NCBI GenBank assembly: GCA_902558375.1 | Contig: CACEDQ010000012.1 | Coordinates: 1-33,592 of the forward strand | Direction of reading: 5' to 3' | Source: an uncultured SAR86 cluster bacterium | GTDB lineage: Bacteria; Pseudomonadota; Gammaproteobacteria; Magnimaribacterales; D2472 | DNA length: 33,592 nt | Shown: in pieces, positions 1 to 33,592 of the stretch | Position numbering within the stretch: the first letter of the stretch is position 1 | Layout: each line of letters begins with the position of its first letter | Position numbers and translations under genes: made by a program | The notes under the pieces: model-generated | Database searches by the model: none | What the model saw: only the letters and a program-made list of their open reading frames with translations | Told to the model about the DNA's origin: nothing

Positions 1-102
1 CTCCCTAAAAAAGGTGACGTTGTAAAAATTGAAAATCTTTCCATCAAAGTTACCCATGCTGATGACAGAAAAATAGATAAAGTTCAGATAACAAAATCTT
101 AA
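1..102 (+). CDS. CorC/HlyC-family C-terminal domain (3' fragment)
   Basis: The window opens inside a gene in frame 1. It encodes 33 residues beginning LPKKGDVVKIENLSIKV and ends with TAA at 100-102. The pattern of a short basic stretch, GDxV, then a strand of the type 'feV..AD.R.I..V.I' is that of the transporter-associated (CorC_HlyC) C-terminal domain of CorC/YbeX proteins. These are cytoplasmic or membrane-associated and linked to Mg/Co export. In Gammaproteobacteria corC lies directly upstream of lnt, as here. The stop overlaps the lnt start as TAATG, which suggests translational coupling. Only the tail is visible, so membership is inferred from this motif and synteny. Confidence 0.72.
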   Translation, partial: LPKKGDVVKIENLSIKVTHADDRKIDKVQITKS

Positions 103-1568
103 TGGCCCTTAAGAAATATTTCACTGGATTCGTGTTTGGGCTTATTGGAATATTTGCATTTGCACCCTTCTCCATCAAGCCGCTGATATTAATATCATAT
201 GCATACTTAATAAGATCTATATTATTTGAAAATACACATACATTTAAGAAATTAATATCTTGGGTAATTGGTCATTGGGGTTTTGGAATGTCATGGTTAA
301 TAGTAAGTGTTTACTATTATGGAGAAACAAGTATATTAATATCTCTTGTTATTTTTATTCTATTAACTTTATTCCTTACACTGTGTTTTGGATTACCTTT
401 AATAGCATTAAAATACAGATTATTTAGAGGTAAGACTGGGTCTAAATATTTTAAAATTTTTTCTATTTCTAGTCTTCTGATTTTATTTGAATTATCAAGA
501 TATCATTTATTAAATGGGGTTCCGTGGTTAATTCCAGGAACTGTTTTTCTTGATACACCACTTCATTCAATTTATTCTCTTGTTGGAGTTACAGGAGGCT
601 CTTTCATTGTCTATCTCATAGCTACTTCAATAGCAATTTTTTGGGAGCATAGATATAAAATATTCTTTGGATCTTTAGTATTATTTATTCCAATAATTGA
701 TAAAAACGAAATAACTGAATTCGATCTTAACGTTTCAATAATTCAACCCTCCTCCGATCCCTTTCAAAAATATAATCTTGGTTATAAATCATATATTGAA
801 AATAATATTCTTGATCTGATAAAAGATACATCTTTAGAATCACAAATGATTGTGCTGCCTGAAGCAGAGCTTCCATATTCGTTAAATTCAAATAATTTTA
901 GACAGTTCATTAAAAAAATTAATAAAAAAGATAAAGAAATTATTATGGGTGTTTGGAATATTAACGATAAAACTCTCTTTAACTCATTAATCAACGTTAA
1001 TACTAACCAAATCTATAATAAAAGACATCTAGTACCATTTGGTGAATATATACCCTTTACAAGCTCACTAAGGGGCCTAATAGATTTTTTTGATATGCCG
1101 ATGTCAAATGTAGCTCATGGCAGCAGTATTCAGGATAATATTCAAATTAGCAGTATAGATGGGGTAAGCTTCTCACCTCTAATATGTTTTGATGTTGCGT
1201 TTGGAAATACTGTTAGAAAAAGCAACATTAGTTCTAATTTTATAATTAATGTTAGTAATGACACTTGGTTTGGGAAATCAATGGGCCCATATCAGCACCT
1301 AGCAATAACAAGAATTAGAGCTATTGAAAATAATAAATGGATTGTAAGAGCTACCAATGATGGTATTTCAGCAATAATAACTAATAATGGGACAATTGTT
1401 GATAAGATTGATAAAAATATCTCTGGTGTAATTAATTCTGGTATTAATTTTACTTATGAAAGAAGCCTATATAATATTTTTGGACACCATATTCCGTTTA
1501 TTTTGGCTTTAATAGTGGTTTTAACATCGCTTATAATTGATTTATGTTCAAAAAGAAAAAAATATTAA
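102..1568 (+). CDS. lnt: apolipoprotein N-acyltransferase
   Basis: Lnt adds the third acyl chain to the N-terminal cysteine of lipoproteins in the inner membrane, the last step of lipoprotein maturation before Lol sorting. The 488 residues match the family length of about 500. The first ~200 residues are hydrophobic with several membrane segments, followed by a periplasmic nitrilase-type domain and a final membrane helix near 465-482. The catalytic triad is visible: Glu254 in VLPEAELP, Lys307 in NKRHLVPFGEY and Cys362 in SPLICFDVAF. The conserved NVSNDTWFG and IRAIEN stretches follow. The start overlaps the upstream CorC stop (TAATG), and the 3' end overlaps the next gene by 25 bases. A three-gene operon is likely. 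Confidence 0.96.
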   Translation: MALKKYFTGFVFGLIGIFAFAPFSIKPLILISYAYLIRSILFENTHTFKKLISWVIGHWGFGMSWLIVSVYYYGETSILISLVIFILLTLFLTLCFGLPLIALKYRLFRGKTGSKYFKIFSISSLLILFELSRYHLLNGVPWLIPGTVFLDTPLHSIYSLVGVTGGSFIVYLIATSIAIFWEHRYKIFFGSLVLFIPIIDKNEITEFDLNVSIIQPSSDPFQKYNLGYKSYIENNILDLIKDTSLESQMIVLPEAELPYSLNSNNFRQFIKKINKKDKEIIMGVWNINDKTLFNSLINVNTNQIYNKRHLVPFGEYIPFTSSLRGLIDFFDMPMSNVAHGSSIQDNIQISSIDGVSFSPLICFDVAFGNTVRKSNISSNFIINVSNDTWFGKSMGPYQHLAITRIRAIENNKWIVRATNDGISAIITNNGTIVDKIDKNISGVINSGINFTYERSLYNIFGHHIPFILALIVVLTSLIIDLCSKRKKY

Positions 1569-2083
1569 TATTATTGCTTTTCTCAGTAATTACATATGCT
1601 GAAAATGCCTATATTGAAGTTGATATATCTGAACAAAGACTATATTTGATAGAAAATAGTCTAATCAAAGCATCATATCCAATTTCCACATCTAAATATG
1701 GAGAGGGCAGTATTGAAAACTCATTCAAAACACCACTTGGAGAACATTCTATTAAAGAAATGATTGGTGAAGAGGCAGAGATAAACACTATATTTACTTC
1801 AAGAATAAATACTAAGAGATCTGCAACTATAATTGATCAGTTTGAAGATACCGATAATGACTATGTTACATCCAGAATAATGTGGCTAGATGGCGAAGAG
1901 GATGGTTTCAACAAAGGTGGAAATGTAGACTCTTTTCGAAGATATATATACATCCACGGAACTCATGAGGAAGGACTAATAGGCACAAAAGCATCACATG
2001 GCTGCATTAGAATGTTCAATTATGACGTAATTGAATTATTTAATTTAGTAAATATTGGGACAAAAGTTCTAATTAGAGCCTAA
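1544..2083 (+). CDS. exported L,D-transpeptidase (YkuD domain)
   Basis: This 179-residue protein begins with a signal peptide (basic MFKKKK, hydrophobic core, cleavage probably after ITYA near residue 19). A YkuD/ErfK catalytic domain fills the rest. The active-site signature is intact: His138 in YIHGT, then Ser151-His152-Gly153-Cys154-Ile-Arg. Family members form 3-3 peptidoglycan crosslinks or attach proteins to the peptidoglycan in the periplasm; which reaction occurs here cannot be told. It resembles the minimal, single-domain proteobacterial proteins without LysM. Its ATG lies 25 bases inside lnt in another reading frame, so translation is probably coupled to lnt. It ends 22 bases from the convergent beta-oxidation gene. 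Confidence 0.93.
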   Translation: MFKKKKILILLLFSVITYAENAYIEVDISEQRLYLIENSLIKASYPISTSKYGEGSIENSFKTPLGEHSIKEMIGEEAEINTIFTSRINTKRSATIIDQFEDTDNDYVTSRIMWLDGEEDGFNKGGNVDSFRRYIYIHGTHEEGLIGTKASHGCIRMFNYDVIELFNLVNIGTKVLIRA

Positions 2084-2105
2084 TATCCTAAATTAAACAT
2101 ACCTA

Positions 2106-4286
2106 TTAAAAATTTCCTGCAACTGAGGACATAGCAAAATTAAGTTTTTCTTTTCTATCATCACCCGAAGGCGCAATATTTAGCTTTTCTCCACTTTGTG
2201 CAAGCTTTATAAGTAATTCACTAGGTTTATATGCGTCATTTCCAGTAATTTCATGATATTTCTTTAATTTATCTACAACAACGTCTAAACCCATAGCATT
2301 TGCATGATGCATTGGTCCACCTCTCCATATTGGAAAACCATAACCATTAATATAAACAACATCTATATCAGCTGCTCTCTGTGCTACACCCTCTGATAAT
2401 ATATCAGCCCCCTCATTAATAAGAGCTAAGATACACCTGTCAGTAATTTCTTCATCTGAAATTTCTCTTCTTGTAAAACCATTCTCTGCAGAAATCTTTT
2501 CATAGACTTCTTCGTTTTCTGGAGCTGGGTTGGGAGCTCTTGAGCCTTCGCTATAGTTGTAATAACCTTTGCCATTTTTTTGACCAAATCTATCGTTATC
2601 ACATAAATAATCCCCAATCTTTGCATGAAGTGGCGATTCAACACCGCTAAGCTTTCTTGCTCTCCAGCCAAGATCAAGACCAACTAAATCCATCATTCTA
2701 AATGGACCCATATTTAATCCAAATGATTCTATTGCTTGATCAATTTGATGGGGAAGGGCGCCCTCAAGAAGAAGCATATTAGCCTGTGCTGTATAGTTAA
2801 AAAGCATCCTATTGCCAATAAAGCCAGGTGCATTAAGAGATACAACCGCAGCTTTTTTTATCTTCTTGCTAACTGTCATCACACTAGCTAATGTTTCATG
2901 AGATGTCTGTTCTCCACGAACTACTTCTAACAATCTCATGATATTTGCTGGACTAAAGAAGTGAGTACCTACTACCTTATCAGGCCTTTTTGTTACTGAT
3001 GCTATTGCATCTACATCTAATCCAGAGGTGTTACTTGCAAGTATCGCGTTTTCATTAGTATGCTCATCAAGACTTTTAAAAATTTCTAATTTTAAATCTA
3101 GATTTTCATATACAGCCTCGATTGCAATATCGACATCACGTAGATCTTTATATTCAAGACTTGAAGATATGAGTCCAAAAACCATATCTTTTTGATCTTG
3201 CGTCATTCGACCTTTACCAACCATAAAGTCATAATTTTTTTCTATTACAGAAAGACCTCTTTTCAAATTTTCTTCGTCTTGATCAATTATATGGACTGGT
3301 ATTCCTGCATTAGCAAAACACATAGCAATACCTCCACCCATAGTTCCTGATCCAATGATTCCAGCCTTTTTAATATCCATTGAAGGGGTGTCGGCAGGAA
3401 CATCTGAAATTTTTGATGCAGCTCGCTCTCCAAAGAATATATGAATCATTGCTTCTCTTTGCGGATGCATTAGGCACTCAACAAACAATTCTCCTTCTTT
3501 TTTTAAGCCTTCATCAAAATCATCAAGATTTATAGCAGCTTCTACACATTTAATGATTTGACCTGGTGCAAACTGACCCTTTCTTGCCTTAGCTGCCAAA
3601 GCTTGCGCCTCAACTAAAACATTTTCTGATCCTCTAGCTTCGATCATTTTTTCATTAAGGTCGCGAACTTTAGGGTGATTAGAGCCTTCTATTGCCTTTT
3701 CTTTAGCAAATTGAATAGAATCTTCTACAACATTATCAGATAGTAAGTCGACAATACCCATATCTAAAGCCTTTTTAGCTGGTACATGTGCTCCAGTAAG
3801 CATCATTTTTAATGCTTCAGAGGGACCAGCAAGTCTAGGAAGCCTTTGTGTACCACCACCGCCAGGTAAAAGGCCTAAATTAACCTCTGGAAGTCCAACA
3901 AAAGCCTGTTTAGAGGCTATTCTGTAATTACAACATAAAGCTGTTTCTAGTCCTCCACCTAAAGTTATACCATTAATAGCTGCAACTAATGGTTTTGAGC
4001 AATATTCCATGCTTTTAAAGACATCATTTAAGCTGTGACCGCTCATATTGCCGCCAAATTCTGAAATATCTGCTCCGGCTATAAATGCTCTTCCTTTTCC
4101 TGTAACAACTACACCAACAACATCTTTATCAGCCTCTGCCTTAGCAATACCTTCAAAAAGACCATTCCTAACACCCTCACTTAGAGGATTCACAGGCGGG
4201 TTATCTACAGTTAAAAGCGCAACGCCATCAACAATTTCATAGTGGACTGTTCCTTTCAATTTATACTCCGTAAACAAATTAGACAT
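2106..4286 (-). CDS. bifunctional enoyl-CoA hydratase / 3-hydroxyacyl-CoA dehydrogenase
   Basis: This 726-residue enzyme carries two successive beta-oxidation activities: hydration of trans-2-enoyl-CoA and NAD-dependent oxidation of L-3-hydroxyacyl-CoA. The crotonase domain spans about 10-200, with catalytic glutamates Glu114 (GGGLETAL) and Glu134 (LPEVNLGLLPGGGGTQRL). The Rossmann NAD domain starts near 307 with GIIGSGTMGGG. The dehydrogenase His442 (THFFSP) and Glu454 are present, followed by NAPGFIGNRM and two C-terminal helical domains. The opening TVDNPPVNPLSEGVRNGL resembles the peroxisomal-type/FadJ-like branch more than FadB, so I give no symbol. No thiolase subunit is adjacent, so the third step must be encoded elsewhere. 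The ATG at 4286 has no Shine-Dalgarno. Confidence 0.93.
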   Translation of the reverse strand: MSNLFTEYKLKGTVHYEIVDGVALLTVDNPPVNPLSEGVRNGLFEGIAKAEADKDVVGVVVTGKGRAFIAGADISEFGGNMSGHSLNDVFKSMEYCSKPLVAAINGITLGGGLETALCCNYRIASKQAFVGLPEVNLGLLPGGGGTQRLPRLAGPSEALKMMLTGAHVPAKKALDMGIVDLLSDNVVEDSIQFAKEKAIEGSNHPKVRDLNEKMIEARGSENVLVEAQALAAKARKGQFAPGQIIKCVEAAINLDDFDEGLKKEGELFVECLMHPQREAMIHIFFGERAASKISDVPADTPSMDIKKAGIIGSGTMGGGIAMCFANAGIPVHIIDQDEENLKRGLSVIEKNYDFMVGKGRMTQDQKDMVFGLISSSLEYKDLRDVDIAIEAVYENLDLKLEIFKSLDEHTNENAILASNTSGLDVDAIASVTKRPDKVVGTHFFSPANIMRLLEVVRGEQTSHETLASVMTVSKKIKKAAVVSLNAPGFIGNRMLFNYTAQANMLLLEGALPHQIDQAIESFGLNMGPFRMMDLVGLDLGWRARKLSGVESPLHAKIGDYLCDNDRFGQKNGKGYYNYSEGSRAPNPAPENEEVYEKISAENGFTRREISDEEITDRCILALINEGADILSEGVAQRAADIDVVYINGYGFPIWRGGPMHHANAMGLDVVVDKLKKYHEITGNDAYKPSELLIKLAQSGEKLNIAPSGDDRKEKLNFAMSSVAGNF

Positions 4287-4378
4287 GCATTATACATAAA
4301 AAATAAGCATATTTATCCTTATAAAATCGTACATTTAGTGATTATTTATAATAAATTAAATTTATTTTATAAAAACTA

Positions 4379-4406
4379 TTGATAATATAATATAAGTATA
4401 TATAAT
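4379..4406 (+). promoter_or_regulatory. sigma70-type promoter for the 4413-4490 small RNA
   Basis: TTGATA at 4379-4384 and a perfect TATAAT at 4401-4406 are separated by 16 bases. Initiation about 7 bases downstream would begin at ~4413, exactly the first base of the small RNA's 5' hairpin. The surrounding sequence is AT-rich, so other -10-like boxes occur by chance. The match between predicted start and hairpin start is what singles this one out. Confidence 0.55.
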
Positions 4407-4412
4407 AGTACT

Positions 4413-4490
4413 TGTCAGCACTCCTCTCCCCCTATTAGATTTGCTGACACTCTGGAATCATATGGAGGGCTCAGTCCCTCCATTTTTAAT
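4413..4490 (+). ncRNA. candidate small RNA with CU-rich loop (two hairpins)
   Basis: In this otherwise AT-rich gap a GC-richer block of about 78 bases has the layout of a free-standing small RNA. An 8-bp stem pairs 4413-4420 (TGTCAGCA) with 4442-4449 (TGCTGACA). Its 21-base loop contains the pyrimidine run CTCCTCTCCCCC. A short linker leads to a second hairpin, 4462-4469 with 4476-4483, followed by a T-rich stretch like an intrinsic terminator. A promoter sits just upstream. No open reading frame fits the block. The CU-rich loop could pair with Shine-Dalgarno-like GGAGG sequences, as in the CU-loop sRNAs of Alphaproteobacteria. It could instead be an attenuating leader for the small ORF at 4506. 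I do not recognise it as a named family. Confidence 0.55.
4462..4490 (+). terminator. intrinsic terminator or attenuator hairpin
   Basis: ATGGAGGG (4462-4469) and CCCTCCAT (4476-4483) form a perfect 8-bp stem closed by the 6-base loop CTCAGT. It is followed by TTTTAAT, giving the GC stem plus U-tract of a Rho-independent terminator. The U-tract is short, so partial read-through into the small ORF at 4506 is plausible. Confidence 0.6.
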
Positions 4491-4505
4491 TTAAGAAGTA
4501 AATAT

Positions 4506-4592
4506 ATGAGTAAATATAAAGAAATATTTGAAACTGCAATTTTAGTTAGCGTTTTTGTGATTTCTGTTCTTGCAATTGGGCCAATAGCTTAA
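4506..4592 (+). CDS. 28-residue single-pass membrane miniprotein (candidate)
   Basis: ATG at 4506 opens a 28-codon frame ending TAA at 4592. The product starts MSKYKEIFETA, polar and charged, then about 16 hydrophobic residues (ILVSVFVISVLAIGPIA), which would make one transmembrane helix with the N-terminus in the cytoplasm. AAGAAG at 4493-4498, 7 bases before the ATG, is a reasonable ribosome binding site. That is notable because most genes in this window lack one. It lies between the candidate sRNA terminator and the glutathione-peroxidase-like gene (28-base gap). Function is unknown. Chance ORFs of this size are common, but the RBS and the clean helix design argue for reality. Confidence 0.45.
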   Translation: MSKYKEIFETAILVSVFVISVLAIGPIA

Positions 4593-4620
4593 TAATCAGT
4601 AAATATATATAATTTTCTTA

Positions 4621-5148
4621 ATGAAAAAATTTTTACTAACTTTATTTGGTCTTTTTTTAGTTCATAACATTTATGCTTGTCCAGATCTTTTGAATTCTGA
4701 TATGCGAATATTAGACTCTTCTGATACACAAAATTTGTGCACTTATGAAGGTAAAACATTACTAGTAGTTAACGTCGCGAGTCGATGTGGATATACCTAT
4801 CAATACTCTGGGCTTCAAAATTTGTATGAAAAGTATAAAGATGATGGTTTTGTTGTTTTGGGTGTTCCTTCAAGAGATTTTTTTCAAGAATATTCAAAAG
4901 AAAGTGCTGTGGCTGAGTTCTGTTCAACTGAATATGGAGTTGATTTTCCTATGTTTGCAACCGTAAAAGTAAGAGGAAAAAAAGCCCATCCTTTTTATAA
5001 AAAATTAAAAGAAGAATCTGGTGTTGAGCCAAAATGGAATTTTAATAAGTACTTAATTTCAAAAGACGGAAAGGTTGTATCAACATTTAAATCTGGTGTG
5101 AGGCCAGACTCAGTAGAATTAATATCTGCAATTGAGAAAATTCTTTAA
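4621..5148 (+). CDS. exported glutathione-peroxidase-like thiol peroxidase
   Basis: This 175-residue GPx-family protein would reduce hydroperoxides with a cysteine rather than selenocysteine. Peroxidatic Cys56 lies in NVASRCGYT and the KWNF segment supplies Trp139 and Asn140. A probable resolving cysteine, Cys101, sits in EFCSTEYGVDFP, as in thioredoxin-dependent GPx enzymes. The usual FPCNQF loop is VPSRDF (82-86), so the second cysteine and the tetrad glutamine are missing. The N-terminus is a signal peptide ending NIYA followed by Cys20, so the protein is exported and might be lipidated (weak lipobox IYAC). TATAAT at 4608-4613 is 7 bases before the ATG, suggesting a leaderless mRNA. It converges on rpiA with a 2-base gap. 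Confidence 0.88.
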   Translation: MKKFLLTLFGLFLVHNIYACPDLLNSDMRILDSSDTQNLCTYEGKTLLVVNVASRCGYTYQYSGLQNLYEKYKDDGFVVLGVPSRDFFQEYSKESAVAEFCSTEYGVDFPMFATVKVRGKKAHPFYKKLKEESGVEPKWNFNKYLISKDGKVVSTFKSGVRPDSVELISAIEKIL

Positions 5149-5150
5149 TA

Positions 5151-5789
5151 TTAACTAGATACTAAAACTTTCTTTGGTTTGTTGAAAGCAAAGATCCCGT
5201 TGTCTACTACTCCTGGTATATTATTTAGTAAAGCCTCTATTGCTTCTGGATTTGATATATCAAAATCTTTGATATCCAATATATCATTGCCTTGATCGGT
5301 AACAAAGCCAGCTCTGTAAATAGGTGTTCCGCCCATAGATACAATTTTTCTTGCAACTAAACTTCTACTTTCTGGAAGAACCTCTACGGGCAATGGGAAA
5401 GCTCCAAGCTGTGACACTAGTTTTGTTTCATCAACAATACATACAAACTCATTGGAAGCAGACGCAACGATTTTCTCTCTCGTATGAGCGCCACCACCTC
5501 CTTTTATTAGCTCATAATTCGGAGAAACTTCATCTGCACCATCTATGTAATAGGCAATGTCTATAACATCATTTAGATTAAAAACCTCAATACCTTTTTC
5601 ATTTAATAAGTTCGAAGATGCTTCTGAGCTTGATACCGCTCCAGCAAATAAATTTTTATATGCACCAAGTTCTTCTATAAAAAAATTTACAGTAGAACCA
5701 GTTCCAATACCCAAAATCATATCAGGGTGAAGTTTGTCTTTAATATAATCTATTGCTTGTTTAGCAACATTTATCTTTGAGCTACTCAT
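5151..5789 (-). CDS. rpiA: ribose-5-phosphate isomerase A
   Basis: RpiA interconverts ribose 5-phosphate and ribulose 5-phosphate in the non-oxidative pentose phosphate pathway (cytosol). I choose the ATG at 5789, giving 212 residues starting MSSSKINVAKQA, close to the usual ~219. An upstream TTG at 5816 would add nine poorly fitting residues. Family motifs are in order: ILGIGTGSTV near the N-terminus, YIDGADEV, IKGGGGAHTREKIVA with the catalytic glutamate, then FPLPVEVLP. A TATTAT box (5802 to 5797 on this strand) ends 7 bases before the ATG, so the mRNA may be leaderless. The gene is divergent from ilvA and converges on the GPx-like gene. Confidence 0.96.
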   Translation of the reverse strand: MSSSKINVAKQAIDYIKDKLHPDMILGIGTGSTVNFFIEELGAYKNLFAGAVSSSEASSNLLNEKGIEVFNLNDVIDIAYYIDGADEVSPNYELIKGGGGAHTREKIVASASNEFVCIVDETKLVSQLGAFPLPVEVLPESRSLVARKIVSMGGTPIYRAGFVTDQGNDILDIKDFDISNPEAIEALLNNIPGVVDNGIFAFNKPKKVLVSS

Positions 5790-5794
5790 ATCTG

Positions 5795-5800
5795 TATAAT
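5795..5800 (+). promoter_or_regulatory. candidate -10 box for ilvA, shared with rpiA
   Basis: TATAAT at 5795-5800 would start ilvA transcription near 5807, about 22 bases before its TTG codon. The same bases read on the other strand (TATTAT, 5802 to 5797) are placed to start rpiA at its ATG. Neither direction has a convincing -35, so this rests on the -10 match and its position in the 39-base divergent gap. Confidence 0.35.
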
Positions 5801-5828
5801 ACAAGAAAAATAACAATAGAAAATTATC

Positions 5829-7373
5829 TTGAGATTAAAAATAAAGAAAACAGGTTCTTTTAAGAACTCTAAAAGATATCTAAAGCTAATTGAAGATGCA
5901 TCTGTATATGATGTAGCAATAAACTCGCCCATAACATATGCACCTAATTTATCTTTAAAAGAAAAAAATAAGATCTTTTTAAAAAGAGAAGATTTACAAC
6001 CAATTTTTTCTTTTAAAAATAGAGGAGCTTATAACAAAATAATCAATTTATCTGATTCTGAAAAGAAGAGGGGTGTTATAGCTGCCTCGGCGGGAAATCA
6101 TGCACAAGGTGTTGCAAGTGCTTGTAAAAAATTAAAAATAAAGTGCACTATTGTAATGCCGATAACAACACCTGAGATAAAAATTAAAGATGTAAAAAGG
6201 TTTGGCGCAAAAATAATACTGCATGGTGATGATGTAAATACAGCTTTACATAAGGCAAAATCTTTTTCAAAGAAAAAGAAATTAACCTTTGTTCATCCCT
6301 TTGACGACCCTTATACAATTGCTGGTCAAGGAACAATTGGTAAAGAAATTCTTGAGGATGATAATCATTATGATGCTGTATTTGTTCCAGTTGGAGGCGG
6401 AGGAATTCTGGCTGGCGTCTCTTCATGGATTGCTCAACACAACAAAAAAATTAAGATAATTGGAGTGGAAGTAGAGGACTCAGCTTGTTTTACAGAAGCA
6501 ATAAAAGCTAATAAAAGGATTACACTCAAAGAAGTTGGTTTATTTGCAGATGGTGTAGCAGTATCTCAAGTTGGTAAAAATAATTTTGATGTTTTAAAAG
6601 AATGTGTCGATGAGGTTATAACAGTCACAGTAGATGAGGTTTGCGCTGCTGTAAAAGATATATTTGAAGATACTAGAGTGCTATCAGAGCCCGCTGGAGC
6701 ACTTGCCTTAGCTGGACTAAAAGTTTACTCAAAGAAAATTAAGGGTAAAAACTTATTAGCTATTAGTAGTGGCGCCAATGTTAACTTCCAAAGATTGAAC
6801 TTTATTGTTGAAAGATCTGAGCTAGGTGAAAATAGAGAAAAAATACTTAGTATAAAAATACCGGAACAACCAGGAAGTTTTTTAAATCTCTCCAGAATAT
6901 TTGGAGCATCGTTAATAACTGAGTTCAATTATAGAAAATCAGATTTAAATGACGCATATGTTCTTGTTGGGGTCAGAACAAAGACAGACAAATCGTATCA
7001 AGTGATAAAAAATAAATTAAAAAAATCTGGCTATGTCTTTAAAGACCTTACAAGAAATGAGATTTCTAATGACCATCTGCGACATATGGTGGGAGGAAGA
7101 ATTAATCAAAAAGGTCATAAAAATGAAAGAATTTTTAGAGGCGAATTTCCTGAAAAGCCTGGAGCTCTTTTAACATTCTTAGAAAAATTTGGCAGTAACT
7201 GGAACATATCATTATTTCATTATAGAAATCTTGGATCAGCATTTGGGAAAATATTAATTGGAATAGAAGACACCAATTCAAATAAGATGCATCTTATAAA
7301 ACATCTTAATAAGACAGATACTGTATTTATTGAAGAGACTTCTAATAAAGCCTATAAAGACTTTTTAAAATAA
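5829..7373 (+). CDS. ilvA: threonine ammonia-lyase (threonine dehydratase), biosynthetic
   Basis: IlvA deaminates threonine to 2-oxobutanoate, the first committed step to isoleucine. The 514-residue length equals that of the biosynthetic type. A PLP-dependent catalytic domain covers about 15-325: the Schiff-base lysine is Lys63 in SFKNRGAY, with AASAGNHAQGVA and the phosphate-cradling GGGGILAG. Two ACT-like regulatory repeats follow (about 340-420 and 435-510), the site of isoleucine/valine allostery in relatives. The start must be TTG at 5829: an in-frame TAG lies 10 bases upstream and no ATG or GTG occurs before the conserved region. It stands alone, without other ilv genes. Its stop abuts that of the convergent outer-membrane gene with no gap. 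Confidence 0.96.
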   Translation: MRLKIKKTGSFKNSKRYLKLIEDASVYDVAINSPITYAPNLSLKEKNKIFLKREDLQPIFSFKNRGAYNKIINLSDSEKKRGVIAASAGNHAQGVASACKKLKIKCTIVMPITTPEIKIKDVKRFGAKIILHGDDVNTALHKAKSFSKKKKLTFVHPFDDPYTIAGQGTIGKEILEDDNHYDAVFVPVGGGGILAGVSSWIAQHNKKIKIIGVEVEDSACFTEAIKANKRITLKEVGLFADGVAVSQVGKNNFDVLKECVDEVITVTVDEVCAAVKDIFEDTRVLSEPAGALALAGLKVYSKKIKGKNLLAISSGANVNFQRLNFIVERSELGENREKILSIKIPEQPGSFLNLSRIFGASLITEFNYRKSDLNDAYVLVGVRTKTDKSYQVIKNKLKKSGYVFKDLTRNEISNDHLRHMVGGRINQKGHKNERIFRGEFPEKPGALLTFLEKFGSNWNISLFHYRNLGSAFGKILIGIEDTNSNKMHLIKHLNKTDTVFIEETSNKAYKDFLK

Positions 7374-9656
7374 CTAGTACTTTAATCTAAACTTGATTGA
7401 ATATACTTCATCAGAAGGGTTGTTCCATGGTTGATTGAAAATCTCAGATTTAGAAAATTTTTCATCTTCATCATAGTTAGTCCCACCCTTTGAATAAACT
7501 AGATAAAGATAAGATAGAGGGGCAATTTCGTACTTATACCTAACCTGAAACGAAACAACACCCTGGGTGAATGGTTTAACCAGATCATCTGATTCGTATA
7601 AGTAGCCGCCATTATCAGAAATTAAGCTCTGTGGATTATCTGCCTGAAGTGCAACAAATTGACTTTTTAATCTAATTTCATGCTTATTTCCACTAAACCA
7701 ATTTAAGCCTATCGAAACAGTATCTTGCTCAGAGTCATACAATCCAAATTTATTATCTTCGGTCCATATTAACCACTCATTCTCTTTTCGAATTCTGTAT
7801 TGCAGGTTTATTTTAAGATTATCATTTGGGAAATATGAGCCTGCTATCTTATAAAATTCTCTTTTATAGCCATCAGAGTTCCATGAGTTATATTTCTCCC
7901 CTTTTTCAAAACTCATTCTCCAGTCATAGGTCCAAAATTTATAATTGACTGCCTCAAAGTCTAAAGTTATATTTTTTTTATTTTTGATTTTTACAAATGG
8001 AAAATCAGGATTCTTTCGAGTTATTGTTGTATTTTTTCCTGAGGTTTTAATGCCAAAATCAAACTTAAGCTTTGATGTATCTTTAAAAGTAATTTCATTT
8101 TTTTGATCAATTCTAATAGGGTTTGAATTCCCATTGGTATCGGAATCATAATTAAAATCAAAATTTATATCAATTTGATTTACAGGTGAATCTTTTGAAA
8201 AGTCTATTTGCTTAAACCCCCCACCAAGACCAATATGAATCCAATCAGCCCTTCTGAGATAGCCGAAGTCATTTAACTGAAAATTTTCATCAAAATACAG
8301 GATGCTCCCCGATAGATAAGAAAAATTTGACGGTTGATAGTTAAATTGAGACCTATAACCAAATCTAGAATCATCGTCTTTTTCAGAATAAAGCAGATCT
8401 GTAAAGTAAGTTAATTGATCTGATTTCACATTTACATAGTCAATTACATTAACGCTTGCTGTCTTATTATTAAAGCTATCATCAACATGAGTAAGCATGT
8501 ATCCAATTGTTTTGTTGCCAAGGTCGGTTCTTGTTCTAAGGGCATAAAAGCTTCTTCCTGCTGAAAAGGACTCATCTGTTTCTCTTGCAGTAAAGAATCC
8601 TAATTCTGTTTTTCCTGTTTTTTGTGAATACCTCAAAGCATAATCTATGTCTGAATAATTTTTCTTTGAATTTTCACATTCATCAATATTCTCCTCTTCC
8701 GAACACCTATAGCCTGGGGCTGACCCAATTCTTCTAGTATTCATAACCGAATAACGATCATAGTTATTAATATTAAACAGGGATTGATTTTCATTGAAAA
8801 AGGCTCTTTTCTCAGAATAGAAAGTTTCTTGAGCTGAAAAATTTATCACAACATCGTCGCTCTCAGCCTGACCAAAGTCTGGATTAAATGTTGCATTAAT
8901 TTGCTTACCTGTTCCTGAGTTATAGAAAACCTCTGCTCCTATTTTGTTATCTTCAAATCTTGTAACCGAATTATGGTTGGAAGATACATATGGAAAAAAG
9001 TTTAATTTTGATTTTGTATAGTTGGCAATTTCTAAGGAATCTAGTTTCTCAAAATAGTCTGGTCTACTAGCCATTGATCCTGAGCTGCTTACCCAAATCT
9101 GTTCTTTAGCTTTATAACGCAAGACGGAATATTTTATTGTTCTTTTATCCCCTTTAGGTTGATTCATCAGAACAAGATTCCATGGTAAATAAAATTCAGA
9201 GACCCAATATCCATCATGTTTTTTAGTTTTGGCTATCCAATCTCCATCCCAATCTGTTTTGAAATCGCCTGTTTTAATCTTGATGGCATCAAACAAAGAA
9301 TCTCCAAGATTTACAGCTAAAATATAAGCCTTATTCCCGTCGCCATCAAAATCAATATTAATGGAGTTTTTGTCGCTTAATGATGTCATTTCATCTCTTA
9401 AGGTCTTTTTAGACAACATAGATGAATTACTTTGTTTGTTAATAAAACCAACATAAATACCGTCTTCATTTGAAAATATGTATACCAGCGTTTCATCCTG
9501 TGATTTTTGTAGATTAAATGGAGAAGTTTGATAAAACTCACTAATAGAAAAGGCATTTGTCCACTCAGGCTCATCTAGGATTCCATCTATAACTATAGAC
9601 TCAGCTTTTATTAGAATCGTCGAAAATAGAAGGGTGGTTAAAAAGAACCTTTTCAT
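7374..9656 (-). CDS. CBM9-like plus DUF5916-type outer-membrane protein
   Basis: The 760-residue product has a signal peptide (MKRFFLTTLLFSTILIKA, cut near 18). A CBM9-like domain at about 20-190 is recognisable from VIDGILDEPEWTNA and the later WVSEFYLPW segment. The rest is long, amphipathic and rich in aromatic/glycine beta strands. It includes GTGKQINATFNPDFGQAE and YSEKRAFFNENQSLF, the hallmark region of DUF5916 proteins, and ends in a strand (YSIKFRLKY) as expected for an outer-membrane beta-barrel. The function of this family is not established. By analogy with other CBM9-linked outer-membrane proteins it may bind or admit carbohydrate or another polymer. It stands alone with no TonB plug domain or adjacent hydrolase. 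It starts 19 bases from the ygfA stop. Confidence 0.82.
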   Translation of the reverse strand: MKRFFLTTLLFSTILIKAESIVIDGILDEPEWTNAFSISEFYQTSPFNLQKSQDETLVYIFSNEDGIYVGFINKQSNSSMLSKKTLRDEMTSLSDKNSINIDFDGDGNKAYILAVNLGDSLFDAIKIKTGDFKTDWDGDWIAKTKKHDGYWVSEFYLPWNLVLMNQPKGDKRTIKYSVLRYKAKEQIWVSSSGSMASRPDYFEKLDSLEIANYTKSKLNFFPYVSSNHNSVTRFEDNKIGAEVFYNSGTGKQINATFNPDFGQAESDDVVINFSAQETFYSEKRAFFNENQSLFNINNYDRYSVMNTRRIGSAPGYRCSEEENIDECENSKKNYSDIDYALRYSQKTGKTELGFFTARETDESFSAGRSFYALRTRTDLGNKTIGYMLTHVDDSFNNKTASVNVIDYVNVKSDQLTYFTDLLYSEKDDDSRFGYRSQFNYQPSNFSYLSGSILYFDENFQLNDFGYLRRADWIHIGLGGGFKQIDFSKDSPVNQIDINFDFNYDSDTNGNSNPIRIDQKNEITFKDTSKLKFDFGIKTSGKNTTITRKNPDFPFVKIKNKKNITLDFEAVNYKFWTYDWRMSFEKGEKYNSWNSDGYKREFYKIAGSYFPNDNLKINLQYRIRKENEWLIWTEDNKFGLYDSEQDTVSIGLNWFSGNKHEIRLKSQFVALQADNPQSLISDNGGYLYESDDLVKPFTQGVVSFQVRYKYEIAPLSYLYLVYSKGGTNYDEDEKFSKSEIFNQPWNNPSDEVYSIKFRLKY

Positions 9657-9675
9657 AATGTATATATTTTATATA

Positions 9676-10248
9676 TCAGTTATATGAAAGTATACGAGAC
9701 TCTGTTACAACATTGTGATATCGCAAATCATGTGGCTCACCTAGATTTTTAGACAATATTTGATAGTCATAACCAAGACCAATAATTAATGGCTTTCTGT
9801 GATTGCTACCTATAAGACTAGCAAGAGCTCTATCAAAATAGCCTCCACCATAACCAATTCTAAAACCGTTAACATCTACACCAACAAAAGGAATAAACAT
9901 AGCATCAAACAAATGGGGTTCTAAATACTCTTCATTATTTACTTCAGTGATGCCATATTTATTTTTACTTAAAGAATCTTCTCTAGTATACAAATTGAAT
10001 TTCATTATTTTTTCTGGAAAAATTTTTGGCATATAAATATTATGTGAGTATTTAGCAAGCTCTTGATGAAGTAAATTTGTTTTTATCTCTTGCTTAAAAG
10101 GAAAATAAAGTAATACGTTATTCATTTTTGAGAGATCCAGAGCTTCGATTATATTTTTTTGAACTTGAGTATTTAGTTTATCTATAGACTGAGAAGAAAG
10201 AGTGAGCCCCTGCTCAAGAAGTGATTTTCGAATTTTATCTTTCACCAT
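9676..10248 (-). CDS. ygfA: 5-formyltetrahydrofolate cyclo-ligase
   Basis: This enzyme converts 5-formyl-THF to 5,10-methenyl-THF with ATP, salvaging an inhibitory folate. I choose the ATG at 10248 (190 residues, MVKDKIRKSLLEQG...). An upstream in-frame TTG at 10269 would start inside the 3' end of 6S RNA and add seven residues with no family resemblance. The signature is clear: a short NVLLYFPFKQEI strand near the middle, then FIPFVGVDVNGFRIGYGGGYFDRAL, the ATP/folate-binding core. It follows 6S RNA directly, as in E. coli where ssrS and ygfA are co-transcribed, so it may be expressed from the 6S promoter. Confidence 0.93.
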   Translation of the reverse strand: MVKDKIRKSLLEQGLTLSSQSIDKLNTQVQKNIIEALDLSKMNNVLLYFPFKQEIKTNLLHQELAKYSHNIYMPKIFPEKIMKFNLYTREDSLSKNKYGITEVNNEEYLEPHLFDAMFIPFVGVDVNGFRIGYGGGYFDRALASLIGSNHRKPLIIGLGYDYQILSKNLGEPHDLRYHNVVTESRILSYN

Positions 10249-10266
10249 AAATTGCGCCGAGGCTAA

Positions 10267-10436
10267 CAAACCAAATCACCGCCATGTGTTTTACCTGAAC
10301 CGAAAGGTCAGGTGGTGAATTTCTTATCAAATCAGGCTTCCCTATATAGGTATTGCACAACAATGATAGTGGAATATCACCTATTTAATAGTATCGGTTC
10401 AAATTTAATAACACATTAGCGAATGAACCAGAATGT
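10267..10436 (-). ncRNA. ssrS: 6S RNA
   Basis: 6S RNA binds sigma70 RNA polymerase by mimicking an open promoter and represses transcription in stationary phase. It lies exactly where it does in E. coli, between zapA and ygfA on one strand. The ~170-base length is close to 184 in E. coli. On this strand the 5' part carries TTCGCTAATGTGTT, which pairs with AACACATGGCGG near the 3' end. Other recognisable elements are AACCGATA, GAAGCCT, ATTCACC and the hairpin ACCTGAC...GTTCAGGT opposite the central bubble. A terminal stem pairs ATAGGT with ACCTAT. Ends are estimated from the closing stem and promoter to within a few bases. Confidence 0.9.
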
Positions 10437-10442
10437 AAAGAA

Positions 10443-10448
10443 AGTATA
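10443..10448 (-). promoter_or_regulatory. -10 box of 6S RNA
   Basis: On the minus strand TATACT (10448 to 10443) is followed about 7 bases later by the predicted 5' end of 6S RNA near 10436. The -35 region is AT-rich without a clear TTGACA. Confidence 0.5.
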
Positions 10449-10473
10449 GGATATATGTGCATTTAATAAAAGA

Positions 10474-10740
10474 TTATTTTTCTAAAGCTAAATCAATTTT
10501 TTTTATGATTGATGATAGATCTGCTTGAGTATCATTAGTCTTTTCATCTGGATCAGATATAAGCTTATTAGCAAGAGTAAGACCGGCTATTATTAATGCG
10601 TTATTTTTATCATTTATAGCATCGAGTTCAGAATTTAATAGTTGAGCGGCTTTAATTAATTGATCTTTTTCCTCTGGGGGGCACGCTAGAGTTAAATCTC
10701 TTCCAAAAATTCTAAGAGATAGTGTTTCTATTTCACTCAT
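10474..10740 (-). CDS. zapA: cell division protein ZapA
   Basis: ZapA binds and bundles FtsZ filaments at the division site. The 88 residues are shorter than E. coli ZapA (109), but the N-terminal globular part is clear: LSLRIFGRDLTLACPPEEKDQLIKAAQLLN, matching the family's nucleus of beta hairpin plus helix. A helical coiled-coil tail follows. Its start overlaps the upstream 65-residue gene by 8 bases, and 6S RNA follows. This TIGR02449-zapA-ssrS-ygfA order is standard in Pseudomonas-type gammaproteobacteria. Confidence 0.92.
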   Translation of the reverse strand: MSEIETLSLRIFGRDLTLACPPEEKDQLIKAAQLLNSELDAINDKNNALIIAGLTLANKLISDPDEKTNDTQADLSSIIKKIDLALEK

Positions 10741-10930
10741 GACTACCTTTTTTATTCAGTTTCTTTTCTAAAGCAGCAATTTCTTTGCTAAGTAAAATTT
10801 TATTTTTCTTCCAGTCTCTTTCTCTATGAACATACGAATCTATAATTCCTTTTTGTTCATCAAAACGTTTTATAAGAAGATCAATTTTTTTTTCAAGATC
10901 TTCTATCGAAAAATTATTTTCATCTGACAT
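10733..10930 (-). CDS. TIGR02449-family short coiled-coil protein
   Basis: This 65-residue, highly charged protein is predicted to be almost entirely coiled coil (IEDLEKKIDLLIKRFDEQKG, then KEIAALEKKLNKKG). Size, composition and place immediately upstream of zapA identify it with the TIGR02449 family. That family is uncharacterised and sometimes likened to ZapB, a small coiled-coil division factor. It overlaps zapA by 8 bases, so the two are probably translated together. A role in division with ZapA is an inference from the conserved pairing. Confidence 0.8.
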   Translation of the reverse strand: MSDENNFSIEDLEKKIDLLIKRFDEQKGIIDSYVHRERDWKKNKILLSKEIAALEKKLNKKGSHE

Positions 10931-10994
10931 AACATAAGTTTAATTGCACATTCATCAATTGGAAAGTTTGTTTAATAAAAGAGTAAAATAAACT

Positions 10995-12290
10995 ATGGAT
11001 AATAAAATTTATAAATCACGAAGAGAGTCTTTAAATACTATTCTTCCAAAAGACTGTGCATTGATAATTCCTGGGGCAGACCTTCAGTATAGGAACTCAG
11101 ACTCATCATATGCTTTAAGACAGGAGAGTAGTTTTTACTATTTTTCTGGATTTTGTGAGCCTTCATCGCTTATGGTCATGGTGCATCAAGAAGGTAAAAT
11201 TTCTTCTATAATTTTTGTACCTCCTAAAGACAAGTTAAGAGAAATTTGGGATGGCTACAGAGCTGGACCTATTGGGGCAGTTGATGACTACGGATTTGAT
11301 CGGGCTTTTGACAATACTAAGATTGACGAATTAATGCCCGAACTGCTACATAGAATTAAAAAGGTTTTTTATCCTATTGGTAAAAAAAGTGGCTTTGATC
11401 AGAATGTTATAGATTGGACTTGTGCTGCTAGTTCAAAAGATAGACATTCTCAATCTATCGATATCATGGATGGATCTTCAATGATTGGAAATATGAGACT
11501 CATAAAAGATGATCATGAAATAGAGATTATGAAAAAAGCTTGTGATATTTCTGCTGAATCCTTTGTAGAAGTCATGAAGAATATTAAGCCCGGTGAAAAT
11601 GAACAATTAATTGAATCAAAATTTTTATATGAATTTGGAAAAAGAGGTGGCAGGTTTCCTGCTTATACTCCTATCGTTGCTGGTGGTGAAAATGCATGTG
11701 TTCTTCATTACATTGAGAATAATCAAGATCTAAAGGAATCTGATTTGATATTGGTTGATGCTGGTTGTGAGTACAAGATGTACGCATCTGATATTACTAG
11801 GACTTTCCCTGTTGGGGGGAAGTTCTCTGAGGAACAATTGGCTATATATAACATTGTTCTTGAGGCAAATAAGGCTGCAATTGATGCAGTGAAAACAGGC
11901 AATAATATTATGGAACCTCAACTTATTTCTGAGAAAGTTATTACAAAAGGCTTGGTTGAACTAGGTATTTTAGATGGCAATCCTGAAGAACTGCATAAAG
12001 AAGGTGCATTTAAAGATTTTTATATGCACAAAATAGGGCATTGGCTAGGTTTAGATGTTCATGATGTTGGAGATTATATGGAGGATGGAGAGTTTATGCA
12101 GTTTAAGCCCGGTATGATTACGACCATTGAGCCTGGAATATATATAAGTAGCTCAATGAACGTTGATGATAAATGGAAGGGCATTGGCGTAAGAATTGAA
12201 GATGACATATTAGTCACTAATGATGGAAATATAAATTTGACTGAAAAAGTTCCATCATGCCCTAAAGAAATTGAATCATTGATGGCTTAA
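10995..12290 (+). CDS. pepP: Xaa-Pro aminopeptidase (aminopeptidase P)
   Basis: PepP removes an N-terminal residue preceding proline, using two Mn ions in the cytosol. The 431 residues match E. coli (441). The N-terminal aminopeptidase-P domain (about 1-165) is followed by a pita-bread fold. All five metal ligands are visible: Asp255 and Asp266 (VDAGCEYKMYASDITRTFP), His349 (GHWLGLDVHD), Glu379 (TTIEPGIYI) and Glu402 (VRIEDDILVT). It precedes a ubiquinone hydroxylase as in the pepP-ubiH operons of related bacteria, with a 3-base gap. The usual ygfB gene before it is absent. TAAAAT at 10984-10989 lies 5 bases from the ATG and no Shine-Dalgarno is visible. Confidence 0.96.
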   Translation: MDNKIYKSRRESLNTILPKDCALIIPGADLQYRNSDSSYALRQESSFYYFSGFCEPSSLMVMVHQEGKISSIIFVPPKDKLREIWDGYRAGPIGAVDDYGFDRAFDNTKIDELMPELLHRIKKVFYPIGKKSGFDQNVIDWTCAASSKDRHSQSIDIMDGSSMIGNMRLIKDDHEIEIMKKACDISAESFVEVMKNIKPGENEQLIESKFLYEFGKRGGRFPAYTPIVAGGENACVLHYIENNQDLKESDLILVDAGCEYKMYASDITRTFPVGGKFSEEQLAIYNIVLEANKAAIDAVKTGNNIMEPQLISEKVITKGLVELGILDGNPEELHKEGAFKDFYMHKIGHWLGLDVHDVGDYMEDGEFMQFKPGMITTIEPGIYISSSMNVDDKWKGIGVRIEDDILVTNDGNINLTEKVPSCPKEIESLMA

Positions 12291-12293
12291 AAC

Positions 12294-13457
12294 ATGAATA
12301 TTCCAATTATTATTTCTGGTGGTGGAATAATTGGCAACTATATTTCATTAAGATTAAAGCGACATAATATTGAATCATTAATCATTGAAAAATCTTCGGA
12401 AACCCAAGATTATTCTCCAGGCATTAGAACCCTTACACTCAATAATCATTCTTTGTCTCTATTGCAAAAAGAAAAAATAGATGTTGATACCGCAACTATA
12501 GATCAAATCAATGCTCTTGATGGGGAGGGGACTGGGAGAATAAAGTTTTTATCAGATGATATAGGTGAAAATTTCTTATCCCATGTCGTCATGTTTAATG
12601 AGTTAAAAAATAAACTTGCAAAAGCTTGTCATGAAAGAACGATTTTTAACAATCAAATCGAGTCTATCCAAAACCTCAATCAAAATGTTACAAATGAAGT
12701 CTTACTATCTAATGGAAGTAGCATTGAAGCACAAATAATCGCAGGCTGTGATGGCAGGAACTCTAATGTTGCCAAGATCTCTGGTTTATCGAATAAGTCT
12801 TCAGAATACAATCAGACAGCAATAACATTTATTTGCAAAGCAGATAAAAACTTTGACAGAAAAATTGCTCACCAAGTATTTTCAGAGAAAGGAATTTTTG
12901 CAGTTATGCCTATGCCAGATAGAGAATTAATAGACAATAGATGTACTATTGTTTGGTCGGTAAATAATAAAAACTTAGAAGGCTTATCAATAAATGATTT
13001 CGTATCATCTAATTTATCTTTCTTTGAATCAAAGCTTGGAATAAAACTGAAAATAGATTCTCAATTGCTCAATTTTCAATTATCCAATCATCATTTTGAA
13101 AATTATATAAATAATTCAATAGTCTTGATCGGAGATGCTGCGCATTCTATCCACCCTCTAGCAGGTCAGGGCATTAATTTAGGTTTTGCTGATGCTGATA
13201 TATTTTGTGAAGAGATAGTAGATGCTTTTAACAAGGGGATAGCTATAAATGAGGCATCTGTTTTAAAAAAATATGAAATTAGAAGAAAGGGTATGAATTT
13301 ATTGATGTTAAAGTCTATGGATTTCTTTGTTTATTTCTTTAATGATAATAATTCTTATATTAGATTACTAAGAAATTGGGGTCTTAAGACGGTGAACAAA
13401 ACAAGGTTTATTAAAGCATTTTTTACAAGGCATGCTTCTGGTCTAAATAAAATTTAA
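12294..13457 (+). CDS. UbiH/UbiF/VisC-family FAD monooxygenase
   Basis: This 387-residue flavoprotein belongs to the family that hydroxylates the ubiquinone ring (C5, C6 or C1 positions). Three flavin motifs are present: the dinucleotide fold SGGGIIGNYIS at residues 8-18, the DG motif AGCDGRNSNVAKISG, and the GD motif VLIGDAAHSIHPLAGQGINLGFADA. The position right after pepP matches ubiH, where E. coli has ubiH and ubiI in tandem. Only one copy is present here, so which ring position it uses cannot be assigned; a relaxed-specificity enzyme covering several positions is possible. It ends immediately at the rpmB stop on the other strand. Confidence 0.9.
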   Translation: MNIPIIISGGGIIGNYISLRLKRHNIESLIIEKSSETQDYSPGIRTLTLNNHSLSLLQKEKIDVDTATIDQINALDGEGTGRIKFLSDDIGENFLSHVVMFNELKNKLAKACHERTIFNNQIESIQNLNQNVTNEVLLSNGSSIEAQIIAGCDGRNSNVAKISGLSNKSSEYNQTAITFICKADKNFDRKIAHQVFSEKGIFAVMPMPDRELIDNRCTIVWSVNNKNLEGLSINDFVSSNLSFFESKLGIKLKIDSQLLNFQLSNHHFENYINNSIVLIGDAAHSIHPLAGQGINLGFADADIFCEEIVDAFNKGIAINEASVLKKYEIRRKGMNLLMLKSMDFFVYFFNDNNSYIRLLRNWGLKTVNKTRFIKAFFTRHASGLNKI

Positions 13458-13694
13458 TTATATCTTTTGGCCTTTAGCTCTGAGCTCTTTAAGGACAACG
13501 CTAATACCTTTTTTATCGATTATCCTCATGCCTTTTGCAGAAACTTTAAGGTTCACAAACCTATTTTCAGATTCTACCCAGAATTTATGCGTATGTAGAT
13601 TGGGGAAGAATTTCCTTTTTGTTCTATTTTTAGCATGAGAAACATTGTTCCCAGTCTGTGGTATCTTACCTGTTACTTGACATATTTTACTCAT
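13458..13694 (-). CDS. rpmB: 50S ribosomal protein L28
   Basis: The 78 residues [33 protein letters not shown] and the C-terminal [14 protein letters not shown] give an unambiguous L28, the same length as E. coli's. In E. coli rpmB is followed by rpmG (L33). Here the next gene downstream is on the opposite strand and abuts the rpmB stop, so rpmG must be elsewhere or absent. The gene is divergent from sixA with 45 bases between them, which must hold its promoter. Confidence 0.97.
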
Positions 13695-13739
13695 AGAACC
13701 GCGATTTTATAGAACACTGAGTAACATAGCAATACTATT

Positions 13740-14234
13740 ATGAAACAAATTTTTCTATTAAGGCATGCAAAATCAGATTGGAGCACCATGGGTCAACAAG
13801 ATTTTGATCGGGGGCTTGCTAGCAGAGGAATTAAAGATATCTCTTTAATCTCTGATTATGTAAAAAAAAATAACTTTAAGATAGATGAAGTTCTTTGTAG
13901 TAGCGCAAAAAGAACTAAAGAAACATTTGATTTATGTGCAGATGGATTTAATTTTGATATCAAAAATACAAAATACCTAGATGATATTTATTATGGTAAT
14001 CATGAATCAATAATAGATTTATTATTTAATGTTAATCAATCTGCAAATTCAGTACTTATTGTTGGGCATAATCCAACTATGCATATTTTATTAGAGAAGT
14101 TAACAGGATTAAGTATCATTAAGTACCCCACGTCTACTCTTGCTCAAATTATTCTACAAAAAGAATGGAAAGACTTATTATTAAATAAATGTGAGTTAAA
14201 ATTATTTCTTAGGCCTAAGGAGTTGAAATCTTGA
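13740..14234 (+). CDS. sixA: SixA-type phosphohistidine phosphatase
   Basis: This is a small histidine phosphatase of 164 residues (E. coli SixA 161). SixA dephosphorylates phosphohistidines such as those of the nitrogen PTS or the ArcB HPt domain. Catalytic His9 is in the LLRHAKSDW motif. [10 protein letters not shown] supplies the second arginine and VGHNPT the second histidine, His110. The branch lacks the insertions of phosphoglycerate mutases. The stop overlaps the dut start (TTGA), so the two are translationally coupled. No PTS or ArcB gene is near, so the physiological partner is unknown. Confidence 0.88.
14217..14222 (+). promoter_or_regulatory. ribosome binding site of dut
   Basis: AAGGAG at 14217-14222 lies 8 bases before the TTG at 14231, inside the sixA coding region. 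It is one of the strongest Shine-Dalgarno sequences in the window and fixes this unusual TTG as the dut start. Confidence 0.75.
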
Positions 14235-14686
14235 AAGACATAGAAATTAAAATTATTAACCCTTTAATGGGAGAATCAATCCCAATTCCAAAATATGAGA
14301 CTAAAGGGTCTGCAGGAATTGATTTAAGAGCATGCATTGAGGAAAAAGTTCTTTTGGCAGCGGGCACTACCTTTATGGTACCTATTGGCTTTGCTATGTA
14401 TCTTGAAGATCCAAATTTAGCTGCTTTGGTTGTTCCAAGGTCTGGGCTTGGATCAAAAAAAGGTATTGTATTGGGAAATTTAGTTGGTTTAATTGATTCA
14501 GATTATCAGGGCGAATTAATGGTTCCTGCATGGAATAGATCTGATAAAGATTTTGAAATTAATCCAGGAGATAGGATTGCTCAAATGATAATTGTGCCAG
14601 TTGTTCAGGCAAAATTTAAAATTGTAGAAAATTTTAAAGAGTCGGAAAGGGGTGAGAAGGGTTTTGGTAGCTCAGGCCTAAATTGA
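14231..14686 (+). CDS. dut: dUTP diphosphatase
   Basis: Dut hydrolyses dUTP to dUMP and pyrophosphate, keeping uracil out of DNA and feeding dTMP synthesis. All five trimeric-dUTPase motifs are in order in 151 residues (E. coli 151): [37 protein letters not shown] with the catalytic aspartate, GDRIAQMII, and the C-terminal lid [10 protein letters not shown]. Translation starts at TTG, overlapping the sixA stop by 4 bases and preceded by AAGGAG. In E. coli it neighbours coaBC; here coaBC is not present. Confidence 0.97.
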
Positions 14687-14691
14687 TTGGC

Positions 14692-14940
14692 TTACTTCTT
14701 TTTACCAAATCTTTCTTCAAATTTCTGTACTCTTCCACCAGTATCAATAATTTTTTGGGTACCAGTATAAAAAGGATGAGAAGCAGACGATATATCAAGA
14801 GGAAAATAGGGATATGTATTTCCATCTTCCCATTTTTTTGTTTCAGTAGTTTCTAAGGTTGAACGAATGATCCAATACTTATCAGCACTAGAGTCATGGA
14901 ACAAAACTTCTCTGTATTCGGGATGTATATCTTTTTTCAT
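14692..14940 (-). CDS. rpmE2: 50S ribosomal protein L31 type B
   Basis: The 82 residues begin [18 protein letters not shown] and contain [10 protein letters not shown] and the basic tail EERFGKKK, the pattern of the type B (YkgM-like) L31. It lacks the zinc-binding cysteines of the type A form. In bacteria with both, type B replaces type A when zinc is scarce. Here it may be the only L31, but that cannot be judged from one window. It is divergent from priA and converges on dut with a 5-base gap. Confidence 0.96.
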
Positions 14941-14965
14941 AATAAAATCAAAATTTGGATGAGAA

Positions 14966-14993
14966 CTATAACAAAAAACAATTTCTTTACAAT
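14966..14993 (-). promoter_or_regulatory. candidate rpmE2 promoter
   Basis: On the minus strand TTGTAA (14993 to 14988) and TATAGT (14971 to 14966) are 16 bases apart. Initiation near 14959 gives a ~19-base leader before the rpmE2 ATG. The 59-base divergent gap must also serve priA. TACAAT at 14989-14994 on the plus strand, 5 bases before the priA ATG, overlaps the rpmE2 -35. Confidence 0.4.
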
Positions 14994-14999
14994 CAAAAA

Positions 15000-16988
15000 A
15001 TGAATATTTTTTTCTATGATGTAGCTATTTCAATACCTCTAAGACAATGTTTTACGTATAGCTCTGACTTAAAAATTGAGAAAGGCAGCCGTGTTCTTGT
15101 CCCTTTTGGAAATAGAAAAGTCATTGGACTAGTCATTAAAAAATCCAAAGCAGCCATAGAAAATAAAATAGAGATTAAAAAGATAATTTCTTCAATAGAC
15201 ACATATCCTGTTTTCAATAAATCGAGTTTTAATACTATTTTATGGTCTTCTGAGTATTATCATCACCCTATTGGCGAGGTTTTTAATACTTTTATTCCTA
15301 ATCAACTCAGAAAAGTAAATAATAAAGTAATAGAGCCTCTTTGGGTTAAGGATTCTTATCAAATATCCATAAATGAAAAAGAAAAAAGATTTGATCTAAC
15401 ACCCGATCAATCAAAGGCTTTAAAACAACTTTTAAAATTAAATAGTTTTCAGCCATCCCTGTTATATGGTGTTACTGGCTCAGGAAAAACTGAGGTTTAC
15501 TTAAGACTGGTAGAAAATTGTATTAAGGTTGGAAAATCTGCACTTATTTTGGTTCCTGAAATAAATTTAACCCCCCAATTGTTTAATAGATTTGCATCTA
15601 GATTTAATGGTGAGATAGGGCTCTATCATTCTAAACAAACTCCAGCCCAGCGACTAAAAGTTTGGCTAAAGGCCAGATTTGGCAATATTAAGATAGTAAT
15701 TGGAACAAGATCTGCGGTATTAATGCCAATGAAAAATATAGGATTAATTGTTATAGATGAGGAACACGATCAATCTTATAGACAATCAGAAGGGTTTAAA
15801 TTCTCTGCAAGAGATATCGGCATAAAACGAGCTCAAGAAGAAAATATTCCTATTGTGCTTGGATCGGCAACACCTTCTTTGCAAACATTAAGATTAGTGG
15901 AAGAAAAGAAATATAAAAAAATTGATATGTTAACCAGAGTAGATGGAAAAAATCCTCCAAAACTTATTGCAATGGACATTAATGACACACCTTTAATTGG
16001 TGGCATTGCATCCGAAACTCTTAACATTATTGAGAGAACTTTAAATAAGAAAGAACAAGTCTTAATTTTCATTAATAGAAGAGGGTTTGCACCAATATTT
16101 CAATGTGAATCATGTGGATGGGTTGCTGATTGTAAATCTTGTGATTCTAATCTTGTGTATCACCAAGAAAGAAAAAGACTTATTTGCCATAGATGTGAAT
16201 CAGCATATAAAGTGAATGACTCATGTCCATCATGCCAATCTACAAATTTTCAAATGTATGGTACTGGAACCGAGCAGGTCGAAGAGGTTTTAAGAACAAA
16301 TTTTAAAAAAGTTCCAATCATAAGAGTTGATCACGATACAACAAAAAAGGTTGGAGCGATGGAAGATATTATCAACGAAATTAATTCTTCAGAATCAGCA
16401 ATTCTTGTTGGTACTCAAATGCTTGCAAAAGGACATGACTTTCCTAGAGTATCTTTAAGCATTATTCTTAATGCAGATAATGGATTAGTAAGCCCTGAAA
16501 TAAATGCTCTAGAAAAAATTTCACAGCTACTAATTCAGGTATCAGGAAGAGCAGGAAGAAATAACAAACTTGCCAAAGTAATAATACAAACAAGATATCC
16601 TGATGATATAAATCTAGGCCAGATAAAGACTGGAAATTATATGAATTTCGCATCTCAATGCCTTAAAAGAAATAAAAAAAATAATCTTCCTCCATATGCT
16701 GCAATGTGCTTAATAAGATGCTCCTCGCCAACACAAAAGAGTAATTTAGCTTTTTTAGAAAAAGCCCTTAATAAACTTACCAATAGAAATGATATATATG
16801 TCATTGGACCAATTCCTTCTATGATTGCGAAATCAAAAGGTAATTATAGGCATAACATATATGTCCAGACTCCTAAAAGGACTTACTTAAACAAAGTTTT
16901 AAAGTTCCTGGTAAAAGAATTTCAAAGTTGGCCAGAGGCAAAGAAAGTTAAATGGTCTTTTGATATAGACCCAATAGATATCAATTAG
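15000..16988 (+). CDS. priA: primosomal protein N', replication restart helicase
   Basis: PriA recognises stalled forks and reloads DnaB outside oriC. I choose ATG 15000 (662 residues, [20 protein letters not shown]), which aligns with the PriA N-terminus. A TTG at 14955 would add 15 unlikely residues. The N-terminal DNA-binding domain spans about 1-105. Walker A is GVTGSGKT at 157-164, the DEAH-type box DEEH at 253-256, and GSATPS at 288-293. Eight zinc-binding cysteines lie at 369, 372, 378, 381, 396, 399, 409 and 412. [12 protein letters not shown] and QVSGRAGR follow. Its stop codon overlaps the amiB stop on the other strand. Confidence 0.96.
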
Positions 16989-18235
16989 ATATATATCCTT
17001 AATATTTGACCAGGATATATTTGTTTATTATTTAATTTATTTTTTTCGTTAATTGACTCGACAGTAACGCCAAATCTAATAGCAATCTCTGAAAGAACAT
17101 CGCCTTTTTGAATTGTATATTCAAGATAATCTTTATTCTCATTTATTAGAGTGCCTGGTAAAGGGTTTTCTATAAAATAATTATGTAGCCCCAGAAAGAT
17201 AGATCTTGCAATCATTCTTCTTCCTGGTTTTCCCTTTAATCTTGCAGCGTCCTCAGGATTGGTAATAAACCCTGATTCAACTAAAACAGATGGTATATCA
17301 ATTGACTTAAGAACTCTGAAGTCAGCATACTCAACATTTTTTTTATGAATTTTGGTAAAAGGATCTCTTTTGAGTTGATCTAATATTTTAGTTCCAAGAA
17401 TTTTGCTTTGCTTGATCTTTTCTGCATAAACACTTGGATAACGCTCTCTTGCTATATCTTCATTGAAGTCAGTTGGTTTTAAATTGTTAATTTCTGCCAA
17501 AATTCGCTCTCTCTTTTTATCAGATAAATTTCTTGCGATAGTACTTGAGGCTTCTTCAGACCATATAAAAACTGATGCACCTTTAACTGAAGAAAGTCTG
17601 AAACCATCGGCATGAATGGAAATAAAAATATCTGCTCCATTTTTACGGGCATTTTGATATCTGTCATTAAGGCCAATAGTTTGATCTCCATCTCTTATCA
17701 TAACTGGCTGATAGCCCCTTGTATCTCGTAGCGTTCTTTCAATTTCTTTGGCAATAAGTAATGTTACATCTTTTTCTAATATATTATTTGGTCCAACAGC
17801 TCCTGGATATTTCCCTCCATGCCCAGCATCAATTGCAACAATAATATCTCTCATGTTTTCTTTTAAAGATTTATCTTTATGTAACTTAATGTTCAGCAGA
17901 ATGCCAGAATCTTCTTGTTTTTGTATTGGCTTATGCCAAAAAACATGATCATATAAATCAATAACCACTCTTGTAAGATTATTATCTTTTGAAGATCTTA
18001 CCTTCTTAATGGGATAGTTATATATTTCATTTATTGGTTTTTTAGAATATGTATCATTAATTTCCAACACCAGTCTTGAAGGGTTCTCTAAGGCATAAGA
18101 ATTTATATATGCCATTTGTTCTAGATTAAATGAAATATTTAGAGTTCCATCTTTATATTCATCAATTCTATTAAATTCAATCTCATTCGCATGAATGAAA
18201 TAAGTAAAAATTAAAAATGGTAATAACTTATTCAT
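16985..18235 (-). CDS. amiB: N-acetylmuramoyl-L-alanine amidase (AMIN, Amidase_3, LysM)
   Basis: This periplasmic amidase cleaves septal peptidoglycan for daughter-cell separation. The 416 residues comprise a signal peptide (to about 16), an AMIN domain (20-115, septum targeting), a zinc amidase domain (130-355) and a LysM domain (372-416, YTIQKGDVLSEIAIRFG). Zinc ligands and the catalytic glutamate are visible: His139 (DAGHGG), Glu154, His208 (SIHADG) and Glu320 (LVESGFITN). An insert at about 228-282 sits where related septal amidases carry an autoinhibitory helix relieved by EnvC/NlpD. I call it amiB because it follows nnrD and tsaE as in the yjeF-yjeE-amiB operon. It overlaps tsaE by 8 bases; mutL and miaA do not follow. 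Confidence 0.93.
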   Translation of the reverse strand: MNKLLPFLIFTYFIHANEIEFNRIDEYKDGTLNISFNLEQMAYINSYALENPSRLVLEINDTYSKKPINEIYNYPIKKVRSSKDNNLTRVVIDLYDHVFWHKPIQKQEDSGILLNIKLHKDKSLKENMRDIIVAIDAGHGGKYPGAVGPNNILEKDVTLLIAKEIERTLRDTRGYQPVMIRDGDQTIGLNDRYQNARKNGADIFISIHADGFRLSSVKGASVFIWSEEASSTIARNLSDKKRERILAEINNLKPTDFNEDIARERYPSVYAEKIKQSKILGTKILDQLKRDPFTKIHKKNVEYADFRVLKSIDIPSVLVESGFITNPEDAARLKGKPGRRMIARSIFLGLHNYFIENPLPGTLINENKDYLEYTIQKGDVLSEIAIRFGVTVESINEKNKLNNKQIYPGQILRIYI

Positions 18236-18689
18236 ATTTCGCTTCTAGAGTTTTAAACACATCGGTACCGTGAGATATGTTAATTTTACGCTTATTTTCT
18301 AAATGAAAAAAATCAATTTTTAAATCATATTTTCTTTTAAGCTGAAGCCTTTCTGGCCATTCAATTAAAACAATTTTTTTCTTGTATAAAACTCTATCTA
18401 AATTAAAAATATCTATGTCTTGAGCTTCATTAGTTCTATATAGATCTATATGTAAAAAAAGAAACTCATCCAAATCATATTCTTCACAAAGGGTATAGGT
18501 TGGACTTTTAACCAAATCTTCCCAGCCACAATTTTTAATAATTGATCTAGTTATAAAAGTTTTACCAGCACCCAAATCACCTTGAAGATGAATTTCAATA
18601 TTTTGCTTATCAGAACTTTTTATTATTTCAGAAATTTTTTGGCCAAGTACTTTGGTAGCGCCATCATTTTCAAGAATAAGATTTTTCAT
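18228..18689 (-). CDS. tsaE: tRNA threonylcarbamoyladenosine biosynthesis protein TsaE
   Basis: TsaE is the ATPase that drives cycles of the TsaB-TsaD complex, which installs t6A37 in ANN-decoding tRNAs. The 153 residues match E. coli YjeE (153). The P-loop GDLGAGKT is at 37-44, followed by KSPTYTLCEEY and the LFLHIDLYR strand, then LIEWPERL, the conserved region near the nucleotide site. It overlaps nnrD by 4 bases and amiB by 8, so the three genes form a tightly coupled operon as in many gammaproteobacteria. Confidence 0.96.
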   Translation of the reverse strand: MKNLILENDGATKVLGQKISEIIKSSDKQNIEIHLQGDLGAGKTFITRSIIKNCGWEDLVKSPTYTLCEEYDLDEFLFLHIDLYRTNEAQDIDIFNLDRVLYKKKIVLIEWPERLQLKRKYDLKIDFFHLENKRKINISHGTDVFKTLEAKYE

Positions 18690-19513
18690 TTGTTTAAAAG
18701 TTTTCTTATTATAGGAATTATTGCAGTAGCATTTAAACCAATTTCACCATATTTATCAGCAAATATTTCTCCAGCTTTCGCATGAACCGCAACACCCAAT
18801 AAGCTCGCTTCATATAATGAGATACCTTGGGCAAGCAAAGAACCAATAACTCCGCATAATATATCTCCCGTTCCACCTGTTGATAGTTCAGGCCCACCAT
18901 CCAAACATACAAAGGTTTCCTTTTTGTCTTTCAAGTAAACAACAGTTTTATTACCTTTTAAAATTACACAAGAAGCATGAAATTTTTCTGAAATTATTCT
19001 TGCCGTCTCTTCTCTGTTTTGTTGTATTTCAGGTATGGGTATACCAAGCATATTACTAGCTTCACCCGGATGAGGGGTGAGGATAGTTTTATTTGAAATT
19101 TTTAGATTTTGATCTTTTAGATGTTGTAAGCCTCCAGCGTCAATTATCAAGTTTGATTCTTTAGGAAGGTTATGAAGTTGTTCTTGCATCTTATTAGACC
19201 ATTCATCATTTTGCATTCCAGGACCATAAAGAATTACATTAAAGTTTTCTGATATAGGAAAAAATTTACTAATTCCCAATGCCATCACCTCTGGGTTTCT
19301 TACAAGAGAAGCCTCTACATTTGATTCGTGTGTATATAATGTAACTAACCCTGCTCCCGAATATAGGCTTGCTTCGGATGCCATTATTCCTGCTCCACCA
19401 AGTCCTTTTGATCCAGCTATTACAAGAACTTTGCCATTTAAGCCTTTATGTGAGTTTGATTTTCTTTTAGGTATGGTGATTTTCAAATTCTTAAAAGTAA
19501 AACTCTTTTTCAT
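18686..19513 (-). CDS. nnrD: ADP-dependent NAD(P)H-hydrate dehydratase (stand-alone)
   Basis: NnrD repairs hydrated NAD(P)H by ADP-dependent dehydration. I choose ATG 19513, giving 275 residues starting MKKSFTFKNLKITIP. A longer frame from 19582 overlaps the upstream gene by 65 bases and adds no domain. Ribokinase-like features include KVLVIAGSKGLGGAGIMA, the LTPHPGE motif and STGGTGDILCG with catalytic Asp217. E. coli Nnr (YjeF) is a fusion with the NnrE epimerase at the N-terminus. That domain is missing here and is not encoded by the neighbours. The start is 4 bases after the upstream stop, and the end overlaps tsaE by 4 bases. Confidence 0.93.
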   Translation of the reverse strand: MKKSFTFKNLKITIPKRKSNSHKGLNGKVLVIAGSKGLGGAGIMASEASLYSGAGLVTLYTHESNVEASLVRNPEVMALGISKFFPISENFNVILYGPGMQNDEWSNKMQEQLHNLPKESNLIIDAGGLQHLKDQNLKISNKTILTPHPGEASNMLGIPIPEIQQNREETARIISEKFHASCVILKGNKTVVYLKDKKETFVCLDGGPELSTGGTGDILCGVIGSLLAQGISLYEASLLGVAVHAKAGEIFADKYGEIGLNATAIIPIIRKLLNK

Positions 19514-19517
19514 AACG

Positions 19518-20885
19518 TTATTTTTGAGTGTAGTACCCAAGCCTATCTGAATGGAAGGACCCCATGAAGATAATATTTTCAATTGGAACAGCTATTGTTG
19601 GGAGGCCAAAAACGGTCTTATTAAATGAATTTTTATTTTTGAGAACAAAAGTTTCTCTATCTATCTCATAAATAGAAAAAGGCAAAGAGCATGCAGGCCT
19701 TTCAATACAGTCTCCTGCATCATTTGGCTGAAAATCTAATGATGTGAGCCAAACAGAATCTTTATTTATGTAAATATTATCTGGAGACTCTACTTTAAAA
19801 GTTTGCAGTTTTTTATTGTCTGATAGATCAAATTTCACAACTTGATCGCCTTGGTTGTAACTTATAAATAAATTATTTGTTGGCTCGTAGAAAGTTATAC
19901 CGTTTGGACCACTACCTTCAGAGTTAGGAATCTCAATAAAACTATTTTCATTCCATTCAAGAACAACACCAGAATCTTTTTTAAATAGAGCAGTTATTAA
20001 CCATTTTGTCATAGTAATATCTCTTGGATACATATGAGATACGTAAAAGGTGCCATCTGTTTTTAAGGCAATATCATTAAGATAGTATTTTTCAGGAACC
20101 TCAACACAACCCCTCCAAACAAATGACCACGTATCTTGTTCAGATTTTTTAACCAACTCAAACATTTCTATAGTTTCGTCAGGATAATGGTTTATAACCC
20201 CAAGCTGGTAACTGCCATCCTCTCTTTGAACAAGATCTATACCATGCGGGCCAAATATCTCATTTTGCTTGCAAGAATCGTCGCCCCAGATATTTTTATC
20301 AAAGGCAATTTTTGGTTTGATTATTTTGTTATCAGACAATCTCAACAAGGCAAATCCTCCTGATTTAGTTGAATCATAGGGACGAATACCACCAAATTCA
20401 GAAATTAAAAGATATTTATTATCTGGAGTAACTACAATATCTTCTGGATTTGAAACCCCACATATTACCGAAATAACATCATCTGACTCACACTCGTTAA
20501 TATTTTTTTGTGGTCCAATGTAATCAGTTGTAATCGTAAAAAACGCCAATGAAATCATTACTACTGATAATGGAATACTAAATTTATAATAATGATTTAA
20601 ATATAGGAGAAGTATCTTTTTTATCTTTTCTAAAAAGAATATAACGACCAATCCCCTAATACATAAAAGAATGCCTACTATTAAAGTAAGAAGAATCCAA
20701 AGTCTTTCTGCCCAATCAAAATTTATAGAAAATATCACCATTGCCATACCTATTAAAAAGGTAAGTCCACCTAATATATTTAAGTTTTGAGCTTCATCTA
20801 TCTTTTTACAAATAAAAATAATTAGTGGCTTAATCCACAAAAGTAGAGATAAAAAAAGAAAAAAGAAGAAATAAAAATAATTCAT
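19518..20885 (-). CDS. membrane-anchored paraoxonase/arylesterase-like beta-propeller
   Basis: This 455-residue protein starts at ATG 20885 (a TTG six bases earlier is also possible). Four hydrophobic helices occupy about 3-26, 37-54, 61-86 and 102-120. A six-bladed propeller of the SMP-30/paraoxonase type follows. By eye the PON1 catalytic-calcium ligands all have counterparts: Glu148 (NPEDIVV), Asn270 (YLNDIAL), Asn328 (GPNGITF), and Asp369-Asn370 (SPDNIYI). The histidine dyad corresponds to His214 (GPHGID) and His233 (INHYPDETIEMF). PON enzymes hydrolyse lactones and aryl esters, so a lactonase or esterase is likely. The substrate is unknown. It follows an alpha/beta hydrolase with an 8-base gap. 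Confidence 0.78.
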   Translation of the reverse strand: MNYFYFFFFLFLSLLLWIKPLIIFICKKIDEAQNLNILGGLTFLIGMAMVIFSINFDWAERLWILLTLIVGILLCIRGLVVIFFLEKIKKILLLYLNHYYKFSIPLSVVMISLAFFTITTDYIGPQKNINECESDDVISVICGVSNPEDIVVTPDNKYLLISEFGGIRPYDSTKSGGFALLRLSDNKIIKPKIAFDKNIWGDDSCKQNEIFGPHGIDLVQREDGSYQLGVINHYPDETIEMFELVKKSEQDTWSFVWRGCVEVPEKYYLNDIALKTDGTFYVSHMYPRDITMTKWLITALFKKDSGVVLEWNENSFIEIPNSEGSGPNGITFYEPTNNLFISYNQGDQVVKFDLSDNKKLQTFKVESPDNIYINKDSVWLTSLDFQPNDAGDCIERPACSLPFSIYEIDRETFVLKNKNSFNKTVFGLPTIAVPIENIIFMGSFHSDRLGYYTQK

Positions 20886-20893
20886 ACCCAAAA

Positions 20894-21775
20894 TTAAAAC
20901 AATCTGCTCTTAATAATATTAACCAATTCAATAGGTTTATCTAGTGGGACATGATGAGCAGCGCCTGAAACTTCTTCAAAGTCCATAATGTTTGAGTATG
21001 TATTTTTAATATTTTCTAAAAAATAACCAGACGTTAATAAGCTATCTTTTCCATGAACAAAAAGTGCAGGACATTCAAATGAAAAACTATATCCAAAAAG
21101 CCTTTCGAGGTTTGTAAATAATAAATCATCAAAACACCACCTCCATCCTTCTTGTGTCTCTTTGATAGAATGCTCTGCAATATATCTTAAATACCAATCA
21201 TTAATACATTCTTGTTTAGGCATTAATCGAAATCTTTTTAAGATTGTAATTTTATCTGGATAAAATTTAATCATCCTTAGAGGGCCTGTATGTTGAGAAG
21301 GGTCATAATCTGGAGGCCTGATAAAAGTATCTATGATGATGATACTGTCTATTAAATTTTTATTCTCTGAAGCAACATATCCTGCAACATGACCGCCTAG
21401 AGAATGGCCTATAATATAAACATTCTCAATGTCATGCTCAATTTTTTCTTTATTTATAAGGGCTGTTATACAGTCACCAAAATCTTTTATTTTATATTCT
21501 TTTCTAAAACCTGAATTCCCCATTCCTGGCAAATCTATAGCAATTACATTTGAGTATTCTATTAGCTGAGGGGCTATTGGGTCCCACCATTTTTTATGCG
21601 CACCTGTACCATGAATAAAGATGATTAGATTTTTTGTTTTTGAATGCCATTTAGAATATGAAAGATTTCCAAGTGGGTCTTGATGAATTAAATCCTCTGC
21701 TTTTACTTGGATGGACTCATGAAACCATTTTGGAGCATGAAGAATGTCATCTTTTAGATTGTTAGTTATTTGCAT
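20894..21775 (-). CDS. alpha/beta-fold hydrolase
   Basis: The 293-residue protein has no signal peptide and a standard alpha/beta-hydrolase core. It shows FIHGTGAHKKWW (oxyanion strand), IDLPGMGNSG, the nucleophile elbow GHSLGG with Ser125, FVHGKDSLL with the acid aspartate, and GAAHHVPLDKP with the catalytic histidine. A cap domain lies at about 150-215 and is rich in aromatic residues. This scaffold covers esterases, lactonases, C-C hydrolases and others, so no substrate can be named. Co-transcription with the paraoxonase-like gene suggests the two could act in sequence on esters or lactones. It is divergent from the Nudix gene with 32 bases between starts. Confidence 0.88.
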   Translation of the reverse strand: MQITNNLKDDILHAPKWFHESIQVKAEDLIHQDPLGNLSYSKWHSKTKNLIIFIHGTGAHKKWWDPIAPQLIEYSNVIAIDLPGMGNSGFRKEYKIKDFGDCITALINKEKIEHDIENVYIIGHSLGGHVAGYVASENKNLIDSIIIIDTFIRPPDYDPSQHTGPLRMIKFYPDKITILKRFRLMPKQECINDWYLRYIAEHSIKETQEGWRWCFDDLLFTNLERLFGYSFSFECPALFVHGKDSLLTSGYFLENIKNTYSNIMDFEEVSGAAHHVPLDKPIELVNIIKSRLF

Positions 21776-21807
21776 AAACAGTATTCTAAGCCATATAAAA
21801 AAAATTT

Positions 21808-22602
21808 ATGAATAATCTTTCACTAACCCCAGCCGCCACAGTGCTTCTTGTAAGAGATTGTGGTAATGAATTAGAAGTATTAATGGTTAAGAGATCTAAA
21901 AGACCACCATTTGGAAATCTTTATGTCTTTCCTGGTGGAAAGATAGATGAATCTGATAAAGATCTAAATATTACTAATTTTTGCAATGGTTTGAATGATG
22001 AACAAGCATCTATAAAACTAGGGGTTAATGAAGGAGGATTATCGTATTGGGTAGCATGTGTTAGAGAGTGTTTTGAGGAAGTTGGAATACTTTTAGCAAT
22101 AAAAAATAACGGGGAAGAACTTGATCTAAATGGAGCAGATAGGCACAAGTTCGACAATTACAGAAAGATGCTTCTAGAAAATAAGATAAGTCTTTTTGAA
22201 ATATGCAAAAAAGAAAACTTATCATTAAATCTAAATAATATTGAACCATTCTCTCACTGGATTACTCCTGAGATAGAAATCAAGAGATTTGATACAAGAT
22301 TCTTTATTGCATATATACCAGCAAAGCAAACCGAAAGACATGATGGAAATGAGCTTACAGATAGCGTCTGGATTAGTCCAAAGAAAGCTTTAGACAGATC
22401 ATTGAATGGTGAAATGCCAATGATAATGCCTACAATAAGCAATCTTCAACAATGTTTAGAATTTGATTCAGGACAAAAATTATTAGAACATCAATCGAAG
22501 CTCACGAATGATGACATCCCACCAATACTACCCAAATTTTTTAAAAGTGAAGGCAGGTGGGTTGGACTTCTACCGGATGACGAGGATTATGATAATTATT
22601 AA
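21808..22602 (+). CDS. NUDT19-like Nudix hydrolase with split Nudix box
   Basis: The 264-residue protein opens with TPAATVLLVRDCGNELEVLMVKRSKRPPF and YVFPGGKIDESD, then completes the Nudix box only about 35 residues later with ACVRECFEEVGIL (Arg86, Glu87, Glu90, Glu91, Gly93). An insertion between the GG(K) and RE..EE halves is characteristic of NUDT19/RP2-type enzymes. Mammalian NUDT19 hydrolyses CoA and acyl-CoA to 3',5'-ADP and (acyl)phosphopantetheine. CoA cleavage is thus a reasonable guess, fitting the nearby acyl-CoA genes, but the substrate is not proven. Translation probably initiates close to the transcript start: TATAAA at 21794-21799 is 8 bases before ATG. The next gene follows after 9 bases. 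Confidence 0.85.
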   Translation: MNNLSLTPAATVLLVRDCGNELEVLMVKRSKRPPFGNLYVFPGGKIDESDKDLNITNFCNGLNDEQASIKLGVNEGGLSYWVACVRECFEEVGILLAIKNNGEELDLNGADRHKFDNYRKMLLENKISLFEICKKENLSLNLNNIEPFSHWITPEIEIKRFDTRFFIAYIPAKQTERHDGNELTDSVWISPKKALDRSLNGEMPMIMPTISNLQQCLEFDSGQKLLEHQSKLTNDDIPPILPKFFKSEGRWVGLLPDDEDYDNY

Positions 22603-22611
22603 AATATAATA

Positions 22612-23418
22612 ATGGACCTGATAAAAAAAATTACCGCTCCAAACCCTAGTGTATTCACTGGAAAGGGAACTAACACCTATTTGATTGGCAATAAAGATAT
22701 AACTTTGATTGATCCAGGCCCAAATATTCAAGAGCATATTGATGAAATTATTAAAATGGGTGATGGAAATATTAAAAGGATTATAGTTACCCATACTCAT
22801 ACCGATCACTCTCCAGCAGCCTTACCTATTTCCAAAATGCTGAATGTTCCTATGTATGGAAGATTGGTTGATGGAGATTCATCATGGGAGGATGAGACAT
22901 TTTCTCCTGATGTTGTTATAAATGATTCAGATAAAATAGAAACAAAAGAATATATACTGGAAGCTATCCATACTCCCGGTCACGCATCAAATCACTTTTG
23001 CTTTTTAATAAAAAATTTAAATTGTCTAATAACCGGTGATCATATTATGGATGGATCAACGGTTGTAATAGGTCCTCCAGATGGAAGTATGCAGGACTAT
23101 TTAAATTCATTAAAACATTTACTATCTTTAGAAATTGATTTTTTAGCTCCAGGTCATGGGAATTTTATGTATGAGCCACAAAAAACAATTCAATCTATTA
23201 TTCGTCACAGATTATCAAGAGAAAATAAGGTTATTAGAAGACTAGAAAAACATGGAGAATGCTCCCTGAACGAGCTTGTACTTCAGGTATATGACGATGT
23301 ATCAGACGAACTCCATCCAATAGCTAAATATAGTTTAGAAGCTCATCTAATTAAGCTTGTAGATGAGAAGAAAGTAAGAAATGAAAACGGAATATATAAG
23401 ATAATTACTCTTTCTTAG
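22612..23418 (+). CDS. LACTB2-like metallo-beta-lactamase-fold hydrolase
   Basis: The 268-residue protein has a complete binuclear metal site: HTHTDH (His61, His63, Asp65, His66), His124 in TPGHASNH, Asp143 in TGDHIMDG and His182 in LAPGHGN. The first 30 residues (NPSVFTGKGTNTYLIG) and the C-terminal winged-helix-like tail (EHGECSLNEL-type region near 220-265) match LACTB2-type proteins. Human LACTB2 is a mitochondrial RNase, and bacterial members are mostly annotated only as MBL-fold hydrolases. Possible roles are RNA or thioester hydrolysis. It forms an operon with the NUDT19-like gene and overlaps the convergent lipoprotein gene by 14 bases. Confidence 0.85.
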   Translation: MDLIKKITAPNPSVFTGKGTNTYLIGNKDITLIDPGPNIQEHIDEIIKMGDGNIKRIIVTHTHTDHSPAALPISKMLNVPMYGRLVDGDSSWEDETFSPDVVINDSDKIETKEYILEAIHTPGHASNHFCFLIKNLNCLITGDHIMDGSTVVIGPPDGSMQDYLNSLKHLLSLEIDFLAPGHGNFMYEPQKTIQSIIRHRLSRENKVIRRLEKHGECSLNELVLQVYDDVSDELHPIAKYSLEAHLIKLVDEKKVRNENGIYKIITLS

Positions 23419-23791
23419 ACTTATTTAACACCTTTTCCTCCAAAGCCTCGATATCGATATCTTCAATATTGTTTTTTTGATTTTCGGGTAATTGATCTAT
23501 CTTCTTATCTAGCTCTATCTTAATAGAGGTTTTATCAAATTTTAAGATTAATTCTCTTTGATTTTTTGATATTACATCATCAAAACAATCACTTTGGTCA
23601 TAACTTTCACCCGTTTTACCTTTTTTATTAATTGGATGAGGTCTATGTGGATTTTGTGGAAGTTGCATGCATTTAATAGTTGCACCTGGCGAATATGAAT
23701 TATTATCATAATTCATTTCTTCAAATTCTTTTGGCGATATGGAGCATCCATAAATTCCAAATATTATTAAAGATGTTAATATTTTTTTCAT
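23405..23791 (-). CDS. putative lipoprotein of unknown function
   Basis: The 128 residues begin with a lipoprotein-type signal: [15 protein letters not shown] then Cys16. The lipobox IYGC is acceptable but has tyrosine at -2. The mature part is polar with two more cysteines (near 41 and 68) that could form a disulfide, and it ends in a charged helical region rich in Glu and Lys. I recognise no family. Its ATG overlaps the acs stop by 4 bases (ATGA), so it is translated with acs. Its 3' end overlaps the convergent LACTB2-like gene by 14 bases. Likely an envelope protein, but its function is unknown. Confidence 0.75.
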
Positions 23792-25713
23792 AAACTTTGT
23801 TTGTTCTCAATTAATGAATTAACTACAGATGGGTCAGCAAGAGTTGAAGTATCGCCCATATTTGATAAATCATTTTCAGCAATCTTTCTAAGAATTCTTC
23901 TCATTATTTTTCCAGATCTTGTTTTTGGCAGGCCTGGAGCATTTTGAATGAGATCAGGTTTTGCAATAGCTCCTATTTCATTTGCAACAACTTGTTTTGC
24001 TTCTTTAATAAACTCGTTATTAAAAGGTTGGTCAATCATTAGGGTAATAAATGCATATATACCCTGTCCTTTAATTGGATGTTCAAATCCAACAACTGCT
24101 GCTTCTGCAATACTTGGATGAAGAACTAGAGCGCTTTCAATTTCTGCTGTTCCAAGCCTGTGTCCTGAAACATTTAGAACATCATCAACTCTTCCAGTTA
24201 TCCAGTAATAACCATCTGTGTCTCTTTTTGCACCATCTCCAGTAAAGTAAATATCTTTGTACATATTAAAATATGTACTAATCATTCGTTCATGATCGCC
24301 ATAAACAGTTCTAATCTGACTAGGCCATGACTGTTCAATTACAAGATTGCCTGAATTGGCGTTATTCAATGCATTGCCTTTTTCATCGTAAAGTGCTGGC
24401 TTGACACCAAAGAAGGGCAGTGTTGCCGATCCCGGTTTTGTGGGAGTTACTCCAGCAATAGGTGTGATTAATACAGACCCAGTTTCAGTTTGCCACCAGG
24501 TATCTATAACCTCGCAATTAGATTTTCCTACAATACTATAATACCAATCCCATGCTTCTGGATTTATTGGCTCTCCAACAGTTCCAAGAATTCTTAAGCT
24601 ATCTCTTTTAGTTTTTATGACAGCACTATCTCCTTGGGACATTAATGCTCTTATAGCGGTTGGGGCAGTATAAAAAATACTAATATTATGTTTATCACAA
24701 ATTTCCCAACATCTAGATGCTGTAGGGTATGTTGGAACACCCTCAAACATTAGTGTTGTTGCACCATTTGAAAGGGGACCATATAGAATATAAGTATGCC
24801 CAGTAATCCATCCAACATCAGCTGTACACCAGTATTTATCTTCCGCCCTAATTCCAAAAATATATTTAAAACTTATATGGGCCCCTAATAAGTACCCTGC
24901 AGTTGAATGAAGAACTCCCTTGGGTTTTCCTGTTGACCCTGAGGTATAGAGTATAAAAAGAGGATCTTCGGAGTCCATCGGCTCTGGTTCGCATATGGCA
25001 ACTGCATCTTTTGCCAACTCTTCATACCAAACATCCCTATTTAAATCCCATGGAATATTATTCGCAGTTCTTTTTATAACTAGTGTATTTTTGACATCTG
25101 GACAGCCCGCTAACGCTTCATCAACATTAGCTTTTAAAGGAACATGCTTGCCACCTCTCACACCTTCATCTGCAGTTATAACTAGCCTGCAATCAGCATC
25201 AAGAATTCTATCTTTCAAAGATTCTGGAGAAAATCCACCAAACACAACTGAGTGAATAGCCCCAATTCTTGTGCAGGCTAACATTGCATATGCAACTTCA
25301 ATAATCATTGGCATATAAATGCATACTCTTGAGCCTTTTTTTATGCCAAGCCCTTTTAACACATTAGCAAATTTACAAACTTCATCATGAAGCTCTTGAT
25401 ATGAAAGCTGCTTAGAATCACTTGGATCATCGCCTTCCCATATTATTGCAGTTTTACTAGCATTGTTTTTAAGGTGTCTATCAATACAGTTAACACTGAT
25501 ATTGATTTTTCCACCTTCAAACCACTTTGTTTCTGAGAATTTACCATTATGAACAGAATCAAAGTCTTCTATCCATTGAAGATTTTCTTTAGCTAGATTT
25601 CCAAAAAATTCAGATGGATTTTCTACAGACTGTTGATATAGATTCTTATACTCATCAAGGTTTTTAATGAAGGGATTAGTTCCTTCTTTGGGGTAAAAAA
25701 TATTTTCAGCCAT
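23788..25713 (-). CDS. acs: acetyl-CoA synthetase (AMP-forming)
   Basis: Acs activates acetate to acetyl-CoA via acetyl-AMP. The 641 residues match the family (~650). Motifs are: [31 protein letters not shown]-type N-terminal region, the P-loop-like [12 protein letters not shown], the [10 protein letters not shown]4/A5 region, the hinge near [17 protein letters not shown], and the C-terminal [11 protein letters not shown] with Lys602. This is the lysine acetylated by Pat-type enzymes to switch Acs off in other bacteria. It follows the deoxynucleoside kinase by 6 bases and overlaps the lipoprotein gene by 4. The segments quoted here are shortened descriptions of longer matching regions. Confidence 0.97.
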
Positions 25714-25719
25714 CAGTCT

Positions 25720-26385
25720 TTATATTATTGAAGGCTGTGGATTTATAAAATTTTTGCCTTTGGGGTTTGACATAATTGTTGTGATAAGTGATTCATAGTC
25801 ACTTTCGTTAGATTCTAAATTTATGTCAGCTGCATTAATGATTAGCAGTGGCGCGTCATTGTAATCAAGAAAAAACCGTGAATATGCATCATTAAGTTTT
25901 TCTAGATAATCTAATGTTAAGTATTGCTCATTAATGTTTCCTCTTTTTGTAATCCTCTCTTTTAAAACATCTATTGGTGCTTGTAAGTAGATAACAAGAT
26001 CAGGAGTTGGCGCATCAAGTGTAATATGGTCATAGACTTTGTCATAAAGATCCATTTCTTCATTTGAAAGAGTAACCTCAGCAAACAATCTATCTTTTTC
26101 AATTAAAAAATCAGCAACTCTAACTGTTTCAAAAAGGCTTCTTTGTTTTAAATCTTGTATCTGCTGCATTCTTTGGAATAAAAAGAACAGCTGGGTAGCT
26201 AAAGCAGATTGACTAGGATTCCTATAGAAATTTTTAAGGAAAGGATTTTCTGCAGGTTGTTCTAAAAATGCGTCATAGTTGAATGTGGTTGCTATTTTGT
26301 TAGCAAGAGTTGTCTTACCAACTCCAATTGGCCCTTCAATTGCAATATATTTCGGAAGTGGAACTTCTTTAATAGCTGGCTTCAT
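25720..26385 (-). CDS. deoxynucleoside kinase (dCK/dGK family)
   Basis: The 221-residue protein has the P-loop IEGPIGVGKTT at about 16-26, then EQPAENPFLKNFY with the catalytic glutamate, a helix rich in aromatics (QLFFLFQRMQQI), the LFAEVTL segment after DR, and KRGNINEQYL corresponding to the arginine lid. This is the deoxyadenosine/deoxycytidine/deoxyguanosine kinase family, which phosphorylates salvaged deoxynucleosides. Substrate choice cannot be read from sequence. It sits where folK follows pcnB in E. coli, and there is no folK here. It lies 27 bases after pcnB and 6 before acs. Confidence 0.87.
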   Translation of the reverse strand: MKPAIKEVPLPKYIAIEGPIGVGKTTLANKIATTFNYDAFLEQPAENPFLKNFYRNPSQSALATQLFFLFQRMQQIQDLKQRSLFETVRVADFLIEKDRLFAEVTLSNEEMDLYDKVYDHITLDAPTPDLVIYLQAPIDVLKERITKRGNINEQYLTLDYLEKLNDAYSRFFLDYNDAPLLIINAADINLESNESDYESLITTIMSNPKGKNFINPQPSII

Positions 26386-26412
26386 TATTTACATATTTGT
26401 TTTTACTCTAGA

Positions 26413-27648
26413 TTATCTCAACTCGTTATAGAAGCCAAATATTTTAGAAGAATCCTCATCATTTTTTTCATTCATTCTTGCAATTAATGATCCCCTAAGA
26501 GAGTCATCATTTTTTTGAAAATCAGTCCACCATTTTCCTAATCCGTTTTTATCAGATGATGCTTTTTCTCTTACAAGAAGAAAATCATATGCTGCTCTGA
26601 AACGCGGATGTCGAATTGTTTTATAAGGCTGACTTTTTATCCTGCTATGAAGTTTAAGCTGAAGGACCCATATATCCTTTATATAACTGTTAAATTTTCT
26701 TGGGACAGCAGTAAGTTTTTGCTGCTCTCTAAGGACTCCATCCATGGACCTAAAGAACTTTCTGATATTAATTTCATTATTCTTTGTACATCTGGAAATC
26801 AATGTTGGCCATAATAAAGCAGCCAATAAAAATCCAGGAGTAACGGATTGATCATTTTTTATTCTATTATCTGTATTTCTAAGAGCTTGAAGCATTACAT
26901 TGTGTGAAAATTCATTCTTATCTGGATTAGAGAAAACTAAGTACTTGTTTAAATTAAATGAGCATAATTTATTAAAATTCTTTTCTCCCATGCCTCCTAA
27001 GAATATCTTACAAAATTCATCAAATAGCCTAGCATTAGATATGCTTGATAATAAATGACCTTTATCATATATGGCATTTTTTACATGGTTATCTATTTTA
27101 AAACCAAGCTTATTACTAAACCTTATAGCTCTTAAACTTCTTACAGGGTCTTCCTCGAACCTTAGTTGGGGATCTCCAATTGAGACAATAATCTTTTTAT
27201 GAATATGGCCTAATCCATTATTCCTATCTTCTATTTTTTTTGTAATAGGGCAGTAATAAAGTGCATTTACTGTAAAATCTCTCCTGTGGCAGTCTTGCTC
27301 TAAAGTTCCCCAAACATTATCTCTAAGAATTTTACCTCTCTCATCTTTAATTAAGCTTGATTCATCCTCAGGCTGATTGTTACCAGATCGGAATGTTGCA
27401 ACTTCAAGAAGCTCAGACCTATTAAAAACATGAACCAGCTTAAAGCGTCTGCCGATAATTCTTGAGGCTTTAAAGATCTTACGAACCTCTTCTGGAGTTG
27501 CATTTGTTGCTATATCAAAATCTTTTGGCTCTATCCCAGACAAAGCATCTCTTACACATCCTCCAACTAGGTATGCCTGAAAATTATTTTTTTGTAGTTC
27601 TGTTATTACAGATATAGCAAATTTGCTTATTTTTGTATTATCGATCAA
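26413..27648 (-). CDS. pcnB: poly(A) polymerase I
   Basis: PcnB adds 3' poly(A) tails that promote RNA decay. The 411-residue protein has the nucleotidyltransferase core: YLVGGCVRDAL at 27-37, KDFDIATNA with Asp43 and Asp45 as metal ligands, then RRDFTVNALYYCP and EEDPVRSLRAIRFSNKLGF, typical of class II polymerases including CCA-adding enzymes. The C-terminal RRPRF-like region (IRHPRFRAAYDFLLVRE) favours PcnB over Cca, as does placement after dksA. Translation appears to start at TTG 27648: no ATG or GTG is in frame before the conserved region. It follows dksA by 25 bases. Confidence 0.93.
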   Translation of the reverse strand: MIDNTKISKFAISVITELQKNNFQAYLVGGCVRDALSGIEPKDFDIATNATPEEVRKIFKASRIIGRRFKLVHVFNRSELLEVATFRSGNNQPEDESSLIKDERGKILRDNVWGTLEQDCHRRDFTVNALYYCPITKKIEDRNNGLGHIHKKIIVSIGDPQLRFEEDPVRSLRAIRFSNKLGFKIDNHVKNAIYDKGHLLSSISNARLFDEFCKIFLGGMGEKNFNKLCSFNLNKYLVFSNPDKNEFSHNVMLQALRNTDNRIKNDQSVTPGFLLAALLWPTLISRCTKNNEINIRKFFRSMDGVLREQQKLTAVPRKFNSYIKDIWVLQLKLHSRIKSQPYKTIRHPRFRAAYDFLLVREKASSDKNGLGKWWTDFQKNDDSLRGSLIARMNEKNDEDSSKIFGFYNELR

Positions 27649-27673
27649 ATTTTTTCACATTGGTTAAAGAACA

Positions 27674-28237
27674 TTAACCGTTTAACTGCTTCTCTTTAAT
27701 TTCATCAAGAGTTTTACAATGAATACAATGTGTAGCTGTAGGTCTTGCTTCCAGTCTCTTTATTCCTATTTCATCGCCACAAGCATCGCACCAGCCGTAG
27801 TCATCTTGTTTAATTTTTTCTAAAGATACTGCTATCTTGCTAATTAATTTTCTTTCTCTATCTCTAGTTCTTAACTCAAAAGCAAATTCTTCTTCTTGAG
27901 AGGCTCTATCAACAGGATCTGCATATGTCTCACCTTTAGTCTTAAGATGATCAAAAGTTTTTTGCATTTCATCGATAAGGTGCTCTTTCCATAAGAGTAA
28001 TACTGCTACAAAATGTCTTTTCATAGCCGCACTCATATATTTTTCATTTTTCTTTGATTTGTATGGAGCAATCTTAGATTTATTATTAGCAATCTTTTGA
28101 GGTGCTTTTTTTGTAACAGTTTTTTTTGCAACAGCCTTTTTTACAACTTTTTTTGCTGGTGTTTTTTTTGCTACAGCTTTTTTAGTAGTAGTTTTTTTTA
28201 CTGTTTTTTTTGTAGTAGCTGTTTTAGTTTTTGCCAT
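27674..28237 (-). CDS. dksA: DksA with a Lys/Ala-rich N-terminal tail
   Basis: DksA binds the RNA polymerase secondary channel and acts with ppGpp on rRNA and amino-acid promoters. Residues ~67-187 match E. coli DksA closely. They include the coiled-coil tip DPVDRASQEEE with both key aspartates and the alanine, then RDRERKLISKI and the zinc finger CDACG...CIHCK. The first ~62 residues are an unusual low-complexity, strongly basic tail of TKK/VKK/AKK repeats resembling histone H1 and AlgP tails. It is absent from E. coli DksA (151 residues). gluQ, which separates dksA and pcnB in E. coli, is missing. Confidence 0.95.
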   Translation of the reverse strand: MAKTKTATTKKTVKKTTTKKAVAKKTPAKKVVKKAVAKKTVTKKAPQKIANNKSKIAPYKSKKNEKYMSAAMKRHFVAVLLLWKEHLIDEMQKTFDHLKTKGETYADPVDRASQEEEFAFELRTRDRERKLISKIAVSLEKIKQDDYGWCDACGDEIGIKRLEARPTATHCIHCKTLDEIKEKQLNG

Positions 28238-28296
28238 TAATTTAGATTTAATAAGAATTTTAGGGTGGAGAAAATATCAGAAACCGACTAAATAAG

Positions 28297-29298
28297 CTAG
28301 CTTTTTCTTAATTTATTTGCAACTTCTGCATATCCATCTTTATTTAATCTGGGTCCAAAAGTTTCAACAATTTTGGATGATGCAAAATTACTAAATTCTG
28401 CACAAGTTTGGATATCATAGTTTTGAAGATATGCATGCATAAATGATCCAGCAAACATATCACCAGCACCATTAGTATCTATTGGTATTATTTTCTCAGC
28501 ATCTGCATGTATTTCAATACCTTCTTTTACTACAACACAGCCTTCTGCTCCCTTTGTAATTGCAGTCATATATGGTTTAGATTTATAGAACTCTACAGCT
28601 TCTGAAATATCATTTGCATCAGAGAAGGCTAGAGCTTCATCATCATTACAAAAAATCATATCTATACCGTAAGACTCAATTTGCTTAAATTTATCTTTAA
28701 AGCCATTAACAATACCAGCATCAGACAAAGATAGGGCTTTAATTGTATTTTTCCCTTTTAAATACTCTAAGACAGATATAACAGCATTAAAATTATCATC
28801 GCTGGTTACCATGTAGCCTTCGATATAAAATATTTTAGAATTCTCAACAACCTCATAGTCAATATCAGAAGAACCCAAAAATGCACTTACACCAAGCATG
28901 CTACTCATAGTTCTTTTGGCATCTGGCGTAACTAATATTAAACATTTGCCAGTTGGCATATCAGAATTTTCTGAACTGATCCCTATATGTTCGACCCCGG
29001 CAGATCGAAGGCTTTCAAGATACTTTCTACCATCTTCATCATCTGCAACACGGCAAACATGATGACATTTTGATCCATAGTTTGCTGCTGCAACTAATGA
29101 ATTTGTAGCAGAACCCCCACAATCTGAGACAGACTCTGCACCCATACTCATTAATTTTTCTATAATCAGAGCTTGCTCTGCTGCAGATGCAAGAGTCATT
29201 GAGTCAGCCTCAAGTCCAATGCTTGATAAAAATTCGTGACTAACTTTATATTGGGTGTCTACAAGGGCATTTCCAAGCGCGCTAATGTCATATTTCAT
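28297..29298 (-). CDS. PfkB-family kinase (adenosine-kinase-like)
   Basis: The 333-residue protein is a ribokinase/PfkB fold enzyme. The opening DISALGNALVDTQYKV carries the first substrate aspartate. The CGGSATNSLVAAANYG motif is at ~60-75 and the signature DTNGAGDMFAGSFMHAYL places the catalytic base at Asp280. It resembles the bacterial group annotated as adenosine kinase or 'PfkB family carbohydrate kinase'. The substrate, adenosine or a sugar, is not certain. Its ATG overlaps the hemL stop by 4 bases, so the two are coupled. dksA follows after 59 bases, which could contain a separate dksA promoter. Confidence 0.85.
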   Translation of the reverse strand: MKYDISALGNALVDTQYKVSHEFLSSIGLEADSMTLASAAEQALIIEKLMSMGAESVSDCGGSATNSLVAAANYGSKCHHVCRVADDEDGRKYLESLRSAGVEHIGISSENSDMPTGKCLILVTPDAKRTMSSMLGVSAFLGSSDIDYEVVENSKIFYIEGYMVTSDDNFNAVISVLEYLKGKNTIKALSLSDAGIVNGFKDKFKQIESYGIDMIFCNDDEALAFSDANDISEAVEFYKSKPYMTAITKGAEGCVVVKEGIEIHADAEKIIPIDTNGAGDMFAGSFMHAYLQNYDIQTCAEFSNFASSKIVETFGPRLNKDGYAEVANKLRKS

Positions 29299-30593
29299 TT
29301 ATTAAAATCTCCGGCCTTAATTATGTTATTTACAACTTCAATAGTCTTATTTATTTCAATATCTTTGTGCATAGCAGAAATAAATCCAGCTTCATATTTT
29401 GAAGGTGCGAAGTAAATTCCATTTTCTATACAAGAATTAATAAAAGATGAGAACATTTCATCATTTGTTTTAGATACATCATCAATATTCATTGGTAACT
29501 CTTCAGAAAAAAAGAAGCCAAACATGCCTCCAATTTGATTGGTAGAAAAAGGAATTCCGTAAGAATGCATAATCTCTTTCACTCCATTAAGCATAAGCTT
29601 TGCTTTTTCTTCTAAATCTTTATAGGGATTTTTAGCAATTAATAGATTTAGCAGGGTAGATCCAGCTGACATTGCTAGTGGATTACCAGATAAAGTCCCA
29701 GCTTGGTATACGGGACCTTCTGGAGCAAGATAATTCATTATTTCTTTTTTTCCACCAAATGCCCCTACGGGTAATCCACCCCCAATAACTTTTCCTAGAG
29801 CAGTTAAATCCGGCTTTATATTAAATATTTCTTGAGCTCCACCTAGGGATACTCTGAAGCCGCTCATTACCTCATCAAATATTAATAAAGAATTATTGGT
29901 TTCAGTATATGATCTTATTGTTTTTAAGAATTCTTCTGTTCCAGGGACAAAACCCATATTCCCAGCTATAGGCTCAACTATTACTGTAGCAAGATCATCT
30001 TTTACGGAATTAAAAATTTCAATAAAAGCTTCAGTATCATTATACGGACAAGTGACTGTATGTTTAGCTAACTCTTCTGGGATTCCCGGTGAATCTGGTA
30101 ATCCAAAAGTTGAAACTCCTGAACCTGCTTTTATCAAAAGAGAATCGACATGACCATGATAGCAACCATCAAATTTAATTATTTTATTTCTATTTGTATA
30201 TCCTCTGGCTAATCTAATTGCACTCATTGTGGCCTCGGTGCCTGAGTTCACCATCCTTATTTTTTCTATACTTGGCACATTCTCAATAATGAGTGAAGCT
30301 ACATCAGATTCAAGACTTGTTGGGGCTCCATAGCTAGTTCCAAGATCTGCTTGCTTTTTAATTGCATTAACAATATCAGGATGTGAATGACCCATAATCA
30401 TAGGACCCCATGAACCAATATAATCAATATATTTGTTCCCATCTGCATCAAAAAGATAAGCGCCTGCTGCTTTTTCAAAAAAAATAGGATTCCCATTAAT
30501 ATTTTTAAAAGCACGCACCGGTGAATTAACACCCCCGGGCATCAGGGATTTAGCTTGATTGAAGAGAGTTATAGATTTTTCTATTTTGTTCAA
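29295..30593 (-). CDS. hemL: glutamate-1-semialdehyde 2,1-aminomutase
   Basis: HemL converts glutamate-1-semialdehyde to 5-aminolevulinate, the C5 route to heme used by gammaproteobacteria. The 432 residues (E. coli 426) contain SLMPGGVNSPVRAF, the MVNSGTEATMSAIRLARG phosphate-binding region, FDEVMSGFR and the PLP lysine Lys268 in TALGKVIGGGLPVGAFGG. The downstream PfkB gene overlaps it by 4 bases. hemG is 53 bases upstream on the same strand, so two heme genes are probably in one transcription unit. Confidence 0.97.
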   Translation of the reverse strand: MNKIEKSITLFNQAKSLMPGGVNSPVRAFKNINGNPIFFEKAAGAYLFDADGNKYIDYIGSWGPMIMGHSHPDIVNAIKKQADLGTSYGAPTSLESDVASLIIENVPSIEKIRMVNSGTEATMSAIRLARGYTNRNKIIKFDGCYHGHVDSLLIKAGSGVSTFGLPDSPGIPEELAKHTVTCPYNDTEAFIEIFNSVKDDLATVIVEPIAGNMGFVPGTEEFLKTIRSYTETNNSLLIFDEVMSGFRVSLGGAQEIFNIKPDLTALGKVIGGGLPVGAFGGKKEIMNYLAPEGPVYQAGTLSGNPLAMSAGSTLLNLLIAKNPYKDLEEKAKLMLNGVKEIMHSYGIPFSTNQIGGMFGFFFSEELPMNIDDVSKTNDEMFSSFINSCIENGIYFAPSKYEAGFISAMHKDIEINKTIEVVNNIIKAGDFNK

Positions 30594-30646
30594 AATAATT
30601 TAAAGATATTTAAGATTTTATATATGATATCAAGGATTATAACTTT

Positions 30647-31168
30647 TTATGTAATTACCTTCTTAGCAAAATCATCAACCTTATGCCAATCAGTAAATTC
30701 ATAAGTATTATTAATATCTGTTGGACCTTTAGTAATCCACATAATTAACCTTATCATATGCTTATCAACAAAATTATATTTTGGGTAATCAATTTTGCCA
30801 GCAAAAACTGCTAAATTTTTTGGTACCCATGAAGTTTTTAATAAGAATTTTTGCATATAAGGGTTAGTTTCAGGAGTATTTTTCTCAGGCTTTCTGGCCA
30901 CAACGTTCACGGAGAAAAAAGCACTATCTTTTTTTATGAGTTCATCATGATGTAAGTCTAAAAAATCAAATAGTTCTTTTTTGTGTTTTCCATACCTGAT
31001 GCTTGCACCAATTATAATCCTATCAAATTTTTTTAGATCTTCTTTTGTTGCATCTTCGAGTGACATAAGTTTCGAAGGAACAGCACGATTAACTATTTCA
31101 TATATTCTTGAACTAATATTTTTTGTTTGACCATCGGTAGATGAGTAAATAATAAGCGTTGATTTCAT
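30647..31168 (-). CDS. hemG: menaquinone-dependent protoporphyrinogen oxidase HemG
   Basis: HemG is a flavodoxin-like, FMN-containing enzyme that oxidises protoporphyrinogen IX to protoporphyrin IX, passing electrons to membrane quinones. The 173 residues (E. coli 181) match along their length: IIYSSTDGQTKNIS FMN loop, IIGASIRYGKH, SAFFSVNVVARKPEKNTPETN (the HemG-specific insert), PKYNFVDKHMIRLIMWITKGPTD and TDWHKVDDFA. The C-terminal part is amphipathic and suits a peripheral membrane location. Given the ubiquinone hydroxylase in this window, ubiquinone may be the acceptor. The gene is divergent from erpA. Confidence 0.95.
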   Translation of the reverse strand: MKSTLIIYSSTDGQTKNISSRIYEIVNRAVPSKLMSLEDATKEDLKKFDRIIIGASIRYGKHKKELFDFLDLHHDELIKKDSAFFSVNVVARKPEKNTPETNPYMQKFLLKTSWVPKNLAVFAGKIDYPKYNFVDKHMIRLIMWITKGPTDINNTYEFTDWHKVDDFAKKVIT

Positions 31169-31266
31169 TAAATAGAATTAGTTATTACTGTCAAATAGTA
31201 TACTTTATCTTTGCAGTTATAATGATTGATAAATAACTAGTAGTAAATTTTCGATATAATAAGCAT
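31169..31266. promoter_or_regulatory. hemG-erpA divergent promoter region
   Basis: These 98 bases separate two starts. On the plus strand TATAAT at 31255-31260 is 6 bases before the erpA ATG. Initiation would fall on or next to the ATG (leaderless), and no Shine-Dalgarno is seen. On the minus strand TATACT (31202 to 31197, part of the palindrome AGTATACT) could start hemG about 22 bases before its ATG. Neither has a good -35. I see no IscR-type site by eye, although erpA is Fe-S-regulated in E. coli. Confidence 0.4.
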
Positions 31267-31602
31267 ATGGAGCAAAACAATAATTCAATAACACTTACAA
31301 ACTCTGCTTCAAAAAGAATTCTGAGTGTTTTACAAGAAGATAAGTCTTCAAAGTTTAGAGTCTATGTAACTGGAGGAGGTTGCTCAGGTTTTCAATATGG
31401 ATTTAAGTTTGATAATGATGAGGCTTTTGACGATGATGTAATAGATTGTGGAAATTTTAAAGTATTAATCGATTCAATGTCATATCCATACTTATTTGGT
31501 TCAACTCTAGATTTTGTTGAGGATCTTTCTGGCGCAAAATTTGTTATAAATAATCCTAATGCTAAAACAACTTGCGGTTGTGGGGAATCTTTTACGGTCT
31601 AG
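31267..31602 (+). CDS. erpA: iron-sulfur cluster insertion protein ErpA
   Basis: ErpA is an A-type carrier that delivers [4Fe-4S] clusters to enzymes such as IspG/IspH. The 111 residues (E. coli 114) include FRVYVTGGGCSGFQYGF with the first cysteine, DFVEDLSGAKFVINNPNA, and the C-terminal TTCGCGESF pair, the three-cysteine arrangement of A-type carriers. The VxGGGCSGFQYGF version and the anmK-M23 neighbours (also seen in Pseudomonas) favour ErpA over IscA. The 3' end overlaps anmK by 11 bases. Confidence 0.94.
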   Translation: MEQNNNSITLTNSASKRILSVLQEDKSSKFRVYVTGGGCSGFQYGFKFDNDEAFDDDVIDCGNFKVLIDSMSYPYLFGSTLDFVEDLSGAKFVINNPNAKTTCGCGESFTV

Positions 31603-32695
31603 CCTGGGTTATTGATCCAAGCAAGCCCTTATTATATTTACCATTTCTTAATTGAACCTTCATGGCTTGATTATTTATTCTATTAAACCCCATCCATGCG
31701 AAAGCCATAGATTCAATCGCTTGAGAATCATAGCCATATTGGTCTGACAGGGTAACCTTATTACCAATTATTGCTGATATTCTTTCCAACAAAAATTTAT
31801 TTTTTCCACCACCACCACAGATTATGAATTCATCATACTTATGTTTATTTTTTTTTATTGATTCATAGATTGATAAAGCAGTAAATTCTACTAGTGTCGC
31901 TAAAATATTTTCAGGCGATTCTTTAAGAAATTTGCTGGAGAGTATATTTAAGTTAAATAATTCCTTGCCAGTGCTTTTGGGAAACTTTTGATTAAAAAAT
32001 TTATTTGATAAAAGCAAGTTTAGTTCTTTATTGTTAGCTTTTCCTTTCGAAGCAATAGTACCGTTTTTATCAAAAGGCTTATTTAAATATTTTTGACAAT
32101 AAGAATCCATTAGAGCATTGCCTGGTCCTACATCTGATCCCCATATTTTGCTCTTGTTTTTAATGTATGAGTAATTTGCTATACCGCCAATATTAAGAAC
32201 TATTTTAGATTTCCTGGGTGCATAAAATATTTCATTATGGAATTCTGGAACAAGAGGAGCACCCTCACCACCAAGAGAAATATGCATGTTTCTTAAATCA
32301 CTAATTATTGTGAGGCCGGTTTCACTAGAGACAACATTAGGATCGCCAATCTGCATAGAAAAGGGATAAGAGTTTGAAACCTCATGTCTTATGGTTTGAC
32401 CGGATATTGCAACACAGTTAATTTTATTTTTTGTTAATTTTGTTTTTGTTATAGATTCATTAATAGCCTGACTAAACAAAAGCCCAATCTTTTTATGCAA
32501 TTGGCCTAATTCAGTTAAATTAGTTGATTCTGATTCCATCATATTTCTTATTTTTATTTTTATTGAGTTTGGAATTTGCTTTGAATAAAAAGACTCTAAC
32601 GTAATATTTTTTTCAATCTTTATAATTGAAACATCAATTGCGTCGTAGCTAGTGCCAGACATTGCTCCTATATATATATTTTTAGATTTGTTCAT
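31592..32695 (-). CDS. anmK: anhydro-N-acetylmuramic acid kinase
   Basis: AnmK phosphorylates and opens 1,6-anhydro-MurNAc from recycled peptidoglycan, giving MurNAc-6-P. I choose ATG 32695 (367 residues). A TTG at 32713 adds six residues. Motifs are the N-terminal IGAMSGTSYDAIDV ATP loop, VAISGQTIRHE, QIGDPNVVSSETGL, NIGGIANYSYI, WGSDVGPGNALMD and IICGGGGKNKFLLERI. The protein acts in the cytosol. Its start lies 14 bases inside the M23 peptidase gene, and its end overlaps erpA. Co-location with a peptidoglycan hydrolase fits a cell-wall recycling role. Confidence 0.95.
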   Translation of the reverse strand: MNKSKNIYIGAMSGTSYDAIDVSIIKIEKNITLESFYSKQIPNSIKIKIRNMMESESTNLTELGQLHKKIGLLFSQAINESITKTKLTKNKINCVAISGQTIRHEVSNSYPFSMQIGDPNVVSSETGLTIISDLRNMHISLGGEGAPLVPEFHNEIFYAPRKSKIVLNIGGIANYSYIKNKSKIWGSDVGPGNALMDSYCQKYLNKPFDKNGTIASKGKANNKELNLLLSNKFFNQKFPKSTGKELFNLNILSSKFLKESPENILATLVEFTALSIYESIKKNKHKYDEFIICGGGGKNKFLLERISAIIGNKVTLSDQYGYDSQAIESMAFAWMGFNRINNQAMKVQLRNGKYNKGLLGSITQARP

Positions 32696-33592
32696 TAGGG
32701 TATAAAGATTCAAGTTTTTTTAACATTATTATGTTGTTTTTTATAAGTGTATCAAAATCAGACTTGAGATTTTCTCTTATTGGCTCTGCTGAAGGTAGTT
32801 TTAGTTTTACAGGATCAATATGTTTGTTACCTATTTTAAACTCGTAATGAAGATGAGGTCCTGTAGCAAGCCCAGTACTGCCAACATAGCCGACAGTCTC
32901 TCCTTGGGAGACTTTTTTCCCTTTTTTTATACCGGGATGAAATTTCTCAAGGTGACAATACCTGGTTGAGTAATCATTTGTATGTTGAATAACAATTTCA
33001 TTACCACAACCATTTCTTCTTCCTGCATATTTAATAGTTCCATTCCCAGTTGTTCTTACTGGTGATCCTCTTTTAGCCGCATAATCAGTTCCATTATGGG
33101 CTCTTATAGTGTGGAGAACAGGGTGCATTCTGTTTGGATTAAAATGAGAGCTGATATATGCAAAATCCAAGGGAGCTCTTAAAAAAGCCTTTTGTAAATT
33201 ATTTCCTGCATCATCAAAAAATTCTTTCTTTTTAATGTCTGTAAAAAATCTATTCGCTTTATAGATTTTCCCATTATTGATAAATTTAGCTACAACTATA
33301 TCTCCATTTTTAATTTTTTCTCCACCTGAGAATGGCGTTTCGTATATTAAGAAAAATCTATCACCCTCTCGTATATCAAAAACAAAATCTACATCCCAGC
33401 CAAAAATATACGCAAAATCCATTATGATGCTATCTGGAATTTTTGCATCTAAGGCCGCTTCATAAAAAGAGGTTTTGATAACACCGCTTTTAAAAGATCT
33501 TATTAATTCAACATCTTTGCTAATCTCTTTTATAGAAATCCCATTAGTTAAATCAATTAATAATGAATTAATTTGATCCTTGCCTATCTCAA
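32682..33592 (-). CDS. M23 (LytM) peptidoglycan endopeptidase, 5' end outside window
   Basis: The frame is open to the end of the window, so the ATG at 33422 is internal. The visible part is 302 residues. It starts with EIGKDQINSLLIDL and includes TSFYEAALDAKIPDSIIMDFAYIFGWD, typical of the OapA-like/MepM N-terminal region. The M23 domain follows: HNGTDYAAKRGSPV (zinc HxxxD), STRYCHLEKF and TGPHLHYEF (HxH). Such enzymes cut 4-3 peptide crosslinks in the periplasm to allow wall growth; the signal peptide must lie beyond the window. The order erpA-anmK-M23 is the same in Pseudomonas. The stop is 14 bases past the chosen anmK start. Confidence 0.94.
   Translation of the reverse strand, partial: EIGKDQINSLLIDLTNGISIKEISKDVELIRSFKSGVIKTSFYEAALDAKIPDSIIMDFAYIFGWDVDFVFDIREGDRFFLIYETPFSGGEKIKNGDIVVAKFINNGKIYKANRFFTDIKKKEFFDDAGNNLQKAFLRAPLDFAYISSHFNPNRMHPVLHTIRAHNGTDYAAKRGSPVRTTGNGTIKYAGRRNGCGNEIVIQHTNDYSTRYCHLEKFHPGIKKGKKVSQGETVGYVGSTGLATGPHLHYEFKIGNKHIDPVKLKLPSAEPIRENLKSDFDTLIKNNIIMLKKLESLYPNEQI

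Follow-up and report, generated by a model that had tools for sequence, protein, structure and literature searches.

A probable small RNA family of SAR86 bacteria whose CU-rich loop is predicted to pair with the leaders of a membrane protein gene and of proteorhodopsin

The window analysed here is a stretch of 33,592 nucleotides (contig CACEDQ010000012.1 of assembly GCA_902558375.1) from an uncultured SAR86 cluster bacterium, whose genome comprises 1,008,300 bases in 31 contigs. It holds a short element, at 4413-4490, that is preceded by a promoter, closed by an intrinsic terminator and followed by the gene of a miniprotein (Table 1). A sequence-only reading of the window had described a promoter facing a unit of about 78 bases that begins with one 8-bp hairpin and ends with another and a T-tract, and our analysis agrees with both parts of this description. 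The promoter, TTGATA (4379) and TATAAT (ending at 4406) separated by 16 nt, matches the consensus at 11 of 12 positions, and the predicted RNA start is placed from its position. The 5' hairpin has 8 bp and a loop of 21 nt (arms 4413-4420 and 4442-4449); the terminator hairpin, also of 8 bp (4462-4483), has a 6-nt loop, CTCAGT, and a T-rich tail. The fold of 4413-4490 reaches -22.6 kcal/mol versus -14.9 (sd 2.8) for 200 shuffles, none of which was as good. Promoter-like matches are not enriched (3 versus 5.8 expected from shuffles) and terminator-like matches number 1 versus 0.4; the unit stands above chance because it is conserved in relatives.

Table 1. Features of the element and its surroundings in the window
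Feature	Positions	Strand	Evidence
Upstream promoter element TTTATTTTATAAAAACTA, conserved	4361..4378	+	Part of the 48-nt motif from 25 sRNA promoters of ten genera
Operator-like AT-rich palindrome TTGATA-N6-TATAAG, overlapping the -35	4379..4396	+	TTGATA and TATAA invariant in 26/26 f1 sites aligned on TTGAT
-10 element TATAAT	4401..4406	+	Promoter scan, 48-nt motif
sRNA copy 'a', predicted transcript of ~78 nt	4413..4490	+	Conservation, fold; both ends inferred
5' hairpin, arms 4413-4420 / 4442-4449	4413..4449	+	Fold, compensated stem changes
Predicted seed CUCCCCCUAUUAG in the loop (loop 4421-4441)	4426..4438	+	Complementary to the 72-aa protein and proteorhodopsin leaders of relatives
Intrinsic terminator	4462..4488	+	Fold, terminator scan, A1 covariation
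28-aa miniprotein, directly 3' of the sRNA	4506..4592	+	Synteny link; looks like one membrane helix

A 131-base query matched the element in all 18 genomes of the window's genus, in two of them (G002 and G005) solely through a second type of copy, called 'b'. At E<=1e-3, a covariance model made from 27 copies (A1, R1) matched 100 of the order's 203 genomes, namely 95 of 107 in the window's family (f1), where the matches span all ten genera (g1 to g10), 3 in family f2 and 2 in family f4. The 14 weakest of the 124 model rows (E >= 8.8e-5), which comprised opposite-strand echoes of the terminator and doubtful matches as well as the f2 and f4 rows, were dropped, leaving 110 clear copies in 94 of the 107 f1 genomes: one copy in 79 genomes, two in 14 and three in a single genome. 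By eye, the two f4 matches are true homologues that share the neighbours gpx and rpiA; no fadB was seen beside these two copies. Two of the f2 matches (3 genomes) were inspected and are not homologues, and the f2 matches were taken as terminator-like chance. The same was assumed for the four weak matches (31.6-34.0 bits) that fell outside SAR86 in a class-wide sample, where 7 of 369 genomes matched in all. Of 19 public sequences that share the loop, 17 bear the name SAR86 and the other two only that of Gammaproteobacterium or Proteobacteria. We take 4413-4490 to be one copy of a predicted SAR86 sRNA family, with homologues in a second SAR86 family.

Paired changes in the stems of relatives, which the sequence-only reading had proposed to look for with a covariance model, are present. 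Thirty copies, drawn from ten f1 genera and from f4, display eight different 5-mers at positions 2-6 of the stem, 20 copies being alike; the complementary partner is complete in 29 of them and the thirtieth pairs from position 3. Over both hairpins, two-sided changes occur in 5 of 14 pairs in A1. When 3' arms were exchanged among copies with different 5' arms, 54% of the inner positions paired, a figure to be read against an own pairing that is complete by construction. The loop is steadier than the stems and reads CUCCUCUCCCC(C)UAU in most copies; its 5' half deviates in g5, g4 and a few g1 copies, and more strongly in copies L019 and L025. It further reads UAUUAG in most g1 copies, UAUUAG or UAUUAU in g8, UAUUA in most g9, UAUUUAG in g6, and UAUG in g5, g7 and g10. 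Conservation shows that the predicted 5' hairpin displays a nearly constant CU-rich loop, and it supports the wider proposal made from the window alone, that of a discrete sRNA with its own promoter, its own terminator and a CU-rich loop of anti-Shine-Dalgarno type.

The 'a' copies lie in a constant setting: in 21 of 21 inspected in f1, from ten genera, the order is divergent fadB, sRNA, a miniprotein of 25-33 aa, gpx and rpiA, and the order sRNA, miniprotein, gpx recurs in both f4 copies. Such constancy is what would be expected of a cis-acting leader or attenuator, with hairpin and terminator governing read-through into the miniprotein and gpx, and the loop could in principle pair with the 5' arm of the terminator (GGAGGG). 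Yet the 'b' copies, with the same promoter, loop and terminator, have only the convergent sbcB behind them (4 of 4 inspected), which argues for a trans-acting RNA rather than a leader; moreover, the loop co-varies with the leader of a distant gene, as described below. We therefore regard the cis-acting reading as quite improbable. As for other neighbours, pseudoazurin lies upstream of the 'b' copy in g1, tRNA-Val adjoins the 'b' copy in all five loci scanned (g1, g2 and g8), and one copy (L025 of genome G011) represents a third setting with none of the 'a' or 'b' neighbours. The miniproteins read in f1 (ten genera) and f4, each apparently a single membrane helix, share a short A-I/V-x-P motif at their end; that of the window has no match in Pfam or PHROG.

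The sRNA promoters resemble each other across a region, about -52 to -5, that takes in both the spacer and the upstream element. A 48-nt profile was built from 25 of them, representing ten genera, and a score cut of 11 was applied. When the contigs of genomes G017 and G110 were read through, exactly three sites in each exceeded 11, those of sRNA-a, sRNA-b and pseudoazurin, with scores of 35-57. Pseudoazurin, an electron carrier (NCBIfam score 137.8, cut-off 109.85), stands alone behind its site in G110 and third after two small ORFs in G017. An IUPAC pattern of the promoter gave 131 matches in 106 f1 genomes and its reversed form none; 88 of them lie at sRNAs (6-9 nt ahead), 34 at pseudoazurin and 9 elsewhere. 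The box precedes pseudoazurin by 16-47 nt, or by 355-372 nt in g1 and g6, and is present at 33 of the 46 closest pseudoazurin matches. In the two f4 promoters inspected, TTGATA is kept and TATAA, the right half of the palindrome, is lost. Conservation in f1 shows a structured element with a common dedicated promoter.

Two further observations concern this motif. A weaker palindrome stands 21 and 36 nt ahead of a likely cytochrome c oxidase subunit II gene in two genera (G017 C1:480720, G110 15944); the full 48-nt profile misses this site, and coxB was rejected as a member of the regulon. In g5, a further near-identical box of the TTGATAATAAATTATAACTAAATATAAT type was found away from any sRNA or pseudoazurin (G076:C3:7556, G078:C66:9572, G079:C32:1292, G082:C2:58852, G093:C2:39864, G097:C1:816321).

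Which regulator might bind the palindrome bears on the function of the RNA. FsrA of Bacillus, IsrR of Staphylococcus and PrrF/RyhB are Fur-controlled iron sRNAs whose single-stranded seeds, C-rich in FsrA and IsrR, block Shine-Dalgarno sites, and PrrF copies are duplicated. A Fur-repressed, iron-sparing sRNA analogous in function to RyhB, PrrF or FsrA might be read into an AT-rich palindrome that contains GATAAT and covers the sRNA promoter, all the more as the window's genome encodes Fur (167.1 bits, curated cut-off 146) and as pseudoazurin contains copper and could thus save the iron of cytochromes. However, in each of the 26 sites the operator is a palindrome of an even 18 bp, TTGATA-N6-TATAAR, so that, unlike in the iron sRNAs, no Fur box covers the promoter. 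We rejected Fur because this spacing is wrong for a 7-1-7 box and because 7-1-7 boxes (1-2 mismatches) exist elsewhere: in G017 as well as in G110 they precede the genes of a TonB receptor and of a ferritin-domain protein. Nor do the best candidate targets of the sRNA include recognisable iron proteins. An iron-sparing role under Fur thus appears very improbable. An FNR-like TTGAT-N4-ATCAA site, also scanned for, does not fit the operator, whose half-sites stand further apart.

As regards targets, the sequence-only reading had looked to nearby genes, and here it found no support: outside the sRNA the window contains matches of 8-10 bases to the loop complement, none of which has more than three G-run bases or lies in the leader of a listed ORF. 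The conserved candidates are instead found elsewhere in the genome. The loop was scored against the start regions of 1337 (G017) and 1247 (G110) crude ORFs, forming 1058 reciprocal-best pairs, and the two best summed duplex energies among these pairs belong to a membrane protein of 72 aa and to proteorhodopsin. In a scan of leaders only (-60..+3), proteorhodopsin came first at -48.9 kcal/mol, a value that none of 200 shuffled loops reached with any gene (best pairs -35.2 on average, -46.2 at the extreme); the 72-aa gene is absent from this ranking because its ORF in G017 was given a start 17 codons upstream of the correct one. Counting exact runs is a less powerful test, and the counts exceed the controls only in part. 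In G017, 13 runs of at least 9 were counted versus 3.7 in shuffles (2 of 200 as high), and in G110 9 versus 3.2 (6 of 200), several of these runs being the AT-rich AATCTAATA, and the loop read backwards as a control gives 8 and 8; runs of at least 10 number 1 and 4 versus 0.8 and 0.7 (100 and 3 of 200 as high). Among other candidates, gpsA and purA were set aside, their high rank arising solely from matches within the coding sequence. A DmdA-like gene (NCBIfam score 267.6 of the 410 required) ranked second in the leader scan, but 15 of 200 shuffled loops give a second-best pair that is as good, and it was rejected too. FtsZ and a formate dehydrogenase (669.6, above its cut-off of 329) were also considered.

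The gene of the 72-aa membrane protein was found in 92 of 106 genomes, and the protein has no match in Pfam, NCBIfam or PHROG. Its Shine-Dalgarno sequence, CUAAUAGGGGG, is among the best conserved loop complements in the two genomes, where the leader scored -21.8 against the genome's own best sRNA copy in both cases. GGGGG is rare within 80 nt before a start (13 of 1337 and 15 of 1247 genes); it occurs in all 31 of the 72-aa leaders read as a locus. The pattern AGGGG ahead of an ATGGA-N-AA-N-GC start was detected in 62 of 106 genomes, the window's own not among them, and the reversed control in none. Among the leaders seen, the Shine-Dalgarno sequence is CUAAUAGGGGGG throughout g1 and g8 and in 7 of 17 from g9, the other g9 forms being UUAAUAGGGGGG (5), CUAUAGGGGG (3), CUAAAUAGG (1) and CUAUCAGG (1). 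It is CUAAAUAGGGGG in 3 of 5 g6 leaders, CCAUAGGGGG in g7 and all g5 but one, ACAUAGGGGG in g10, UUUAUAGGGGGG in g3, and CUAUAGGGGGG in g2 and g4. A second, diverged match to the 72-aa protein occurs in 91 of the 92 genomes; wherever the two are both listed, it is the neighbour of the first, some 75-100 nt further downstream (L180:12789-13007 and homologues).

The bases that flank the G-run change together with the loop: UAUUUAG faces CUAAAUA in g6, UAUG faces CAUA in g5, g7 and g10, and UAUUAG faces CUAAUA in g1 and g8. In 49 genomes, the uninterrupted run between loop and leader measures 9.7 bases with the own leader versus 8.7 with those of other genera. None of 20,000 permutations of the 37 distinct loop and leader pairs was as good, in a test that ignores the tree; with one pair per genus in nine genera (no g4), the median p was 0.003 for runs and 0.0026 for energies, phylogeny again not being controlled, and an earlier eight-genus version had the same outcome. 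Exceptions to the co-variation are g3, with runs of 8 in all, and, in g9, G134 (6) and G132 (8); the g4 loop and leader, taken from different genomes, look unmatched by eye. These data support an action of the loop on the mRNA of the 72-aa protein in which it covers the Shine-Dalgarno sequence, which should block ribosome binding.

SAR86 is among the most abundant bacteria of the surface ocean, and it was on a genome fragment from SAR86 that proteorhodopsin first came to light (PMC11582366). The same paper makes the cultured SAR86 strain HIMB1674 the type of Magnimaribacteraceae, a family that is probably distinct from f1. In our set, proteorhodopsin (PF01036) was found in 90 of 106 genomes; it was not found in the window's own, incomplete genome. 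We analyzed 29 leaders, from 30 loci less one with a truncated gene: 15 from g1, five from g5, three from g6, two from g4, one each from g2, g7, g8 and g10, and none from g3 or g9. In 19 of the 29 (15 of 15 in g1, 2 of 5 in g5, and in g7 and g8) a GGGGG, which in 18 leaders extends to GGGGGAG, precedes the start by 39-52 nt, above a separate Shine-Dalgarno sequence. With one loop per genus, pairing was at or above 95% of the leader's own shuffles in 21 of 29 leaders and no better than shuffles in g4, g6, g10, one g1 and one g5; in g6 the GGGGG stands at -11, and in g2 the loop match is inside the Shine-Dalgarno sequence itself. Proteorhodopsin is thereby suggested as a second target in some genera. 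That the sRNA would free a hidden Shine-Dalgarno sequence by binding GGGGGAG was rejected as a general mechanism: in five folded leaders its unpaired fraction drops (from 0.13 to 0.0 in G110, from 0.52 to 0.04 in G014 and from 0.38 to 0.23 in G103) or shows no drop (G017 and G076). Three g6 proteorhodopsin leaders (L233, L234 and L236) carry a Fur-like box, TGAGAATCATTCTCA (TGAGAATTATTCTCA in one), about 53-67 nt before the start, a hint that proteorhodopsin may be under iron control in g6.

It is conceivable that the sRNA is real and has another main partner, protein or RNA, the leader complementarity being a by-product of G-rich ribosome sites. The exceptions in g3, g4 and g9 and the weak exact-run statistics would agree with this. 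Against it stand the rarity of GGGGG before starts in general, set beside its presence in every 72-aa leader and in proteorhodopsin leaders of g1, g5, g7 and g8, and the change of the flanking bases of the 72-aa site with the loop. On balance we think this reading unlikely, and retain that of a trans-acting RNA that pairs with both leaders.

Several properties of the element are those of trans-acting sRNAs that use a CU-rich anti-Shine-Dalgarno loop without Hfq: its own promoter and terminator, a conserved structure, and complementarity to unlinked leaders that co-varies outside the exceptions in g3, g4 and g9, phylogeny not being controlled. As for the host, none of the 31 genomes searched within the order, 16 of which are at least 90% complete, gave a match to Hfq (PF17209), whereas the same search was positive for E. 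coli and four more of the 14 genomes used as controls. Helicobacter pylori likewise is not known to have Hfq. No Rfam family reached its gathering score over 4413-4490, and the three matches at E<=5 are far below their own; the library presumably includes the alpha-r14/cuckoo family. In this family, as described in PMC10746234, relatives have three hairpins, each with an unpaired CCUCCUCCC. The sequence-only reading had likened the element to cuckoo-type RNAs such as CcsR, and the likeness stands for the manner of working: NfeR1, CcsR and their kin likewise have CU-rich anti-Shine-Dalgarno hairpin loops on differing stems, and paralogues. It does not extend to membership, since the SAR86 RNA, from another bacterial class, has one CU-rich hairpin plus terminator, with the motif CUCCUCUCCCCCUAU, instead of three hairpins with CCUCCUCCC. 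RepG of H. pylori (PMC8295292) similarly pairs a C/U-rich loop with a G-run in an mRNA leader. In RepG this loop belongs to the terminator and the partner is a homopolymeric G-repeat that varies, whereas the SAR86 RNA, with CTCAGT in that position, would use the loop of its 5' hairpin and a fixed AGGGGG context; unlike RepG, it occurs in up to three copies per genome. By the features compared, the SAR86 RNA appears closest in working to alpha-r14/cuckoo and RepG and a member of neither; it is a new sRNA family of a known kind.

Searches by title and opening of the abstract, which left subscription literature and ocean small-RNA surveys largely outside their scope, returned no paper on SAR86 small RNAs, and a metatranscriptomic sighting may exist in print. 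Likewise, no sRNA acting on proteorhodopsin was found by title and opening of the abstract, no literature mentioning both SAR86 and pseudoazurin was found, and a term search of the marine primary-transcriptome paper PMC5069720 gave no mention of SAR86.

Taken together, we consider it probable that the element encodes a trans-acting, Hfq-independent base-pairing sRNA with a shared dedicated promoter, whose loop pairs with the 72-aa and proteorhodopsin leaders. That the element is transcribed, that it represses, and what its co-regulation with pseudoazurin means are inferred. Transcription would begin near 4413 and end at the intrinsic terminator; a dedicated regulator that binds the palindrome at the -35 would govern it together with the second sRNA copy and the pseudoazurin operon. 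The CU-rich loop would then pair with AGGGGG-type sites in mRNA leaders, as complementarity and co-variation suggest: over the Shine-Dalgarno sequence in the 72-aa gene, and, for proteorhodopsin in several genera, at the GGGGG(AG) further upstream, where expression would be lowered or, less likely, raised. More tentatively, and with more doubt than confidence, the system may be a switch between light and respiration, in which a redox, metal or light regulator induces pseudoazurin and two CU-rich-loop RNAs that shut down proteorhodopsin and the 72-aa protein. Were this so, proteorhodopsin would here have its first RNA regulator, as far as our literature searches show. With its conservation, its independence of Hfq, targets that can be tested and a regulon of just three promoters, such a riboregulator offers an entry point to the signal that would couple pseudoazurin, the RNAs and proteorhodopsin levels.

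The window contains a second structured RNA, a 6S RNA on the minus strand at 10264-10437 (Rfam RF00013, 60.7 bits, gathering score 46.4). It adjoins a gene for 5-formyltetrahydrofolate cyclo-ligase, a common neighbour of 6S RNA.
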